From Aggregatilinea lenta (GTDB lineage Bacteria > Chloroflexota > Anaerolineae > Aggregatilineales > Aggregatilineaceae), in assembly GCF_003569045.1 (NCBI RefSeq), contig NZ_BFCB01000002.1, positions 682,001-746,000 on the forward strand: DNA of 64,000 nt, given 5' to 3'. The notes under the pieces were generated by a model, which had not been told where the DNA came from, made no database searches, and saw only the letters and a list, made by a program, of their open reading frames with translations. A program made the position numbers and the translations under genes. Positions 1 to 64,000 of this stretch are shown here, piece by piece (positions within the stretch are counted from its first letter, which is position 1; each line of letters begins with the position of its first letter).

Positions 1-510
1 GGCGGCGCGCTCGACGCGCCCATGCTGCTGCTGTTCCTGGTCGTGTTCGTGCTGAACTTCGCGCTGTTCTCCGCGATTATGCTCGGCATCGGCGCGGCGG
101 TCACCGCCGAGGCGGAAAGCCGCCAGTTCGCAAGCATCGTGACGCTGATCAACGTCCTGCCCATCATGCTGTTGTCGCTCTACTTCGTCAACCCTGACGG
201 GGTTGTGCCCGTGTTCTTCATGTTCTTCCCGCTGACGGCGGGCGTCGGCCTGATCATGCGCATCGGCCTGACCGACATTCCCCTGTGGCAGATCGGGATC
301 AGCCTGGTGATCCAGGTGGTTGCGACGATCGTCATCATGTGGCTGGCGGCAAAGGTCTTCCGCCTGGGCATGCTGATGTACGGCAAGCGCCTGACGCCGC
401 GCGCCCTGTGGGCCGCCCTGCGTGAAGGCAGTGTGACCCTGACCACGGCGACGCAGGAAATGGACGTTCTCCCGGCGGGGAAGCAGAAAAGGAGCATGTT
501 CCGTCGATGA
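1..510 (+). CDS. ABC-2 type transporter permease, C-terminal part (partial)
   Basis: The reading frame is open from base 1, so the gene begins outside the window; the ATG at 22 is internal. The visible 169 residues contain about four hydrophobic membrane segments and a short basic cytoplasmic tail, as in the last half of ABC-2/NatB-type permeases. The stop overlaps the next gene by four bases (ATGA), so the two are translationally coupled. The next gene ends with a similar stretch of membrane segments and tail, suggesting paralogous permeases forming a heterodimer. The ATP-binding subunit is probably upstream and out of view. Substrate unknown; export is the usual role of the family. Confidence 0.8.
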   Translation, partial: GGALDAPMLLLFLVVFVLNFALFSAIMLGIGAAVTAEAESRQFASIVTLINVLPIMLLSLYFVNPDGVVPVFFMFFPLTAGVGLIMRIGLTDIPLWQIGISLVIQVVATIVIMWLAAKVFRLGMLMYGKRLTPRALWAALREGSVTLTTATQEMDVLPAGKQKRSMFRR

Positions 511-1853
511 CTCACTGGTTTGATGTCTTTCTGTACGAGCTGCGGCAGCAGGTTCGCCGCAAGTCGTATTTGTTCGTTACGTTCGGCATCCCGCTCCTGG
601 TTGCCGTCGCGTTCATGGGCTATCAGGCCTACCAGGACGCCAACGATTCCGGCGACGAGGCCGAGCAGCCGTCGTCGTCGCTTACCGAGGAGATCAATGG
701 GACCGATCAGGTGATCGGACTCGTGGACCTGACGCCGGATCGCCTCTTCCCGCCGCCGGAGAGCTACAACGCGACGCCCGACATGTGCGACGCGTCGAAC
801 GTCACCGCCCTGGCTCCGGCCATCGTCCAGCGCCTCACGTCGCCGGGCTGTATGACCGGCCTCATTCGCGGCTATGCCAGCGTCGAGCTTGGTAAAACAG
901 CGCTGGAGGCGAATGAGATCGACGTGCTGTACGTCGTCGAGCCGGACTACGCGGACACCGGCGAAGTGTCGGAGTACATGACCGGCTTCAGTATGGATGC
1001 GGCCAACACGGACCAGTACGTCGAGAACTTCGTGCTGGCCAGTCTGCTCCAACACGCCGACCCGGATACGTACCAGACGCTGTACTTCCGGCTGCGCGCC
1101 CCGGCCACCGTGCAGGAGCATCGCCTCGACCAGACGGCTGCGACCAACGCCGAAAACGAGAATCAGAGCTTCGTGCTGGTCTACGCCTTCGGTATCATCC
1201 TGTCGATGTCGATTTTCTACGGCGGCGGCTACGTGATGCAGAGCGTTGTGCTGGAGAAAGAATCGCGCATCATCGAGATCATGCTGTCCTCGGTGCGTCC
1301 CCTGCCGCTGCTGGTCGGCAAGGTGCTGGCGATGGGCACGCTCTCACTGATCCAGGTCGTCACGCTGGCAGGTACGTTTATGGTGCTCGGCGGGCGGGCG
1401 GGCAGCGTGATCGAGAGCCTGGGCGACATCACCGTGCGCGCGGACGCGGTCGTGCTGCTGGTCGTATACTTCGTGCTCGGCTACCTGTTGTTCGGCTCCG
1501 CGATGGCAGCCATCGGCGCGATGAGCACCACCGCACGCGAAAGTCAGAACTACGTCACGTTCGTGACGCTGCCCGCGATGATCCCGTTCTTCGCGATGTC
1601 GGTCCTCGTGGAGGAGCCAAACGGCACGCTGGCGCGCGCCCTGTCGATGATTCCCCTCACCGCGCCGATGTCGATGGGCATGCGCGTGGCGGTGATCGAA
1701 GTGCCCGCCGTGCAGCTCATCATCAGCCTGTTGCTGCTGATCGTGAGCGTCGTGTTTATGTTCTGGGCGGCGGCGCGCATCTTCCGCGTGAACGTGCTGC
1801 TGTCAGGCAGCATGCCCAAGCTGCGCGACATCCCCAAGCTGATCCGGGGCTAA
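507..1853 (+). CDS. ABC-2 type transporter permease (NatB-like)
   Basis: A 448-residue membrane protein with one N-terminal membrane segment (about residues 20-40), a large extracytoplasmic region of about 180 residues, then five to six membrane segments from about residue 235. This is the layout of ABC-2/NatB permeases. The outer loop has Cys in 'DMCDAS' and 'SPGCMTG', possibly a disulfide. It overlaps the preceding permease gene by four bases and is followed by a strong terminator, so it closes the operon. Probable role: membrane half of an ABC exporter (Na+, drug or lipid-like substrate). The substrate cannot be told from the sequence. Confidence 0.85.
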   Translation: MTHWFDVFLYELRQQVRRKSYLFVTFGIPLLVAVAFMGYQAYQDANDSGDEAEQPSSSLTEEINGTDQVIGLVDLTPDRLFPPPESYNATPDMCDASNVTALAPAIVQRLTSPGCMTGLIRGYASVELGKTALEANEIDVLYVVEPDYADTGEVSEYMTGFSMDAANTDQYVENFVLASLLQHADPDTYQTLYFRLRAPATVQEHRLDQTAATNAENENQSFVLVYAFGIILSMSIFYGGGYVMQSVVLEKESRIIEIMLSSVRPLPLLVGKVLAMGTLSLIQVVTLAGTFMVLGGRAGSVIESLGDITVRADAVVLLVVYFVLGYLLFGSAMAAIGAMSTTARESQNYVTFVTLPAMIPFFAMSVLVEEPNGTLARALSMIPLTAPMSMGMRVAVIEVPAVQLIISLLLLIVSVVFMFWAAARIFRVNVLLSGSMPKLRDIPKLIRG

Positions 1854-1864
1854 TCCGCACAACC

Positions 1865-1902
1865 AACCGGGGCGGGCCAATATGGTCCGCCCCGGTTTTT
1901 TT
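1865..1902 (+). terminator. Intrinsic terminator of the ABC permease operon
   Basis: An 11-bp perfect stem (AACCGGGGCGG with CCGCCCCGGTT) around a short loop is followed by a run of seven T. It begins about 12 bases after the permease stop. Confidence 0.92.
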
Positions 1903-1930
1903 ATTGCTCTCAGAAATTCCAAAAGGCGCG

Positions 1931-2290
1931 CGTAGGGGCGTATGGCTATACGCCCCAGTGGGCAAAGTTAATGGAAATCTGGCCCGTTTTGCGCGTCTTG
2001 TCCCCATCCCCGGCCCTTCCCCCGCAAGGAGAGAAGGGAGAAAAACCAGATTTTTAGCCCCTCCCTCTTCACGGGGGAGGGGTTTGGGGTGGGGGCTTTC
2101 TGCCTGCGGTGACTTGATGCCATGCTTAACCTGCTATGGGAGCGTATTTCGATACGCCCTGCCCGACGCGAGATCCGCCTTTTCGCCAACGGGCGGAGCA
2201 AGCTCCGCTCCTACAAATCCACCAGACGTTTGCTTGTCTCCCCTCTCCAACCCAGATTGGAGAGGGGCCGGGGGTGAGGTCTCTACGGTA
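1931..2290. repeat. Cluster of palindromic intergenic repeats (types A1, C, A1, A2, B)
   Basis: This gap between convergent genes holds no gene. In order it carries: a type A1 palindrome at 1935-1956 (GGGGCGTAT, 4-nt loop, ATACGCCCC); a type C block at about 2000-2098 with C-rich then G-rich halves; a decayed A1 at about 2138-2160; an A2 copy at about 2189-2216 (GGGCGGAGCAAGC then TCCGC); and a type B palindrome at about 2239-2270 (CCCCTCTCCAA then TTGGAGAGGGG) followed by a GGGGGTGAGGT tail. The same units recur in more than ten other gaps of the window. Confidence 0.85.
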
Positions 2291-2324
2291 ACCCGAAACG
2301 CCCGTCTCCCGTAGAAACTGCCCC

Positions 2325-4913
2325 TTACCCGCCCACGTCCCCGATCTCGACCGTCGCCACCTGCACCAGCCCCAGCCGCGCGCCCGTCTCCGGCACGAAC
2401 CAGCCCACGTTGATCGCGGCGGTCCCGTCCGGCACCTCGCGCAGATCGACCGTCACGTCCGACTGCCAGCGCGTGCCCGCCGCCCACGAGTCCGTCGGCA
2501 GCGCCGGGAAGCCCGTATATTGCGCCAGCGGCGCGCCCGTCGCGGGATCGGCCACGTGCACGAACAGCGCGTAATGCTCGTCGAGCGGCTCGGACGCGGC
2601 CCAGTACAGGCGCAGGTGCAGCGCGTCCGCGTCCTGATCCAGCGTATACGCCCGCAGCGTCAACCCGTCGCCCACCGCCGCGTCGAGCGCAACCGGCTGC
2701 GCCCCGTCCGGCTCCCAGGTCGGCGCACCGAACGCCGCGCTGATGCACACTGGCGTATCCAGCGGCGCGCACGACGGCGCGAGCGCCGTCTCGTTCAGGC
2801 ACGCCAGATCGAATGCATAACTCGTGCAGCCGTCCAGGGCGCGCAGCCGCAGCGTATGGAAGCCCGCGTCCAGCCACAGCGGGACGCGCACGGCCCCCTC
2901 TTCGACCGTCACCGCGTCGATCAGGTCGCCGTCCAGCCACACGCCGACCGGCCCCGCCGCGCCATAAGATGCCGCCGGAAACACCAGATCGCCCGCCTGC
3001 GCCGATCCCGCCACCAGCGACAGGTCGCCGTCTTCCGCCAGCCAGCGCCCGCTGAAGTCGCCCACCGGGACGGCGGCGCTCCATCCATCCGCGCCTTCCG
3101 TCACGGCCAGCGTGAAGCCCTCCGGCGGATCGGGCACGCGCGGCACGGCGAACACCGCGATGCCGTCATCCTCGTACGTCGCCCCGCCAAAGATCGAGCG
3201 CAGGCGGTCCAGCGTGGCCGCCGCATCGGCCAGGAACGGCTTATGCACGACCAGCCGGTCTACGCCCGCCGCCGACAGCACGTACGCCACGTCCTCGCGG
3301 CGCAGCGTCGTCAGCGGATCGGCCTCGTCGCCCAGCGCCGCCGCGTCAATCAGGCGCAGCACCGCCGGGTTCTGCGGCGTCCGGCGCGAAATGTGCCCCG
3401 CGATGATCGGTTTGCCGTGTGCGATCTGCTCGTAGAGCGCCGCCTTCTGCACCAGCGGATTGTCCAGCGGCACGTCGGCCACCGCGCGCACATCGTCTTC
3501 CGCCGCGAGCTGATCGAAATAGGCGGGCAGCCGCGCGTCCACGGTTAGGAACGGCCAGAACAACTGGTATTCGAGCACGATCACCGCGCCCACTGCCCCG
3601 ACCAGCGCGATCCGCAGCGGGACCCGCCGCACCCTGCCTAGCAGCACGCCCGCGCCCAGGCTCACCAGCGCGCTCAGTGCCAGCCCCGTCACGAGGTTGA
3701 ACCGCCCCGGCGTGCGCGTCGCGTCGATCACGGGCAGATTCTGCACGAAGGCCCACGGCAGCGTGATTGCCGTTTCAAAATCCTCGAAGCGCAGCGTCAC
3801 CGGTTGATCGCGCCACTTCAGCAGCGGGCCGAGCGACAGGATCATCGCCACTAAGCCGAGCGCCAGCCAGGGCCGGGACTCCTTGCGCGCCGCCAGCGCA
3901 ACAGCAGCCAGCGCCACCGCCGCGATCCCCAGGTAGGCCGAGCCTTCGGCGGAATTCGTGCCAAGCACGTCGCGCGTATAGGCGGGTGCGGCATCCTCGA
4001 AGAACCCGAACGGCGACGGACTGATGAACGCCAGCAGATCCGTGCTGTACGCCACACGCCCCGGCTCGCTCAGCCCCTCCACCTCCGCCCGCCCGGCCTC
4101 GGTCAGCAGCGGCCCGAAGAACGGCAGCAGCAGCACGCCGCCCAGCACGATCATCGCCGCCGCCCGCGCCCAGGGCTGATCGTGCAGCACCGCGCCGCGC
4201 ACGACGATACGATCCCGCGCGAACAGCAAAAAGTACAGCCCGAACACCCCAACCAGCGGCATCAGGCCATAAATGATCTGCGACACCATACCCAGCGCCG
4301 CCAGCGCAAAGCAGACCGCCCCGCCGATCACCGTGCGCCAGCCCGCGCCGCCGCGCAAAATGCGCCACAGGCACAGCGCCGTCAGCGCCAGCGGCCACAG
4401 CGTCAGGATCTCGACGTGGCCCGCGCTGGCGTGGCCCTGCATCGCCGGAAACGCCAGAAACACCAGCCCGCCCAGCAGCGCGGCCAGCGGTCGCCCGCTG
4501 AGATCCAGCCCCAGCCGGTACGCCGCGAAGCCGTTGATCGTCAGCGTGATCAGCACCACGAGGTTGTACGCGGCCAGCGGCGCGACGGCGAACGCCAGCA
4601 GCGCGGTCGGCCCGAATCGCAGCGGATACGCCCACATCAGCGTGCTGGTGAAGCCGTCCGGATAGGCCAGCAGCGTTTGCCGGAACGGATTTTCGCCGTG
4701 CAGCACGGCCTCTTTGATCCACCAGCCGTGCCGGATGATCTCGTCCGCGTCGGCGTACCCCGCGCCCGCCGCGTGCGTGCCGATCTGCGTGACCAGCGGC
4801 CACGTGATCAGCGCCGCCAGCGCGGCATAGATCGCCAGCGGCAGCACCCACGCGATCAAGATCCGGCGCGTGCGGTCATCCCGGTGCAGTTCAGGGGAAG
4901 GAATCGTCATCAT
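2325..4913 (-). CDS. Large polytopic membrane protein, GT-C glycosyltransferase-like
   Basis: An 862-residue protein. The first 480 or so residues carry about eleven to thirteen hydrophobic segments. The first extracytoplasmic loop (about residues 38-75) is rich in acidic and aromatic residues (GYADADEIIRHG), placed like the catalytic loop of GT-C enzymes. The last 350 residues form a soluble, probably extracytoplasmic, beta-rich region. This layout resembles the putative GT-C/YfhO-like membrane proteins common in Chloroflexota, which are thought to move sugars from polyprenyl carriers to outer-face acceptors. The acceptor is unknown. The start is an ATG-ATG pair at 4913; the second ATG is equally possible. 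The gene faces the secreted protein at 5005-5799 in the same direction. Confidence 0.6.
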   Translation of the reverse strand: MMTIPSPELHRDDRTRRILIAWVLPLAIYAALAALITWPLVTQIGTHAAGAGYADADEIIRHGWWIKEAVLHGENPFRQTLLAYPDGFTSTLMWAYPLRFGPTALLAFAVAPLAAYNLVVLITLTINGFAAYRLGLDLSGRPLAALLGGLVFLAFPAMQGHASAGHVEILTLWPLALTALCLWRILRGGAGWRTVIGGAVCFALAALGMVSQIIYGLMPLVGVFGLYFLLFARDRIVVRGAVLHDQPWARAAAMIVLGGVLLLPFFGPLLTEAGRAEVEGLSEPGRVAYSTDLLAFISPSPFGFFEDAAPAYTRDVLGTNSAEGSAYLGIAAVALAAVALAARKESRPWLALGLVAMILSLGPLLKWRDQPVTLRFEDFETAITLPWAFVQNLPVIDATRTPGRFNLVTGLALSALVSLGAGVLLGRVRRVPLRIALVGAVGAVIVLEYQLFWPFLTVDARLPAYFDQLAAEDDVRAVADVPLDNPLVQKAALYEQIAHGKPIIAGHISRRTPQNPAVLRLIDAAALGDEADPLTTLRREDVAYVLSAAGVDRLVVHKPFLADAAATLDRLRSIFGGATYEDDGIAVFAVPRVPDPPEGFTLAVTEGADGWSAAVPVGDFSGRWLAEDGDLSLVAGSAQAGDLVFPAASYGAAGPVGVWLDGDLIDAVTVEEGAVRVPLWLDAGFHTLRLRALDGCTSYAFDLACLNETALAPSCAPLDTPVCISAAFGAPTWEPDGAQPVALDAAVGDGLTLRAYTLDQDADALHLRLYWAASEPLDEHYALFVHVADPATGAPLAQYTGFPALPTDSWAAGTRWQSDVTVDLREVPDGTAAINVGWFVPETGARLGLVQVATVEIGDVGG

Positions 4914-4948
4914 GCGCGGAAGTGTACCACACGCGCCCCAGGACGAAA

Positions 4949-4970
4949 TACCCCGGCCTGCGCCGGGGTA
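4949..4970 (-). terminator. Hairpin downstream of the secreted protein gene
   Basis: TACCCCGG and CCGGGGTA form an 8-bp stem with a 6-nt loop, followed on the minus strand by only three T. It is a weak terminator candidate between the genes at 5005 and 2325. Confidence 0.45.
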
Positions 4971-5004
4971 CGGTTGCCCTCATGAAACGGCGGACCAGCT
5001 CGGA

Positions 5005-5799
5005 TTATTCGTAGTGATACAGGTCGTCCGCGCCCGTCGCCCATACGATGACGTACGGCTTGCCGTCGGCGTAAGATGCGAACAGGCTGAATTCACCCGT
5101 CGTCAGGCGGTAGAGCTGAACCGTCTGTCCGTTGCTCAGGACGCCCTCGCCCAGCAGCAGGTTCTGATCCGTCGGCGCACCGGCATTCATGATCTGGCCG
5201 TAGCTGACCGCCAGCACCGGCACGCCAGCGCCTGCCGCCGGGTCGTAGATCTCGTAGCCGCCGCGCTTCACAAACACGGCGACCGGCGCAGCGCAATCCT
5301 GGCCGGGATCGGCATTGATGCGGCCATCGAGCACCGCCGGACAAGCCGGGCCCCAGGCTGGCGCACTGGCGTCGCCGCATTCATAGGTGACCGACAGGGT
5401 CACCGTCGCGTCCTGGGCCGCGGCGAGCACGCCCACCATGAGCTGGTTAAACCCAGGAAGCGGCAGCGGGAACATGCTCCCAAGTCCCGCGATCGTAAAC
5501 TGGCCGGACATGCCGGTGGATGAGATCGATTCGTGCAGTAAAATCTGGCTGTCCGCGAAGTACTGGATAGCGAATATCGCTTCCGTATCGGCGTTCAAGT
5601 CGTAGTGAACGACCGTCCCGGCGGGAAGATCCAGGGTGATCGTCTCTATATGGCTGCTGCCGAGAGGAAGCGTGCCGCTCCACTGCAACAGATCGCACGA
5701 TCCGCTCGCCGCCAATGCACGCGCCGCGCCGGGCATAAAGCCACCCAATACCAGCGCGATAATCAGGACTATAAGGGTGCCCTTCCGACTCTTTAGCAT
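5005..5799 (-). CDS. Secreted protein of unknown function
   Basis: I do not recognise the family. The ATG at 5799 is preferred over one 33 bases upstream because GGAG lies five bases before it and the protein then begins with a clean signal peptide (MLKSRKGT, hydrophobic core, cleavage near ALA-A). The mature part, about 235 residues, has two similar halves of predicted beta structure with paired Cys ('GSCDLL', 'YECGDA', 'GPACPA', 'GQDCAA'), suggesting one or two disulfides outside the membrane. Similar short Chloroflexota proteins are annotated only as hypothetical. It is downstream of nothing obvious and probably monocistronic. Confidence 0.6.
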   Translation of the reverse strand: MLKSRKGTLIVLIIALVLGGFMPGAARALAASGSCDLLQWSGTLPLGSSHIETITLDLPAGTVVHYDLNADTEAIFAIQYFADSQILLHESISSTGMSGQFTIAGLGSMFPLPLPGFNQLMVGVLAAAQDATVTLSVTYECGDASAPAWGPACPAVLDGRINADPGQDCAAPVAVFVKRGGYEIYDPAAGAGVPVLAVSYGQIMNAGAPTDQNLLLGEGVLSNGQTVQLYRLTTGEFSLFASYADGKPYVIVWATGADDLYHYE

Positions 5800-5974
5800 G
5801 GTTGCTCCAAGAAATGAATGGTCGATCACCATAGGGAGAATGACAAAAGAGGGCGATCGAGATAAATACCTGCGATCATCTTACCTCTGAACACGCCATG
5901 CACGATCGCGACATTCACTAATTTTCCATGAATTCCGCGTGCCGCTTGCGCCGTCCCGTTCTACGGGTCCCGCG

Positions 5975-6002
5975 TTGCATCCCGCCCCGGCGCGTGTATA
6001 AT
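5975..6002 (+). promoter_or_regulatory. Sigma70-type promoter of the tandem-HTH regulator
   Basis: TTGCAT, a 16-base spacer, then TATAAT (5997-6002), about 40 bases before the chosen ATG at 6046. Confidence 0.7.
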
Positions 6003-6045
6003 GCAAGCACGAGTGAGACACCCACAGTCCTGGGAGGGACGGGCT

Positions 6046-6792
6046 ATGAGCTTCAGCGATTTCGCTGCGCGCCTGCGCCAGCAGTCCACCGACCGCGCCG
6101 AATCCGCTCGCCCGCCGCGCAGCATGGACGACGTTCACCTGCTGCGCGCGCGTATTCTCGGCGTGCTGATCCGCGACGCGCGCCAGACGGCCCGGCTGCC
6201 CCTCGACGAGTGCGCGGCGCAAATCGGCGTGGACAAAGAGACGCTGCTGCGCTGGGAGTTCGGGCAGGCGATGCCCAGCCTGCCGCAGATCGAGCTGCTG
6301 GCGTACGCGCTCGACGTGCCGGTCGCACACTTCTGGGGCACGCAGACCCTCTCCGAGCTAAGCACCCGGCGCGCGGTGGATCGCCAGCAGTACGTGCTGC
6401 TGCGGGACCGCCTGATCGGGGCGATGGTGCGCGCCGCGCGGCAGAAGCACAGCCTGACTGCCGAGCAGATCGCCGCCGAGGCGGGCCTGCCCGTGCCGCG
6501 CCTGCTTGCGTACGAAATGGGCGAGCAGCCGATCCCCCTGCCCATCCTGGTCACGCTGGCTCACGTCTGCCAGTTGAACCTCTCCGCCTTCCTCGAAGGC
6601 AGCAGCCGCATCGGCAGCGCCCTCGCGTTGCGCGAGGACGTCGAGCACTACCGCGCCCTGGCTGAGGACGTGCGCCACTTCGTCGCGCTGCCGGTCAACC
6701 AGTCGTACCTGGAGCTGGCAATGCGCCTGTCGGCGCTGTCCACGTCGGAGCTGCGCGGCGTCGCGGAAGCAATCCTGAACATCACGCTGTAA
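6046..6792 (+). CDS. Transcriptional regulator with two XRE-type HTH domains
   Basis: A 248-residue protein. Two separate Cro/C1-type helix-turn-helix units are visible, at about residues 38-97 (LGVLIRDARQ ... HFWG) and 122-184 (LIGAMVRAARQ ... AFLE). Both contain the R-x-A-R-Q helix, a recognition-helix region (LLRWEFG and LLAYEMG) and a P-x-L-P-x-I-x-x-L-A motif, so one probably arose from the other by duplication. The C-terminal 60 residues lack a known sensor domain. The ATG at 6046 has GGGAGGGA eight bases upstream; the in-frame ATG at 6001 lies inside the -10 region and is rejected. Likely a DNA-binding regulator; its target is unknown. Confidence 0.85.
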   Translation: MSFSDFAARLRQQSTDRAESARPPRSMDDVHLLRARILGVLIRDARQTARLPLDECAAQIGVDKETLLRWEFGQAMPSLPQIELLAYALDVPVAHFWGTQTLSELSTRRAVDRQQYVLLRDRLIGAMVRAARQKHSLTAEQIAAEAGLPVPRLLAYEMGEQPIPLPILVTLAHVCQLNLSAFLEGSSRIGSALALREDVEHYRALAEDVRHFVALPVNQSYLELAMRLSALSTSELRGVAEAILNITL

Positions 6793-6813
6793 CGAGCAGT
6801 ACTGACGTGCATT

Positions 6814-6846
6814 TGTAGGGGCGGGGCTTGCTCCGCCCGTTTTTGA
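6814..6846. repeat. Type A2 palindromic repeat
   Basis: GTAGGGGCGGGGC, TTGC, TCCGCCC followed by GTTTTT, 22 bases after the regulator stop. The hairpin plus T-run could also work as a terminator. The same unit recurs at 25866, 33046 and 44919. Confidence 0.85.
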
Positions 6847-6940
6847 CGCGTTCTACCGATGCTTCTCTCCCACCTTATCTGCTCCCTGATTTTGGGCTAA
6901 CTACTACGCGCTATTCGCTCCCCGCTAACCGCAGCTCCTG

Positions 6941-6949
6941 TGGTACAAT
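6941..6949 (+). promoter_or_regulatory. Extended -10 element just before the GT39-like gene
   Basis: TGG-TACAAT ends nine bases before the ATG at 6958. Transcription starting about seven bases downstream of it would leave essentially no leader. No convincing -35 is visible. Confidence 0.5.
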
Positions 6950-6957
6950 TCCCCCTC

Positions 6958-8838
6958 ATGACCACACGCACACACCCCCAATCGCCTTCCCGCTGGACGC
7001 TCTGGGCCATGCTCGGCGTCCTGCTGCTGGCCTCGTACCTGCGCATTCACGGCCTCAACGACCAGGGCCTTTGGGGCGACGAGGGCTGGTCGCTGTGGCT
7101 GGCACGCGGCGACAGCCTGCGCGAGCTGACCAACACGATGGTCCACGACCACCACGGACCGGAGTACTCGTTCATGCTGCGCGCCTGGGAATGGGCGGTC
7201 GGCGGGGCGGTGGTCGCGCTGCGTATGCAGGCCGTGCTGTTCAGCATCGCCAGCATCGCGCTGCTGTACCGCATCGGGCGCGCCCTGTTCACACCGCAGG
7301 CGGGCGTGCTGGCCGCGCTGGTCTTCACCCTGCTCGACAAACAGGTCGTGCTGACGCAAGAAGTCCGCGACTATCCGATGGTCTTCTTCTTTATGATGAC
7401 CACCGTGTTCTGCTACATCCAATGGCGGCGGCATCCCCGGCGCGGCTGGGCCTTCGCCTACGTGCTGAGTACCGTGCTCGGTCTGTACCTGCACTACTAC
7501 ACCTACATGGTCAACGTCGCCATCGTGCTGCACGCGCTGATCACGCTGCGCGGGCGCGAGCCGTGGCGCAACTTCATCGCCATCAACGCGGCGGCGGTGT
7601 TCGCCTTCGCGCCGTGGATTCCCATCGTCATTTACCAATTCACGCACACACCGGTCAACGTGGAAGTGCTGACCATCCATGGCATGCCGCTCAACTGGAA
7701 TACGCTGCGCTATCTCACGGTCGAGTCGTTCGGCACGCCCGTCGCGCTGAACGGCATGCTGCTGTTCACGGGTGCGCTCGCCCCAATGCTGGCCCGCACG
7801 CCGGGCGTGATGTCGCGCGTGGCGCGCGATAAACGGCTCTCCGGCGCGCTGCTGGGCGTGCTGTGGTTCGCCGTGCCGATTTTCTTCACGGTCGGCATGG
7901 CCCCCTATTTCCCCATGCTGACCGACCGCAACGTCTCGGTGATCATGGTCCCCGTCGCGCTGCTGGCCGGTCACGGCCTGACCGCCTTTGGACGTTTCGG
8001 GCGCGGCTGGCTGGTCGCGTTCATGGTGATCAACGGCGTGTTCACCACCTCATCCTACTTCGTACATCCCCCATCGCGCGCGATAGCGAACGACATCGCC
8101 GCGCGTTATGCCGCCGACGATCCGGTGCTGATGGATGTCGAAGGCGAGCACGCCGCGCTGTGGTATCACCTCAAGCTGGCGCTGCCCGCCGAAGCCGAAG
8201 ACCAGATCGTGTCGCTCTACGACTACCGCAAGCGCTACGGCTACGACTTCCTGGCTTACGTCAAGGCGCACCTGGACCAGACGGACGGCCTGTGGATGCC
8301 CTACTGGGGCGAGGAATGGAAGAAGCACGACGTGATCGACCTGCTGGCGCAGGAAGGTTTCGTGCGCACCGGCACGCTGACCTACACCCACGCGGGTGCG
8401 CCGATTTACGTCTTCCGCTATGACCGCGCCTCGGTACTGGACGCGCAGATCACGCAGTACGGCGAGCACATCACGCTGCACAAAGCCGTTCCGCGCGGCG
8501 CTGTACAACAGGGCGACACGCTGCCCGTGCAGTTGTGGTGGAGCGCCGACGCGTCGCTTGATGTGGATTACAGCGTGTCCGTCTTCCTGCTCGATTCGTC
8601 CGGCGTGCTGCGCGCCCAGCACGACAGCTATCCCGCCACCGGGAACGCGCCGACCTCCGGCTGGGAACCGGGCGCGCTGGTCTTCGATCCACATCCGGTC
8701 GCGCTGCCGGACGACCTTCCACCCGGCGAGTACACGGTCGGCGTGAAGGTCTACACGTACTATGACGGTGCGATCCTGCCCACCAGCGACGGCGCGGATT
8801 ACCAGACCATCGGCACGGTGACGGTGGCGCAAAAATGA
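6958..8838 (+). CDS. GT39-type (dolichol/polyprenyl-phosphate) glycosyltransferase-like membrane protein
   Basis: A 626-residue protein. The first membrane segment (about residues 14-30) is followed by the loop LWGDEGWSLW, whose Asp-Glu pair matches the catalytic loop of GT39/ArnT-family GT-C enzymes. About ten more membrane segments follow to roughly residue 370, then a soluble C-terminal region ending in a beta-sandwich-like domain (about 510-626). The family transfers a sugar from a lipid-phosphate carrier to an acceptor on the outer face of the membrane. The ATG at 6958 is preferred to the GTG at 6940, which lies within the -10 element. No ribosome-binding site is visible, in keeping with a leaderless message. 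Confidence 0.75.
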   Translation: MTTRTHPQSPSRWTLWAMLGVLLLASYLRIHGLNDQGLWGDEGWSLWLARGDSLRELTNTMVHDHHGPEYSFMLRAWEWAVGGAVVALRMQAVLFSIASIALLYRIGRALFTPQAGVLAALVFTLLDKQVVLTQEVRDYPMVFFFMMTTVFCYIQWRRHPRRGWAFAYVLSTVLGLYLHYYTYMVNVAIVLHALITLRGREPWRNFIAINAAAVFAFAPWIPIVIYQFTHTPVNVEVLTIHGMPLNWNTLRYLTVESFGTPVALNGMLLFTGALAPMLARTPGVMSRVARDKRLSGALLGVLWFAVPIFFTVGMAPYFPMLTDRNVSVIMVPVALLAGHGLTAFGRFGRGWLVAFMVINGVFTTSSYFVHPPSRAIANDIAARYAADDPVLMDVEGEHAALWYHLKLALPAEAEDQIVSLYDYRKRYGYDFLAYVKAHLDQTDGLWMPYWGEEWKKHDVIDLLAQEGFVRTGTLTYTHAGAPIYVFRYDRASVLDAQITQYGEHITLHKAVPRGAVQQGDTLPVQLWWSADASLDVDYSVSVFLLDSSGVLRAQHDSYPATGNAPTSGWEPGALVFDPHPVALPDDLPPGEYTVGVKVYTYYDGAILPTSDGADYQTIGTVTVAQK

Positions 8839-8865
8839 CATATTCCCATTAGCCCTTGCCGGGAG

Positions 8866-8871
8866 TATAAT
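8866..8871 (+). promoter_or_regulatory. -10 box upstream of the P-loop kinase-like gene
   Basis: A perfect TATAAT, 42 bases before the ATG at 8913. A weak -35 (TTCCCA at 8843-8848) sits 17 bases upstream. Confidence 0.55.
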
Positions 8872-8912
8872 ACCGCGTCGTTCGATTGCTGATCAGGGGG
8901 ATCGCAAGCACT

Positions 8913-9548
8913 ATGGCCGGTCCAAAGCTGTGCCCCAAGGTGATCCTTGAGGGCACGCGGCTGACCTTCAAAACCGATATCGCCTTCGCGCTCAACGAGC
9001 ATCCACGCATCGTCGGGCCGCGCAAATACCGTTACCACTCCCCGCTCATCTCCGGCGAGTGGTGCGCCTTCACCAACTTCCCGTGGGGACGCGGGCTGAT
9101 CAACTTCGAGCCGCAAGAAGAAGCGCTCGCCATGGAGACGTACCACACCTGGGCGCGCCTCTTCGAGCTTCAGCGCTACTACTCGTGGATCGTGGACCGC
9201 TTCCACCTGTCCACGCGCATGTATCAGCTTCGCACCTACGGCACGGACTACCCGTTCCGCTGGCTGGAACAGCGGCTGCTGCCGCTCGGCTTCCGGCTGG
9301 TGTACGTCACTCGCTCCCCGGAGTCCTTCGCCGCGGCCCGCGCCGAACGGCTCCAGGTGTCCGGCAATCCCTCGCAGTACGACGATCTCCAGGTGTTTGT
9401 CGAGGAGCAGCAGTTGATGGATCGTCTCGTGGACGAGTCCTGCCTGCCGGTCCTCAAGCTCGACATTTCCGACAACAACGTGCCTGCCGCAGTCGAACGA
9501 ATTGCCGATTGGCTCGACTCGACCGGCGGCTTATACGCAACCTGCTAA
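8913..9548 (+). CDS. Thymidylate-kinase-like P-loop protein with degenerate Walker A
   Basis: A 211-residue protein shaped like a nucleoside/thymidylate kinase. It has an N-terminal beta strand and loop (ILEGTRLTFKTD, G14 to T21), a 'DRFHLS' motif near residue 95 matching the D-R-x-x-x-S helix of dNK/TMPK enzymes, a strand 'LVYVTRSPESF', and an Arg-containing lid. In the Walker A pattern GxxxxGK[ST] the second Gly is Phe (F19), while Lys and Thr are kept. Function is therefore uncertain: an active variant kinase or a nucleotide-binding relic. The ATG at 8913 has GGGGGA 12 bases upstream; the upstream TTG at 8886 is less likely. Confidence 0.55.
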   Translation: MAGPKLCPKVILEGTRLTFKTDIAFALNEHPRIVGPRKYRYHSPLISGEWCAFTNFPWGRGLINFEPQEEALAMETYHTWARLFELQRYYSWIVDRFHLSTRMYQLRTYGTDYPFRWLEQRLLPLGFRLVYVTRSPESFAAARAERLQVSGNPSQYDDLQVFVEEQQLMDRLVDESCLPVLKLDISDNNVPAAVERIADWLDSTGGLYATC

Positions 9549-9571
9549 GGCGGAGGACTCCAACGGTCGCT

Positions 9572-9892
9572 GTGGCTACCACACTTCAATCGCCGTGCTG
9601 GACGGCGAATCAAATCCTGTGCATTCTGCGCGCCCATTCTACCGAGCTGCGCCAGATGGGCGTGCGCCGGATCGGGCTGTTCGGCTCGTTCCGGCACGAC
9701 ATCTCCGACGACGAGAGCGATATCGATCTGTTGGCGAAACTCGCCCACCCGTCGTTCGACCGTTATATGGCTGTACGATTCTACCTGGAAGAGCTGCTGG
9801 GGCGTGATGTAGATCTCGTGCTCGAAAACGGACTGAATCCTAAGGCACTGAACGACATCCTGCCCGACGCGGTCATCATCGACTCGCTGTAA
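9572..9892 (+). CDS. MNT-type minimal nucleotidyltransferase (MntA-like antitoxin family)
   Basis: A 106-residue protein with the Pol-beta-fold signature: G38-S39-F followed by D50-x-D52 (GSFR...ESDIDLL), plus a third acidic 'DVDLV' near residue 83. This matches the MntA family, whose members usually pair with a HEPN toxin and AMPylate it. No HEPN gene lies beside it here: upstream is the P-loop protein (23-base gap), downstream only repeats. The GTG at 9572 with GGAGG about 15 bases upstream is the best start seen. It could be an orphan antitoxin or work with the upstream gene. Confidence 0.75.
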   Translation: MATTLQSPCWTANQILCILRAHSTELRQMGVRRIGLFGSFRHDISDDESDIDLLAKLAHPSFDRYMAVRFYLEELLGRDVDLVLENGLNPKALNDILPDAVIIDSL

Positions 9893-9926
9893 ACCGCCGC
9901 GTTCAGTCCACAACTGAAGACGTTCT

Positions 9927-10098
9927 GCACGGGCGGGCCTATACCCGGTTTTTCTCTCAACGGGCGGAGCAAGCCCCGCCCCTACGGATCGCTCGTTTTG
10001 CGCGGTAGGGGCGTATCGCAATACGCCCCTACAAAACCCGCCGATCCCCGCCTGTCTCCCCTCTCCAACTTGATTGGAGAGGGGCCGGGGGTGAGGTC
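9927..10098. repeat. Cluster of A2, A1 and B palindromic repeats
   Basis: A2 in reverse orientation at about 9958-9985 (GGGCGGAGCAAGC, CCCGCCCC), A1 at about 10004-10031 (GTAGGGGCGTAT then ATACGCCCCTAC), and B at about 10058-10097 (CCCCTCTCCAA then TTGGAGAGGGG with the GGGGGTGAGGT tail). The order A then B repeats that of 1931-2290. No gene is present in this gap. Confidence 0.85.
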
Positions 10099-10120
10099 CG
10101 CGCTTACTTTTCCCGCCGCC

Positions 10121-10492
10121 CTACTCCGCTGAATACAGGCCAATCACGTTGCCTTCCGTGTCGAGCACGGAGGCGTAATAGCCCGCGCCTTCCATGTACG
10201 TCTTTTCGGTGAGCACGGTGCCGCCCGCCGCCTCCACCCGGCCCATTGGCGCGGTCAGATCCTCACCGGAATCCAGGTACACGTACACACCGTGGTCGCT
10301 CGGCGTGAAGTTCGCAGTCTGGTTCAGCGAAACGCCAACGCTGGCGCTGTCGTGCTCGTAGAACAGGGTCGCGGTGCGGCGCTCGCCGTCGTCCATGATT
10401 TCCGAAACGTTCAGGCCAAACACAGCGTTGTAGAACTTCAGCGCGCGGTCGAGATCGGTCACGGGAATTTCAATCCAAACGGGTTTCAGCAT
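10121..10492 (-). CDS. VOC (glyoxalase/bleomycin-resistance fold) family protein
   Basis: A 123-residue single VOC module: 'IEIPVTDLDRALKFY' at the N-terminus, 'VYVYLDSGEDL' in the middle and 'DTEGNVIGLYS' at the C-terminus, the usual two beta-alpha-beta-beta-beta repeats. Family members bind a metal and act as lyases, isomerases or dioxygenases, or bind antibiotics. The N-terminal metal His is missing (I-E-I-P), so the activity is unclear. The ATG at 10492 has AAGGAG eight bases upstream and removes 41 non-homologous residues of the longer frame. It is transcribed away from the TPR gene at 10732. Confidence 0.8.
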   Translation of the reverse strand: MLKPVWIEIPVTDLDRALKFYNAVFGLNVSEIMDDGERRTATLFYEHDSASVGVSLNQTANFTPSDHGVYVYLDSGEDLTAPMGRVEAAGGTVLTEKTYMEGAGYYASVLDTEGNVIGLYSAE

Positions 10493-10731
10493 CGCGAGTC
10501 TCCTTGTGTGGGATTGCTCAGGATTCGTCCGGTCCGCTGCGGGGTCGCTGGGGAAGATCAACCGGACGGGCATAGAACATACGTTCAGTATACCATCACC
10601 CGAAATGCGTGTCAATCAGCCGGTGTTCCGGTCCGCGCCAGTGACCCACGGACTATATCGCCCGTCATGCGCTCTGCGTTAAGATACAGTAAACTTATCT
10701 GTGAGAACTTATCTTCAAGGGGTGATCTCCG

Positions 10732-11310
10732 ATGGCAACCGCAAACGACTTGAAAGAACTGGGCATCAAGCAGTTCATGGAACAGGATTACGAAGAGGCC
10801 GCCGAAACATTCCGCAAGGCCATCGCCGCCTACGAGACCGACGGCGTGGCGGACATGGTGGCCGAAATGAAGGTCAACCTGGGGCTGGCGCTGCATTCCA
10901 GCGGCGACTCTGAATCGGCGCTGGAACCGATGGCCGACGCCTATGACACGTTCAGCGAGATGCAGGACAAGCACCGCCTCGCGCAGGTGTTGGGCAACAT
11001 GGCCCGCATCTATGCCAAGCTCGACAACTCCGAGCAGGCGCTGACCAACTATCGCGAAGCCTCGGCCATGTTCCAGGAGGTCGGTGACGAGGAGAATTAC
11101 GGTCAGACGCTGCTGGCCATCGCCGACCTGCACCTGCGCAACGGCAACGCCATGCTGGCCGCGTCCGTGTTCGAGATGGGCCTTGACCACATCGAGCACC
11201 CCACCACGCGCCAGCGCATGATGAAGCAGCTCATGAAGGTGCGGGGCCGCATCGAAGGCCGCGCCGGGGGCGACTCTGACAAGATCATCGACGGCGAGGT
11301 CAAGGAATGA
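10732..11310 (+). CDS. TPR-repeat protein
   Basis: A 192-residue soluble protein with about four tetratricopeptide repeats (residues about 6-160), recognisable by A-x-x-x-x-x-x-A-L patterns such as 'AAETFRKAIAAYE' and 'ALTNYREASAMF'. TPRs bind partner proteins. The start has GGGGTGA eight bases upstream. Its stop overlaps the start of the alpha/beta hydrolase by four bases, so the two are coupled. A 5-bp inverted repeat (AGATA/TATCT) sits in the leader about 40 bases upstream. Function unknown beyond scaffolding. Confidence 0.8.
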   Translation: MATANDLKELGIKQFMEQDYEEAAETFRKAIAAYETDGVADMVAEMKVNLGLALHSSGDSESALEPMADAYDTFSEMQDKHRLAQVLGNMARIYAKLDNSEQALTNYREASAMFQEVGDEENYGQTLLAIADLHLRNGNAMLAASVFEMGLDHIEHPTTRQRMMKQLMKVRGRIEGRAGGDSDKIIDGEVKE

Positions 11311-12065
11311 GCCGGATTTCACCCGTCGAGATTGCGGGACCGCTGGGCACGCTGCGCGGCTGGTTGCATCGCCCGGCGGCGGACGGCCCTGCGCCCGCCG
11401 TCGTCATGCTGCACGGCTTCACCGGCCAGCACGTCGAGCAGGACCGCCTGTTTGTCCAGGCGGCGCGCGTCCTGGCCGGGCTAGGTTTCGCTGTGCTGCG
11501 CGTCGACTTTTACGGATCGGGCGACAGTGATGGCGACTTCGAGCAGTTCTCCATCCAGACCGAGCTGGACGACGCCGTGGGCCTGCTAGACTGGATCGCC
11601 GCGCAACCGGGCATCGACCCGGCGCGCATCGGCGTGCTGGGGCTGAGCCTGGGCGGATGCGTCGCGGCACTGCTGGCCGGGCAAGATCCGCGCGTCAAGG
11701 CGCTGGTGCTGTGGAACGCGGTCAGCCTCCCGGCAACGCACTTCGGCGAGATTCCGCTCGAAGGACCGGACGCCTACGTGATCGGCGGGCAGCGCGTCAG
11801 CGCGGCCTTCCTGGATGCGTTCTACCAGCTCGACGTCACCGGGCGGCTGCGAGACTATCCTGGCCCGGCTCTGATCGTGCGCGGCACCACCGACGACGTT
11901 GTCCCCGAACCGGAAGCGCACGCGCTGAAGGCCGCACTGGGCGACCGGGGCAACCTACTGCTGATCGAGGGGGCCGGGCACACTTTCCAGCATCCGGCGT
12001 GGCGTGAGATGCTGTTCCGCCACACCGCGGACTGGCTGCGCACCCACCTGGGTGCGGGTTCCTGA
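11307..12065 (+). CDS. Alpha/beta hydrolase (serine aminopeptidase/dienelactone-hydrolase-like)
   Basis: A 252-residue hydrolase. It has the oxyanion-region motif 'MLHGFTG' (about residues 34-40), the nucleophile elbow G-L-S-L-G-G (Ser about 115), an acid region near 'TTDDVVPEPEA' (about 195) and the catalytic His in 'GAGHTFQHP' (about 225). This is a complete Ser-Asp-His triad of the family acting on ester or peptide bonds. There is no signal peptide, so it is cytoplasmic. It overlaps the TPR gene by four bases and precedes the first kinase gene by 24 bases, suggesting a TPR-hydrolase-kinase operon. Confidence 0.85.
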   Translation: MSRISPVEIAGPLGTLRGWLHRPAADGPAPAVVMLHGFTGQHVEQDRLFVQAARVLAGLGFAVLRVDFYGSGDSDGDFEQFSIQTELDDAVGLLDWIAAQPGIDPARIGVLGLSLGGCVAALLAGQDPRVKALVLWNAVSLPATHFGEIPLEGPDAYVIGGQRVSAAFLDAFYQLDVTGRLRDYPGPALIVRGTTDDVVPEPEAHALKAALGDRGNLLLIEGAGHTFQHPAWREMLFRHTADWLRTHLGAGS

Positions 12066-12089
12066 TCCGCGTCCCGGAGCGTTGTAACC

Positions 12090-13730
12090 ATGCCGCCCGC
12101 CCACGGCGACCCGCTGCCTGAGTCCATCGGGCCATATACCGTGCTGGACCGCATCGGCGCGGGCGGCATGGCAAGCATCTACCGCGCGACCCACCGCGAC
12201 GATGGGCGCGAGGTCGCGCTCAAGGTGCTGGCGGTGCATCTGGCAGCCAACACCGCCACGCGCCGCCGCTTTGAACGGGAGGCCAGCACGCTGCTGCGCC
12301 TCCAGCATCCCCACATCCTGCCCGTGTACGACATTGGCGAGACGGACGGTACGCCCTACTTCGCCATGCGGCTACTCAGCGGGCGCACGCTGGACGACCG
12401 TCTGCACGAGGGCACGCTGACCGCCGATGAGGCCGCGAACATCCTGAGCCAGCTTGCCAGCGCGCTGGACTTCGCGCACGAGCAGGGCATCATTCACCGC
12501 GACGTGAAACCGGGTAATATCCTGGTCGACGACGAGGGCACGCTCTACCTGGCCGACTTCGGCGTGGCGCGCCTTATGGGCGGGGACGCACACACCAGCA
12601 TGACCGGCGACTTCATTGGCACGGCCACCTATGCCTCCCCCGAACAATGCCGCAGCGAGACGATCACCCCGGCCAGCGACCTCTACAGCCTGGGCGTGCT
12701 CACCTTCCAGATGCTGGCGGGCGCGCCGCCATTCAGCGGGGCGAACATCATCGCCCTGATCAAGCAGCACCTCGACGCGCCCGTGCCCGATCCATGCGCA
12801 TATAATCCGGAGCTGCCGCCCGACGCAGGGAGCGTGCTGGCGAAGGCGCTCGCCAAGCAGCCGGAGGATCGCTATTCCACGGCGGCGGCCTTCAGCCAGG
12901 CGATGGACCGCGCGCTGGGTCGTGTCGAGCGCCCCGACGGGATCGACGACGCCAACTGGTTGTTCGAGGGCCATCCCGTGCCCCCTGCGCCGCCGCTGGA
13001 GCCGGATCGCGAACCGGACGGGCCGGAGCCGGATGTTAATCATGCTATCGACGCTGACGCCGACACCGACGGACCGCCCGACATGCGCGTGCTCGGCACG
13101 AGGCCGCTCGCCGGGCACGGACCCGGCTGGTTGCGCCTGGGCGTGTATGCCTCGCTGGTCGTATCCGTGATCGGGTTGGTCGTCGCCGCCGCGATCCTCA
13201 CCGTACGCGTGCTGGACGACGGTCCGGCGCTGGGTGGAATCACGCACGACGCGGCGCTCGGCGTCACGGTGCATTACCCCGCCGCATGGCATGTCGCCAC
13301 GACACGCGCCGATCTGCTGTTCGCGCCGCGCGGGCCGTCGCTCATCCTGTCCGACCGATCCGTGCCGCCGGAAGGCCCGTACGACGCGGCGACGCTGGTG
13401 ATTGTGGTGCAGCGCCTCGACCCGGCCAGCGTGTTCGGCGTGCCTGCCGCCTGCCGGAGCGAAATCGCGCAGGGACCGCGCGAGGCGTTCGACTGTGCGC
13501 GGGCGCGCGGCGCGATCGTGCCCACCTACGACCGCTTCGAGACCCCCGCCGGGCGCGGCATCCGGCTGTCCGGCACGCTGCCACCCACCCGCGCCACGTA
13601 CCCGATCGTGCTGCTATCCACCGGCCAGGACGACGCGTGGCTGGCGGTGATCGTCGTGCACTGGAACGGCTACCCCGGCGCGCGCAACCTGCTGGACCGC
13701 ATCGCCCGCTCGATCGAACTGGCGTCTTAA
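12090..13730 (+). CDS. Membrane Ser/Thr protein kinase with outer PsbP-like domain (PknB family)
   Basis: A 546-residue Hanks-type kinase. The kinase domain spans about residues 9-272: glycine loop GAGGMAS (about 22), 'VALKVL' lysine, catalytic loop HRDVKPGN (about 136), DFGVA (about 157) and 'YASPEQ'. An acidic Pro-rich linker follows, then one membrane segment (about 349-371) and an extracytoplasmic domain of about 170 residues resembling PsbP/DcrB-like folds, with two Cys (CRSE, DCAR) that may form a disulfide. It probably senses an outer signal and phosphorylates cytoplasmic proteins. RBS GGAG ten bases before ATG. The next gene is a paralogous kinase. Confidence 0.88.
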   Translation: MPPAHGDPLPESIGPYTVLDRIGAGGMASIYRATHRDDGREVALKVLAVHLAANTATRRRFEREASTLLRLQHPHILPVYDIGETDGTPYFAMRLLSGRTLDDRLHEGTLTADEAANILSQLASALDFAHEQGIIHRDVKPGNILVDDEGTLYLADFGVARLMGGDAHTSMTGDFIGTATYASPEQCRSETITPASDLYSLGVLTFQMLAGAPPFSGANIIALIKQHLDAPVPDPCAYNPELPPDAGSVLAKALAKQPEDRYSTAAAFSQAMDRALGRVERPDGIDDANWLFEGHPVPPAPPLEPDREPDGPEPDVNHAIDADADTDGPPDMRVLGTRPLAGHGPGWLRLGVYASLVVSVIGLVVAAAILTVRVLDDGPALGGITHDAALGVTVHYPAAWHVATTRADLLFAPRGPSLILSDRSVPPEGPYDAATLVIVVQRLDPASVFGVPAACRSEIAQGPREAFDCARARGAIVPTYDRFETPAGRGIRLSGTLPPTRATYPIVLLSTGQDDAWLAVIVVHWNGYPGARNLLDRIARSIELAS

Positions 13731-13770
13731 CCCTTCCCCGCACCATCTACGATCAATTCCTAGCATAACC

Positions 13771-13798
13771 TTTACAAGTCGCTAGAACCGCGTATGAT
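13771..13798 (+). promoter_or_regulatory. Promoter of the second Ser/Thr kinase gene
   Basis: TTTACA (13771-13776), 16-base spacer, TATGAT (13793-13798), 40 bases before the ATG at 13839. It indicates that the second kinase has its own transcript. Confidence 0.7.
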
Positions 13799-13838
13799 AC
13801 ACTGGAGTCACGCGCGCATCTCAGGTGGGTTCCACATC

Positions 13839-15032
13839 ATGCAAACGCAGTCACCGGTCCGCAGCCAGATCGGCCCCTACCGCCTGTCCGACCGTCTTGG
13901 GGCTGGGGGTATGGGCAGCGTCTACCGCGCCTACGATCCCCAGGGCCAGCGGCGCATCGCGTTGAAGGTGCTGCCGGAGCATTTGGCCGCCAACCGCGCC
14001 GTGCGCCAGCGCTTCTTCCGCGAGGCGCAGCTCGCTGCCCGGCTGCACCACAGGCACATCCTGCCCATCTACGACTTCGGCGAGCACGACGGTATGCCGT
14101 ACATGGCGATGAAGCTGCTCGACGGCGGCACGCTCGATTCCTTCGTCAAGGAAGGCGCGCTGCCGCTGGCGTTCGTCGCCCGCGTACTGGACCAAATCGC
14201 CGCCGCGCTCGACTACGCCCACGCGCACGACGTCGTGCACCGCGACCTCAAGCCCGAAAACATCCTCTTCGACCACGAAGGCCAGGCCTATCTGGCCGAC
14301 TTCGGCATCGCCAGCGAAACGCAGGCCGGCGATCCGCTGGCGGGCAGCGGCACGTTCATGGGCACGGCAGCCTACGCCTCGCCCGAACAATGCCGGGGTG
14401 AGGAGCCGGGGCCTGCGTCGGACATTTACTCGCTGGGCGTCGTGCTGTTTGAGATGCTGACCGGCGTGCTGCCCTATCGCGGCGCAACCTCACTCGCCAC
14501 GCTGCGCCAGCACATCGGCGAACCGGTGCCCAACCCGATCGGCCTGCGGCCTGAGCTGCCGGTGGGCATCGACGAGGTCATGTGCCGCGCGCTGGCGAAG
14601 TCCGCCGAGCGGCGCTATCCCACCGCCGCAGCGCTCAGCGCAGCCTTCAACGACGTGCTGCGCCGCGAAATCGGCCCGACGGTACGCGCCTTGATCGATA
14701 CGCCGCCGCCCGGCCCCAATCCGACCTTCGAAAACCCGACCGAGCCGGTCGCGTCCGCCCTGCCCGACGACCTGCTGCCCGATCTCGCCCCTACCTACGA
14801 CGTCACACGGCCTACGTATGCAACACAGCCCGCCCGCGCGCCGCTCGCCCCGCCGCCCACGCACATGCTGGTCTACGGTGACGGCAGCTTCACGCCACGA
14901 CGCCCCGCCCCGCGCAGCGCCCGCCGCGCCCCCGCGCCCAACAACGTGGAGCAGATCGTCTTCGTCGCGCTGCTCACAGTGCTGGCCGCTCTTGTTATAA
15001 TCTTGCTGGTGGTCATGGCAACCAGTCTTTAG
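13839..15032 (+). CDS. Ser/Thr protein kinase with C-terminal membrane anchor (PknB family)
   Basis: A 397-residue kinase paralogous to the preceding one. Kinase domain about residues 10-275: GAGGMGSVY loop, 'IALKVL', HRDLKPEN (about 133), DFGIA and 'YASPEQC'. A Pro-rich linker (about 285-365) follows, then one C-terminal membrane segment (about 373-397) with essentially no outer domain, so unlike its neighbour it cannot sense through an ectodomain. The ATG at 13839 is chosen because AGGTGG lies nine bases upstream; the in-frame ATG at 13797 overlaps the -10 box. Substrates unknown; the linker may recruit partners. Confidence 0.88.
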   Translation: MQTQSPVRSQIGPYRLSDRLGAGGMGSVYRAYDPQGQRRIALKVLPEHLAANRAVRQRFFREAQLAARLHHRHILPIYDFGEHDGMPYMAMKLLDGGTLDSFVKEGALPLAFVARVLDQIAAALDYAHAHDVVHRDLKPENILFDHEGQAYLADFGIASETQAGDPLAGSGTFMGTAAYASPEQCRGEEPGPASDIYSLGVVLFEMLTGVLPYRGATSLATLRQHIGEPVPNPIGLRPELPVGIDEVMCRALAKSAERRYPTAAALSAAFNDVLRREIGPTVRALIDTPPPGPNPTFENPTEPVASALPDDLLPDLAPTYDVTRPTYATQPARAPLAPPPTHMLVYGDGSFTPRRPAPRSARRAPAPNNVEQIVFVALLTVLAALVIILLVVMATSL

Positions 15033-15180
15033 GGAGCAGCCTTCCGGGGTTCGTAATCCACTCAGACCAACCCGCCACGCCACCCTTGTGCGCGCCCGTC
15101 ACGGCGTCACCGAACCCGGCGCGCCACAAACTGAGCCGACCTGACCACCCATCGTTTCACGAATCAAGCGAGAGTGCTGC

Positions 15181-16386
15181 ATGTCCCAACGGGTGCGTTA
15201 CGCCATCCAGTCGATCCTGGTCAACGCCCTGGCCCTGTCGTCGCTGTACCACATCCTGATCTACCTGGCGAACCGGCGCTTCTGGCGGCAGCTCCCGCCG
15301 CCCCCGCCCGACACCGCCCCATCGATCAGCGCGGTGGTGCCGCTGTTCGGCAAGACACTGGATACGCTGTCGCTGCTGCACCTGCTGGGCACGCACCGCC
15401 CCACCGACCGTTACGAAGTGCTCCTGGTGCTCGAATCGGAAGCGTCGCCCGCTTACGTGACCGCGCGCGAAGCGGCGGAAGCGTATCCCGGCACGCTGCG
15501 CATCGTCATCGGCGGTCCGGCAGGCGAGCACGTGCCCGCCATCCACGCGCTGCGGGCCGGGTATGAGGCGGCGCAGGGCGACCTGATCGCGTTCGTTGAG
15601 CCGGACGTGCACATCACGCCGGAGCTGTGGAACGCCGCCCTGGCGACGCTGGCCGATCCCGCTGTGAGCGCGGCCTTTGCGCCGCCGCTGGTGCTCGAAC
15701 CGGAACGCCGCGACGCTGTGCCTGCGCCGACCGGGGGCGAAACGCTCGTCGCGCTGCACGCCAACCACGCCCGTGCCGCCGCGCTGCCGCTGGCCGCGCT
15801 GACCAACCGCGTGCGCGCGATGGCGAACGGCTTCATGATCGTGCGTCGCAGTGCCTTGCAGCAGGCCGGGGGCCTGACCACTTTGCTCGACGAGGCCGAT
15901 CCCGCCGCCGCGCTGGGCCGCCTGCTGCGCGCCCACGCCCAGCCGATCGCCGTGCTGCCCGTCCCGGCACAGATCGTGCCGCGCCGCCAGAGCACCGATG
16001 AAGGTATGCAGCGCATCGTGCACGATCTGGCAATCACGCGCGTCTACAACCCGCGCGTGTTCGCGGCGTCGCCGTTCACCAATCCGCTGACAGTCGGCTT
16101 CATTCTCGGCTGGATCACCGAGCGCGAGGGGCGCTGGTGGGGCCGCCGCACGTGGTGGGGCTTTGCCGCGTTCCGCCTGCTAATCGCGTACGCGCTCGAC
16201 CGCCTGCGCTTTGGACGCGCCTTCAACCTCGCCGCCTACGCGCAGTTGTTCATGCTCGACACGTTCGTTTCGCCCGTGCTCTGGCTGCGCGCGCTGGTCC
16301 GCCGCACGATCACCACTGAAGGCCGCACCTACCGCCTCTACCGGGGCGGGCAAACCGTGCCAGAGATGCCAAAGGACGCCGCATGA
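15181..16386 (+). CDS. Family 2 glycosyltransferase (ceramide-glucosyltransferase/HpnI-like)
   Basis: A 401-residue protein. N-terminal membrane segment (about residues 10-28), GT-A domain with 'SAVVPLFGK' (about 50), an acidic metal-binding motif 'EPDVH' (about 142) and a 'RRQSTDEGMQR' segment (about 270) placed like the (Q/R)xxRW motif of GT21/HpnI enzymes, then two to three C-terminal membrane segments. These enzymes add a sugar from UDP-sugar to a lipid at the inner face of the membrane. The lipid is not known here. Start ATG with GAGAG upstream. It overlaps the next gene by four bases. Confidence 0.75.
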   Translation: MSQRVRYAIQSILVNALALSSLYHILIYLANRRFWRQLPPPPPDTAPSISAVVPLFGKTLDTLSLLHLLGTHRPTDRYEVLLVLESEASPAYVTAREAAEAYPGTLRIVIGGPAGEHVPAIHALRAGYEAAQGDLIAFVEPDVHITPELWNAALATLADPAVSAAFAPPLVLEPERRDAVPAPTGGETLVALHANHARAAALPLAALTNRVRAMANGFMIVRRSALQQAGGLTTLLDEADPAAALGRLLRAHAQPIAVLPVPAQIVPRRQSTDEGMQRIVHDLAITRVYNPRVFAASPFTNPLTVGFILGWITEREGRWWGRRTWWGFAAFRLLIAYALDRLRFGRAFNLAAYAQLFMLDTFVSPVLWLRALVRRTITTEGRTYRLYRGGQTVPEMPKDAA

Positions 16387-17078
16387 CGACCGCACCGACC
16401 TCTCGCCGCCGCAGGCCGCTCAAGTGGATTCTCCTGTCGATCGTGCTGATCGCCGTTGCCGCCTTGCTTCTGTGGATCTGGCAGGGCAGCGACGTGACGC
16501 CGCGCAGCGCGGTGCTCGCCACCCACACGCCGCAACCTGAAGCACGCCGTTATGAAGTTGACATCGACGAATCCGCGCTGAACGTGATCGTGGATACGCG
16601 CATCGGCCAGGTGCACGGCGCGTTCGAGCTGACCAGCGGCACAATCGAGCTGGTGCAGGAAACGGGCGGCTGGCGGCTGTACGCCAACTTCACGCTCGAC
16701 GGGCGCTCGCTGGATGTGGGTAACGGGCTGGTGAACACGACCATCCGCCGCGCGCTGGAACTGGACCAGTACCCGGAGGGCGTGTACATCGCCCGCAGCG
16801 ACGATCTGCTGCCCGACCCGCCGACCTCCGCAACGCTGTCACTGGCCGGGGAAGTCGAGCTGCATGGCGTGGTGCAGACCTACACCGTGCCGACTGACGT
16901 GGACATCGACGGCGACCGGATCACACTCTCGGCGCAGATGCCCATCGACGTGGCGGCGTTCGGCGTCAGCGTGCCGTCGCTGCTGGCAAGCGACGAGCTT
17001 CAGACAGATTTGCAGGTGGTCGCATATGAGGACGTCGCCGCGCCGGTCGTCACCGCCACGGCGGATGCGGGGGAATAG
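16383..17078 (+). CDS. Membrane-anchored YceI-like protein
   Basis: A 231-residue protein with a single N-terminal membrane segment (about 14-35) and a YceI-like lipocalin-type domain (about 55-225): 'YEVDIDESAL' start, 'TIRRALELDQYPEG' in the position of the usual FDV-x-x-YP segment, and 'LSGEVELHGV'-type strands. YceI proteins bind amphiphilic or isoprenoid molecules outside the cytoplasm. Its coupling (ATGA overlap) to a lipid glycosyltransferase fits a role in carrying or holding a lipid, which is inference. No metal or enzyme motif seen. Confidence 0.7.
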   Translation: MTTAPTSRRRRPLKWILLSIVLIAVAALLLWIWQGSDVTPRSAVLATHTPQPEARRYEVDIDESALNVIVDTRIGQVHGAFELTSGTIELVQETGGWRLYANFTLDGRSLDVGNGLVNTTIRRALELDQYPEGVYIARSDDLLPDPPTSATLSLAGEVELHGVVQTYTVPTDVDIDGDRITLSAQMPIDVAAFGVSVPSLLASDELQTDLQVVAYEDVAAPVVTATADAGE

Positions 17079-17103
17079 CCGCGAAGGTCGGTCGTCGGTA
17101 CGA

Positions 17104-17180
17104 CCGCACCTCCCAGACCCTCTCCAATCAAGCTAGAGAGGGCAGACAACTGATTGCAGGGTTTGTAGGGGCGGGTTTAT
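17104..17180. repeat. Decayed type B and A2 repeats
   Basis: 17110-17138 is a type B copy with mismatches (CCCTCTCCAATC, then AGAGAGGG) that lacks the usual GGGGGTGAGGT tail. 17165-17175 is the first half of an A2 unit (GTAGGGGCGGG), cut off where the MITE-like element at 17181 begins, as if that element had inserted into it. Confidence 0.6.
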
Positions 17181-17309
17181 GAGGGTGTTTAATAAGTCCC
17201 CTCAACCCTCGGCCCCTTCTCCCACAGAGGGGAAATGGGGCGATTTTTCCCTCGCCCTGAAGGGCGAAGGGTGGCACGCAGTGCCGGGAGCGGGTTTTTC
17301 AACACCCTC
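17181..17309. mobile_element. MITE-like element with terminal inverted repeats
   Basis: GAGGGTGTT (17181-17189) and AACACCCTC (17301-17309) are perfect 9-bp inverted ends. Similarity continues inwards (TAATAA against GAAAAA). The element is about 129 bp, has no ORF and is flanked by TAT on both sides, a possible 3-bp target duplication. The interior is C-rich then G-rich, like the type C repeat blocks elsewhere. Confidence 0.6.
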
Positions 17310-17337
17310 TATGACCCACCCGGCCTTTCCCTACGCT

Positions 17338-17901
17338 CTAGGAAACGTCCAGACGGCTGAATTGGTCGAGGATGGAATCCCATAGTCCGGCGACACCTAA
17401 AATCGATGCCCAATGCTCGATATACGGGTAATCCAGTGACACATGGTAATTCACCATCACGGCCAAAATGTCGCGCACGTGTTTATCAAGCAGCCTGCCA
17501 CCGCCCCAACGCAGTTTATGGAGGATGATATCTTCGGGCGTAAGGAACCAGGCTCGCTCTCCGGTCAAGGCCAGCGCGCCTTCGCGGCGGCGGGACAGGG
17601 CCTCCTCAGCAAACGCATCTCCCCTGACGACGAATAGATCCGCTTTCCAGAATCCATCGTTGACCGAAAAAGAACCGCCTCCAGCCGCTCGTGCCGTTTC
17701 TTCGCGGGGTACATACCAGCCCAGATCTTCAAATGCGACGATCAGCGGGTCCACAGCATCCGCATCGAGCGCCAGAGAGAGATCGATGTCTTCGGTGGTA
17801 CGCGGCTCGCCGTAATACGAGCTTGCCACGGAGCCGCCAATGGCGTAAGGAATCTGAAGGCGTTGAAGAACGGCGAGCAGCGCCTGCAAAAACGCCCTCA
17901 T
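17338..17901 (-). CDS. AbiEii-like nucleotidyltransferase
   Basis: A 187-residue protein of the nucleotidyltransferase superfamily: 'IGGSVASSYYG' (G23-S24) followed by D38-I-D40, with 'FLTPEDIILHKLRWG' at about residue 117 as in AbiEii/DUF6036-type proteins. Members include toxins of type IV-like toxin-antitoxin systems that nucleotidylate tRNA. It is coupled by a four-base overlap to the small gene at 17898, giving a two-gene unit. Whether this pair is a toxin-antitoxin system is inference. Not related in detail to the MNT protein at 9572. Confidence 0.75.
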   Translation of the reverse strand: MRAFLQALLAVLQRLQIPYAIGGSVASSYYGEPRTTEDIDLSLALDADAVDPLIVAFEDLGWYVPREETARAAGGGSFSVNDGFWKADLFVVRGDAFAEEALSRRREGALALTGERAWFLTPEDIILHKLRWGGGRLLDKHVRDILAVMVNYHVSLDYPYIEHWASILGVAGLWDSILDQFSRLDVS

Positions 17902-18107
17902 GCTTGCTGTTCTCGATCCAGCCGCCCGGCAGCCGACACGTCGTGGATGAACTCGATCATCTGGAACATCGCCTCAAGCCGCTCCTCCGGCGAGTAACGC
18001 GCGAGGCGCTTGAGGTGCTCGAAGTCCATCTCGCGGATCACCTGCTCGATGATCGCCATGGTTACGTCGCTTGTCTGGCCGGAATGCCCCCCCGGATCAG
18101 CCACCAT
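17898..18107 (-). CDS. Small protein coupled to AbiEii-like nucleotidyltransferase
   Basis: A 69-residue, mostly helical, acidic protein of unknown family. The chosen ATG at 18107 has GAGG and AGG upstream; a later ATG at 18059 (53 residues) lacks any visible RBS. The C-terminal half (IREMDFEHLKRLARYSPEER, then EAMFQMIEFI) looks like a helical protein-interaction segment. The stop overlaps the start of the nucleotidyltransferase (ATGA), so the proteins are made together. It could be a cognate antitoxin or a subunit; there is no direct evidence. Confidence 0.6.
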   Translation of the reverse strand: MVADPGGHSGQTSDVTMAIIEQVIREMDFEHLKRLARYSPEERLEAMFQMIEFIHDVSAAGRLDREQQA

Positions 18108-18168
18108 CAGCCTGCCCTCAATCTGCTGCCGTTGATGCCAGTATACACGACTCTGCGGGCAATTCCGC

Positions 18169-18528
18169 TCACGCCATGACCCGGCGCACGGCAAACACCG
18201 CCGCCAGCGCCAGCGCCCAGGCCGCATAGCCCACAACCAGCACCCGTCCCAGCGACCAGCCCGCTTTGGTCCCCTGCCACGCGATGATCATGAAGATCAG
18301 CGTGGGGATGATGTTCACCAGCAGCACGCCGGTGAACTCGGTCATGGTCGCCTGCTTGTCGTCCGCGCCCGCATACACGATCCACATGCCCAGCGGAATG
18401 TTCAACGGCATGACCGCCGCAATGGACGCAAACCCGCGCGAATAGTTGCGCAGCGCCGCGACCGCCAGGATGATCAGGATCGAGACCACCACCGGCAGGG
18501 TCTTGGCAACGTCGATATGAATGGGCAT
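18169..18528 (-). CDS. Small four-TM membrane protein (DUF3147/GlpM-like)
   Basis: A 119-residue protein with four hydrophobic segments (about 7-27, 37-53, 63-83 and 92-115), no long loops and no catalytic motifs. Size and topology resemble the DUF3147/GlpM family, whose role is not established. The ATG at 18528 has GGGAGA upstream; the longer frame to 18582 adds a non-homologous leader overlapping the terminator. It lies just downstream of the EF-G paralog but is separated from it by that terminator. Confidence 0.6.
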   Translation of the reverse strand: MPIHIDVAKTLPVVVSILIILAVAALRNYSRGFASIAAVMPLNIPLGMWIVYAGADDKQATMTEFTGVLLVNIIPTLIFMIIAWQGTKAGWSLGRVLVVGYAAWALALAAVFAVRRVMA

Positions 18529-18565
18529 AACTGCTCTCCCGGAGATCCCCCGCTGCAACCAGACG

Positions 18566-18595
18566 CAAAAACGGGGCGACACCGCTGCCGCCCCG
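18566..18595 (-). terminator. Intrinsic terminator of the EF-G paralog gene
   Basis: On the minus strand CGGGGCG and CGCCCCG form a 7-bp stem with a 10-nt loop, followed by TTTTTG. It lies about 28 bases after the EF-G stop. Confidence 0.85.
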
Positions 18596-18622
18596 CTGAA
18601 CTGACGTATTTCAGAAGCGTGA

Positions 18623-20695
18623 CTACGCTTCTTCCTTCTGCTTCTCGGCCTTCGCGATGATGTCCGCCTGGATGTTGCCCGGCACGCGCTCGTAGCGCGA
18701 GAACTCCATCGTGAACACGCCGCGCCCCGCCGTCATCGAGCGCAGGTCGTTGCTGTAACGCTGCACTTCGGCCAGCGGCACTTCGGCGGTGACCACGCTG
18801 CGGCCCACTTCGGTTTCCATGCCCATCACACGCCCGCGCCGGGTGTTCATGTCGCCCATGATGTCGCCCATGTTCTCTTCGGGCACCACCACGCGGACCG
18901 TCATGATCGGCTCCAGCAAGGCGGGACCCGCCTGCTCGAACGCCTCGCGGAACGCGCCGCGCCCGGCGATCTGGAACGCGATGTCCTTCGAGTCGACCGG
19001 GTGCATCTTGCCGTCGAACACGACGGCCTTCACGAACTTGACCGGGAACCCGGCCACAACGCCGCCTTCGAGCGCCTGCCGCACGCCCTTTTCGGTCGAG
19101 GAGACGAACTGCTGGCTGATCGCGCCGCCGACGACTTCGTTGGCGAACTCGAACTCACCCGTGTCCAGCGGCTCGACGCGCAGGTGCACTTCGCCGAACT
19201 GCCCCGCGCCGCCCGTCTGCTTCTTGTGGCGGTAGACCGCGCTGGCCGTGCGGGTGATCGTCTCCTGGTACGGCACCTTCGGCAGGGCGGTATCCAGCCC
19301 AACGCCCATCCGCTCGGCGCGGCTGATCGCCACGTCGATGTGCGTGCCGCCCATGCCTTCCATAATCGTTTCCTTGGTGGCCGCGTCCTGCCGCCACTTC
19401 AGCGTCGGGTCGGCGTGGCCGATGCTGGTGAGCACCTCGCCCATCTTCGCGCCGTCGCTCTGGCTGCGCGGGGACAGCGCTACCGAATAGACCGGCATCG
19501 GGAACTGCGGCGGGACCACGAGCTTGTTGGTGCCCTTCGCCAGGGTATGCCCGGTGTGCGTGCCGCGCAGCTTGGACACCACCGCGATGTCGCCCGCGTG
19601 CACCACATCCAGCGATTCCGCGTTTTCGCCGCGCATCGTGGACAGGCTGCCCATACGCTCGTCTTCGCCCGTTTCCAGGTTCTTAAGCGCGTCGTTCGGC
19701 TTGAGTGAGCCGCTGAACAGGCGGAAATAGCTCTGCGTGCCGTACTTGTCGGTGTAGCTGTGGAAGACGTACGCCAACGCGGGACCGCTGTCGTTAAGCG
19801 GCGGACCCATGACTTCGATTTCGGCGTCGGGTGCGGCCTGCACCATCACACCGCGCTCGCTCGGCGGCACGACATAGACGGTCAGCGCTTCCAGCAGGGC
19901 CTGCACGCCAATGTTGTGCGTCGCGCTGGTCACGAAGACCGGCACCACGCGCAGGTCCGCGCTGCGGGCGGCTTTGCGCAGCCCCTGGCGCACTTCGTCA
20001 TCCGACAGTTCTTCAGTGTCGAAATACTTCTCAAGCAGCGCGTCGTCGGCTTCGGCGGCGGCTTCGGTTAGCTCCAGCCGCGCTTCCGCAATAGCATCCG
20101 CCATGTCGGCGGGCACGTCGCCGGTCTTGCTGCCATCGCCCAGGAATGCCTTCTGCGTCAGGACGTTGACCACGCCCGAAAAATCGGCCTGGGAGCCAAG
20201 CGGCAGCACGACGGGCACGAAGCGGTTACCTGGGAAGCGGGTGCGCAGCCCTTCGAGCGCGTTGTTAAAGTTCGCGTTCTCGCGGTCCATCTTGTTGATG
20301 ACGACCAGCACCGGCAGACGGAACTCGCGCGCGTAATCAAACGCCAGCTCCGTGCCCACTTCGGGGCCGGACACGGCGTCTACGACCACCAGCACCGCAT
20401 CGGCGACACGCACCGCGTTTTTGGCCTCGCCCATAAAGTCCACGAAGCCGGGCGCGTCCAGCACGTTGACTTTGCAGCCCGAATGCTCCAGTGCGACCAA
20501 AGCGGTATAGATCGACATCGTGCGCTCGTGTTCTTCTTCGTCAAAGTCGGCAACGGTGTTGCGTTCTTCAACTTTGCCCATACGTGTCGTGGCGCCGGTG
20601 GCGAACAGCATACTCTCAACGAGGCTGGTCTTGCCGGCGCCCTGGTGGCCCACCAGGGCAACATTCCTCAAGTTTTCAGTCGTGTATTCCTTCAT
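18623..20695 (-). CDS. EF-G-like translational GTPase (EF-G2-type paralog)
   Basis: A 690-residue translational GTPase. G1 loop GHQGAGKT (about 16-23), G3 'DAPGF' (about 80), G4 'NKMD' (about 134), then the EF-G domains II-V, including 'YRHKKQTGGAGQFGEV' (about 480) of domain IV and 'RRGRVMGME' (about 615) of domain V. Switch I reads 'NTVADFDEEEHERTMSI' rather than the classic 'ERERGITI', which marks the EF-G2-like subgroup, not the housekeeping FusA. EF-G2 proteins act in a stress, recycling or still undefined role on ribosomes. RBS GGAGG ten bases upstream of the ATG. Monocistronic by position. Confidence 0.88.
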   Translation of the reverse strand: MKEYTTENLRNVALVGHQGAGKTSLVESMLFATGATTRMGKVEERNTVADFDEEEHERTMSIYTALVALEHSGCKVNVLDAPGFVDFMGEAKNAVRVADAVLVVVDAVSGPEVGTELAFDYAREFRLPVLVVINKMDRENANFNNALEGLRTRFPGNRFVPVVLPLGSQADFSGVVNVLTQKAFLGDGSKTGDVPADMADAIAEARLELTEAAAEADDALLEKYFDTEELSDDEVRQGLRKAARSADLRVVPVFVTSATHNIGVQALLEALTVYVVPPSERGVMVQAAPDAEIEVMGPPLNDSGPALAYVFHSYTDKYGTQSYFRLFSGSLKPNDALKNLETGEDERMGSLSTMRGENAESLDVVHAGDIAVVSKLRGTHTGHTLAKGTNKLVVPPQFPMPVYSVALSPRSQSDGAKMGEVLTSIGHADPTLKWRQDAATKETIMEGMGGTHIDVAISRAERMGVGLDTALPKVPYQETITRTASAVYRHKKQTGGAGQFGEVHLRVEPLDTGEFEFANEVVGGAISQQFVSSTEKGVRQALEGGVVAGFPVKFVKAVVFDGKMHPVDSKDIAFQIAGRGAFREAFEQAGPALLEPIMTVRVVVPEENMGDIMGDMNTRRGRVMGMETEVGRSVVTAEVPLAEVQRYSNDLRSMTAGRGVFTMEFSRYERVPGNIQADIIAKAEKQKEEA

Positions 20696-20939
20696 TCAGC
20701 CAAAGCCTCCGAAACAAAGCAATGAATGGGACCTTCAAACGAGAATTTACAGCAGCAAGTCGCCGCCAAGAGGGAACCCGTTCGTAAAGTAAAGTTGGCG
20801 TGGATTTTACGTGGTGGGCAGGCAAAAGTCAAAGGATTTGGCGGCGGGGCGCGTTTGCCGGGCGTCCGGCGCGCGGATGGCTGGACACGACGCCCCGCAC
20901 CCGCTAAGATCAGCATGATCGATGTCAGGAGACAGAACA

Positions 20940-21902
20940 ATGCAGACAGCAGAGCAGCAGCAGTTGCAAGGCTATGAAGCGGCGCGGCAGGGCGCGGCGT
21001 TCTGGCGCGTCCCCGACCCCGGCACGGTCGTCGTGCGCGGCCAGGACCCGCAGGGATTCATCCAGCGCCAGACGACGAACGACGTACAGCAGCTCGCACC
21101 GGGACGCTCGCAGGTGACGGTGCTCACGTCCGCCACGGCGCGCATTCTGGACGTGTGGCGGCTGTTCGTCGAGCCGGACGGCATCGGGATCGTCACGCTG
21201 CCGGGGCGCGGGGCGCTCACGGCGCGCTACTTGCAGGGCCGCATCTTCTTTATGGACAAAGTCACCGCGACGAATGAAAGCGCCGCGTGGGCGCAGATCG
21301 AGCTGGCCGGGCCGGACGCCGCGCGCGCGCTGGGCCTGGACGCCCTGCCCGCGCCGGACCAGATCGCGGAGGTCACGCTGGGCGGCGTCACGATGCGCGC
21401 CACCGGCCAGGGCGCGACGTGCCTGCTGCTGGTCCCGGCAGATGGCGCGGATTCGGTCGTGGCGGCGCTGGCGGAACACGGCGCGGTCGAGCTGAGCGCG
21501 GCGGCCCGCGACGTCGTGCGCGTCGAGGATGGCGTCCCCGGCCTGCACGAGCTGACCGAGGACTTCACCCCGCTCGAAGCGCGGCTGGACGACACCATTT
21601 CGCTCAGCAAGGGCTGCTACACCGGCCAGGAAGTGCTGGCCCGGCAGGTCAACTACGACAAGATCACGCGGCGGCTGACCGGGCTGCGGCTGCCCGCCGA
21701 AGTGCCGGTCGGGGCGGCGGTCGCTGTCGAGGGCCGCACCGTGGGCGAGGTGACTTCCGTAGTCCGCTCACCCAAGTTGGGCTGGCTGGCGCTGGCCGTG
21801 ATCAAGCGGCCCCACCACGAGCCGGACACGACCCTCGCCGTGCAGATAGACGGCAGCACACTTCCGGCGACGACTGCCGCGCTGCCTTTCGCTGACCGCT
21901 AA
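20940..21902 (+). CDS. YgfZ/GcvT-fold folate-binding protein
   Basis: A 320-residue protein with the YgfZ signature K-G-C-Y-x-G-Q-E (about residue 223) inside a GcvT-like fold ('VVVRGQDPQGFIQRQTTND' region at about 32-50, cut here for length). YgfZ proteins bind folate and help assemble or repair certain Fe-S enzymes. The Cys of the motif is present. Start ATG at 20940 has AGGAGA nine bases upstream; the ATG at 20922 is weaker. Followed by a good terminator. The IscA/ErpA gene at 22860 nearby is a second Fe-S assembly protein. Confidence 0.85.
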   Translation: MQTAEQQQLQGYEAARQGAAFWRVPDPGTVVVRGQDPQGFIQRQTTNDVQQLAPGRSQVTVLTSATARILDVWRLFVEPDGIGIVTLPGRGALTARYLQGRIFFMDKVTATNESAAWAQIELAGPDAARALGLDALPAPDQIAEVTLGGVTMRATGQGATCLLLVPADGADSVVAALAEHGAVELSAAARDVVRVEDGVPGLHELTEDFTPLEARLDDTISLSKGCYTGQEVLARQVNYDKITRRLTGLRLPAEVPVGAAVAVEGRTVGEVTSVVRSPKLGWLALAVIKRPHHEPDTTLAVQIDGSTLPATTAALPFADR

Positions 21903-21928
21903 ATCGCCCGCATTGCATGGGTAACGTC

Positions 21929-21961
21929 GGCCCCCGATCCGTGACGAATCGGGGGCCTTTT
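21929..21961 (+). terminator. Intrinsic terminator of the YgfZ-like gene
   Basis: GGCCCCCGAT and ATCGGGGGCC form a 10-bp perfect stem with a 9-nt loop and TTTT after it. Confidence 0.88.
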
Positions 21962-21987
21962 GTCGTTCCAGTTAGGATCGACATGGC

Positions 21988-22140
21988 GAGTTTAAGAAAC
22001 CATTTGAAAAGTGACGTCGATTCGCGTTTTCCCCCGCCCTAACCCCTCCCCCATGAAGAGCTGGGGGCTTCAAAACCTGCTTTTCTCCCTTCCCTCCTTG
22101 TAGGGGAAGGGCTGGGGATGTGGGTTTCCGTACACACTCT
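21988..22140. mobile_element. MITE-like element with imperfect terminal repeats and type C core
   Basis: This gap (21903-22222) has no gene apart from the terminator. Left end GAGTTTAAGAAACC and the inverted right end (GAGTGTGTACGGAAACC on the minus strand, ending at about 22139) are imperfect inverted repeats. The core (about 22026-22125) is a reverse-strand copy of the type C repeat at 2000 and 44950: CCCTAACCCCTCCCCC ... GGGGAAGGGCTGGGG. 'CCATTTGAAAA' inside the left end also occurs in the element at 27919. Confidence 0.55.
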
Positions 22141-22222
22141 AACAGCCAGTGAAGCTTGACAAAGTCGCAGGCGACCGCAAAAATTAATATGCTCGGTCCT
22201 GGCATTGACAAGGCCTGCTTAC

Positions 22223-22762
22223 ATGACTCGCTACAGTCCCGACCTTCACGTCCTCGGCGCAGCCGTCCTGTCCATTCTCGGCACCACCCGCTTTAGCGAG
22301 CTTCAGCCCTATTTTCACCGCTATGGCATCTATAACTACGATCCGGACGTGTATTATCCCATCGGGCCATTAGTCGAGATGGTTGACGACCTCGTGCGCG
22401 ACCGCCAGCGTATCGACAGCGCCTTCGACCTGTTCAGCCTTGGCGTGGCGAATGGCCGGTCCATACCCGTCACGCCGGAGCTGGACAGCCTCGACAAAGT
22501 GCTGCTGTCGTGGCCCGGCGTTCACACTCAGATCTACCGGGGCGCGGACATCGGCTATGTCCGGTGCGAGCAACTGGATGTGCAGGATTTCGTGCTGCAC
22601 TTCCGCTGGCCGTGGTCGGACGGCCTCGCGTACGGCACGATCTACGGCATGTGTCTGCGCTTCTTGCCGCCCAACACGAAGTTCGCCGTCTATTACGACG
22701 AGGATGCGCCGCGTGCGGACTTCGGCGCGGACGAGACGGTGATCCACGTCGAGTGGCAGTAA
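22223..22762 (+). CDS. Conserved-looking protein of unknown function
   Basis: A 179-residue soluble protein I cannot place. It has an N-terminal helical region and a C-terminal alpha/beta region with the motif 'YGTIYGMCLRFLPP' followed by 'FAVYYDEDAPRADFG' and a final 'VIHVEW', a compact ligand-binding-like layout. No enzyme motif, signal peptide or membrane segment. The ATG at 22223 has AAGG ten bases upstream; an upstream TTG at 22205 would add six residues. It could be a stand-alone sensory domain, but this is a guess from shape only. It is convergent with the IscA-type gene, sharing a bidirectional terminator. Confidence 0.55.
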   Translation: MTRYSPDLHVLGAAVLSILGTTRFSELQPYFHRYGIYNYDPDVYYPIGPLVEMVDDLVRDRQRIDSAFDLFSLGVANGRSIPVTPELDSLDKVLLSWPGVHTQIYRGADIGYVRCEQLDVQDFVLHFRWPWSDGLAYGTIYGMCLRFLPPNTKFAVYYDEDAPRADFGADETVIHVEWQ

Positions 22763-22794
22763 CCCCGCCGTCCCTGAACGCGGAAATGAACGTA

Positions 22795-22830
22795 AAAAAG
22801 AAGCCGGACGCTGCCGCCCGGCTTCTTTTT
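22795..22830. terminator. Bidirectional terminator between convergent genes
   Basis: AAAAAGAAGCCGG and CCGGCTTCTTTTT form a 13-bp perfect inverted repeat with a 10-nt loop; it has A-run and T-run flanks, so it can stop transcription from both sides. Confidence 0.92.
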
Positions 22831-22859
22831 ATTCACGCTGTGGTGAAAAACTGGTGGGC

Positions 22860-23294
22860 TTAATGCCCGCCGCAACTGCACCCGCCGCCGCTGTAGTCGT
22901 CGGCTTCGCTGTCCGAGCTGCGGAACGAGTGGCCGCAGCCACATGAGGACACGGCATTGGGATTGTTGATGGCAAACCCGCCGCCCATGAGGCTGTCCAC
23001 GTAATCGATCTCCGCGCCGCGCAGATACTCGAGGCTCATCGGGTCCACGACCAGCTTGACGCCGCCCGTCTCGACCACGTTGTCCTGCGGGTAGAATTGA
23101 TTTTCAAATGCCATACCGTACGACATGCCAGAGCAGCCGCCGCCCTGAACAAACACGCGCAAGGCGTGATCGGCCAGATCGCGCGACGTCAGAAGCTCTT
23201 GAATTTTGTCCATGGCCGCCGGGGTAACGGTCAGGATGGAGGTTTCCACGCCTACCGAGACTTGCTCCAGATCAGTCTGAGCAACTTCCGCCAT
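22860..23294 (-). CDS. Iron-sulfur cluster insertion protein (IscA/ErpA/HesB family)
   Basis: A 144-residue A-type carrier protein. The three conserved cysteines are present: C54 (GGCSGMSYG) and C118/C120 (SSCGCGHSF). The protein carries or inserts Fe-S clusters in the cytoplasm. It is longer than the usual 105-120 residues: about 20 extra residues at each end, and a C-terminal tail with C139, C141 and H144 (GGGCSCGGH) that could bind metal. RBS AGAGGAG seven bases upstream. It has its own promoter and no operon partner. Confidence 0.92.
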   Translation of the reverse strand: MAEVAQTDLEQVSVGVETSILTVTPAAMDKIQELLTSRDLADHALRVFVQGGGCSGMSYGMAFENQFYPQDNVVETGGVKLVVDPMSLEYLRGAEIDYVDSLMGGGFAINNPNAVSSCGCGHSFRSSDSEADDYSGGGCSCGGH

Positions 23295-23344
23295 GATATG
23301 CTCCTCTAAAGTGTAGCGATGCTGCTGAACGATGATTGTAAAGT

Positions 23345-23373
23345 AGTGTAACAGATCTGGCGGATCGCGTCAA
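23345..23373 (-). promoter_or_regulatory. Sigma70-type promoter of the IscA/ErpA-family gene
   Basis: On the minus strand TTGACG (23368-23373), a 17-base spacer, then TACACT (23345-23350). About 45 bases of leader follow to the ATG at 23294. Confidence 0.8.
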
Positions 23374-23474
23374 TTTAGATGATGGTTATTTAATAAATAG
23401 GTGAGGTTTGGCGGATGTAAGGTGCCAATTGTCATGCTAGGCGGGCGTGACGTGTCTCATTTCCTGACCTTGAA

Positions 23475-23572
23475 AACGGGCAAAACGGGCGGAGCAAGCC
23501 CCGCCCGTACGAGAACCAACGTTCGGAAACTCCGCACGTTGTGGGGGCGTGTTGCGATACGCCCCCACAACG
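23475..23572. repeat. A2 and A1 palindromic repeats
   Basis: A2 in reverse orientation at about 23478-23504 (GGGCGGAGCAAGC, CCCGCCC) and A1 at about 23542-23569 (GGGGGCGTGTTGCGATACGC then CCCC). They occupy most of the gap between the IscA promoter and the end of the MFS gene. Confidence 0.8.
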
Positions 23573-23580
23573 CGAACCCT

Positions 23581-24777
23581 CTACCCCTCCCGCTCGCGCG
23601 GCAGACCGATCAGCAGCGCCAGCGGTCCCGCCAGCAGCAGCCACATCGTCGCGCCGAGTCCCACCGCCTGCGCGGCGAGGCCCAGCGCCAGCGGGATCAG
23701 GCTGCCCACCAGCCCGGCGACGTTGTTCGCCGCCAGCGCGGTTCCGCTGCGACCCGGCAGCGCGTCGTACAGCTTCGCCTGCAAGACCGCATACCACCCG
23801 GCGTTGAGCAGTCCCAGCACGCCGAGCAGCACGATCTTTAGCGGCACGGACGCGACCAGCAGAAACGCGGGATAGGCGGCGGCCATCAGCAGCGCGCTGA
23901 TCCGCAGGATGCGCAAACCGGGCACGCGGTCAAGCAGCGGGATAATCAGCAAGTCGCTGACCAGCCCCGCCCCGGTCCACACCGCGACGGCCAGCCCGGC
24001 TTGCTCGCCGGACACGCCCACCACGTCCACGAAGTACAGCGCCAGCAGGCTGTAGAGGATGTCCAGCATCAGGTCGGACGCCTGGAGCAGCACCAGCCAG
24101 CGCAGCACGTCGCGCTGCCGGATGGCGCGCATCGCCTGGATCAGCGCCGCGCGCAGCCCGATTGGCGCGTCGTCCGCATCCGCGACGCCGTTGGCCGGGA
24201 AGCGCACGCGCCCCGCCGCCAGCGTCAGGACCAGCGCGAATGCTGCAAAGCCCACGAACAGCCCGCGCCAGCCCACGCCTGCGGCCAACGCCGCGCCGAG
24301 CACCAGCGGCCCGCTGACCATGCCGAGCGATCCGGCGAAGGTCCAGTGCGCCATGTTCTGCTCGCGGCGATCCGGCTCGGCATCCATCAGCGCCGCCTGC
24401 GACAGGCTGACGAACGCGCCCGACGCCGGGTAGAGCAGCAGGAACGCGACCAGCAGCGGCACGAAGCTCCCGCTGCCTGCCGCCATCAGCAGCGCCGCGC
24501 CGAACGCCACGCCGCCGCCCAGGATCAGCACACGGCGTCGCCACAGGTCGCTCAGGATGCCGAGCGCCGGTTCGACCACGCTGCTGAACAGGCCGGGCAC
24601 GCTGAGCAGCACGCCGATTTGGATGTAAGTCAGGTTGAAGTCTGTGCGGATGAGCGGCCAGGCGGTTTCACGCGCGCCGAAGACCAGCTCGTCGAGGAAT
24701 TCGATTAGAAGCAGGATGAGGAGAAATCGGGAGAAATGACGGAACAGGTTAGCAGGTCAACGGTGACGGTCGCGCAT
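23581..24777 (-). pseudogene. MFS transporter with in-frame TGA at codon 7
   Basis: A 12-TM-type major facilitator reading frame. From the ATG at 24777 (AAGGA nine bases upstream) the frame reads MRDRHR, then TGA (24757-24759), then continues open and MFS-like: 'FLLILLLIEFLDELVFGARE' is the first membrane segment, followed by 'LLSVPGLFSSVVEP' and the loop 'GILSDLWRRR' typical of motif A. The only uninterrupted start with a standard codon is GTG at 24612, which would lose TM1 and has no RBS. So the gene is either broken by a recent stop, uses a rare start codon, or contains a sequencing error. The rest of the frame to 23581 is intact. Confidence 0.65.
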
Positions 24778-24829
24778 GATGCATTCCTTTCGTCTACGCC
24801 GGTGCGGCCCGGCAGGACCAATAACAGCG

Positions 24830-25732
24830 TTATTGTACCACACTGATCACGACGCCCTGCATGTCCACGCCGAGCGTCCACGTCCGCGCCGGGACGCTCG
24901 CCTGCCGGAACGCCAACTGCACCGCCCGCGCGATCTCGGCGTGCCCGTAATCCGCGAAGATCAGCAGCGCCGGACCCGCGCCGCACGGCGTCACGCCGAT
25001 GGCCCCCAGCCGCTTCGCCGCCGCCTCCACCCGGTCGTAGCCGGGGATCAGCGCGCGGCGATAGGGCACGTGCAGCCGGTCGTCCAGGGCCTCGCGCAGC
25101 AGGTCGAGATCCTCGGTTTGCAGCGCCTCGACCAGCAGCGCCGTATGCGCGATGGCGTGCACGGCATCGTCCAGGCCCGGATCGGGCAGTGGCTCGCGGT
25201 GCGGATCGTAATCGTCCAACAGCGGCACGGCGACCACCACCCGCAGCGGCGCAACTTCGAGCGAGCGGTACACCGGGCTGTCGCCGCCGCGCGCCCAGAT
25301 TCCCAGACCGCCGTTGAGCGCCGTCGCGGTCGCCTCCGGGTGATCCGACAGGCGCGCCGCCAGCTCGACCAGCGCCTCGCGCGGGAGCGGGCCGCCCAGC
25401 AGGTTGTTCGCGCCGACCAGCCCCGCGACGGTCATCGCCGCACGCGAGCTGAGGCCGACCCACAGCGGGATGCGGTTGTTGCACACGATGCTCAGGCCCG
25501 CCGGCGCCTCTTCGACCTCCTGAAACAGCCGGGTCGCCGCGACCGCTACGGGATGGTAGAAGTTCGCGGGCAGGGTGTCCGCACCCTCCCCCGCCGACGC
25601 GATGCGCAGCTCGTCGCCGCCGGTCAGGCTCATCTCGACCACGGTGCGCAGGTTCAGCGCCAGCCCCAGGACGTGATAGCCGGACCCCAGGTTGGTGCAG
25701 ACGGCGGGAACGGAAACGCTGACTTTGGTCAT
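24830..25732 (-). CDS. GHMP kinase, homoserine-kinase-like but with altered motifs
   Basis: A 300-residue GHMP-superfamily kinase most like homoserine kinase (ThrB): N-terminal 'PAVCTNLGSGYHVLGLAL', ATP loop 'PLWVGLSSRAAM' (about 88-99) and C-terminal 'TPCGAGPALLIF' (about 255). Two motifs deviate. The usual N-L-G-P-G-F-D is N-L-G-S-G-Y-H, so the Asp that contacts homoserine in known structures is His20. The usual G-L-G-S-S-A-A is G-L-S-S-R-A-A. It may still be ThrB, or may phosphorylate another small alcohol. No other threonine genes lie nearby. The end overlaps an extended -10-like sequence that may serve the MFS gene downstream. Confidence 0.65.
   Translation of the reverse strand: MTKVSVSVPAVCTNLGSGYHVLGLALNLRTVVEMSLTGGDELRIASAGEGADTLPANFYHPVAVAATRLFQEVEEAPAGLSIVCNNRIPLWVGLSSRAAMTVAGLVGANNLLGGPLPREALVELAARLSDHPEATATALNGGLGIWARGGDSPVYRSLEVAPLRVVVAVPLLDDYDPHREPLPDPGLDDAVHAIAHTALLVEALQTEDLDLLREALDDRLHVPYRRALIPGYDRVEAAAKRLGAIGVTPCGAGPALLIFADYGHAEIARAVQLAFRQASVPARTWTLGVDMQGVVISVVQ
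24836..24844 (-). promoter_or_regulatory. Extended -10-like element upstream of the MFS gene
   Basis: On the minus strand TGGTACAAT overlaps the end of the GHMP kinase gene, about 60 bases before the ATG at 24777. It matches the element at 6941. No clear -35. Confidence 0.35.
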
Positions 25733-25865
25733 GCAGGCATGCCTTGCGTGCAGCGCCGGAGCGATCCCCCGGCGGGCGGTGTCACTCCCGTTATGGTAGG
25801 CGCAGCAGCCGAAGCGCGCAAGCGGGAAACGCGGGAATAGGGATTGGGCGTTAGGGGTAAATGTA

Positions 25866-25996
25866 CCGTAGGGGCGGGGCTTGCTCCGCCCGTTTTGCGC
25901 AAGGCCGGGTAGACGAAGCTCTACCCCTACAGAAAACAGGCCGCTGCTTGGCTCCCCTCTCCAATCAGATTGGAGAGGGGCCGGGGGTGAGGTGCT
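25866..25996. repeat. Cluster of A2, A-like and B palindromic repeats
   Basis: This 300-base gap holds no gene. It has A2 at about 25869-25897 (GTAGGGGCGGGGC, TTGC, TCCGCCCG), a related palindrome at about 25909-25931 (GGGTAGA then TCTACCC), and B at about 25953-25996 (CCCCTCTCCAATC then GATTGGAGAGGGG, with the GGGGGTGAGGT tail). Confidence 0.85.
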
Positions 25997-26034
25997 CTTG
26001 CCCTTATCTTTCGCTTTTGGTTAACCGCGAACGG

Positions 26035-27078
26035 CTAATCGCTGCCTTTGAGCGTCTCCAGCACCGCGTCTTCCGCCTCGTAATCGAAATCGGCGGGATC
26101 GACGTGCGCGGGTGGATGCGCGCGCTCCCACGCGACGGTGCGCGCCATGCCCTCGCGCAGCGGGACCACCTCGCGGTAGCCTAGCTCGGCGCGGAGGCGC
26201 GAGGTATCGGCGACGAGATCCTGCGCCAGCGCGCCGTCCCGCATCGCCTCAGGCAGCCGTACGTCTGGCACGACCTCGATCGCGCCCTGCCAGTCCGCCG
26301 CCAGCCCGATGGTGCGCACCCACGCTGCCAGCGACAGCAGCGGTTGGTCGCCCGCGTTGTAAATGCGCCCTGCCGCACGCGGATCGGTCACGGCCAGCGC
26401 AACGGCCTCGGCCACGTTCTCGACGTACGCGCGCGTCCAATGCCAGTCCGCCGCCGTTTCGCTCAGCAGAATCGCGGGGCGGCCATCGTCCATGCGCTTG
26501 AGGTACGGGAACAGCCGGTGCTGGGTGTCGCCGGGACCGTACACCATCGGCAGGCGCAGCACCGTGCCGGGCAGCGCGGGATCGCTCATCACGCGCCGCT
26601 CGACCAGGATCTTGTCGTAGTCGTCCATCCAGCGCGCCGGGTCAGTCGCCGCGCGGGGCGGGTCACTCCGGTAGGGGTACAGCTTCTCGCGCAAGGGGCC
26701 GTCTTCGTCGAACGGAACCTCGACCGGCGCGCCCGGCTCCGTGCCGTTGATGCGCCCGTACGCGCGGTACACGTCCTGGCTGCTGATCGCCACCACCCGC
26801 CCCGCCCCGCCTGCGAACGTCTCCATCACCTGCTGCGCGTCGGCCTCGCCCAGCGGGATCATGTCCAACACCACGTCCGGCGCAAACGCGCGCAGGCGTG
26901 GAGCCAGCTCGGCCCAGTCTGCGCGGCGATCCCCGTAGACGTGTGTGATGTCGGATGGCAGATCCGTGCCGCTGGCGGACGAGCGGTGAAACAGCAGGAT
27001 CGCGTGGCCCTGCGCGTGCAGCCGTTCGATGATCGGCGGGCCGATAAAGCGCGTGCCGCCGATGACGAAGAGTCGCAT
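26035..27078 (-). CDS. NAD-dependent epimerase/dehydratase (extended SDR)
   Basis: A 347-residue extended SDR. N-terminal Rossmann motif 'GGTRFIGPP' (about 7-15), 'VAISSQDVYRAYG' for the Ser of the active site (about 98), 'YDKILVE' where the usual Y-x-x-x-K lies (about 155; Lys is two residues after Tyr, not four), and 'LRLPMVYGPGD' (about 175). Such enzymes act on nucleotide sugars or other NAD-linked substrates. The altered Y-x-x-x-K spacing makes the chemistry uncertain. RBS AAAGGA before ATG. The methyltransferase gene ends 36 bases upstream, so the two are probably co-transcribed. Confidence 0.8.
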   Translation of the reverse strand: MRLFVIGGTRFIGPPIIERLHAQGHAILLFHRSSASGTDLPSDITHVYGDRRADWAELAPRLRAFAPDVVLDMIPLGEADAQQVMETFAGGAGRVVAISSQDVYRAYGRINGTEPGAPVEVPFDEDGPLREKLYPYRSDPPRAATDPARWMDDYDKILVERRVMSDPALPGTVLRLPMVYGPGDTQHRLFPYLKRMDDGRPAILLSETAADWHWTRAYVENVAEAVALAVTDPRAAGRIYNAGDQPLLSLAAWVRTIGLAADWQGAIEVVPDVRLPEAMRDGALAQDLVADTSRLRAELGYREVVPLREGMARTVAWERAHPPAHVDPADFDYEAEDAVLETLKGSD

Positions 27079-27114
27079 GGAATCGGTCCTTTCGGCTGAA
27101 ATGGGGTCTGCCGG

Positions 27115-27882
27115 TTAGGTGCGCCGCGCGGTGACGATAGGCTGGTAGTAGCCGGTGTCTTGCGGCATGTGCCAGCGCACCTCCGCGAAGCCCGCGCCGT
27201 CGAGCATGGCGGACAGTTCGCCGCGCAGCAGGGCGCGGTAGGTCGTGCTGTAGGCATCCGTGCGCCAGCCGTCTGCCGCCTGCCGCACGATGAACATCGT
27301 CAGCGCGTACTGGCTGCCGTCCTCGGCCCAGTCCCACACCTGGAACACGATGCGCCGCCCGTCCGCGTCATCGGAGACCTGCGGCGGTGTGGCGCGCGGG
27401 CGGTTGAGCGTCAGATCGTCGTAGTCACGCATGCTGATCAGCAGCAGCCCGCCGGGGCGCAGCTTGGCGGCCATGTTTTCTGCCGCCCGCCGCAAATCGT
27501 CGTCGGTCAGCAGGTGCGGCAGCGCATTGTCGCACGAGAGCACCACATCGAACGTGCCCGCCACCTGATCGGCCAGCGTGCGGAAGTCCGCGACCCCGGT
27601 CGTGATCGCCAGCCCGCGCGCGTCGGCTTCCTGCGCGGCACGTTCCACCGCCGCCTCGCTGATGTCGGTTGCGTGCACGGTGTATCCGCGCGCCGCCAGC
27701 CCCAGCGCCTGCGTCCCGATCCCGCACGAGCAGTCGAGCAGGTCCAGCGGCGGCCCGCCTGCGAATACCTGGATCAGGCGATCCAGCGCCGCGCCCTGCC
27801 GCGCAATAGACGCGTTCCAATCGCCGAAAATCAGGTGATAGTCGGCGGCAAGCTGCTCGTAGAAGTCGTGTGCAGATGACAT
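27115..27882 (-). CDS. Class I SAM-dependent methyltransferase
   Basis: A 255-residue methyltransferase. Motif I is 'LDCSCGIGTQALGLA' (about 49-63, with the glycine-rich SAM loop C-S-C-G-I-G), motif II 'VHATDISEAAVE' (about 70), and a 'SCDNALPHLL' post-motif. No signal peptide or membrane segment. Substrate unknown; the adjacent SDR may modify the same small molecule. The first ATG at 27882 is used. Confidence 0.82.
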   Translation of the reverse strand: MSSAHDFYEQLAADYHLIFGDWNASIARQGAALDRLIQVFAGGPPLDLLDCSCGIGTQALGLAARGYTVHATDISEAAVERAAQEADARGLAITTGVADFRTLADQVAGTFDVVLSCDNALPHLLTDDDLRRAAENMAAKLRPGGLLLISMRDYDDLTLNRPRATPPQVSDDADGRRIVFQVWDWAEDGSQYALTMFIVRQAADGWRTDAYSTTYRALLRGELSAMLDGAGFAEVRWHMPQDTGYYQPIVTARRT

Positions 27883-27913
27883 ATGGACAGTTCTTAGTTG
27901 ATAGTGATTAGTT

Positions 27914-28012
27914 CTTAGAGGCCATTTGAAAATTGCTTTTTTGAGGGAGAGTTAGCAGCCAAACCGATGTTTGGTTTTCCCTCAGATCTTGAATATTCAA
28001 ATGGCCTCTTAG
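27914..28012. mobile_element. MITE: 12-bp TIRs, 5-bp target duplication
   Basis: AGGCCATTTGAA (27919-27930) and TTCAAATGGCCT (27996-28007) are perfect 12-bp inverted ends. CTTAG lies directly outside both ends (27914-27918 and 28008-28012), a perfect 5-bp target duplication. The 89-bp element has an inner 6-bp hairpin CCAAAC-CGAT-GTTTGG near 27959-27974, and no ORF. It lies in a gap (27883-28152) that otherwise contains only degenerate short repeats. No transposase gene is in the window. Confidence 0.8.
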
Positions 28013-28112
28013 TGAAGACAGGCCCAACCATACCGCATGTTGCCGTTCCGGGACAGATCCGCAGCTTCTATGGGCCGGGCTGGATCAATCGCCCGTCCTC
28101 ACGCGCAGTCTG

Positions 28113-28150
28113 CCTTTACTAATAACTACCAACTAAAAACTTACGACTGA
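28113..28150. repeat. Degenerate short-period repeat
   Basis: A run of loosely repeating TAATAACTACCAACTAA-type units just after the GNAT stop. Similar degenerate runs occur at about 50085-50155, 53868-53895, 48474-48500 and 26020-26045. Confidence 0.4.
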
Positions 28151-28152
28151 TT

Positions 28153-28929
28153 CTAGTACCTTCTCGGCGGCCCCATATACGAGGTCGTGCCGATGGTGTG
28201 GTAGCCCAGGTGCTCGTAGAGCGGCTGGCCGCTGGGTGAGGCCATCAGCGTGGTCGCCGTGCAACCGTCTGCCCGCAGATCGTCCAGCAGCGCCAGCATA
28301 ATCGTCGTAGCGTAACCCTTGTGCCGGTAGCGCGGGGCCGTGCCCACATTCCACACGCCCGCCATGGTGCCGGACCGCGCGACGGTCGCGCAGGCGGCGG
28401 GCTGACCCGTGTCGTAGATCAGATAATGCGTCACGTCGGGATGGTCGAGCATGTCGGGGCGCGCGATGCGCTGGTTGGTGGCGCGGTCGGTCAGAAAGGC
28501 GTCAGACATCACGCGCGCCACGTCGTGCAGGTGGTGCAGCGACTCCGCGCGCTGCGGCGTGACGTGCCGGTTGCGCGGCAGGGACCGGGGCGGCCCGTCG
28601 AGCACCATCAGCGGCGACGACCAGCGCCGGTAAAATCCGCACGCGATCAGCACCTCGCGCGCGGCGGGCATGAACGTATCGGTATACACGACGCTCCACG
28701 CGGCATTATACGCCGCGAAAAAGGCGTAGGCCGCGTCGATCGCGTCCAGCGTCACGGCGTCGGGCGTCACAGGCCAGAGGTGATTCGCCCCGGTCAGGCG
28801 GGTATCGCCGCTGTAACTGAGTGTGAAAGTGTCCTGAGTGCGGGTCACAGCGGACGGCCAACTGCGGAACATGATCGCGTAAAAATCATCCACGCAGCGC
28901 AGCGCCGCCCCGAGATAGGAAGCTGTCAT
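28153..28929 (-). CDS. GNAT-family acetyltransferase with N-terminal extension
   Basis: A 258-residue protein with the GNAT fold in its C-terminal half: the acetyl-CoA loop 'RYRHKGYATTIM' (about 200-211; R/Q-x-x-G-x-A) and a final 'LYEHLGYHTIGTT' strand (about 235). The first 120 residues form a second, degenerate GNAT-like domain. The substrate is unknown. It starts two bases after the end of the histidine kinase gene at 28932, so the two form an operon with the kinase first. Confidence 0.82.
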   Translation of the reverse strand: MTASYLGAALRCVDDFYAIMFRSWPSAVTRTQDTFTLSYSGDTRLTGANHLWPVTPDAVTLDAIDAAYAFFAAYNAAWSVVYTDTFMPAAREVLIACGFYRRWSSPLMVLDGPPRSLPRNRHVTPQRAESLHHLHDVARVMSDAFLTDRATNQRIARPDMLDHPDVTHYLIYDTGQPAACATVARSGTMAGVWNVGTAPRYRHKGYATTIMLALLDDLRADGCTATTLMASPSGQPLYEHLGYHTIGTTSYMGPPRRY

Positions 28930-28931
28930 GC

Positions 28932-29666
28932 TTACGATGTGCTTTCTCCGGTTGAAAAGCGGATCGTCACAGTGGTTCCCTGGGCGGGGTCGCTGTCCAG
29001 GTGGAGACTGCCGCCCTGCCGCAGTACGACAGCGCGCACCAGTGTCAGGCCGAGACCGCCACCCGGCACCGCCTGCACGTGCGGATCGGGCGAGCGCCAG
29101 TAGCGGTCCCAGACGTGGCGCTGGTCATCGGGTGTGATGCCGAAGCCTTCGTCGGTCACGGCGCACCAGACGCCACCTTTTTCCGACCAGGCGCGCACGC
29201 GGACGGTCGCGCCCGCCGGGCTGTAGCGCAGGCCGTTTTCGACCAACGCGACCAGCGCGCGCTCCATCCAGGCCGGGTCGCCCCTCAGTGCGGGCAGGTC
29301 CGCCGCCACGTCCGTTTCCAGCGCGATCTCGCGCCCCTGCGCTTCTTCGGCGCAGACGGCCACCGCCGCGTAAATAGCCACACCCAGGTCGAATGGGACA
29401 TAGTCGAGCGGCAGCCCGGCGTCCAGCCACGCCACGTCGGACAGGTCGTCCGCCGCCTCGGAGAGCTTGTCGACCAACTGGCGCAGGCGTCCCAGCCACC
29501 GGGTCTGGCCCGGATTGAGATCGCCCGCACGCAGCGTGAGATCGGCGTAGCCCGCCAGCGCCGTGAGCGGGTTGCGCAGGTCGTGGCGGAGGATGCGGGA
29601 AAGCGCGCGGCGCTGCTCGTCGAGCGTGCCGGGCGACATGGGCGAATGCGTTTCATCTGTCGGCAT
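28932..29666 (-). CDS. Soluble histidine kinase without sensor domain
   Basis: A 244-residue protein made only of HisKA and HATPase_c: 'RHDLRNPLTALAG' with the phospho-accepting His28, N-box 'ALVENGLRYS' (about 145), 'VTDEGFGI' G1 box and 'GGGLGLTLV' G2 box (about 205). There is no membrane segment, PAS, GAF or receiver domain. It must get its signal from a partner protein. A response regulator is not adjacent. It is followed two bases later by a GNAT gene. Confidence 0.85.
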   Translation of the reverse strand: MPTDETHSPMSPGTLDEQRRALSRILRHDLRNPLTALAGYADLTLRAGDLNPGQTRWLGRLRQLVDKLSEAADDLSDVAWLDAGLPLDYVPFDLGVAIYAAVAVCAEEAQGREIALETDVAADLPALRGDPAWMERALVALVENGLRYSPAGATVRVRAWSEKGGVWCAVTDEGFGITPDDQRHVWDRYWRSPDPHVQAVPGGGLGLTLVRAVVLRQGGSLHLDSDPAQGTTVTIRFSTGESTS

Positions 29667-29732
29667 GTGCTGATCTTAGCAGTGTCACACCCCGGCGGGT
29701 ACGCATGGAGAGAAATACGCGCCCCGGAATCA

Positions 29733-29962
29733 ATCCGGCCCTCACCCCCGGCCTTCTCTACTCCACAGGGGCGGGACTTGACGCCCGGTTTTTGTGCCTT
29801 GTGCCCCTTCCCCCCGCTTGCGTTATTGTTGGCGAACGCGCCGCGATGGTGTTTCGTAGGGGCGGTTTCTATCCCGCCCGGTCGGGGCAGTTCACGAACT
29901 GCCCCGACAAAACCAATTCGCCAACAGATTCGCTTGCGGGGGGAAGGGGTCAGGGGATGGAG
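29733..29962. repeat. Decayed repeat cluster
   Basis: The gap 29667-29971 holds no gene. It contains a type B tail in reverse orientation (CCCTCACCCCCGGCC at about 29740), an A-like palindrome at about 29857-29882 (GTAGGGGCGG ... CCCGCC), another at about 29883-29909 (GGGGCAGTTC and GAACTGCCCC), and GGGGAAGGGGTCAGGGGATGG (split here: GGGGAAGGGG then TCAGGGGATGG) at about 29940-29960. Confidence 0.65.
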
Positions 29963-29971
29963 GACCGCCCG

Positions 29972-31894
29972 CTAACCGTAGCGGAAGTCGTGCAGCGTTT
30001 GCAGGTAATAGTCCGGCTGGCCGATATCGAAGCGCTGGCCGTCGACGATCACACCCAGGAAGCCGTCTTCCTGCCGCAGACGGTCCAGCGCGGACGTCAA
30101 CTGGAACTCGCCGCGCTCGCGCACGTTGTGATTGATGTGCTCTTCGAGATAGTTGAACAGCGCCGGCTTGATGACGTACTGCCCAAACACCGTCAGGAAC
30201 TCGTCGTCCCCCAGGCCGGGCATGCGCAGGTTGCTGCGCGCGTAATCGACCGTGGGCTTCTCGGCGAATTCGGTGACGTTAAGCAGCACGTCCGGCTCCA
30301 GCCAGATGCCGGTCGCCGTGCCGAAGCTGGCGAGCATCTCCGCCGGGGTGCGGCGCAGGCCCAGCGTGCTGATGCCGTGCTGCTGGTAGACGTCGATGAG
30401 CTGGCGCGCGCACGAGCGCTCGCCGTCCGAGCGGTAAATATGGTCGCCCAGCATCAGCAGGAACGGCTCGTCACCGATGATCTCGCGCGTCGCATACACC
30501 GCGTGGCCCAGCCCTTCCTGGTTGCGCTGGATCACGAAGCGCACATGCTTACCGATGTCCAGCAGCCGCTTGGAATAGGCCTGGAAGTGTGGCGGCAGCT
30601 TGTTGAAGTTCTCGATGGAGACCTGCTGGTTGAAGAACGACTCGAACTCGTCGAGGTCTTCTTCCTGCACGATGATGATTACCTCGTCGATGCCCGCGTC
30701 GAGCGCCTCCTCCACGATCAGCAAAATCGCGGGCTTGGCGATGCCGTCGCGGTCCACCACGGGAAACAGTTCCTTTTTGGTGGCCTTCGACGCCGGGAAC
30801 AGCCGCGTGCCGAATCCCGCCGCCGGAATGACCGCCTTGCGCACCTTCGGCCCGGTGCTCAGCGTCAGCGCGAGGCAGGACATTTCCAGGTCGCGCTCGA
30901 TGATCTCAATCACCGCCTGCTGGTCGTCCGCGCTGCGTGCGAGGAACTGCGCCGTGCCGTCCCCCTGCGAGCCGACGCCCTTGCCGCCCCAGATGTGCGG
31001 CTTGAGCGGCTCGTAGCCCAGCACGCGATGCAGCACGGGCGCGGTCAGTTCTTCGGGACAGGCAGGCGTCGCGTAGCGGTCGAAGAAGTCCTGCGCCTCG
31101 GCCATCAATTCGCCCAGGCGCGGCCCGTCGCCCGCTTCCAAAGCCTCAATCGCCTGATGCACGATGCGGCGGTTAATCGGCCCCAGCAGCTTCTGCACGT
31201 CCTCTTCGATCTCGTTGCGCGGGAACGGGTAGCTGCGGTTGAGCTGCGAGAGGATCTTCATGGTGTCTTTGTGCGCCTGAAGATCGACGATCACGAAGTG
31301 CATGTCCTGCCCCACCTGGACTTCGTCCGTATCCAGCCGCTCGCCGTCGAAGGTCATCAGCACCGGGCGGCTGCCGAACGCGCAGCCCTGGTCCATGCGC
31401 CCGCAGCGCGACGGCGTGGTGATCTCGCCCTGGTAGGCCATTTCCATCTCGCCACGCACGGTCATCTTCAGGTCATACACGCGGTTGAAAGCGCGCGCCG
31501 TCAGCACGGAGATCGCTGCGCTGGACGACAGACCCTTTTTGATCGGCAGGTCCGTCTCGTAGTTGTTGATCACCAGCCCGCGCACGCGGTAGTGCGTCAG
31601 CACCTGATAGGCGACGCCCGCCGCGTAGCTCCAATAGCTGCCGCTTTCGGCCTCGGCCAGCAGCGCCTTGGCATTCATGGGAATCTCGTGCGGCCCATGC
31701 GTGACGCCGTCCGGCGTGGTGGATGTCAGCACGAGCGCGCTGGGATGCGCCTCGACCTCGGCGTAAATACCCTGGTTGGTCCCGGTGATCAGAGCATGGC
31801 CTTTTTCGATGTCGGCGTTAATGCGGCGGTAGCCTCCGGCCCAGTCGGAGTGCTCGCCAAGCAGACAGATGCGGCCCGGAACGAAGATTTTCAA
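29972..31894 (-). CDS. Bifunctional GHMP sugar kinase / GalU-like nucleotidylyltransferase fusion
   Basis: A 640-residue fusion. Residues about 1-345 are a GHMP kinase: 'GRICLLGEHSDWAGG' (about 7), ATP loop 'PIKKGLSSSAAIS' (about 117-129) and a third motif 'GGKGVGSQGDG' (about 305). Residues about 350-640 are a GalU/RmlA-type transferase: 'AVIPAAGFGTRLFP' then 'KELFPVVD' (about 352-378), 'LMLGDH' metal Asp (about 495), 'GEFQLTSAL' and 'FDIGQPDYYLQ'. The chain could phosphorylate a free sugar at C1 and then activate it with UTP, a salvage route to UDP-sugar. Order is kinase then transferase, the reverse of bacterial FKP. The specific sugar is unknown. ATG at 31894, with AAGGAG 12 bases upstream. 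Confidence 0.82.
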   Translation of the reverse strand: MKIFVPGRICLLGEHSDWAGGYRRINADIEKGHALITGTNQGIYAEVEAHPSALVLTSTTPDGVTHGPHEIPMNAKALLAEAESGSYWSYAAGVAYQVLTHYRVRGLVINNYETDLPIKKGLSSSAAISVLTARAFNRVYDLKMTVRGEMEMAYQGEITTPSRCGRMDQGCAFGSRPVLMTFDGERLDTDEVQVGQDMHFVIVDLQAHKDTMKILSQLNRSYPFPRNEIEEDVQKLLGPINRRIVHQAIEALEAGDGPRLGELMAEAQDFFDRYATPACPEELTAPVLHRVLGYEPLKPHIWGGKGVGSQGDGTAQFLARSADDQQAVIEIIERDLEMSCLALTLSTGPKVRKAVIPAAGFGTRLFPASKATKKELFPVVDRDGIAKPAILLIVEEALDAGIDEVIIIVQEEDLDEFESFFNQQVSIENFNKLPPHFQAYSKRLLDIGKHVRFVIQRNQEGLGHAVYATREIIGDEPFLLMLGDHIYRSDGERSCARQLIDVYQQHGISTLGLRRTPAEMLASFGTATGIWLEPDVLLNVTEFAEKPTVDYARSNLRMPGLGDDEFLTVFGQYVIKPALFNYLEEHINHNVRERGEFQLTSALDRLRQEDGFLGVIVDGQRFDIGQPDYYLQTLHDFRYG

Positions 31895-31997
31895 GGCGCG
31901 GCTCCTTGTATGTACGTGAGATGGGAGATGCTAAATATCCATACGGGGAGTCATTGTACTTGATCGGCAGCGGATGGGCTACGAATCGCGTCCCAAC

Positions 31998-32028
31998 TTG
32001 ACTTAGAGCACACTCTAAGATGTAGCAT
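31998..32028 (+). promoter_or_regulatory. Promoter with palindromic operator before LLM oxidoreductase
   Basis: TTGACT (31998-32003), then a perfect inverted repeat TTAGAG-CACA-CTCTAA (32003-32018) in the spacer, then TAGCAT (32023-32028). A protein binding the palindrome would sit between -35 and -10 and block polymerase. Spacing is 19 bases, longer than usual. Confidence 0.55.
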
Positions 32029-32082
32029 AGAGGGAAACCCCTGTTGGCCCAAGGGCCAGCACAAGTTCATGGAGCATACAAC

Positions 32083-32970
32083 ATGCACATCGGCTTACAG
32101 ATCCCCTCGTTCAAATATCCGGGCGGAACGGCGGCCATCCGTCCGACCCTGAAAGAGATCGTCACCACCGCCGAGGCGGCTGGATTCTATAGCCTGTGGG
32201 TGATGGACCATTACTACCAGATCCAGAACCTGTTCGGGGAAACCTACCGCGACCCGATGATGGAAGCCTACACCACGCTCGGTTACCTGGCCGGGCTGAC
32301 CGACACGCCGGCGCTCGGCGTGCTGGTGACGGGTGTCATCTACCGCCACCCGTCGGTCCTGCTGAAGATGGTCAACACGCTCGACATCCTCTCCGGCGGG
32401 CGCGCCTATTTCGGCATCGGGGCGGCGTGGTACCAGGGTGAGGCTGAGGGCTTCGGCATCCCCTATCCGAGCACCAGCGAGCGCTACGAATGGCTCGAAG
32501 ACACGCTGCAATACGCGCATGCGCTGTGGAGCAGCGACGAAACCAGCTTCGAGGGCCAGCACGTCACCGCGCCAAAGGCGACCAACAACCCGCGCCCACT
32601 CAGCCAGCCGCACCCGCGTATCATGGTCGGCGGCATGGGGCCGACCAAGACGCTGCGGTTGGTGGCGCAGTACGCGAACGCCTGCAACTTCTTCGAGCAA
32701 GCCGGCCCGGAGCGGTTGCAGCAGTCGCTGGACACGCTCAAGGCGCACTGCGAGCGGCTGGGGCGCGACTACGACGCCATCGAGAAGACGGCGCTGTGCA
32801 CGGTGCACCTCGCGCCGGGCAAAGATACCGTGAGCGGCACGCTGGACCGGCTGAAGGCGCTGGCGGACATGGGCTTCTCGCACGCGATCTGTAACTTACC
32901 CAATGTGTACGAGATCGCGCCGCTGGGGACGTTCGGCCAGGAGATCGTCCCGGCTGCGGCGGCGCTGTAA
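32083..32970 (+). CDS. F420-dependent LLM-class oxidoreductase (TIGR03560-like)
   Basis: A 295-residue bacterial luciferase-like TIM-barrel protein. 'AEAAGFYSLWVMDHYY' (about 27-42), 'VTGVIYRHPSVLLKM' with the F420/FMN binding strand (about 83), 'RAYFGIGAAWYQGEAEGFG' region (about 107-125) and 'PRIMVGGMGPTKTLRL' (about 180) match the F420-dependent LLM subgroup. It reduces or oxidises an organic substrate with coenzyme F420 in the cytoplasm. ATG at 32083 has GGAG eight bases upstream. It is divergent from the sugar kinase fusion. Confidence 0.85.
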   Translation: MHIGLQIPSFKYPGGTAAIRPTLKEIVTTAEAAGFYSLWVMDHYYQIQNLFGETYRDPMMEAYTTLGYLAGLTDTPALGVLVTGVIYRHPSVLLKMVNTLDILSGGRAYFGIGAAWYQGEAEGFGIPYPSTSERYEWLEDTLQYAHALWSSDETSFEGQHVTAPKATNNPRPLSQPHPRIMVGGMGPTKTLRLVAQYANACNFFEQAGPERLQQSLDTLKAHCERLGRDYDAIEKTALCTVHLAPGKDTVSGTLDRLKALADMGFSHAICNLPNVYEIAPLGTFGQEIVPAAAAL

Positions 32971-32996
32971 TGCGGGCTTAGACCCACTGCGATCAA

Positions 32997-33125
32997 AATA
33001 GGGGCGTATGCGATACGCCCTACGCAAAAACCCGATTTCCACGATCCGTAGGGGCGGGGCTTGCTCCGCCCGTTTTTCTCCTTCCCTCCGTTCGCATGGA
33101 GGAAGGGGTCAGGGGATGGGGCACC
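32997..33125. repeat. Cluster of A1, A2 and C-like repeats
   Basis: A1 at about 33000-33024 (TAGGGGCGTAT, GCG, ATACGCCCTA), A2 at about 33047-33075 (GTAGGGGCGGGGC, TTGC, TCCGCCCG then TTTTT), and a short C-like block at about 33080-33120. The last 90 bases of this gap show a degenerate TCCCTAATCCCTG-type run. Confidence 0.8.
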
Positions 33126-33210
33126 ATTATCCGGATCGCATAGCCGGATTTGAGAATCGAACCTGCCCCACTCCGGCTTTTCCCTAATCCCTGTCCCCAG
33201 TCCCCGATCC

Positions 33211-35727
33211 CTAATCAATCTCCGGCAGCGGATCGTCGTCGGGCAAAAACGGCAGGTCCGCGTCCCCGTCCCGCAGAACCTCGACCGGCAGCGCGTCGTC
33301 CGGGGACGGTTCCGCCTCGTCCGCGACTGGCACGGGCACGGTGGATGGATCGCGCACGACCTGCGGCGCGGCATCGGGCGGCAGCGTCACCTCGCCACCG
33401 GATGCGAAGCGGATCGTGGTGCCCTCCGGGCCGCGCGTGATGCGCGCGCCATGCTGGGTCCAGGCCATGCGCTCGCCCCCGAACGCCAGCGGGCTGCTGA
33501 TCACGGCGCGATCCGGCGCGGGCACGTACGCCCCGAACAAGCGCGCAAACCACGCCAGCGAGGCCGCCCCGCTGACCACGCCGCTGTCGCCGATGCCGTC
33601 GCCCGTATCCGCGTTGTATCCGGCGCGGAAGCTCTGCCCACTGCTCAGGCCGCGTACCTGTGCGGCCAGCACGCGCCGAAACAGGTCGGCAGCCTCCGTG
33701 CGCCGCCCGCGATCCATCAGCGCCCAGGCCAGCAGCATGTTCCAGTACGGCCACATTGTCGCCCCGCCCGTCGCGTAAGCCGGATCGTCGGGCGGGCAGC
33801 CGGGCACACCGTAGATCCGCCAGTAGCGCGCCGGGTCGGTCAGCACGGCAATCAGCGCGTCGGCCTGCTCATCGCTGAGCGCGTTGGTCCACAGCGGCAC
33901 GAACTGCGACAGATCCGCCTGGCGCAAATTGACCGTGCCGACCTGCACGGTGTACACCCGGCTCAAGCCGGAAACCTTCAGAGAGCTGATCTCGCTCCAC
34001 ACGGTGCGCGTCGTCGCCACGCCGGTGCTGCGATACCAGTCGAACGCCTCGCCAGGGATGTCCTCGTGCGCGGGCTTGCCCTGGGCGTCCTTGCCCTCGA
34101 CGGTGCAGCTCAGCGCGGGCTTGCGCGTCATCCCGCCGATCGCGCGCAGGATCAGGCGGCTCGGCGCGAGCAGCGTGGTCGGTTCGCGCAGCGGCTGGTC
34201 GCCCTTCGCCTCGTAGATGATGTCGCCCGCCGGGGACGTGTGCGTGTCCCGGTCGCGGATGAAAAACGTCTGCGCGTCCGCGTCCCACAACGCTTGCAGT
34301 TTGGCCGCCAGCGCGTCGCGTCGCGCCGTGAGCGCCGTCACGTCGTCGGGACGCCCCAATACGTCCGCGATGCGCGCCAATACGTCGGCCTCGCGCACGA
34401 GATACGCGGCCAGATCCGGCGATTCGACCGTGCTGATATCCAAACCCTGCCCGCCGTTCGATGCCATCCCGAACAGCGGCCCGCCAAACGCGCCCTGCTC
34501 GACCTGCGACCATTCCGGCAGGCCGTCGCCGTCGCGATCCATATCCGGCCTGAACCAGCGCTCGAAGAAGCGGCGCAGGCCGGGGAAGATCTCGCCCAGC
34601 AGCGCCTTGTCGCGCGTGTAGTGGTAGACGGTGTAAGCCAGCGTCGCCAGCAGCGGCGGCGCGAGCACGCCCGTGCGCTGCCCATCCAGGCCGGGTCGCG
34701 CGTCGATCCAGCCGTCGTGCTGCTGCACGGCCAAAAAGTTGCGCACGATACCTTTCGCCAGTTCCGGCGCGGCCAGCGCCACGCCCGGCGCGATCAGCAG
34801 CGCGTCCGGCAGAGACTGCCCGCCCCACGCCGTGTTGAAGCCGCTGGCGTGCGTGCCGCCGAGCGGATAGCCGTCCAGCGGGCGGCGCGCGGACACAAAC
34901 GAAGGGAACGGCAGGCTGCCCGTCGCGCCCAAAAAGCTGCGCAGCACGACCTGCTGGCTCCACGCCAGCGCCGCGTCCCAGTCGGCGTGCCCGGTTTCGA
35001 TCTGCGGCTGGGCGCGCAGCCGCCGCTCGATCGCGGCGAAGTGCGGCGTCCAGCTCTGCGCCAGCCACTTGTGCGCCAGCAGCAGACTCTCGTCGCGGGT
35101 CGGCAGGCTCGCCAGCGTCCAGCGCACGGTGGCCTCTTCGCTCGGCGCCAGCGACAGCACGCGCGTCAGGCGCGGACGCGTGCCCACCCCGGTCGCGCCT
35201 TCCAGCAGCAGCACCGGCTGAAGCCCCTCCATGCGACCCAGTTGCAGCGCGCTCTGGTCGTTTTGCAGCGTCAGGAACAGGATCTGCACCCCGGCGTTGC
35301 GTGTCGTGGCGATCTGCGCGACGAGGTCGAGCTGCACGCTGATCGCCTGCGCGCCCGTGTTGTGCAGCGTAAAACGTCCGCCCATAACCTGCGACTCGAT
35401 GGCCCACACGTCCAGTTCGACCTGCACCGCTGGCGTCAGCGCGGCATGCAGTCGCAGCCAGTCCGGCGCGAAGCCCACGATCTCCGGCGGCTGGCTGTAG
35501 CCCTGCGCCTCGTAGATCTGCCGCCGCCCGATCTGCCAGATCGGGACCAGCCGCGCCAGCCCGACTCGGCCCCCATAGCGCGTTTCGAGCGCCAGCGCGG
35601 GCTTGTCCGGCGCGCCCAAACTGAGCTGCCAGATCTGGTCATCGCCCAGCGACGTGCGCCCGCTGCGCGCGTCCGCCGCGATGCGCGGATCCATCGGGTC
35701 TCCCACCGTCAAATGCCATTCGCGCAT
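33211..35727 (-). CDS. Glycoside hydrolase, six-hairpin fold (GH63/mannosylglycerate-hydrolase-like)
   Basis: An 838-residue protein with an N-terminal beta-sandwich (about 1-230) and an (alpha/alpha)6 region (about 250-820). In the latter 'NTAWGGQSLPDA' (about 320), 'AVQQHDGWIDARPG' (about 350), 'DRDGDGLPEWSQVEQG' (about 435) and the C-terminal 'GGATMWPYWNMLLAWALMD' (about 690) resemble GH63/MGH-type enzymes that cleave alpha-linked sugars. An insertion of about 110 residues splits the catalytic domain near residues 540-650. No signal peptide, so likely cytoplasmic. ATG at 35727 with AAAGGG upstream. Exact substrate unknown. Confidence 0.7.
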   Translation of the reverse strand: MREWHLTVGDPMDPRIAADARSGRTSLGDDQIWQLSLGAPDKPALALETRYGGRVGLARLVPIWQIGRRQIYEAQGYSQPPEIVGFAPDWLRLHAALTPAVQVELDVWAIESQVMGGRFTLHNTGAQAISVQLDLVAQIATTRNAGVQILFLTLQNDQSALQLGRMEGLQPVLLLEGATGVGTRPRLTRVLSLAPSEEATVRWTLASLPTRDESLLLAHKWLAQSWTPHFAAIERRLRAQPQIETGHADWDAALAWSQQVVLRSFLGATGSLPFPSFVSARRPLDGYPLGGTHASGFNTAWGGQSLPDALLIAPGVALAAPELAKGIVRNFLAVQQHDGWIDARPGLDGQRTGVLAPPLLATLAYTVYHYTRDKALLGEIFPGLRRFFERWFRPDMDRDGDGLPEWSQVEQGAFGGPLFGMASNGGQGLDISTVESPDLAAYLVREADVLARIADVLGRPDDVTALTARRDALAAKLQALWDADAQTFFIRDRDTHTSPAGDIIYEAKGDQPLREPTTLLAPSRLILRAIGGMTRKPALSCTVEGKDAQGKPAHEDIPGEAFDWYRSTGVATTRTVWSEISSLKVSGLSRVYTVQVGTVNLRQADLSQFVPLWTNALSDEQADALIAVLTDPARYWRIYGVPGCPPDDPAYATGGATMWPYWNMLLAWALMDRGRRTEAADLFRRVLAAQVRGLSSGQSFRAGYNADTGDGIGDSGVVSGAASLAWFARLFGAYVPAPDRAVISSPLAFGGERMAWTQHGARITRGPEGTTIRFASGGEVTLPPDAAPQVVRDPSTVPVPVADEAEPSPDDALPVEVLRDGDADLPFLPDDDPLPEID

Positions 35728-35967
35728 AATGTTCCCTTTCAGGCAACGCCGCAGACTCCCGTGCCGGTTCCCCATGCTGCGGCCTGCGCAGACGTTCGTT
35801 TCTATAACCTTAATACGAATTGAAGGCCGATGAAAGTTGCAGAACGCGGAAATCGCCAGATGTCACGAAGATGTCAGCCTGGGCCGGGTCGTGTCAGGCT
35901 CCGTCAGGCTGGCGGCAGGCTCCACGAGAACCGCCCCACGCCATACGTGTGGCGTCGGCCCACCAGA

Positions 35968-35997
35968 CAAAAACAGGCGGACCCGTGGCCCGCCTGT
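35968..35997 (-). terminator. Intrinsic terminator of the lipoprotein gene
   Basis: On the minus strand ACAGGCGG and CCGCCTGT form an 8-bp stem with a 9-nt loop followed by TTTTTG, about 25 bases after the stop at 36023. Confidence 0.82.
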
Positions 35998-36022
35998 CTG
36001 AACTTTGCAGAATGTCGATCCG

Positions 36023-36910
36023 CTACTGCTGCGGCGCGTTGAGTTTCCACGTACCGCCCTGGCAGTCGCCGCGAATGTCGCCCTCGAAGAACGAGATCGT
36101 CTGCCCCTCAAAGGTCGTCAGGCGGTGCTCGCCGGGGCCGGGGTAGTACTGGCCGTCCTGCACGTAGCCGCCGAAGACGTAGGTGTAGTTGCTGGTCAGT
36201 TCCAGTTCCGGCGTGGTGGCCCAACCGACCGCGTCGTGGATCGTCTCGTTGTTGCGCCACAGCTTGCCGAACCCGCGACGCGGCTGGATCAGGCCCTCCG
36301 GCGCGGTGATGGTCGAGTCGATCTCCGGCTCGCCTTCTTCGAACGTGTCGTTGAAGCAGTACCAGTCGCCCCGGTTCGGGTCGTCAGCAGAATTCGCCAT
36401 CACCCAGATCTCGCGCGTGGGGCGGATCCAGAACATGCGCCCCGTCTCGTAGACCTGCTCCGCGATCTGCACCTGCGTGTTGACCGGCGTCGGGAACAAT
36501 TCCGGCGCGGCGGTTTCGGCGGCGGTGGCATTCGCCGTGACACCCGCCGTCGGCGTGCCTGCGGTCGCGTTCGGATCGGGCGTCGCGGGTGTGGCCGCCG
36601 TCGCGGAGCTGTCCGGCGTAATCGTCAGCAGGGCGGTGTCCGGGGGCAGCGGTCCCCCGGCGACCGTCGCGGAGCCGTCCGGCGTCACCGTCTGCATGAC
36701 GGTCGCCACAGGCTCGGCAGCTTCCTGCGTCCCCGACACGTCTGTCGCTTCCGCGGTGCCCGCCTGTGCAACCGGCGTCCCCACGTCCCCGGTGGGCGGC
36801 GTGGTCGCCGTAATGATCACAAAGATTTGAGTGGGCGGTTGATCTTCGTCGCAAGCCGCCAGCAGCAGCGCCAGCAGCGCAATGACTAGCAAAATGACAG
36901 ATTTTCGCAT
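36023..36910 (-). CDS. Lipoprotein with Thr/Pro-rich linker and C-terminal folded domain
   Basis: A 295-residue protein. The signal 'MRKSVILL...LLLAAC' has a lipobox with Cys20 as the lipid-anchor residue. Then comes a low-complexity Thr/Ala/Pro linker (about 25-150) and a C-terminal domain of about 145 residues with paired Cys ('WYCFNDT', 'GDCQGGT'). The domain is unrecognised. The protein sits on the outside of the membrane on a flexible stalk. ATG at 36910 has GGAGAGA upstream; the longer open frame upstream is not coding. Neighbours are unrelated, so monocistronic. Confidence 0.8.
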   Translation of the reverse strand: MRKSVILLVIALLALLLAACDEDQPPTQIFVIITATTPPTGDVGTPVAQAGTAEATDVSGTQEAAEPVATVMQTVTPDGSATVAGGPLPPDTALLTITPDSSATAATPATPDPNATAGTPTAGVTANATAAETAAPELFPTPVNTQVQIAEQVYETGRMFWIRPTREIWVMANSADDPNRGDWYCFNDTFEEGEPEIDSTITAPEGLIQPRRGFGKLWRNNETIHDAVGWATTPELELTSNYTYVFGGYVQDGQYYPGPGEHRLTTFEGQTISFFEGDIRGDCQGGTWKLNAPQQ

Positions 36911-37032
36911 GTCTCTCTCCGGTCGTTTCATCAGCCCCCAACTCATCATCCCCGAACAGTGATTGTAACAGTACGGGCAAGGGATGCAAAAGGCGGGCAC
37001 GCGGAACGCACGCGAAAACTGGCTGGCGGACG

Positions 37033-37614
37033 TTACTCCGGCTCCTGGATCACGCTGGCCTGATACGTGTCCACTTCGAGGTCCGGGCTGCGCCAGGCGT
37101 CGGACGCAAAGCCCATTTTTTGGCTGAGTAAAGCGAGGAACAATGCAGGCTCTGACGCACTTTCCCAGACCTGGGGCAGAAACGTCGCGCGGTGGCCCGC
37201 CAGCCGCAGCGTGACGCCGTCCACGCCGGGGCGGAGTCGCGCGATCAGGTCGTTGGGACTGTCGAAGGTGAGCGGCTGCGGCGGCGTAAGCACGCTGATC
37301 TCGATGTGCAGATCGGGCACTTCGGGCGCGGTCACGGGCATGAAGCGCGGATCGTGCAGCGCGGTCTGCCCGGTGGTGATCACGACCTCCTCCGCCAGGG
37401 CGCGCTGCGCCACGAGCGTGCCCGTACAGCCGCGCAGCTCGCCGTTGCCGCGTTGGCGCAGCGTCACGAAGCACGCGCGCGGCTCGCGCAAGGCGGGCGG
37501 CATCACGTCCAGATCCACGTACGGCACGACGCGGCGCAGGGTGATCTCGTCGAGCGCAAGGCGCGCCAGGGTCAGCAGTGTGCGCTGCTCGTCGGGTGTA
37601 TAAACGCCAGTCAT
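37033..37614 (-). CDS. AMMECR1-domain protein
   Basis: A 193-residue protein with the AMMECR1 fold: 'ACFVTLRQRGNGELRGCTGTL' is the signature (L-R-G-C-[TI]-G; about 48-68, shown here in short), then 'ALHDPRFMPVT' and 'IEISVLTPPQPL'. AMMECR1 proteins occur in all domains, and the bacterial role is unknown; a radical-SAM partner (AmmB) is common but absent here. ATG at 37614 has GAGGGGGAG upstream. A TGTTATACT extended -10 lies about 45 bases upstream. Confidence 0.85.
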   Translation of the reverse strand: MTGVYTPDEQRTLLTLARLALDEITLRRVVPYVDLDVMPPALREPRACFVTLRQRGNGELRGCTGTLVAQRALAEEVVITTGQTALHDPRFMPVTAPEVPDLHIEISVLTPPQPLTFDSPNDLIARLRPGVDGVTLRLAGHRATFLPQVWESASEPALFLALLSQKMGFASDAWRSPDLEVDTYQASVIQEPE

Positions 37615-37657
37615 CTCCCCCTCGTCCCCCGGTTGAGGCGTATCGACGCGTATTCCT

Positions 37658-37666
37658 AGTATAACA
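37658..37666 (-). promoter_or_regulatory. Extended -10 promoter of the AMMECR1 gene
   Basis: On the minus strand TGTTATACT (37658-37666), 44 bases before the ATG at 37614. Confidence 0.55.
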
Positions 37667-37712
37667 TCGGTCTTGCGCGGACTCGCCGCGCAGTCCGTCA
37701 CCGGGGCGCAGC

Positions 37713-38471
37713 TCAGGGCAGGGTGTGGCGCATCCAGACGTTCGGCTCGACGTAGACGCCATGCCCGGCCTCGCGGTCGATCGTGACTGGGGCCAGCGCG
37801 CCGGGGACGATGTGCGCGCCGGACGCGGGCAGCGCCATGCCGGTCCACGCCTCCCAGTCGGCGGGCGAGCCGGTAATGCGCATGGAACGCGGGCAGATGC
37901 GAATAATCTCTGCGCCGAGGCGGGCATGCACGCGCAGCCAGGGGTCGAAGGGCAGGCCCTCGGCGGTCGTCCAGGTGACGTATTCGTCCATCGGGATGAG
38001 CGGGTAGCGGCTTTTCAGACTGGGACGCACGGGCGCGATCAGCGTATCGAAGCCGTGCGCCTGGCCGATGCCGCGCATGGCCGACACCATTTTGGTGCTC
38101 AGGCCGCGCCCCTGGTGGTCGGGATGAATCGAAATCGAGAGGGCGCAGAGCAGCGTGGGCGCGAGACCAGCCTCACGGCCCGTGAACGCGCGGGCGAGCG
38201 CCCAGTCCCACCCGTCGTCCGGCAGGTCATCCAGCGGCGCGTCAAAGCCAAGCGGGGCGCAGTTGCCGAAGGCGATCACCCCGCCCGCCCCGGCGTCGAC
38301 GAGCGCGAACTGGTACTCCGGGAACTCGGTGTACAGGCGGTCCCAATAAACGTCGGCCACGTCGTCGTTGAGCATGAACCACGGCCACGCCAGCGGGATG
38401 ATCGCGTCGGCGAGCGCGCGCAGGTCGGGGTGCTGATCAAGCGTCAGGATTTGCAGGGCGGAGCTGTCCAT
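37713..38471 (-). CDS. GNAT-family acetyltransferase
   Basis: A 252-residue protein with a central GNAT core: 'ISIHPDHQGRGLSTKMV' (about 112-128) gives the acetyl-CoA binding Q/R-x-x-G-x-G/A loop, followed by 'GFDTLIAPVRPSLKSRYP'. The last 90 residues (LRVHARLGAEIIRICP onwards) form the extension seen in acyl-modifying GNATs. The substrate is unknown. Its 5' end overlaps the end of the metalloenzyme gene by 35 bases, so the two are transcribed together. Confidence 0.8.
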   Translation of the reverse strand: MDSSALQILTLDQHPDLRALADAIIPLAWPWFMLNDDVADVYWDRLYTEFPEYQFALVDAGAGGVIAFGNCAPLGFDAPLDDLPDDGWDWALARAFTGREAGLAPTLLCALSISIHPDHQGRGLSTKMVSAMRGIGQAHGFDTLIAPVRPSLKSRYPLIPMDEYVTWTTAEGLPFDPWLRVHARLGAEIIRICPRSMRITGSPADWEAWTGMALPASGAHIVPGALAPVTIDREAGHGVYVEPNVWMRHTLP

Positions 38472-39438
38472 CGTTCGGTCCTTTCGGTGGTGGAGTCATG
38501 CCGTCCATGCCCAGCACGCGCAGAATGCCCGGCGTGATGCCGGTCAGGTCGTGCAGGCCGTCCGCGAACGTGTGCCGCGCCGCGCCGATGACCACGGTCG
38601 GCACCGCGTTTTCGGTGTGGTGCCGCGTGGTGAGGTCTTCCATGTTGCCGTGATCGCTGGTGATCACGACCAGACCGTGCGCGTCATCCCAGGCGTCCAG
38701 CAGCCCCGCCATCACGCCGTCGAACAGCTCCAGCAGCGCGACGCCGCGCGCCAGTGGCCCTCGGTGCCCGATCACGTCGGTGATCCAATGCTCGAAGAAG
38801 GTCAGCGTGCGCGCCTGCGACAGCGCCGCCAGCCGCTGCCCGGCGTCGGCGCACTCGTAAACCGGCGTGTCGGTGTAGCCCAGCTCGTCGCGCCAGCCCT
38901 GCCCCGTCCAGTCAGGACTGAGCGCCGCGCCGGAATAAATGTCCGTGTCGGTGAACAGCGCCTGCCCGGCGGAGATGGCCGCCTGCTGGTTGGACGACGG
39001 CAGCCGCTTGCCACTCGCCACGGCCTCGTGGAAGCGCGGCGGGAACGCGTTGATCAGAGCCGCCGTGCCGCCCGCCGCCACGATACGCTTGAATACGTTG
39101 TCCTCGTTTACAATCGCGCGGACCTCGGCGTTGGGGCGCGGCCCGTAATGCTCGCCGATCTCGGCGGCCACGTTGCGCCCGGTGACGATCGTCGCCTGCC
39201 CGGTGGCGCTCTGCGGGCGGCCCGCCACACCCAAATTTGCGTCCGTGGGGATAAACAGCGCGCGCCCGGTGTCGCCGGGCGGGGTGCCGCGCAGCCAGTG
39301 ATGCCCTCCGGCCAGCGCGTCGAGCGTCGGGGTGTGCGCTGCTGCAAAGGGATTCACCGCCGGGTCGTCGTCGCCCAGCCCGATGCCGTCCAGAAACAGC
39401 AGCAGCACGTGATCGGTGTGCTCCGTGAAATCGCTCAT
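38437..39438 (-). CDS. Alkaline-phosphatase-superfamily metalloenzyme (phosphomutase/nuclease-like)
   Basis: A 333-residue protein. 'LLFLDGIGLGDDD' near the N-terminus gives the first metal Asp (about 16), 'QSATGQATIVTG' (about 75) resembles the nucleophile motif, and 'VITSDHGNMED' (about 256) and 'HHTENAVPT' (about 270) give further metal ligands, as in BPG-independent phosphoglycerate mutases, phosphopentomutases and related metalloenzymes. The precise reaction is unknown. The ATG at 39438 follows GGATCG and overlaps the preceding methyltransferase stop by four bases. Confidence 0.75.
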   Translation of the reverse strand: MSDFTEHTDHVLLLFLDGIGLGDDDPAVNPFAAAHTPTLDALAGGHHWLRGTPPGDTGRALFIPTDANLGVAGRPQSATGQATIVTGRNVAAEIGEHYGPRPNAEVRAIVNEDNVFKRIVAAGGTAALINAFPPRFHEAVASGKRLPSSNQQAAISAGQALFTDTDIYSGAALSPDWTGQGWRDELGYTDTPVYECADAGQRLAALSQARTLTFFEHWITDVIGHRGPLARGVALLELFDGVMAGLLDAWDDAHGLVVITSDHGNMEDLTTRHHTENAVPTVVIGAARHTFADGLHDLTGITPGILRVLGMDGMTPPPKGPNDGQLRPANPDA

Positions 39439-40055
39439 GGGCGATCCACCCGCCGCAGTGTGTACCACGCGCTCGGTCGCACGCGGGCGGTGTCCTGCCC
39501 CGGCACGCGCGCGACGATCTCGAAGTCCGGGCCGAACAGCGCCTCGACCCCGGCGGGATCGAGGCCTGCCGGGCGTCCGCTGCGGCCTATGTGCGGCATG
39601 AAGCCGTACAACAGGTACGCCGCGCCGGGACGCGTCAGGCGCTTAAGGTGCGCGGCATAGCCCAGACGCTGGTCGGAGCCGAGCACGTGCAGGCAGCCCA
39701 CATCCACCGCCAGGCCGAACGGCGGCTGCACATCATCCAGCCGCGCCACGTCGCCCACGCGGAACGTGGCCCGCCCGGCGAGTTCGGCGCGCGCGGCCTT
39801 ACGGCGCGCGGTGCGGATCGCGTTGGGCGCAAAGTCGATGCCCATCACGTCCCAGCCGTGCGCGGCCAGGAACAGCGACGACGTGCCGGTGCCGCAGCCC
39901 AGATCGAGCGCGCGCCCCGGCGGATTGCCCGCCGCCGCGTGCGCCGCGACCCACGCGACGATTTCCGGCGGCACGAGGCCGCGATCCCACGGCGCGTCGC
40001 CGCGCAGATAGCGCCACGTAAACCGCAGACGGGACCGGATCGACGGTGACAGCAT
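39435..40055 (-). CDS. Class I SAM-dependent methyltransferase
   Basis: A 206-residue methyltransferase: motif I 'ALDLGCGTGTSSLFLA' (about 49-64), motif II 'VMGIDFAPNAI' (about 70), 'VDVGCLHVL' post-motif (about 120). It resembles small thiopurine- or tellurite-resistance-type methyltransferases. ATG at 40055, with AGGGGGCC upstream, is chosen over the ATG at 40073. It is coupled to the metalloenzyme gene by a four-base overlap; substrate unknown. Confidence 0.78.
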   Translation of the reverse strand: MLSPSIRSRLRFTWRYLRGDAPWDRGLVPPEIVAWVAAHAAAGNPPGRALDLGCGTGTSSLFLAAHGWDVMGIDFAPNAIRTARRKAARAELAGRATFRVGDVARLDDVQPPFGLAVDVGCLHVLGSDQRLGYAAHLKRLTRPGAAYLLYGFMPHIGRSGRPAGLDPAGVEALFGPDFEIVARVPGQDTARVRPSAWYTLRRVDRP

Positions 40056-40092
40056 AAGAGGCCCCCTAACCAATAAGTGATGTCAGCGCAGG

Positions 40093-40752
40093 TCAGCGCG
40101 CGTTGGTGTGCAGGTAATCGAGAATGAACGGGTTGGTCGCGCGCTCCGCGCCGATCGTCGTGTTGTCCATGTGACCGGGCAGCACGGCCATGCTGTCGCC
40201 GAGCGGCAGCAGCTTGTCCACAATCGAGCGCATCAGCGTCTCGTAGTCGCCGCCGGGCAAATCGGTCCGCCCGATGCTGCCGCGAAACAGCACGTCGCCG
40301 CCGAACACCGTGTTTTCGCTGCGCAGCACGTAGACCACGTGGCCCGGCGCGTGCCCCGGCGTGAACAGCACCTCCAGCCGGATGGCGTCCACCTCGATCG
40401 CGTCGCCCTCCGCCACGAAGCCGTCCGGCTCCGCAGCGGGCGGCCCTTCGACGCCCAACCATGCCATCGTCGCCTGCGGCAGCAACTGCACCAGCGGCAG
40501 ATCCAGGCGATGGAGGCGGAACGGCGCGCCGGTCAGCCGCTTCAGCTCGTCGCTGGCCATAATGTGGTCGAAGTGCCCGTGCGTCGCCAGGATGTCGCGG
40601 ATGGTCCAGCCCTGGTCCTGCGCCGTCTTCAGGATCAGTCCGGCGCGGTCGACGGGGTCGATTACGACGGCACTACCGGTGTCTGTGTCGCCCACGATGT
40701 AACAGTTCGTCTGGATCGGACCTAGCGTGAGCTTGAGGATTTCAATCGCCAT
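40093..40752 (-). CDS. MBL-fold metallo-hydrolase (glyoxalase II-like)
   Basis: A 219-residue metallo-beta-lactamase-fold protein. The metal motif THGHFDHI (H58, H60, D62, H63), a third His in 'TPGHAPGHVVYV' (about 132), 'GGDVLFRGSIGRTDLPGGD' (about 150) and a final His in 'LPGHMDNTTIG' (about 190) are all present, so two zinc or iron ions can bind. The family includes glyoxalase II and persulfide dioxygenase. RBS GGAAGG nine bases upstream. It is 37 bases upstream of the methyltransferase gene and likely starts this run. Confidence 0.85.
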   Translation of the reverse strand: MAIEILKLTLGPIQTNCYIVGDTDTGSAVVIDPVDRAGLILKTAQDQGWTIRDILATHGHFDHIMASDELKRLTGAPFRLHRLDLPLVQLLPQATMAWLGVEGPPAAEPDGFVAEGDAIEVDAIRLEVLFTPGHAPGHVVYVLRSENTVFGGDVLFRGSIGRTDLPGGDYETLMRSIVDKLLPLGDSMAVLPGHMDNTTIGAERATNPFILDYLHTNAR

Positions 40753-40859
40753 AGGAGCGGCCTTCCTGCGGGTAGCCTGACTGGCCAGATGGTAGCGCCG
40801 CGCGCACGTCTTGCCAAAATGACGCAGGCGCGGCAGCGGACCTAACCCGTTTCCAACAA

Positions 40860-41130
40860 ATTGTTAAGCCCCGATAAATCCCGATAAAGCACAATATTAT
40901 AAGCTTAATTATTCTACCATCCTCACCGGGCCGATCCGTGCTTCTAACCGTCACGCGCACAACCCTTCGCCTTCTCGTAAATCGTCCGTTTTCCGTATCT
41001 CGACGTATTGGAATAGATCGGAGTCTAAAGTTCGTAAATAATTTAGATTCGGCGCAAAACCGGCACGATATTCATGTAAGGTTTACCCAGCGGCGTCGGT
41101 TTAAGAAGCAAACGGTCTTATAGGGTGTGG
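40860..41130. other. AT-rich gene-free stretch before the pilin-like gene
   Basis: A visibly AT-richer region with no gene I can support. It contains ATATTATAAGCTTAATTATT-like sequence (about 40893-40915) and TTTAGATTCGGC (about 41043). The promoter of the pilin-like gene and of the MBL gene must lie here, but I cannot point to one with confidence. Confidence 0.4.
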
Positions 41131-41148
41131 AAACTCATAGGAGGCAGC

Positions 41149-41841
41149 ATGTCATCTCATCAGTCTCGGTGGCACAAGTGGCAGCGCGGACAAGCGCTCG
41201 TGGAATATTGGCCAACGCTCCCCATCGCAATCGCGATTATGTTGAGCGCCAGCCTGATCACGTCGTTCATCACGAACAGCTTTCAGCAAACCATCGACGG
41301 CATCAGCGGCACGGGGCTGACCTGCGTCGGCGCTGAAGAAACGGATGCCGAAACGGAAGGCCCCAGCTACGCCGACCTGGGCGGCCACAGCGTCCAGTTG
41401 ACGGGCTACCAGTACGACCCGGACGAGGACGTCACGCGCGTCTCGTATCAGGTCACGTCGATCGACAAGCCCGCCATCAGCCACTGGATTTTGGGCCTAC
41501 CGGTGGACCTGGAATCCATCACCTCCATCGAGGGCGAAAACAAAATCGAATGGGGCTACGACTCGACAACCGGGATCACCGGCGTGAAGTTCGACACGGG
41601 CTACAACCCCGGCGGCAAGACCGAACTCTCGCCCGACCTCAGCGGCTACATGCTCGTCAGCGTAAGCGCCCGGTCGAGCACGGAGACACGGACGCTGTTC
41701 ATTACGCTGTCCGGGCATTACGAGCTGACCATCACCGACCTGGGCCTTAAGGCCGGGACCGATACCTATACCGGACAAATCGTTGCGCCCGTTCAGGTCG
41801 CGCCAGAAGAAACCGAAGACGGCGCCTGCCCGTCGGAATAA
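41149..41841 (+). CDS. Pilin-like membrane-anchored protein (Flp/TadE-type N-terminus)
   Basis: A 230-residue protein. It begins with a basic leader followed by 'RGQALVEYW' and a hydrophobic stretch (about 15-45). G-Q-A-L-V-E-Y with Glu five residues after a Gly is the motif of Flp pilins and TadE pseudopilins, processed by a prepilin peptidase. The remaining 185 residues are an acidic, beta-rich ectodomain with Cys at about 55 and 228. No tad genes are nearby. ATG at 41149, with AGGAGG seven bases upstream (strong RBS). Function in surface attachment or secretion is inference. Confidence 0.6.
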   Translation: MSSHQSRWHKWQRGQALVEYWPTLPIAIAIMLSASLITSFITNSFQQTIDGISGTGLTCVGAEETDAETEGPSYADLGGHSVQLTGYQYDPDEDVTRVSYQVTSIDKPAISHWILGLPVDLESITSIEGENKIEWGYDSTTGITGVKFDTGYNPGGKTELSPDLSGYMLVSVSARSSTETRTLFITLSGHYELTITDLGLKAGTDTYTGQIVAPVQVAPEETEDGACPSE

Positions 41842-41940
41842 GCGGCCCCGTCTGGCCGACAGTCTGACCCCCATCACGATCCGGCACGGATTGCGATGGG
41901 GTATTTGAACGTGGCGAACAGAATGAAGCGAGAGAATCGC

Positions 41941-42702
41941 ATGGAACTACCCGCATCCTCCTCCAACCTCGATCCGCAAGCACCGGGCGTGCGCGGTTGG
42001 ATCGGCCTCACCTTTGAGGTCCTGATCATAACGGCCCTGGTGACCTGGGAATTGTCCAAATATGCCTGGGATCGTTTCGAGCACATGTCGGGACGCGCGC
42101 GCGGGGCAATCCTCATTTCGGCGGCCATTCTCCTGCTCGGCTTCACCGGCACGCTGATCGCACGCGCGCTGCACACCGAGACGCCCCCGACCATCCGCGA
42201 CCGGATTGGCATGGCGCCCTTCTCCCTGGATACGCGGCCTTCCCTCTCGCTGGTGGACGGCTCGTTTATCGCCATGCCGGCGTCCTTCGGCGACTTCGAG
42301 CGCATCTCCGGCGAACCCGCCGACGCCTCGCTGAGCAGCCAGCTCAACCTGTGCCTGCTCGACACTACCGTCGGGCCGGAAAACGTCTGCAACATTCAGA
42401 TCCCGCGCCAGCATCTGGGCTTCGAGCGCTACCGCTCCGGCGAGGGCTGGGTGGACGTCGCCGTCGCGCAGATCGACAGCGTCGCGAACGCCGACGAAAC
42501 CATCGCCGGGCTGTACCGCTACGCGCGGCGCATCGGCCACACCGGCAATTTTGCGATTTACGGCGTCGGCCCGGTGGACTACTTTTACGGTCAAGAGCCG
42601 GGCTGGATCTCGTTCGCCTACGCGCGCGACACGTGGATCGTGGTCATCTCGACGCGAAGCCCGGCCATGCTTGAGCAGGCGATCACGCAGTTCCCGTACT
42701 AG
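41941..42702 (+). CDS. Two-TM protein of unknown function
   Basis: A 253-residue protein with membrane segments at about 20-38 and 58-78, then an extracytoplasmic domain of about 170 residues with two Cys (NLCLLDT, ENVCNIQ). I do not recognise it. It lies 99 bases after the pilin-like gene on the same strand, so the pair may be co-transcribed. The ATG at 41941 (GAGAG upstream) is chosen; ATGs at 41923 and 41896 are possible. Followed by an A1 repeat with T-run that may be its terminator. Confidence 0.55.
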   Translation: MELPASSSNLDPQAPGVRGWIGLTFEVLIITALVTWELSKYAWDRFEHMSGRARGAILISAAILLLGFTGTLIARALHTETPPTIRDRIGMAPFSLDTRPSLSLVDGSFIAMPASFGDFERISGEPADASLSSQLNLCLLDTTVGPENVCNIQIPRQHLGFERYRSGEGWVDVAVAQIDSVANADETIAGLYRYARRIGHTGNFAIYGVGPVDYFYGQEPGWISFAYARDTWIVVISTRSPAMLEQAITQFPY

Positions 42703-42787
42703 CGCGCGGGCGGCCTTGCGGGGGTTGTTACGGCCATTGGACAGACCTCATCCCCGGCCTGGAGACAAGCAGCATTGAACACGTTTT

Positions 42788-43035
42788 TGTAGGGGCGTAT
42801 TGCGATACGCCCCGTTTTTTTGCGTTTTCCTCACGCCCACGTAAGTGGAAGGCAAGGCATAAAGGGCGGGATTTTAACTCGCCCATAAGCATCAACTTAA
42901 GCGTTTTTCGGGAAGACGTCGGCGCGCAGCCTGGCGTCGGGGCAGAACAAGCCCCGCCCCGACACATCGTGTGGTTCGTGCTTGCCGCCCCTCTCCAACT
43001 CGATTGGACACGGGCCGGGGGTGCGGTCGTGACGA
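42788..43035. repeat. Cluster of A1, A2-like and B repeats (gap 42703-43060)
   Basis: A1 at 42792-42813 (GGGGCGTAT, TGCG, ATACGCCCC) followed by a T-run, which makes it terminator-like for the gene at 41941; A2-like at about 42936-42962 (CGGGGC, AGAACAA, GCCCCG); and a B copy at about 42988-43030 with mismatches (CCCCTCTCCAA then TTGGACACGGG). No gene is present. Confidence 0.8.
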
Positions 43036-43060
43036 TGACTGGACTGACTCGTTGCAGCCC

Positions 43061-44752
43061 CTACACCGTCTTCGGCGTGCGCCGCAACACCATCGCGGGC
43101 AGGTCGCGCAGCTCGTGGATACCCACCAGCAGCCCCGCCCCGACGAACGTCACGCCGCCCGTCCCGGCCAGCACCGCCACCCGGATCGCCGTGCGCAGCG
43201 TGCCCGCGTCGTGGAAGCCCGCCGCACCCAGTCCCGCGTCCACTACCAGCACAGCCACGGCCATTACCACCGTCGCCGCGACGGTGCGCAGTGTGGTCAG
43301 GGCCAGCGCGCGCCCGTCGATGTCTCCCCAGCGGCGGCGCAGGATCACCAGCAGCAGCGACAGCTCCACCAGGAACGTCACCGAATAGCCGAGCGCCAGC
43401 CCGCCGACGCCGCCCAGCCCGGTCAGCGCGCGGACCGCGTCCCCCTCGCCCGTCGTCTGCCAGCGCGAAACGAGGTCGCCAAGGCCGTTGTCGAGGCGGT
43501 AAACGTAACCCATGTACACGGCGGCCACCACCGCGACGTTCACCACGGCAGCGATCAGCGCGGCCCACAGCGGGGTATACGTGTCCTTGTCGGCGTAGAA
43601 GCTGCGCGCAATGACCTCGTGCACGCTCTGGAAGATCAGCCCGAACGCGAAGAATTGCAGCGCGCTGTAGACCAGGGCACTGTCCCGCGCATCGAACGCG
43701 CCACGCTCCAGCAGGCTCACCAGCGGACGCCCGACCACGATCAGGCCCACGGCGGCGGGAATGGTGGCGATCAGGATGAAGCGCACCGCGCCGGACATCG
43801 TGCGGCGGCGGTTGTCGCGCTGGCCCAGTTCGCTGAACGCGGCCAGCGTCGGGAACACGACGAAGCCCATCGCGCTGCCGATCAGTGTTTCGGGGATGTT
43901 CATCAGGCGGTAGCCCCAGTCGAAGGCGCTGACCGCCCCGCTGCCCATGCGCGACGCCACGTTGTTGAACACCAGCGTATTGAACGTCACCACGCCCAGG
44001 CCCAGCACACGCGGAAGCATCAGCACGATCACCCGCCGCAGCGCCGGGTCGCGCCAGCCGAAGTTGGGCTTCCAACGCGCCCCGAACCGGACCAGGCCCG
44101 GCACCTGAATCGCCAGGTGCATCACGGAGCCGAGCACCGCGCCCCACGCGATACCGTCCACGCCGAGCGGATCGATCAGCACGGCGACGCCGAACAGGAT
44201 GCCCACGTCGAATAGAATCGGCGCGAGCGCGGGCAGCAAAAAGTGGTTGAAGCTGTGCAGGATGCCTTGTAGCATGCCGCTGACGCTGAATACGATCGTG
44301 CTGATCAGCAGGATACGCATCAGGCGCGCGGTCTGGTCGATCTTGTCCGGGCCGAAGCCGGGCGCGACGACGTGCTCTACCAGCCACGGCGCCAGCGCGA
44401 AGCCGATGAGGCTCAGGGCCAGCGTCACGGCCAGCACCGTGTTGATCACGTTGCTCGCCAATGTCCAGGCCCGGTCGCGGTCGTCGTGGGCCAAAAAGCT
44501 GCTGAACACCGGAATGAACGCGTACGACAGCGCGCCGCCGCCGATCAGCAGCACGATCTGCTCCGGGATGCGGTTGGCCGTTACGTAGGCGTCCCACTCG
44601 TCGCCCACGCCAAACACGTCGGCGATGATGAACGTCTGGATCAGGCTGATCGCCTTCGACGTGGCGAAGGCCGCAATCAGGATCAGCGTGTTGCGCGCCA
44701 TGCTGCTGGCGTCGGACCGGTTCGGCGCGGGAGGAGAGATGGTTTCAGTCAT
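43061..44752 (-). CDS. murJ: MurJ-type lipid II flippase
   Basis: A 563-residue protein with about 14 membrane segments. N-terminal 'AAFATSKAISLIQTFIIADVFG' (about 27-48) and 'LPALAPILFDVGILFGV' (about 175) are MurJ-type sequences. The second half contains an acidic/basic loop near residues 370-400 ('HEVIARSFYADKDTYTPL'), as in MurJ, where a Phe/Tyr-Tyr-A segment lines the cavity. MurJ flips lipid II, the peptidoglycan precursor. This would be the cell-wall precursor flippase unless a paralog exists. It begins with ATG at 44752. Its only neighbours are repeat clusters, so it is monocistronic. Confidence 0.82.
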   Translation of the reverse strand: MTETISPPAPNRSDASSMARNTLILIAAFATSKAISLIQTFIIADVFGVGDEWDAYVTANRIPEQIVLLIGGGALSYAFIPVFSSFLAHDDRDRAWTLASNVINTVLAVTLALSLIGFALAPWLVEHVVAPGFGPDKIDQTARLMRILLISTIVFSVSGMLQGILHSFNHFLLPALAPILFDVGILFGVAVLIDPLGVDGIAWGAVLGSVMHLAIQVPGLVRFGARWKPNFGWRDPALRRVIVLMLPRVLGLGVVTFNTLVFNNVASRMGSGAVSAFDWGYRLMNIPETLIGSAMGFVVFPTLAAFSELGQRDNRRRTMSGAVRFILIATIPAAVGLIVVGRPLVSLLERGAFDARDSALVYSALQFFAFGLIFQSVHEVIARSFYADKDTYTPLWAALIAAVVNVAVVAAVYMGYVYRLDNGLGDLVSRWQTTGEGDAVRALTGLGGVGGLALGYSVTFLVELSLLLVILRRRWGDIDGRALALTTLRTVAATVVMAVAVLVVDAGLGAAGFHDAGTLRTAIRVAVLAGTGGVTFVGAGLLVGIHELRDLPAMVLRRTPKTV

Positions 44753-44803
44753 CGCGGGCGTTCACCTCGTGTGCGACTGTGGATGAGGCCAGGATTCGTC
44801 AGG

Positions 44804-45056
44804 ACTTGCCGGGCGTATGCGATACGCCCCGATGGTTTTAATCGTCGAGCGCGCGTCAATTCATCTCACCCCCGGCCCCTCTCCTGTCCAGGCTGGAGAG
44901 AGGAGACACCTATCCTCCGTAGGGGCGGGGCTTGTTCCGCCCGTTTCCCCCATCTCCGGCCCCTCCCCGCAAGCCGGGAAGGGAGAAAAAACAGGTTTTT
45001 AAGCCCCTCCCTCTTCACGGGGGAGGGGTTTGGGATCGGGGGCAGTACACACATCG
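44804..45056. repeat. Cluster of A1, B, A2 and C repeats (gap 44753-45144)
   Basis: A1-like at about 44811-44832 (GGGCGTAT, GCG, ATACGCCC), reverse B-like at about 44866-44908, A2 at about 44919-44947 (GTAGGGGCGGGGC, TTGT, TCCGCCCG), and a full type C block at about 44950-45045 that ends with GTACACAC, the right-end sequence of the MITE-like element at 21988. No gene is present. Confidence 0.8.
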
Positions 45057-45080
45057 TCCCTCCCCGAACAGAAACAAGAA

Positions 45081-45107
45081 GCGCCGGGCCGTTATCGGAC
45101 CCGGCGC
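45081..45107 (-). terminator. Hairpin after the C39/TPR protein gene
   Basis: GCGCCGGG and CCCGGCGC form an 8-bp stem with an 11-nt loop. On the minus strand it is followed by TTCTTGTTTC, a weak T-rich tail. It lies 38 bases after the stop at 45145. Confidence 0.6.
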
Positions 45108-45144
45108 AGTTCCGGTTGTGAGGGGGTCGGCGTCCGGCCTGTGG

Positions 45145-46749
45145 TTAGCTGGTGGCGCTGGCGACGAAGGTTCCGTCCTGGACCTGCGCCCGCGCCTCCT
45201 GGGCCGGGAAGAAATTCTTGTTCAGACGCAGCGCGTTGTCGAAGTTCGACAGCGCCTGGTTGCGATCGCCCTCGGCGGCGAAGGCCAGCCCCTCGTAATA
45301 ATACGTCTCTTCGACGTAGGTCGTCGTGCCCAGGTTGGACTTCGCCAGGGCCAGCACGTCGTTGTAGCGTCCCACGTTGTAGTAGGCTTCGTACGGCCCG
45401 AACTGGTACCACAGCATACGCCACGGCAGTTGGAGCTGGAACGCGCGGTCGTAAGCCAGCGCGGCGTTTTCGTAGTCCTTCAGCGCCACGTAGGACGTGC
45501 CCATATTGAACCACGCGTACTTGTCCTCGACGTTTTTGGTCGCCTCGGTGCGGGCCGTCTCCAGTGCGACGCGTGCGCCGAATTCGGGATCGACGTAATC
45601 GCCCAGCGCCTGCCGCAGTTCCGCTTCACGCGACGGCTCGTAGACGACGATGAATACGCGGTTGAACTGCCGCCACGCCGCATCCACTTCCGAGTAGGAT
45701 TCCGCGAGGCCCTGCATATTGCCGTGGCCGAGGAAGCTGTCAAACGCGAAGAACGTCTGCGCGCTGTCGTCGTAGCCCATCAGCAGCAGGTAGTGACCCA
45801 TCCAGTCTTCACCGGCGGGCTGGAAGCCCTTTTCGACGATGACCGGGAAGTTGAGCGCCAACAGCCGCTTGAGCACCTGCTCACTGCCACCGATGCGGTA
45901 CAGCGCGCGCATGCCCGTGTTGTCGTTGACGAAGCGCACCATCTGCCACGGGCTGACGTTCTTGTCTTCGCTGTGCGGCTTCATCCAGTTGGCCGCCGTG
46001 AGCTGGTTATCGGTCCAGCCGAAGTAGCTCAGCGCCATGGTCATGGTCGTGGGGCCGCAGTTGTTCCACTGCTGCGCCTCGTAGTGAATGCCGCCGAGGC
46101 GTGTAGACACCGGCATCGCGATATCAGCCGGCTGCTGGGCCATGGCGACTTCCTGCGGGGCCGGGGTCCAGGTCGCGTCTGCCGGGACTTGCGTGGGTGC
46201 TTCGTACACGGGCAGCGGTGTCGGCTCCTCCGGCGTGCCCGCCATCCCGATCGGGATACCGCCCGCGTCCTCGCTGCCGGTCGCGCCTTCGTCCAGGGTC
46301 GAGGTCGGCCCGGCGACGGCTTCGGTCGTGTCCGGCGTAACGGTGAATTCCGGCGTCAGCAGCAGCTGCTGGGCAGCGTCACTGTTCCCCGCCCCGCTAA
46401 TCGTCGGCAGCACCTCGAACGGCACCGTCGGCTTGAAATACTCGGCGGGCGGAAACAGGTCGATGATACGCTGCTGGTAGCGCGGTTCCAGGTTGCGGAA
46501 GAATGGTGGAAAGACGATCGCGGCCACAATCAGCGCGATGATGCCGAAGGCGAAAAACGCGCCGCCCACGGCGACCAGTGCCTTCGCCCAGCCCGGCAAG
46601 CGGCTGGCCCGGCGGTTGAGACGCGCCTGCTGGCGGCGGCGGGGGCCGCTCAAGGAAAGATTCAGCGCTCCCGGTGAGGGAAGGCGATCGTAGTCATTTG
46701 GGACGTTCGAAGGAACGCGCGGTGCCTTTGATGTACTATTCTTTTCCAA
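45145..46749 (-). CDS. Membrane-anchored C39-like cysteine peptidase with TPRs
   Basis: A 534-residue protein: one membrane segment (about 55-80) after a basic N-terminus, a Pro/Thr-rich stalk (about 100-205), a papain-like C39-type domain with catalytic 'NNCGPTT' (Cys about 228) and His in 'GHYLLLMGYDD' (about 317), then TPRs (about 395-530). This fits an outer-face peptidase, perhaps cutting peptides, or a non-transporter C39 domain. It starts at TTG 46749, with AAGGAG ten bases upstream; the neighbouring ATGs lack an RBS. Confidence 0.75.
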   Translation of the reverse strand: MEKNSTSKAPRVPSNVPNDYDRLPSPGALNLSLSGPRRRQQARLNRRASRLPGWAKALVAVGGAFFAFGIIALIVAAIVFPPFFRNLEPRYQQRIIDLFPPAEYFKPTVPFEVLPTISGAGNSDAAQQLLLTPEFTVTPDTTEAVAGPTSTLDEGATGSEDAGGIPIGMAGTPEEPTPLPVYEAPTQVPADATWTPAPQEVAMAQQPADIAMPVSTRLGGIHYEAQQWNNCGPTTMTMALSYFGWTDNQLTAANWMKPHSEDKNVSPWQMVRFVNDNTGMRALYRIGGSEQVLKRLLALNFPVIVEKGFQPAGEDWMGHYLLLMGYDDSAQTFFAFDSFLGHGNMQGLAESYSEVDAAWRQFNRVFIVVYEPSREAELRQALGDYVDPEFGARVALETARTEATKNVEDKYAWFNMGTSYVALKDYENAALAYDRAFQLQLPWRMLWYQFGPYEAYYNVGRYNDVLALAKSNLGTTTYVEETYYYEGLAFAAEGDRNQALSNFDNALRLNKNFFPAQEARAQVQDGTFVASATS

Positions 46750-46759
46750 CTGACCTGCT

Positions 46760-47150
46760 CCTTCGCCGACCGGCGGACAGGACTTTTTTGCCCGACAATC
46801 CGGTCGCCTGGGTGGCCGCTGCGCGGGCCGATCTTACAATACACCGAACAAGAAGCGCAGCCTATCGATACGAGCGCGAGCGGGCATCTGAAAAACATGC
46901 AGCACGAAGGACCTCACCTCCCGTAATGCGCCCCACGCTGCGCGGCACTATAGCGCATTTGTCCCGACTCTGCCAGCATCCGCACGCGGCTGCCGGTGCG
47001 CCAACAACGCCGCTCCGCCCCGGCGATCTTGCATTAGTATCTCACATGCGAGGCGGTTGTCTAGCGCCAAATCACCTACGCTTGCTCGGCGTTTGATATG
47101 CGGCTGGCGCGGCGAGTCTCTCTGCGTGCCCCGCCGCAAACGGGACGCGT
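46760..47150. other. Gene-free gap
   Basis: About 400 bases between divergently arranged genes. I see no gene, no palindromic repeat of the A, B or C types and no clear hairpin. The promoter of the gene at 46749 must be here but is not obvious. Confidence 0.5.
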
Positions 47151-47155
47151 CGATC

Positions 47156-47164
47156 TGCTATAAT
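47156..47164 (+). promoter_or_regulatory. Extended -10 promoter of the LysM lipoprotein gene
   Basis: TGC-TATAAT (47156-47164), about 97 bases before the ATG at 47261. It is the strongest extended -10 match in this stretch. Confidence 0.65.
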
Positions 47165-47260
47165 ACGAGGCAAGCCATACCGGAACCCTGACTCGTTTCC
47201 GGGCGACTGCCGCACCTCAGGGACAGCCGCCGTAGGCCACAGCCAAAGGAGCGCTCGCCC

Positions 47261-48346
47261 ATGCCCCGACCCCGCCCGACCTTCAGCCGGTTGTTGATCG
47301 TGCTGCTGGCGCTGCTGACCGCGACGCTGGCGTGCAGCCTGTCGAGCGGCGACGAGGCCAATCCCACGCCGACGCGCATCCCGATCGTCCTGACGCCCAC
47401 CGGCGCGGTGACGATGACGCCCACCTTCGTGATCCTCACGCCGACCCCGCTGCCCACCGGGGCCGCGCTGCCCTACACCACCAGCATCCCCGCCACGCAG
47501 ATCAACTGCACGCCGCAGACCGGCTGGGCGGTGTATACCGTGGCGGCGGGCGATACGCTGGGCGTGATCGCGGCGGTGACCGGCTCGACTGTCGCGCAGC
47601 TCGCGTCGGCCAACTGCCTGACCAATACCGAGCTGATCTACGTGGGCCAGCAGCTCCGCGTGCCGCAGGCCCCGCCCGTCGCGACGGCGATTCCCACCAG
47701 CAATCCGCAGCTCCCGATCTACAGCACCGCGCTCACCGTCGATCCGCACTGGACCGACCTCAACGGGCGCGCGATCACCTATTCGGAGGCGGTGCGCGTC
47801 AACGCGGGCGAAGTGCTCAACGCGGCGACCGTCGCGTTCTACGTCAACGACCCGTCCGGCGGCCCGGCCATCGGCATCGGCTCCGACACAGACCCCTACG
47901 ACGGCGCGTTCGTCGATTACGACTTCCCGGCAGCCGGCGCGTACACCTTCCAGGCGGTCGCCGCCAACGAGGTCGGCACGCTGTCCAGCACGACCTTCAC
48001 CGTCACGTACGACCCGGCCTACCAGCCGCCCGGCGGCCAGCGCAACCTGCTGACCATCACGCCCATCATCAGCACGGCGGGCGGCTGGTACACGCTGCAG
48101 GGCGGCGCAACCGTGACGGTCACCTGGCCGGACGGTCCGGTTGGCGCGCTCAAGGTCGATTTCACCTTCTCGCCCACCAGCGGGAGCAGCGCCGCGACCG
48201 TGATCGGCACCGACTCGGCCCCGGCGGACGGTTCCACGATCACCTGGGCCGTACCCTCCGCGACGGCGGGTTACCTTCAGGCGCGCGCCAGCATGCCGGA
48301 CGGCTCGGTCCAGACCAGCGAAATCGCCAGCGTGATGTCGTCCTGA
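47261..48346 (+). CDS. LysM-domain lipoprotein
   Basis: A 361-residue lipoprotein: signal 'LLIVLLALLTATLAC' with lipobox Cys at about 25, a Thr/Pro linker, a LysM repeat at about 88-134 ('YTVAAGDTLGVIAAVTGSTV'-type, with 'LIYVGQQLRVPQ' at its end), and a C-terminal beta-rich region (about 160-361) possibly made of two Ig-like domains. LysM binds peptidoglycan or chitin-like glycans. The protein is anchored on the outer face of the membrane. ATG at 47261, AAGGAG 13 bases upstream. Confidence 0.85.
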   Translation: MPRPRPTFSRLLIVLLALLTATLACSLSSGDEANPTPTRIPIVLTPTGAVTMTPTFVILTPTPLPTGAALPYTTSIPATQINCTPQTGWAVYTVAAGDTLGVIAAVTGSTVAQLASANCLTNTELIYVGQQLRVPQAPPVATAIPTSNPQLPIYSTALTVDPHWTDLNGRAITYSEAVRVNAGEVLNAATVAFYVNDPSGGPAIGIGSDTDPYDGAFVDYDFPAAGAYTFQAVAANEVGTLSSTTFTVTYDPAYQPPGGQRNLLTITPIISTAGGWYTLQGGATVTVTWPDGPVGALKVDFTFSPTSGSSAATVIGTDSAPADGSTITWAVPSATAGYLQARASMPDGSVQTSEIASVMSS

Positions 48347-48406
48347 TACGCTCCGTACGCGCCTCGACGAATTGGCGCGCGCACCCCCCATTCCCCGTGA
48401 CTGAAG

Positions 48407-48452
48407 TTTTCCCCCTCTCCAATCGGATTGGAGAGGGGGCCAGGGGGTGAGG
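48407..48452. repeat. Type B palindromic repeat
   Basis: CCCCCTCTCCAATC and GATTGGAGAGGGGG form a 14-bp inverted repeat with a 1-2 nt centre, followed by CCAGGGGGTGAGGT. A stretch TTCGCTAACCGCTAATCGCTG follows at 48477-48498 (written here in short), a degenerate short repeat. Confidence 0.85.
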
Positions 48453-48514
48453 TTTGTTTTTGCTCTTGTCAAGCTTTTCGCTAACCGCTAATCGCTGCTC
48501 TTAGGGACGCACAC

Positions 48515-49372
48515 ATGACTTGGGGCATTCTTGCAGCGGTGATCGGCGCAGTGACGCTGGTCGCCGCGCTGCTGTGGTATTTGGTGATCAAGACCGAGGG
48601 CATCTACCTGGGTCGCCGCGCGGTGATCTGGCTCTACGACGTCTACGCGGGCCGCTACGACGACATCAAGCAGTACGATCCCATCACCGAGGACTATTTC
48701 CTCGCGCGGCCCATCATGCAGCGCCTGACGCACGTCCGCGCGCCGCTGGTGCTCGACGTGGCGACCGGCACGGGCCGTCTGCCGCTCGCGCTGCTGGAAC
48801 AGCCGGACTTTCAGGGGCGCATCGTCGCGCTCGACCTCAGCCGCAAGATGCTCGCCGGAGCCGCGCCCAAGCTGGCCCCCTACGGTAACCGTGCGTCGCT
48901 GCTGCACCTGCCCGCCGAGCGCCTGCCCTTCCCCAACGGCACGTTCGACCTCGTGACCTGCCTCGAAGCGCTCGAATTCATGATGGACCCGCGCGCCGTG
49001 CTGCGCGAGCTGGTGCGCGTGCTGCGCCCCGGCGGCCTGCTGGTGCTCACCAACCGCCAGGGCCTCGACGCCAAGCTGATGCCGGGCCGCACCTTCACAC
49101 ATGACACGCTGAAGGATCTGCTCAAGGATCTGGGACTGACGCGCGTCGAAATCGACCTGTGGCAGGTGGATTACCGCATCGCCTGGGCGGAAAAGCCGGG
49201 CACGCTGCCGCCCGCCGGACCGCTAGCGCTGGAAGAAATCTGGTGTTGTCCTTCGTGCGGCGCAATCGAAATGATCCCGGTCGGGGGCGGCTGGCGCTGC
49301 CTGAGCTGCGAAGCGCGCGTGCCGGTGGGGGATGACGGCGTGATCGAGGCCGAGCGGTTCAGCAAAAACTAA
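48515..49372 (+). CDS. Membrane-anchored methyltransferase with C-terminal zinc ribbon
   Basis: A 285-residue protein: one N-terminal membrane segment (about 5-24), a class I methyltransferase domain with 'VLDVATGTGRLPLAL' (about 85-100) and 'VALDLSRKML' (about 108), and a C-terminal zinc-ribbon-like part with two pairs of Cys ('CCPSCG' at about 246, 'CLSCE' at about 265). It is UbiE/menaquinone-methyltransferase-like, but the TM and zinc ribbon are unusual. Could methylate a quinone or lipid at the membrane; not shown. ATG at 48515, with AGGGACG upstream. Confidence 0.75.
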   Translation: MTWGILAAVIGAVTLVAALLWYLVIKTEGIYLGRRAVIWLYDVYAGRYDDIKQYDPITEDYFLARPIMQRLTHVRAPLVLDVATGTGRLPLALLEQPDFQGRIVALDLSRKMLAGAAPKLAPYGNRASLLHLPAERLPFPNGTFDLVTCLEALEFMMDPRAVLRELVRVLRPGGLLVLTNRQGLDAKLMPGRTFTHDTLKDLLKDLGLTRVEIDLWQVDYRIAWAEKPGTLPPAGPLALEEIWCCPSCGAIEMIPVGGGWRCLSCEARVPVGDDGVIEAERFSKN

Positions 49373-49395
49373 TCCGCGAACGCCGCAACCTGTCG

Positions 49396-49401
49396 TACAA
49401 T
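49396..49401 (+). promoter_or_regulatory. -10 box upstream of the small helical protein
   Basis: TACAAT, 48 bases before the ATG at 49449. No clear -35 or TGn extension. Confidence 0.4.
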
Positions 49402-49448
49402 GAGGGACACAACCGCTTTTGCCGACGTCGAGCCAAAGGAGCCGCCCC

Positions 49449-49652
49449 ATGAACGCCTCGAACATGAGCTTTGCCGAACTCGACCGTGACACGCTGGAAA
49501 AAATCCGCGCGCTGGAAGCGGAACTCGGTACGGGCCTTCTGGCCGTCAAGCCTGCGCTCAAGCCCGCCGACCTGACGCCGGAGCAAATCGAAAAGCTGAA
49601 GGCCAAAGAGCGCGAGTTGGGCGTGATCCTGCTCGCCTACGAGCACGAGTAG
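49449..49652 (+). CDS. Small helical protein of unknown function
   Basis: A 67-residue protein with two predicted helices, 'DTLEKIRALEAELG' and 'PEQIEKLKAKERELG', separated by a Pro-rich turn. No membrane segment or motif. The ATG at 49449 has AAGGAG eight bases upstream, a strong RBS, and the codon use matches its neighbours, so it is probably real. Could be a small adaptor. Followed 73 bases later by the K+ channel gene. Confidence 0.6.
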   Translation: MNASNMSFAELDRDTLEKIRALEAELGTGLLAVKPALKPADLTPEQIEKLKAKERELGVILLAYEHE

Positions 49653-49725
49653 CGGCACATCGAGGCCCAATCGCGGCCCCTCGATCACAAACCCCATACC
49701 GGTACGGCACACACAGGGAAAGTGC

Positions 49726-50058
49726 GTGGTTTCCTTTTTGTTGACTTTTGTGCGTCTGGCGCGCGCCGTGGCGCGGAGTTGGAACGATCCCGAATTCCGC
49801 GCGTTGGTGGTGGTGTTCGTCGTGCTGCTCGCCAGCGGCACGATCTTCTATGCGGGCGTCGAGGGCTGGTCGGTGCTCGACGCGCTGTATTTCAGCGTCG
49901 CCACCATGTCCACCGTGGGCTATGGCGATTTCGCTCCGCAGACCAACGTGGGCAAGATCTTCACCATTATTTACCTGCTGGTCGGCGTCGGTGTCTTCGT
50001 CGCGCTGGTGGGCAAGCTCGCCCTGGCCGTCATCCAGAAATCAAACGATCCGGCCTAA
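49726..50058 (+). CDS. Two-TM potassium channel (KcsA-type pore)
   Basis: A 110-residue protein with two membrane segments (about 26-43 and 80-103) and a pore loop with the selectivity filter T-V-G-Y-G-D (about 62-67). This is the minimal K+ channel pore; four copies make a channel. It has no C-terminal RCK/TrkA regulatory domain, so gating must come from pH or another partner. Start GTG at 49726, AGGGAAA seven bases upstream. The channel gene is followed by degenerate short repeats, then argS. Confidence 0.88.
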   Translation: MVSFLLTFVRLARAVARSWNDPEFRALVVVFVVLLASGTIFYAGVEGWSVLDALYFSVATMSTVGYGDFAPQTNVGKIFTIIYLLVGVGVFVALVGKLALAVIQKSNDPA

Positions 50059-50082
50059 TCACCCCACTCCGCTCTTAACTGT

Positions 50083-50157
50083 GCCTTTGCTGACCACTGA
50101 CCACTGATGGCTGATCGCTGCCTCCACGAACACCTAAAACCTAACGACTAAAAACCG
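50083..50157. repeat. Degenerate short-period repeat
   Basis: CTGACCACTGACCACTGATG then GCTGATCGCTG, and a C/A-rich AACACCTAAAACCTAACGACTA section. Similar to 53868-53895, 48477-48498 and 26020-26045. It lies immediately before the argS promoter. Confidence 0.45.
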
Positions 50158-50165
50158 CCTCTTTG

Positions 50166-50174
50166 TGCTACAAT
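50166..50174 (+). promoter_or_regulatory. Extended -10 promoter of argS
   Basis: TGC-TACAAT (50166-50174), 48 bases before the GTG at 50223. No matching -35 is obvious. Confidence 0.6.
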
Positions 50175-50222
50175 GTCGCGATGTTTTGACTGGCCCGTTT
50201 GATGTGCCCAGGAGTAACCCGC

Positions 50223-51932
50223 GTGAATCCGATTCCCAACCAGCTCGCCGCCCTGATCCGCGAGGCGCTCGTCCGCGCCCAGGCCGCCGGAGAGCTGCCC
50301 GCCTTCGATCTGCCCGAATCCATCCCGGTCCAGCGCAGCGCCAAGCCCGAACTGGGCGACTACGCCAGCCCGGTCGCCATGCAGCTTGCCAAGCCTGCGC
50401 GCCAGGCCCCACTCGCCATCGCGCAGAAGATCGCCGCGCATCTCGTCCCGCCGGACTACGTGACCGGCGTGGAAGTGGCCGCGCCCGGCTTCCTGAACTT
50501 CCGCCTCGATCCGGCGTGGCTGCTGGCCCAGGTGGAAGCGATCATTGCCGCCGGGGAGGACGTCTTCACGCTGGACCTCGGTGCGGGCCAGACCGCGCAG
50601 GTGGAGTGCGTCAGCGCCAACCCGACCGGCCCGATCACCGTGGGCCGCACGCGCGGCGGCGTGATCGGCAGCGCGATGGCCAACATCCTCACCGCGCTCG
50701 GCTACACCGTGCAGATGGAGTACTACTTCAACAACGCGGGCCGCCAGATGGAGATGCTGGGGCGCAGCGTCCAGGCGCGCTACCTGGAGGCGCTCGGCCT
50801 GCCGTTCGAGTTTCCCGAAGCGGGCTACCAGGGCGACTACATTGGCGACATCGCCCGCGATCTCGTGACTCAGCGCGGCGACGCACTCAAGGACGCCGAG
50901 TGGACCGCGTTCAAGGACGAGGCGGAACGCGCGATCTTCGCCTGGATCGAGCGCAGTCTGGCCCGCGTCAGCATGAAGTTCGACCGCTTCTTCAACGAGA
51001 ACAGCCTCTACGAGAGCGGCGCGGTGTGGCAGATCCTCGAACAGTTGGAACAGGGCGGCTACGTCTATCGTGCCGTGAACCGCGAAGGCGCGAGCGACGA
51101 AGAGATCGCCAAGACCCCGGCGGACGCGAAAGACGCGGTCTGGTTCCGCTCTACCCTGCTCGGCGACGAGGAAGACCGCGTGCTGGTCAAGTCCTCCGGC
51201 GAGCCGACCTATGCCCTGCCGGACATCGCCTACCATGTCGATAAGCTCGATCGCGGTTATTCGTTCCTGGTCAACGTGCTCGGCACGGATCACATCATCG
51301 AGGCGCAGACGGTCGCGCGCGGCTTGCAGGCCATTGGGCGCGATCCGCGCCCGGTGCACGTGCTTCTGCACCAGTTCGTGACCCTGTTCGAAGGCGGCGA
51401 GGCGCGTAAGATGAGCACCCGGCGCGGCGAATACGTCACGCTCGACGAGCTGGTGGACGACGTCGGCGCGGACGTGGTGCGCTATTTCATCCTGGCCCGC
51501 AGCCCCAACAGCCACCTCGAATTTGACCTGGATCTCGCGCGCCAGCAGGCCAACGAAAACCCGGTCTACTACATCCAGAACGCGCACGTCCGCTGCGCCG
51601 GGATCTTCCGGCAGGCCGCCGACCAGGGCCTCACCGACGACGGCGCGGATCTGTCGCTGCTGGGCGCGCCGGAGCATACCTTCCTGCGCAAAATGCTCGA
51701 ACTGCCCGAAGTGCTCGTGCAGGCCTACGACGAACTCGCGCCGCACAAGGTTGCGTTCTACGCGCTGGACCTCGCGCGCCAGTTCCACCCGCTCTACGAG
51801 GAAGTCCGCGTGCTGCACAGCGAAGTCCCGGCGGACGTGGCGAAAGCCCGCCTGCGCTTCTATCGCGCCGCGCAGATCGTCTTCAAGCGCGTGCTGACGC
51901 TGATGGGCATGTCCGCGCCGGAAATCATGTAA
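50223..51932 (+). CDS. argS: Arginyl-tRNA synthetase
   Basis: A 569-residue class I tRNA synthetase that loads arginine on tRNA-Arg. N-terminal arginyl-tRNA synthetase domain 'PELGDYASPVAMQLAK' (about 43), the 'SANPTGP' motif (about 129), 'HVGH' region here reading 'ITVGRTRGG' (about 137), 'VLGTDH' (about 350), 'KMSTRRG' as the KMSKS motif (about 398), and a C-terminal DALR domain ('RFYRAAQIVFKRVLTLMGM'-type end). The class I HIGH signature is altered (both His gone). GTG at 50223 chosen for AGGAG eight bases upstream. Starts a four-gene run. Confidence 0.93.
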   Translation: MNPIPNQLAALIREALVRAQAAGELPAFDLPESIPVQRSAKPELGDYASPVAMQLAKPARQAPLAIAQKIAAHLVPPDYVTGVEVAAPGFLNFRLDPAWLLAQVEAIIAAGEDVFTLDLGAGQTAQVECVSANPTGPITVGRTRGGVIGSAMANILTALGYTVQMEYYFNNAGRQMEMLGRSVQARYLEALGLPFEFPEAGYQGDYIGDIARDLVTQRGDALKDAEWTAFKDEAERAIFAWIERSLARVSMKFDRFFNENSLYESGAVWQILEQLEQGGYVYRAVNREGASDEEIAKTPADAKDAVWFRSTLLGDEEDRVLVKSSGEPTYALPDIAYHVDKLDRGYSFLVNVLGTDHIIEAQTVARGLQAIGRDPRPVHVLLHQFVTLFEGGEARKMSTRRGEYVTLDELVDDVGADVVRYFILARSPNSHLEFDLDLARQQANENPVYYIQNAHVRCAGIFRQAADQGLTDDGADLSLLGAPEHTFLRKMLELPEVLVQAYDELAPHKVAFYALDLARQFHPLYEEVRVLHSEVPADVAKARLRFYRAAQIVFKRVLTLMGMSAPEIM

Positions 51933-51951
51933 CCGCCAAACCGAGGCCGCC

Positions 51952-52293
51952 ATGCAGGGACAGGAACAGCAGATCATGGTCGTGGTGGGTGTGCCGACTG
52001 CCCACGCCGACGCCATTATGGACGCCATCGCGTCGGCGGGTGGCGGTGTGCTGGGCAACTATACCCACTGCGGCTACCGCCTGGAAGGGACCGGCCAGTT
52101 CAAGCCGGACGAGGCCGCCTCGCCCGCCGTGGGCAAGAAAAACGAAGTGAACTACGTCCCGGAAACGCGTATCGAGACGTTTTGCGCCGCCAGCCGTGCG
52201 CGGGCCGTCGTACAGGCGATCCGCGCCGCGCACCCCTACGAAGAGCCGGTGATCTATCTGGTTCCCTTGCTCTCCGAGGACGACTTGCCGTAA
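51952..52293 (+). CDS. NIF3/YqfO-type domain protein
   Basis: A 113-residue protein of the small YqfO/NIF3-insert type (PII-like/CutA-like fold): 'IMVVVGVPTAHADAIMDAIASAGGG', 'NYTHCGYRLEGTGQFKP', and 'AIRAAHPYEEPVIYLVPL' (each shortened in my reading to their key parts G-N-Y-x-x-C and H-P-Y-E-E-P). The HPYEEP motif is diagnostic. Function is undetermined; the domain probably binds metal or a small ligand. It lies 19 bases after argS and 18 bases before the HAD gene, in an operon. Confidence 0.78.
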   Translation: MQGQEQQIMVVVGVPTAHADAIMDAIASAGGGVLGNYTHCGYRLEGTGQFKPDEAASPAVGKKNEVNYVPETRIETFCAASRARAVVQAIRAAHPYEEPVIYLVPLLSEDDLP

Positions 52294-52311
52294 GAAGGAG
52301 AATATCCACCC

Positions 52312-53007
52312 ATGCAGCCGGTGGAAGCGATTTTGTTCGATATGGACGGCGTGGTGACCGATACCCGCGCCGATGTGGACCGCACGTGGCAGGTCGTCGC
52401 GCAGCAGGCGGGCGTGACGCTCACCGCAGACGATTTCGACCGCCACGTGTACGGATGCAAAGCGGAAACCACGCTTGCGGCGCTGTTCCCGATGATCCCT
52501 GAATCAGACTGGGACACGGTGCTCCAGCCGATGCTCGCCAGCGAGGCCGCCGCGTTGTACGTCGCCATGCCGGGCGTCGTGCGCCTGCTCGACGTGCTGC
52601 GCACCCAGGGTGTCCGAACCGCGCTGGTAACCAGCGGCGCGCCGTTCAAGGTCGAGCTGGTGTGCGCGCAGTTGGGACTGCACGACGCGTTCGAGGTTGT
52701 CGTCACCGGCGACGACGTAGCGCGCGGCAAGCCCGATCCCGACTGTTACCTGCGCGGCGCGGAGGCCCTCGACGTGAAGCCGCGCAACTGCCTCGTGTTC
52801 GAGGACGCGATCAGCGGCGTCACCGCCGCCACGCACGCCGGGATGCAGTGCATCGGCATCAGCGCGCGCGGGGATCACCTCGTCGCAGCGGGCGCGGCCT
52901 ACACCATTCCCGACTTCACCCGCGCGACGATCATGTCGTCGCCCGTACCGGGACAGACCTGGCTGTTCACGTCACCGGGCCGCTGCATTCCGCTCAAAAC
53001 CCATTAG
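52312..53007 (+). CDS. HAD-superfamily hydrolase (beta-phosphoglucomutase-like)
   Basis: A 231-residue HAD phosphatase. Motif I 'FDMDGVVTDT' with the nucleophile Asp and acid Asp (about 8-17), motif II 'LVTSGAPF' (about 104), motif III Lys in 'GKPDPDCYL' (about 140) and motif IV 'VFEDAISGV' (about 160). Cap domain is between motifs I and II, as in PGMB-type enzymes that act on sugar phosphates. Its exact substrate is unknown. ATG at 52312, GGAG 11 bases upstream. Confidence 0.88.
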   Translation: MQPVEAILFDMDGVVTDTRADVDRTWQVVAQQAGVTLTADDFDRHVYGCKAETTLAALFPMIPESDWDTVLQPMLASEAAALYVAMPGVVRLLDVLRTQGVRTALVTSGAPFKVELVCAQLGLHDAFEVVVTGDDVARGKPDPDCYLRGAEALDVKPRNCLVFEDAISGVTAATHAGMQCIGISARGDHLVAAGAAYTIPDFTRATIMSSPVPGQTWLFTSPGRCIPLKTH

Positions 53008-53063
53008 ACGGCGCTGCGCGCCCTGGACCGCTGTTTCAGGCCACCCAATGAGGAGATACACCC

Positions 53064-53618
53064 TTGAGCATCAAACCCGACCACTGGATACGCAAGATGG
53101 CACAAGAGCACGGCATGATCGACCCGTTCGTGGACGGCCAGGTACGCAACGGCGTGATCAGCTACGGCGTGTCCTCCTACGGCTACGACATCCGCGTTGC
53201 CGACGAGTTCAAGATCTTCACCAACGTCTTCAGCGCCATCGTCGACCCGAAGGCGTTCGATCCGCGGTCGATGGTGGACTTTCGCGGCGACATCTGCGTG
53301 ATTCCGCCCAACTCGTTCGTGCTGGCCAAGACGGTCGAATATTTCCGCATCCCGCGCAACGTCCTGACGATCTGCGTCGGCAAGAGCACCTACGCGCGCT
53401 GCGGCCTGATCGTCAACGTGACGCCCTTCGAGCCGGAATGGGAAGGCTTCGTTACACTGGAAATCAGCAACACGACGCCGCTGCCCGCGCGCATTTACGC
53501 CAACGAGGGCATCGCGCAGGTGCTGTTCTTCGAGGCGGACGAGGTATGCGACATCTCCTACGCGGACAAGAAGGGCAAGTACCAGCACCAGCAGACCATC
53601 GAGCTGCCCCGGCTGTAA
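53064..53618 (+). CDS. dcd: dCTP deaminase
   Basis: A 184-residue trimeric-fold deaminase, converting dCTP to dUTP in pyrimidine nucleotide synthesis. '[17 protein letters not shown]' (about 34), the catalytic region '[20 protein letters not shown]' (about 109) and '[14 protein letters not shown]' (about 130, with the catalytic Glu) are all present. Length matches the bacterial family. Start TTG at 53064: AGGAG eight bases upstream, and the in-frame codon gives the full conserved N-terminus. It ends the argS run. Confidence 0.93.
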
Positions 53619-53682
53619 AGGGCAGCCGTTCGCTTTTAGCGGTTAGATCAAAGCCAAAAACCGCACATGCTGAGTTTTGGCT

Positions 53683-53895
53683 TCCGTAGAGGCGGGGCTT
53701 GCGTCCGCCCGACCTTTTGCCCGATCCCCCACAGGCCACCGAAGGGGCGTATTGCGATATGTCCCTGCACACGCCCCTGCCCGCCGCTGAACATTCGCCT
53801 TTCGCCCCTCTCCAACCCAGATTGGAGAGGGGCCGGGGGTGAGGTCGCGTTTGCTTCTGCCTTTCGTTCTGGCTGATCGCTGAACGCTGACGGCT
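53683..53895. repeat. Cluster of A2, A1 and B repeats with degenerate tail (gap 53619-53992)
   Basis: A2 at about 53685-53711 (GTAGAGGCGGGGC, TTGCG, TCCGCCC), A1-like at about 53742-53766 (GGGGCGTAT, TGCG, ATATGTCCC), B at about 53806-53846 (CCCCTCTCCAA, TTGGAGAGGGG, then GGGGGTGAGGT), and a degenerate GCTGATCGCTGAACGCTGACGG-type run at about 53871-53893. No gene here. Confidence 0.78.
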
Positions 53896-53992
53896 GCTTT
53901 CCCCGGTTAACGTTTGTTTAGAAAACGCGCCAGATTGTCCCAGGATTGGTAAGATCGGCTTAAACAACCACCCAAACCCAAAAGAGCATGGT

Positions 53993-55234
53993 ATGAGTCT
54001 CTCCGAATCGTTCACCAATGCCAGCCACACCGAGTCACCGGCAGAATCGCAGGCGCCGCCGTCCACACCGGGCGCTGTATCCGCTGCCCCGGACGCCAAC
54101 CTGCTCAAGCTGCGCCGCGCGCTCGACGGCGTGCTGGAGATCGCAGGCGAGCAGCGCGACTACCAGCAGCGCGTCGGTCAGATTTACGTCTTTCGCGGTC
54201 ACCTGCTTGCCCCGCGCGACACAGCCTACGCCACGCTGACCGAGCGGGTCAAGCCGCTCGGCTTTACGCCCATGCTCCAGCAGGAGCGCGGCGAGGCGGT
54301 CGTGATCGCGATCGAGGGCGACCTGCCCCAGCGCCGCTTCAACTCGCCGTGGTGGGTGCACCTGGGGTTGCTGCTGGCGACGATCGTCACGACGACCGTC
54401 ATGGGCGCGTCGATCGTCGGTTGGCCGCCGTCCACCTTCTTCGACACCATCAACGCGGGCAACACGCGCGCCCTGTGGGACTACCTGCAAAAGGGCCTGC
54501 CGTTTTCGCTGACGCTGCTGGCGATCCTCGGCACGCACGAAATGGGCCACTACGTCGCGGGACGCCTGCACGGCGTCAAGGTGACGCTGCCGTTCTTCAT
54601 CCCGCTGCCCGTACCCAACTCGCTCGGCACGCTCGGCGCGGTGATCTTCATCAAAAGCCCGCTGCTCAACCGGCGCGCGCTGTTCGACGTGGGCCTCGCC
54701 GGGCCGCTGGCCGGGCTGGTCGTCGCGCTGCCGCTGTACGCCCTCGGACTGACCCTGCCGCAAGCGGTCGGGCTGCCGATGAGCTGGCTGAGCGCCAACA
54801 TCACGCGCGTCGCCAACCCGCCCCTGCTGGAGGGCATCGCGCGCGTCGTCGCGCCGGAAGTCGGCAACCTGGATCGTTTCGTATTACACGGCCATCCGAT
54901 GGCATTGGCGGCGTGGTTCGGCGTGCTGCTGACCGCGCTCAACCTGCTGCCGCTCGGCCAGTTCGACGGCGGGCACGTCGCCTACGCCTTGTTCGGACGG
55001 CGCGCCTGGACGCTGGCGATGATCACGTTCACGGTGCTGATCATGCTCGGCTTCGTGGGCGGCGTCTTCATGTGGCTGATCTGGGCGTTCATGGGGCTGC
55101 TGACCGGGCTGCGCCATCCCCCGCCCCACGACGATATGCAGCCGCTCGGCATGGCACGCACGGTGATCGGGCTGGCGACGGTGGCGATCTTCTTCCTGAT
55201 CCTGGCGCCGGTGCCGTTTTACGCCCCGACGTAA
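53993..55234 (+). CDS. Site-2 protease family membrane metalloprotease (M50)
   Basis: A 413-residue protein. A soluble N-terminal part (about 1-105) is followed by about six membrane segments. H-E-M-G-H (about 181-185) is the zinc site, and 'PLGQFDGGH' (about 320) gives the third ligand Asp, as in site-2 proteases that cut proteins inside the membrane. A PDZ domain, usual in RseP, is absent. It could release a membrane-bound regulator. ATG at 53993; RBS weak (AAGAG). Confidence 0.85.
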   Translation: MSLSESFTNASHTESPAESQAPPSTPGAVSAAPDANLLKLRRALDGVLEIAGEQRDYQQRVGQIYVFRGHLLAPRDTAYATLTERVKPLGFTPMLQQERGEAVVIAIEGDLPQRRFNSPWWVHLGLLLATIVTTTVMGASIVGWPPSTFFDTINAGNTRALWDYLQKGLPFSLTLLAILGTHEMGHYVAGRLHGVKVTLPFFIPLPVPNSLGTLGAVIFIKSPLLNRRALFDVGLAGPLAGLVVALPLYALGLTLPQAVGLPMSWLSANITRVANPPLLEGIARVVAPEVGNLDRFVLHGHPMALAAWFGVLLTALNLLPLGQFDGGHVAYALFGRRAWTLAMITFTVLIMLGFVGGVFMWLIWAFMGLLTGLRHPPPHDDMQPLGMARTVIGLATVAIFFLILAPVPFYAPT

Positions 55235-55294
55235 GGCGGCGCTCCGCCCTGCAGGGACCAGTTACCACGCCCGTCTAGTTGCCTGTCACAACGC

Positions 55295-55325
55295 TTGCGC
55301 AACCTCCCGTCCCGGGTGCTATAAT
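55295..55325 (+). promoter_or_regulatory. Promoter of the multi-sensor histidine kinase
   Basis: TTGCGC (55295-55300), 19-base gap, then TGC-TATAAT (55317-55325). An extended -10 compensates for the long spacing. The ATG is 34 bases downstream. Confidence 0.65.
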
Positions 55326-55358
55326 AGCAGCGCATAGGCTACAGGTCAGAAGCGGGCT

Positions 55359-57728
55359 ATGAACTATCAGCGATCCCCAGGAGGGACAGCTCGGGTAGAG
55401 CGTCACTTCACCGACATGCGTATACCGGCGCTTGTCCTGGAACACTGGATCAGCCTGGGGATAGGCATCCTCCTCTCGCTCATCCTGACCGCATGGGCGG
55501 TGCTTCAGGCTCCTGCCGCCGACGTTGCCGCATGGCTGGCCGCTATCCCCGCTGCCATCGGCCTGGGCTATGCCCTGGGGCGCGCCCCCGCCGCCCACAA
55601 GCACGCCGCCCTGCACGAAACGACCGAGTCGCTGCGCCAGCAGGTGCGCGACCTCGTGGCCCTGCGCGACGTGGCATTGGCCCTGGGCGCGACCTTCGAT
55701 CATGACGCCATCCTCGCCCAGATCCCGCACATCCTGGTCGATCTGCTCCAGGTCGAGCGCGGACTGGTGCTGCTCTATGACGAGAAGGAATCCACATGGC
55801 GCGTCGGCGCGTGCTGCGGCACGGCGCGCAGCAAACCGCACCCATCCGCGCTGAAACATCGCCAGGTGACCCTCTCCAACAGCGCACGCGATCCGCTCAC
55901 AGCCTCCTGGCTGCGCGGGGAGCCGGTGCTGCACGACGATCCCGGCGTGGGGGCGTCGCCGCTGCGGGATCTGCTCGACTCCATCGGATTCCGGCGCTTC
56001 TACGCCGTGCCGCTGCGGATCGGTGAGCACCTGACGGGCGCGATCGTGGTCCACAGCGCGCCCAACAATCCGACGGTCACGCTGCGGCAGCGCAGCCTGC
56101 TCGACGCGCTGGCGGCCAATCTCGCCGTGACGCTGGAAAACGCACGCCTCTATCACCTGACTGACGAACAGCTGAATGCCCGCGTGCACGAGCTGCGCAT
56201 CCTGGGCCAGATCGACCGCGAGCTGAACGCCGCGCTGAGCACCGACCGCGTGATCAACCTCACCTTCGACTGGGCGCTGCGCTTCACCGGCAGCCACACC
56301 GCCGCGCTCGCCGTGATCGATCTCGACACGGAGCGCGTGTCATTCGTCTCCGCCTACGGCTACAGCCCCGACGAATGGGCGCACCTGCGAGCCGCCGTAA
56401 CATCGATTCACACGGGCGTCACCGGGCGCGTGGCCCGCAGCGGCGAACCGGCCATCGTGTCCAACGTGGCCGAGGACCCCGACTACATCGACGTGGTGCA
56501 AAATATCCGGTCGCTGCTGGTCGTGCCGATGGTCCGCGAGGAGCGCGTGACCGGCGTGCTGCTGCTGAGCAGCTACGACCTCGACAGCTTCACGCCCGAC
56601 GACCTGGAATTCACCGGTCGGTTGGCGACGCGCGTCGCCGTCGCGCTGGACAACGCGCGCCTGTTCGACGCCACCCAGCGCGAGCAGCAAAAGCTGGAAG
56701 TGATTCTGGGCAGCACCACCGACGCAGTGATCGTCGTGGAGCACAGCGGGCGGCTGGCGTTGGTCAACCAGGCGGCGCTGGCGAGCTTCCACATGCCGCC
56801 CAGAATCGCCTATACGGAGCATTCGTTCGAGGAGGTGTTCGCGGACACGCCGCTGGTCCGTCTCTACCGCCGCGCGCGCCAGCTCGACCATGCGCTGATG
56901 GAAGAGATCAAGCTGCCCGACGACCGCACGTACCATACCAGCCTCGTGCCGGTGGCTGAGGTCGGCTGGAGCATCGTGCTGCACGACGTCACCCCGTTCA
57001 AGCGCACCGAACAGCTCAAGACGGAGCTGGTCGCCACGGCCTCGCACGACCTCAAGAATCCGCTGAGCGTGATTCTGGGCTATCTCGACCTGATCACGAT
57101 GACGCACACGCTGACGCCGCAGGGCGCGGAGTACATATCGCGCGTGCATCTGGCCGTCACGCACATGCGCGAGCTGATCGACGACCTGTTGGACATGGCG
57201 CGCATCGAAAGCGGACTGACCCTGCGCTATACGCCGATCAGCCTGCCGATGCTGGTTGTGCAGGAAGTGCAGACGCAGGCCGTCAAGGCCGATCAGAAGC
57301 AGATCCGGGTCACCGTGCAGGCCCCGCCCGACCTGCCCTTCATCCAGGCGGACGAGCAGCGGCTGCGCCAGATCATCGGCAATCTGATCAGCAACGCGCT
57401 CAAGTACACGCCGGAGGGCGGCAACGTCTCCATCCACGCCGAACAGCGCGGCGACGCGGTACGTGTCGCGATTCACGACACCGGAATCGGCATCAGCCCG
57501 GAAGACCAGGCGCAGATCTTCACGCGCTTTTACCGGGTGCGCTCGCCGGAAACCGAGGGGATCGAAGGCACGGGCCTGGGGCTGGCGATCGTGAAAAACC
57601 TCGTCGAGGCGCACGGCGGCCAGATCGGGCTGGAAAGCCGCCTGGGCGAAGGCTCGACCTTCTTCTTCACGCTGCCGATACATCCAATCGAGGTGAGCGA
57701 GAAGAATCACACCGCGCCGGAACTGTAA
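55359..57728 (+). CDS. Multi-sensor membrane histidine kinase (two GAF, PAS)
   Basis: A 789-residue kinase: two N-terminal membrane segments (about 28-65), a GAF domain (about 100-260), a second GAF (about 285-440), a PAS-like domain (about 445-550), HisKA ('ASHDLKNPLSVILGY', His about 563), then HATPase_c with 'NLISNALKYTPEGG' N-box (about 680), 'DTGIGIS' (about 710) and 'GTGLGLAIVKN' (about 740). It should sense small ligands in the cytoplasm and start a phosphorelay. No response regulator is next to it. The following gap is an AT-richer island. Confidence 0.92.
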   Translation: MNYQRSPGGTARVERHFTDMRIPALVLEHWISLGIGILLSLILTAWAVLQAPAADVAAWLAAIPAAIGLGYALGRAPAAHKHAALHETTESLRQQVRDLVALRDVALALGATFDHDAILAQIPHILVDLLQVERGLVLLYDEKESTWRVGACCGTARSKPHPSALKHRQVTLSNSARDPLTASWLRGEPVLHDDPGVGASPLRDLLDSIGFRRFYAVPLRIGEHLTGAIVVHSAPNNPTVTLRQRSLLDALAANLAVTLENARLYHLTDEQLNARVHELRILGQIDRELNAALSTDRVINLTFDWALRFTGSHTAALAVIDLDTERVSFVSAYGYSPDEWAHLRAAVTSIHTGVTGRVARSGEPAIVSNVAEDPDYIDVVQNIRSLLVVPMVREERVTGVLLLSSYDLDSFTPDDLEFTGRLATRVAVALDNARLFDATQREQQKLEVILGSTTDAVIVVEHSGRLALVNQAALASFHMPPRIAYTEHSFEEVFADTPLVRLYRRARQLDHALMEEIKLPDDRTYHTSLVPVAEVGWSIVLHDVTPFKRTEQLKTELVATASHDLKNPLSVILGYLDLITMTHTLTPQGAEYISRVHLAVTHMRELIDDLLDMARIESGLTLRYTPISLPMLVVQEVQTQAVKADQKQIRVTVQAPPDLPFIQADEQRLRQIIGNLISNALKYTPEGGNVSIHAEQRGDAVRVAIHDTGIGISPEDQAQIFTRFYRVRSPETEGIEGTGLGLAIVKNLVEAHGGQIGLESRLGEGSTFFFTLPIHPIEVSEKNHTAPEL

Positions 57729-57840
57729 GAGCGTGTATGAAAGGATACGCGTTCTGGGGTTTTCACGCTTTCAGAACAGATGATCTCCTTACTCTCTGAG
57801 AGAGAAGGAGCCGGGGAACGCGGGTTTCCGTACCTCACTG
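57729..57840. repeat. MITE-like remnant next to the island
   Basis: Begins GAGCGTGTATGAAAGG right after the kinase stop and ends CGCGGGTTTCCGTAC (about 57820-57834). The two ends are imperfect inverted repeats of the type seen at 21988-22140 (GTACGGAAACCCGCG on the minus strand). Confidence 0.45.
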
Positions 57841-57875
57841 ATAACTTATTTTTTGACGCTCCTCTTAGCCGTAGG

Positions 57876-57902
57876 TTGACAACCGACAGTCCCGATTATA
57901 AA
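57876..57902 (+). promoter_or_regulatory. Possible promoter of the DUF3494-sortase gene
   Basis: TTGACA (57876-57881), a 15-base spacer (short), then TATAAA (57897-57902). It would give a leader of about 235 bases before the ATG at 58144. The remaining 57841-58143 has no gene. Confidence 0.35.
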
Positions 57903-58143
57903 CTTGATGTTGTGCCCGATCACCAGTTTAGATCGGCATTATCGCTCAAGCCCACGCAGCAATCTTAATGACAATGATAAGGTTCAGCAGATCATTCGTC
58001 AGACTTCTCAGCCAACCACAGTATAAGGGTTGGTAACATCATAGGCTGGAATCAATATCGATGGAATGCTTGTCGTCACCCATTCTATCCATGGAGGGAC
58101 CAGTCACCTCACCGCCACTATAAAAATAAAATAGGAGTGCCCT

Positions 58144-59733
58144 ATGCTAGATCGACCCCATCTCCCCAGACAAATCGTAAGTTTCATTTTACTCCTTGGG
58201 CTAACTGTATCCCTCATAACACCGAACCAAGTGAGCGCTCAGACCAGCCCGACCCTAGGCACCGCAGACTCCTTCGGAGTTCTAGCCGGATCAGCGGTGA
58301 CCAATACGGGTCCATCCGTCATCACCGGCGACCTGGGCGTCTCACCGGGAAGTGCGGTCACGGGATTTCCTCCGGGCACTGTGACAGGAACGACACATTC
58401 GGCTGATGCGGTCGCGATCCAGGCTCAGATCGATGCGGTCGCCGCGTACGGCATACTGGCGAGTGCGCCGTGTGTTAGTGATATGAGCGGCACGGATCTG
58501 GGTGGTTTGACGCTCCCACCCGGAGTCTATTGTTTTGCCGCAGGTGCCCAGTTGACAGGGGCGCTCACGCTCGATGCCGGTGGTGCTTCCAATGCGGTGT
58601 GGATCTTCCAAATGGTCAGTACCCTCACGACCGCAGACGCTTCGTCGGTTAGTGTTATCAATGGCGGGAGCTATTGTAACGTATGGTGGCAGGTTGGCAG
58701 TTCCGCAACGCTTAACACAGGCACCACGTTTGCAGGCAACATTCTCGCGCTCACAAGTATCAGTTTGCTAACAAATGCAAGCGTAGCTGGCCGGGTGTTG
58801 GCGCAAACGGGCGCAGTGACGATGGACAGCAACACTATCTACACGTCGGCTTGCGTTGCCCCGCCACCGCTACCCACAGCAGTGCCGACGGTAGCACCAA
58901 CTGAACCGTCATCACCGGCAACCGATGGAGGGACATCATCGACAACCGATGGGGCCTCGACCACCGATGGGGCGTCGACCACTGATGGGGCATCGGCAAC
59001 CGATGGGGCGTCGACCACTGATGGGGCGCCGACCACTGATGAGGCATTGACAGCCGAGGGGGCATTGCCAATCGTTGGTTTGCCGAACACGGGCGGTGCC
59101 CCTCTACAATCCGCCAATTGGGCTACCAATCCGATGTCACGTCAATCGGCAGATCCGCTGACGATCCCAGATCCGCGTGGTGATCCGGAACCCAGTTTGC
59201 TCGACGGACCTGCTGACGTATTGATGGAAATCCAGATCCCGGCGCTCGACATCATTGCTCCCATACTCAGCGTCGGGCTTGGGGCCGCGAACACGATGGA
59301 TGTGCCCGTAAACATGGCCCCCAGCGATTCCATGTGGCAGACGGTATTCTGGTATCGTGGCAGCAGGATTCCGGGTGACATCGGCACGGCGACGTTCGCC
59401 GGGCATGTGACCGATTTGATTGGGCAGCCCGGTGTTTTCGCCAATCTGCATGATCTACAAATAGGCGACCTCATCGTCGTCCAGGATAAACGAACTGGAC
59501 AAAGTGTTTCCTTCATCGTGACCGAGACGGAGATATACACGAGCCAGGAAGCCGCCGATCCAGCCGTTAATGCCCGAATCTTTGGCTCTATCAGCGAAGT
59601 GGAATCGCATCTGACGTTGATCACCTGTACCGGAGCGTGGGTTGACGGATCATTCGATCGCCATCTGGTCGTTTACGCAACACGCGCGAGTTACCCTGTA
59701 AGCTTAATAAGCCCTGACACTAGTTTTCGTTGA
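58144..59733 (+). CDS. Ice-binding-like (DUF3494) protein fused to a class F-like sortase, with internal LPNTG
   Basis: A 529-residue secreted protein. Signal peptide about 1-32 (cut near VSA-Q). DUF3494 ice-binding-like beta-helix about 38-237 ('SFGVLAG', 'ITGDLGVSPG', 'PPGVYCF', 'CNVWWQVGSSATL'). Thr/Asp/Gly/Ala hexapeptide repeats about 266-306. Sorting motif L-P-N-T-G at 313-317. Then a sortase domain about 360-525, with His421 (FAGHV), Cys495 (LITCTG) and Arg506 (DRHLVVY). The active residues are complete. It may anchor itself or partner proteins to the wall. RBS TAGGAG six bases before ATG. DNA is AT-richer than the flanks. Confidence 0.88.
   Translation: MLDRPHLPRQIVSFILLLGLTVSLITPNQVSAQTSPTLGTADSFGVLAGSAVTNTGPSVITGDLGVSPGSAVTGFPPGTVTGTTHSADAVAIQAQIDAVAAYGILASAPCVSDMSGTDLGGLTLPPGVYCFAAGAQLTGALTLDAGGASNAVWIFQMVSTLTTADASSVSVINGGSYCNVWWQVGSSATLNTGTTFAGNILALTSISLLTNASVAGRVLAQTGAVTMDSNTIYTSACVAPPPLPTAVPTVAPTEPSSPATDGGTSSTTDGASTTDGASTTDGASATDGASTTDGAPTTDEALTAEGALPIVGLPNTGGAPLQSANWATNPMSRQSADPLTIPDPRGDPEPSLLDGPADVLMEIQIPALDIIAPILSVGLGAANTMDVPVNMAPSDSMWQTVFWYRGSRIPGDIGTATFAGHVTDLIGQPGVFANLHDLQIGDLIVVQDKRTGQSVSFIVTETEIYTSQEAADPAVNARIFGSISEVESHLTLITCTGAWVDGSFDRHLVVYATRASYPVSLISPDTSFR
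58940..59067 (+). repeat. 18-bp tandem repeat inside the DUF3494-sortase gene
   Basis: Six to seven imperfect copies of an 18-base unit (core ACCGATGGGGC then TCGACC). It codes for the hexapeptide T-D-G-A-S-T with later copies decaying to TDEALT and AEGALP. It is part of the coding sequence (residues about 266-306), a length-variable stalk. Confidence 0.85.
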
Positions 59734-59792
59734 TGGAACGTTGATGGAAACATCGATGAAAACGTAACCTCCTGGTAAGGTGTGGAGATGCG

Positions 59793-60021
59793 CATCTAGA
59801 GCGTGTTGTACACCTTCTGAGGGAGAAAACGGGCGTCTCACGTGCCCATTGACCTGTGATCCGTAGGGGCGATGCTTGCATCGCCCGTTTGTTGCGGGGG
59901 CAGTTCAGTCCACTTTTTCGTAAGAAGTCGAACACGCAAACACAGATCGTGTCTCCGCCCCTACAGAATATGGGATTCTCCCCTCTCCAACTGGATTTGG
60001 AGAGGGGCCGGGGTGAGGTCT
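59793..60021. repeat. Repeat cluster after the island (gap 59734-60051)
   Basis: GAGCGTGTTGTACACC at about 59797 resembles a MITE-like end. An A2-type unit (GTAGGGGCGATGC, TTGCATCGCCCG) lies at about 59863-59891, and a type B palindrome at about 59982-60017 (CCCCTCTCCAAC, TTTGGAGAGGGG, then CGGGGTGAGGT). No gene. Confidence 0.75.
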
Positions 60022-60051
60022 CTCCGATAACCGGATTGACCGGTTAATCCC

Positions 60052-60750
60052 CTACCCGCCTTCCCACAGGCGTTTCTTCAGCCCGTAGCGCTTCATGTAC
60101 TTGGCGTAACTGCTGCCGCCGTGCACCCACCACGCGCTGCGCCGGGCCACGATCTCGCCGCCCTTGATCGACTCTAGCAGCCCTTCCGCATCGTCGAACG
60201 GCGCGACGCGCATCATCGCGCGCCCGTACTCGTAGGGGATGTGCGCGTCTGATCCGGCGGTGCCCGGCTTGTCGTGCGCCGCTGCATACGCCTGGGCCTT
60301 GAAGTTGTCGCCGTCGAAGAAGCAGCGCGCGTTGAACACCTCGATACAGTCGACGAGATCCACGATCTGGTTCAGGTCTTCCTCCGCCCACGCGCCTTTG
60401 CGCACGCGGTCGAAGGGGTGCGCCACGCTGATCACCGCGCCCTGGTCGCGCAGGCGGCGAATCGTCTCTTGCGGCGTCAGGCGGGCAGGCACGCTCTCCT
60501 TGACGAACCACGCCAGCAACTCGCCCTGCGTGGTCATGACCTCTTCGCCGGGGATGAACAGATCGGGGTCGAGCTGCGCCCAGGTCAGCGCGCCCTCCGC
60601 CGTGTTGTGATCGGTCACCAGAATACGGTTGATGCCGCGCCGTTGGGCCGCGCGCCGCACCTGTTCGATCCGGTTCAGGCAGTCCTTCGACCACTCGGTG
60701 TGGCAGTGCATCTCGATCATCCAGCGATCATCCGCACGCTGCGTCGCCAT
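60052..60750 (-). CDS. PHP-domain phosphoesterase-like protein
   Basis: A 232-residue protein with the PHP fold: 'EMHCHTEWS' (H-x-H, about 14), 'VTDHNTAEG' (about 44), 'GEEVMT' (about 68), 'VAHPFD' (about 109) and 'GSDAHIPYE' (about 166) supply the metal ligands of a trinuclear site. Family members are phosphoesterases. It follows the two-TM gene with stop and start fused as TGATG, so the two are co-transcribed and translationally coupled. Function unknown; may act on nucleotides or sugar phosphates. Confidence 0.85.
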   Translation of the reverse strand: MATQRADDRWMIEMHCHTEWSKDCLNRIEQVRRAAQRRGINRILVTDHNTAEGALTWAQLDPDLFIPGEEVMTTQGELLAWFVKESVPARLTPQETIRRLRDQGAVISVAHPFDRVRKGAWAEEDLNQIVDLVDCIEVFNARCFFDGDNFKAQAYAAAHDKPGTAGSDAHIPYEYGRAMMRVAPFDDAEGLLESIKGGEIVARRSAWWVHGGSSYAKYMKRYGLKKRLWEGG

Positions 60751-61337
60751 CACTCGTTATCCTTCCCATGTTCCGGCGCGGCGGGCATCCAGTGGGCCGC
60801 GTCGGGCGCGTCCAGCGCCGCAATACTCAACAAGAGGCGGCTGTGCGCCGCGTAATACACGATATAGGGCGCGTCGCGCCGCAGCTCGGCGTCGGCGGGC
60901 GGCACGTACGGCGCGAAGCTGTAGTCGTCCACGATGTACGAAAACGGCAGCTCAGGCCGGTGACGCTCCGGCACGCGGATGCGCAACGGGCCACGCGCCC
61001 AGCGCACCGGCTCTTTGCCGAAGGCGTCCGGCACGAACATCGCCACGTTGGTCCACGCCAGCCCACCGAACAACAGCACGAAGAACAAGCCGATGACCGT
61101 GAACACAATTCCGCCGATGGTGACAGCGGGCAGGGTCCCGGCCAGCGCCAGCGCCGCGAACTGGAGCAGCAGCGCCAGCGGGCACATGAGCGCCACCATC
61201 GCCACGACGCCCGCGATCATCACGGTGCGCCGCTGCGCCGCCGTCAGCCGCCCGGTGCGGTTGATCGCCAGCTTCTCGGCCATTTCCGGCGTCGCCGGAG
61301 CCGCTTCATAGGGTGCTTCAGGAGCTTGTTTCGCCAT
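60750..61337 (-). CDS. Two-TM protein of unknown function
   Basis: A 195-residue protein with two long hydrophobic segments (about 38-65 and 75-105), an N-terminal acidic region and a cytoplasmic C-terminal domain of about 90 residues containing 'PFSYIVDDYSFAPYVPP'. Family not recognised. The stop overlaps the start of the PHP gene (TGATG), so the products are probably made together. It may anchor or regulate the PHP protein. First ATG at 61337 used. Confidence 0.6.
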   Translation of the reverse strand: MAKQAPEAPYEAAPATPEMAEKLAINRTGRLTAAQRRTVMIAGVVAMVALMCPLALLLQFAALALAGTLPAVTIGGIVFTVIGLFFVLLFGGLAWTNVAMFVPDAFGKEPVRWARGPLRIRVPERHRPELPFSYIVDDYSFAPYVPPADAELRRDAPYIVYYAAHSRLLLSIAALDAPDAAHWMPAAPEHGKDNE

Positions 61338-61399
61338 AATCCGCCTGCTGCGTGTGCGCCCGCCGATCCACGCCGGAGTATACCATGCCGCCGCTGCGC

Positions 61400-62608
61400 C
61401 TACCGCACGACCACACGCGGACGAATGCGGTAGATCCGGCCTTCCTGCACCGACACGTAAATCCAGCCCTGCCCGTCGACGGCCACATCAACCGGGTGGA
61501 ACGGGTAGAAGCCGCGCCCCATCAGCGACGTCTGCGTCAGCGAAAACGTGTCGGGGTCGTCGCTGGCCGGGGCCAGATAGTCGAACGTGCCGCGCGGCAG
61601 CCCGTCCGCGAACGCCAGCGCGACGACCGCGTAGCCTGCCGGTTCGGGCAGGTTCCACGAGCCGTTGAATGCCACCAGCAGGTCGCCCTGCCAGCCGGGG
61701 AACGCCGCACCGGTATAAAACGCCGCGCCGCTGGGGCTGCTCTGGTAGGGGAACAGATCCGCCGGGCCGTCCGTCTGGCTGCAATCGATCCCGGACGGCG
61801 GCGCCAGGACCGGGTCGATCTGCTGGCCGCCGTAGCAGAAGGGATAGCCGTAGTCCGCGCCCGCTTCAAAACGGTTCAGCTCGTCGGGTGGACGCGCGCT
61901 TTCGCCGGCAATCACCGCGCGGCTCTGGTCCAGAATCCACAGGTCGCCCGTTGCCGGGTTCCACGCAAAGTCGGCGGGCGCGCGCAGCCCGGTCGCCTCG
62001 ACGCGCCGGTCCGAGCCGTCCAGCGCATAGCTGATCAGCGCCCCGCGCCCCTCGGCCACGTCCGCGCATGCACCGCACGGCGCACCGGTGCTCACGTAGA
62101 GGCGCTCGTCCGGCCCCACACCGATCCCGCCCGTCCACAGGCCAGTGTCTATCGCCCAGCCGTCCACCAGCCGGGTCACGGTCGCATCGCCGTCGAGGTC
62201 GTCCACCCGCGCGATGCCGTCCAGATCGACCACGTACAGCGCCCCGTCGTAATACGCCGCGCCGGTCGGCAGACGCAGCCCGCCCGTCACGCGCTCGGCA
62301 GGCTCCATAAAGCGGTCGCCGTCCGTGTCGCGCATCGACCACACCTCGCCGTGCGCCACGTTGAGCACGTACAATGTGCCGTCCGGCGCGATGGCCAGCG
62401 CGCCCAGTTCCGGCACGGCCCGGTCCGGCGGCACGTCGTCGTACACCAGCTCGATGCACGTCGTGTTCGCGTTGCGGTAGGGCAGCAGCACGTAGGCGCA
62501 CGGCGGATCTTGCTGCTGGGCCACGCCAGACGGCGGCTGCGCCGGGGCGAATCGCCACCCGGCGGCGGCCAGCATCAGGGTCAGCCCAACGATGATGAAT
62601 TTTCGCAT
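61400..62608 (-). CDS. Secreted sorbosone/glucose-dehydrogenase-like beta-propeller
   Basis: A 402-residue exported protein: signal peptide (MRKFIIVGLTLMLAA, about 1-22), then a six-bladed propeller of the soluble glucose/sorbosone dehydrogenase type ('ALAIAPDGTLYVLN', 'GLRLPTGAAYYDGALYV', 'FAWNPATGDLWI' (about 250), 'HPVDVAVDGQGWIYVS' (about 370)). The PQQ-binding residues are not clear. Cys pairs (PPCAYV, NTTCIEL; PCGACA; FCYGG ... IDCSQ) suggest disulfides. ATG at 62608 follows AAGG; the longer frame adds 11 unlikely residues. Divergent from the gene at 62761. Confidence 0.72.
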   Translation of the reverse strand: MRKFIIVGLTLMLAAAGWRFAPAQPPSGVAQQQDPPCAYVLLPYRNANTTCIELVYDDVPPDRAVPELGALAIAPDGTLYVLNVAHGEVWSMRDTDGDRFMEPAERVTGGLRLPTGAAYYDGALYVVDLDGIARVDDLDGDATVTRLVDGWAIDTGLWTGGIGVGPDERLYVSTGAPCGACADVAEGRGALISYALDGSDRRVEATGLRAPADFAWNPATGDLWILDQSRAVIAGESARPPDELNRFEAGADYGYPFCYGGQQIDPVLAPPSGIDCSQTDGPADLFPYQSSPSGAAFYTGAAFPGWQGDLLVAFNGSWNLPEPAGYAVVALAFADGLPRGTFDYLAPASDDPDTFSLTQTSLMGRGFYPFHPVDVAVDGQGWIYVSVQEGRIYRIRPRVVVR

Positions 62609-62705
62609 AATAGCCTTATCACGCAGGTCATGAAGCCGCACAAAACGCCCGGCGCGCGATCATAACGCGGGGCGGCGGCGCATACCATTTCGCGCCACAG
62701 CGGGC

Positions 62706-62711
62706 TATACT
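62706..62711 (+). promoter_or_regulatory. -10 box of the GT-C-like gene
   Basis: TATACT (62706-62711), 49 bases before the ATG at 62761. No clear -35. Confidence 0.4.
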
Positions 62712-62760
62712 ACCCCACTATTGGCCCGGTAGACACGTACGCACAGCCTACAAACCGACG

Positions 62761-64000
62761 ATGCAACCCAGCACCTTACCCGGCTCGCCTGAGCCGCCCA
62801 CCCACCGCGTTTCGCCCGCCATCCTCCTGGGCGCGGCCATCCCAATCCAGTGGTCGCTGCTCGTGCCCATGCTGCGGCATACCAGCACCGGCGGCGCGAT
62901 CCTGGACCGCTACAGCACGCGCTACGCGGCAGTACTGGCGGCGAGCGCGCTCGTGCTGCTGGCCTGGATCGCGCTGTTTGCGGCGCGGCGGAGCGTGCTG
63001 CCCCGGCTGGCGGCGATCCCGCCGAGTGTGCATCTGGTAACGGTCGCGCTGATGGGCGCAGGCGCGGCAGCGCTCTTCTTCACGTCGTTCGAGGGTATCG
63101 TGCAGCAGGTCGTGGGGGTCAATGTGGCGCTGGCCGGACTGCTGCTGATCCGCACTCTGCCCGACGGACCCGCGCGTCCGCAGCGCTGGCCGCTGCTGCT
63201 GGCGGGCCTGTGCGCGCTGCTGCTGGCCGTCGTGCTGATCGGCGTGCTGGCGGACCGGCGCTTCTCGCCCGACGAGGCCAACTGGGCGGACATGGCGACC
63301 TCGCCCTACATCGCGGACGGCCTGTATACGCGCACGTGGCTGCAGGAACCCATCGCCATCATCCCCGGCGTGGGCTGGTCCCCGGCGGCCTACGGCTGGC
63401 TGCTGACGCACGTCTCGTTCGACGTGATGGTCGGGCGCGCGTGGAATTTCGCCTTTTACGTGCTGGCCTTCATCGGGATCGCCGCCGTCACGGCACGCCT
63501 GTATTCGTGGCGGGCGGGTCTCGTCAGCGCGTGTTACGCCGCGCTCAGCCAGTCGTTTATCCCCGTGCTCGATTACCGGCCCGATCACCAGCTTCCGGCG
63601 GCGGGCATGCTGCTGCTCTTTGGCGCGATCGTGGCCCGCCAGTCCGCGATCCCGGCGCGGCGCGCAGCGTGGCACGTCGCCACGGGGCTGCTGGCCGTCC
63701 TCGCCCTGGAACTGCACGCGGGCGCGATCGTGTACATCGCCGCGCTCAGCCTGTTTTACGCGGGTGAATGGGCGCTGCGTTCGGCTCGCGCCCGGCGGCT
63801 CGCGGATCTGCGCCCGCTGCTATGGTTCGGCCTGGGCGGGCTGCTCGGCAGCGCGATTTATTACGTCTTCAACATCGATCCGGTGGGCGGGATCGACGCC
63901 TACCTGACGCACCTCGTCGACAATCGCGGCGAGCGCCTGCTCGACAACGCCTACCTCGTGTGGCGCTCCCTGTTCGACCGCACCCTGGCCTGGGCCGCGC
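62761..64000 (+). CDS. GT-C/GT39-like membrane glycosyltransferase, N-terminal part (partial)
   Basis: The frame opened by ATG 62761 stays open to the window end (413 residues visible), so the gene continues beyond. It has about nine membrane segments, starting near residue 19. After the fifth comes a loop with 'RRFSPDEANWADMA' (about 163-176), whose Asp-Glu is placed like the catalytic loop of GT39/GT-C transferases. Not recorded with a stop, so easily missed. Together with the genes at 2325 and 6958 this is the third GT-C-like protein of the window. Confidence 0.7.
   Translation, partial: MQPSTLPGSPEPPTHRVSPAILLGAAIPIQWSLLVPMLRHTSTGGAILDRYSTRYAAVLAASALVLLAWIALFAARRSVLPRLAAIPPSVHLVTVALMGAGAAALFFTSFEGIVQQVVGVNVALAGLLLIRTLPDGPARPQRWPLLLAGLCALLLAVVLIGVLADRRFSPDEANWADMATSPYIADGLYTRTWLQEPIAIIPGVGWSPAAYGWLLTHVSFDVMVGRAWNFAFYVLAFIGIAAVTARLYSWRAGLVSACYAALSQSFIPVLDYRPDHQLPAAGMLLLFGAIVARQSAIPARRAAWHVATGLLAVLALELHAGAIVYIAALSLFYAGEWALRSARARRLADLRPLLWFGLGGLLGSAIYYVFNIDPVGGIDAYLTHLVDNRGERLLDNAYLVWRSLFDRTLAWAA

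What the first reader, a model, noticed from the sequence alone, without database searches (positions are those of the whole stretch)
27914..28012. Well-formed MITE with 12-bp TIRs and 5-bp target duplication
AGGCCATTTGAA and TTCAAATGGCCT are perfect ends, both directly flanked by CTTAG. The 89-bp element has an inner hairpin and no ORF. The clean duplication suggests recent insertion by a transposase elsewhere in the genome.
Basis: seen in the sequence. Interest (0 to 1): 0.65.

Follow-up and report, generated by a model that had tools for sequence, protein, structure and literature searches.

The report
IS5-type MITE, two identical copies
A 91-base passenger transposon with no gene of its own has inserted between two ordinary genes of a Chloroflexota (Anaerolineae-type) bacterium; it is real and probably moved recently, but it is of a well-known kind (a MITE moved by an IS5-family transposase).

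Summary
In detail: 27914-28012 is CTTAG-AGGCCATTTGAA...TTCAAATGGCCT-CTTAG. The own genome (6.2 Mb, 5 contigs) has exactly one other copy, 99/99 bases identical, on another contig at an unrelated site, so the element is mobile. Three syntenic relatives have only about 17-20 bases between the two flanking genes and no element. The boundaries need correction. Sixteen paired elements with the same ends (own genome and five relatives) show 3-bp TNA target duplications (10/16 intact), while a 5-bp CTNAG repeat fits only 3. So the element is 91 bp (27918-28008), ends GAGGCCATTTGAA/TTCAAATGGCCTC, with TTA duplicated inside a CTTAG target. A 3-bp TNA duplication is the published signature of the IS1031 group of the IS5 family. 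In relatives an IS5-type transposase (PF13340) lies directly behind similar ends, and one copy is an internal-deletion derivative. No IS with these ends was found in the own genome; its three IS5-type copies with resolved ends have others (GAGCGTGTTTGTTAAA). It is an orphan MITE here, moved by a transposase lost or not recognised. Copy 2 abuts a second MITE family, also TNA-flanked. No RNA family or terminator was found. New member of a known kind.

The parts
27915..27917 (.). left target duplication TTA (inside target CTTAG)
   Evidence: sequence; matching TNA flanks in 10 of 16 paired elements
27918..28008 (+). MITE, 91 bp, no ORF
   Evidence: second copy 100% identical at G000:C3:1471805-1471903
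27918..27930 (+). left terminal inverted repeat GAGGCCATTTGAA
   Evidence: sequence; same ends in many relatives
27942..27986 (.). inner hairpin (TGAGGGA/TCCCTCA stem with a nested CCAAAC/GTTTGG stem)
   Evidence: DNA fold
27996..28008 (+). right terminal inverted repeat TTCAAATGGCCTC
   Evidence: sequence
28009..28011 (.). right target duplication TTA
   Evidence: sequence
27115..27882 (-). flanking gene: class I SAM methyltransferase (start codon 35 bp from the MITE)
   Evidence: Pfam PF13649 1.2e-17
28153..28929 (-). flanking gene: GNAT acetyltransferase
   Evidence: Pfam PF00583 2.9e-11

Best explanation
A non-autonomous MITE of the IS5 family, most likely the IS1031-like (TNA) group. A DDE transposase from an IS with the same ends binds the GAGGCCATTTGAA inverted repeats, moves the 91-bp unit and inserts it at a TNA site (in both own copies C-TTA-G), duplicating the 3 bases. 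Shown: two identical copies, TNA duplications in the family, insertion-free syntenic loci, IS5-type transposase sequence behind similar ends in relatives. Inferred: the transposase acted in trans, is now absent or unrecognised in this genome, and the move was recent.
For: Two 99/99 identical copies on different contigs at unrelated sites. Sixteen paired elements with these ends in the own genome and five relatives, 10 with matching TNA flanks. TNAGAGGCCATTTGA with all four middle bases occurs up to 40 times per genome (1 mismatch allowed), with a single control match over 11 genomes. The methyltransferase-GNAT gap is 270 bp here but about 17-20 bp without the element in G002, G008 and G014. 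In G011 AAAGACCATTTGAAAAACC is followed by an ORF matching PF13340 (IS4/5 transposase, 3.8e-11), and beside it lies a 279-bp copy keeping only the two ends of such an IS. In G010 the end precedes a frame MSERNPYPSDLN that resembles the start of IS5-type proteins MSERKPYPSDVSDDEW in G028. IS1031-group elements make an exclusive 3-bp TNA repeat (PMC12016507).
Against: No complete autonomous IS with exactly these ends was recovered; contigs break there. Own IS5-type elements with resolved ends carry GAGCGTGTTTGTTAAA. Only two own copies. The inner part of this MITE matches other elements only near the ends. Six of 16 pairs lack matching triplets.
Confidence: 0.9

Rival explanations
1. A MITE of another transposase family with a true 5-bp CTTAG target duplication.
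For: Both own copies have CTTAG on both sides.
Against: In relatives with the same ends only the central TNA is duplicated; outer bases differ (e.g. G-TTA / TTA-A, A-TCA / TCA-G). Copy 2 with its neighbour reads C-TAA-[MITE1]-TAA-[MITE2]-TAA-G, as two successive 3-bp duplications predict.
Confidence: 0.06
2. A conserved structured RNA or regulatory hairpin in the 5' leader of the methyltransferase gene.
For: Strong fold; 35 bp upstream of a start codon.
Against: No Rfam match at E<=1, no terminator-like site, identical copy in an unrelated context, absent from the syntenic leader in three relatives.
Confidence: 0.02
3. The mobilising enzyme is that of the own IS5-type elements (about 840 bp, ends GAGCGTGTTTGTTAAA, TNA duplications) despite the different ends.
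For: Same family and target type present in the own genome.
Against: Ends agree only in the first three bases and a few inner ones; IS transposases usually need close ends (general knowledge).
Confidence: 0.1

Closest known systems
IS1031 group of the IS5 family (e.g. ISLrh, PMC12016507)
   Same: Ends beginning with GA, TNA target with exclusive 3-bp duplication; IS5-type transposase sequence behind similar ends in relatives
   Different: No transposase; 91 bp instead of about 850 bp; different end sequence
Prokaryotic MITEs derived from IS elements (review PMC10969869)
   Same: Short, non-coding, inverted ends, target duplication, intergenic, stable stem-loop
   Different: Only two copies; no named family with these ends could be looked up (no ISfinder here)
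MITE-like elements with the same ends in related genomes (G011, G013, G015, G016, G032, G044, G051)
   Same: GAG[GA]CCATTTGA ends and TNA flanks; G032 and G051 share 18-19 terminal bases at the GAATATTC end
   Different: About 98-300 bp and different inner sequence

Membership tests
MITE (prokaryotic) | short non-coding element with terminal inverted repeats | tested here: met
   91 bp, 13-bp perfect ends, no gene-sized ORF inside
MITE (prokaryotic) | more than one copy at unrelated sites | tested here: met
   two identical copies
MITE (prokaryotic) | target-site duplication | tested here: met
   TTA/TTA at both own copies; TNA in relatives
MITE (prokaryotic) | autonomous partner with the same ends in the same genome (usual, not obligatory) | tested here: not met
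   no paired near-identical ends at IS distance; IS5-type copies with resolved ends have other ends
IS5 family, IS1031 group | 3-bp TNA duplication | tested here: met
   rule from PMC12016507
IS5 family, IS1031 group | IS5-type DDE transposase between the same ends | tested here: inconclusive
   PF13340 ORF behind the left end in G011, similar start in G010; no intact full element found
IS5 family, IS1031 group | transposition of this element by such a transposase | not testable with these tools
   needs a transposition assay

The most novel reading that the evidence does not exclude
Insertion of TNA-type MITEs (ends G...C) into CTNAG recreates CTNAG at each junction, so such elements pile up side by side: in the own genome and, apparently independently, in G032 a GAGGCC-type element sits exactly at the junction of a GCTCGACTTTGCACA-type element. 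This would be a self-renewing insertion hotspot.
Probability: 0.3. Interest if true: 0.35.

Novelty: new member of a known kind. Interest (0 to 1): 0.2.

Why it matters
It documents a TNA-target, IS5-linked MITE family spread through a Chloroflexota order, a marker of past IS activity, and a caution: repeats that adjoin conserved terminal bases can make a 3-bp duplication look like 5 bp.

Tried and rejected
Rfam at E<=1: no match. Promoter/terminator scan: no terminator, one weak promoter-like site on the other strand near chance level. Plasmids and phages: no match. Exact paired-end pattern in GTDB and viral contigs: none. Left-end pattern in GTDB contigs: 7 contigs, 6 of them Anaerolineae/Chloroflexi MAGs, no complete IS. 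IS5-type elements of G028/G001 that share the leader have different ends (GAGCGTGTTATGC). PF13359 absent from the own genome.

Full report
What is there. The ends are better written GAGGCCATTTGAA (27918-27930) and TTCAAATGGCCTC (27996-28008), giving a 91-bp element flanked by TTA. It lies between two minus-strand genes, a GNAT acetyltransferase (28153-28929) and a class I methyltransferase (27115-27882), and interrupts neither.

Is it more than chance? Yes. In the whole genome (6.2 Mb, 5 contigs, 98% complete) the 99-base stretch has exactly one other full match, 100% identical, on another contig (C3:1471805-1471903, opposite orientation), between two tandem RibD_C-domain genes. No change over 91 non-coding bases argues for recent movement (inference). 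Other perfect 12-bp inverted pairs at similar spacing do occur in the window, so the inverted repeat alone would not have been enough.

Empty sites. The methyltransferase and acetyltransferase genes are neighbours in G002, G008 and G014 (same family, other genera) with about 17-20 bp between them and no element; here the gap is 270 bp. The MITE and its duplication explain 94 bp of the excess. The rest is bounded by inverted TTAGT-rich arms (27889-27912 / 28118-28141), so the MITE seems to sit inside older inserted DNA (inference).

Target duplication. Among paired ends 60-350 bp apart in all loci fetched, 16 distinct pairs were found in the own genome, G011, G013, G015, G016 and G032; 10 have identical TNA triplets on both sides (TCA 5, TTA 2, TAA 2, TGA 1), while only 3, two of them the own copies, satisfy a 5-bp CTNAG repeat. 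Four rows are overlapping pairings in one array (L118), so the counts are approximate. The middle base of TNAGAGGCCATTTGA takes all four values across relatives, with one match of the reversed control. Copy 2 and its neighbour read C-TAA-[MITE1]-TAA-[MITE2]-TAA-G, as two successive 3-bp duplications predict.

Which transposase. In G011 the end AAAGACCATTTGAAAAACC is followed after about 30 bp by an ORF matching PF13340, the N-terminal part of IS4/5 transposases (3.8e-11); beside it is a 279-bp copy with only the start and end of such an IS. In G010 the end GAGGCCATTTGAAAAGTC precedes a frame starting MSERNPYPSDLN, which resembles IS5-type proteins of G028 starting MSERKPYPSDVSDDEW; this short stretch gave no Pfam match on its own. 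The exclusive 3-bp TNA repeat is documented for the IS1031 group of the IS5 family (PMC12016507). In the own genome IS5-type transposases are found at four places; three have GAGCGTGTTTGTTAAA ends, about 840 bp and TAA or TGA repeats, and a degenerate fourth has no recognisable ends. No IS with GAGGCC ends was found there.

Conclusion. A MITE, mobilised in trans by an IS5-family transposase that is now lost or unrecognised here. The element is ordinary in kind.

Noticed in passing
L086 5105-5282 (G000:C3, about 1471903-1472080); L090: A second MITE family, 178 bp, ends GCTCGACTTTGCACAT, mostly TNA-type flanks; two own copies and more in G032 and G051. In own copy 2 and in G032:C498 it is directly joined to a GAGGCC-type element.
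   Followed up: partly
window 27889-27912 and 28118-28141: Inverted TTAGT-rich arms (24 nt, 88%) enclose the MITE and about 160 bp of other DNA; similar TACTAATAACTAACAACTAAAAACT stretches recur in intergenic DNA of several relatives.
   Followed up: partly
G000:C2:1407642, C2:1648969, C3:2204209: Three own IS5-type elements of about 840 bp with the transposase in two frames (likely frameshift), ends GAGCGTGTTTGTTAAA, TNA duplications.
   Followed up: partly
L087, L116, L118 (G016, G013): Many 140-150-bp elements with GAGGCCATTTGA ends and C/G-rich CCCTCCCCGC-type cores, partly in arrays.
   Followed up: no
L086 4362-4973 and 5297-5884: Tandem RibD_C-domain paralogues; both MITEs lie between them, leaving AAGGAG just before the second start codon.
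   Followed up: no
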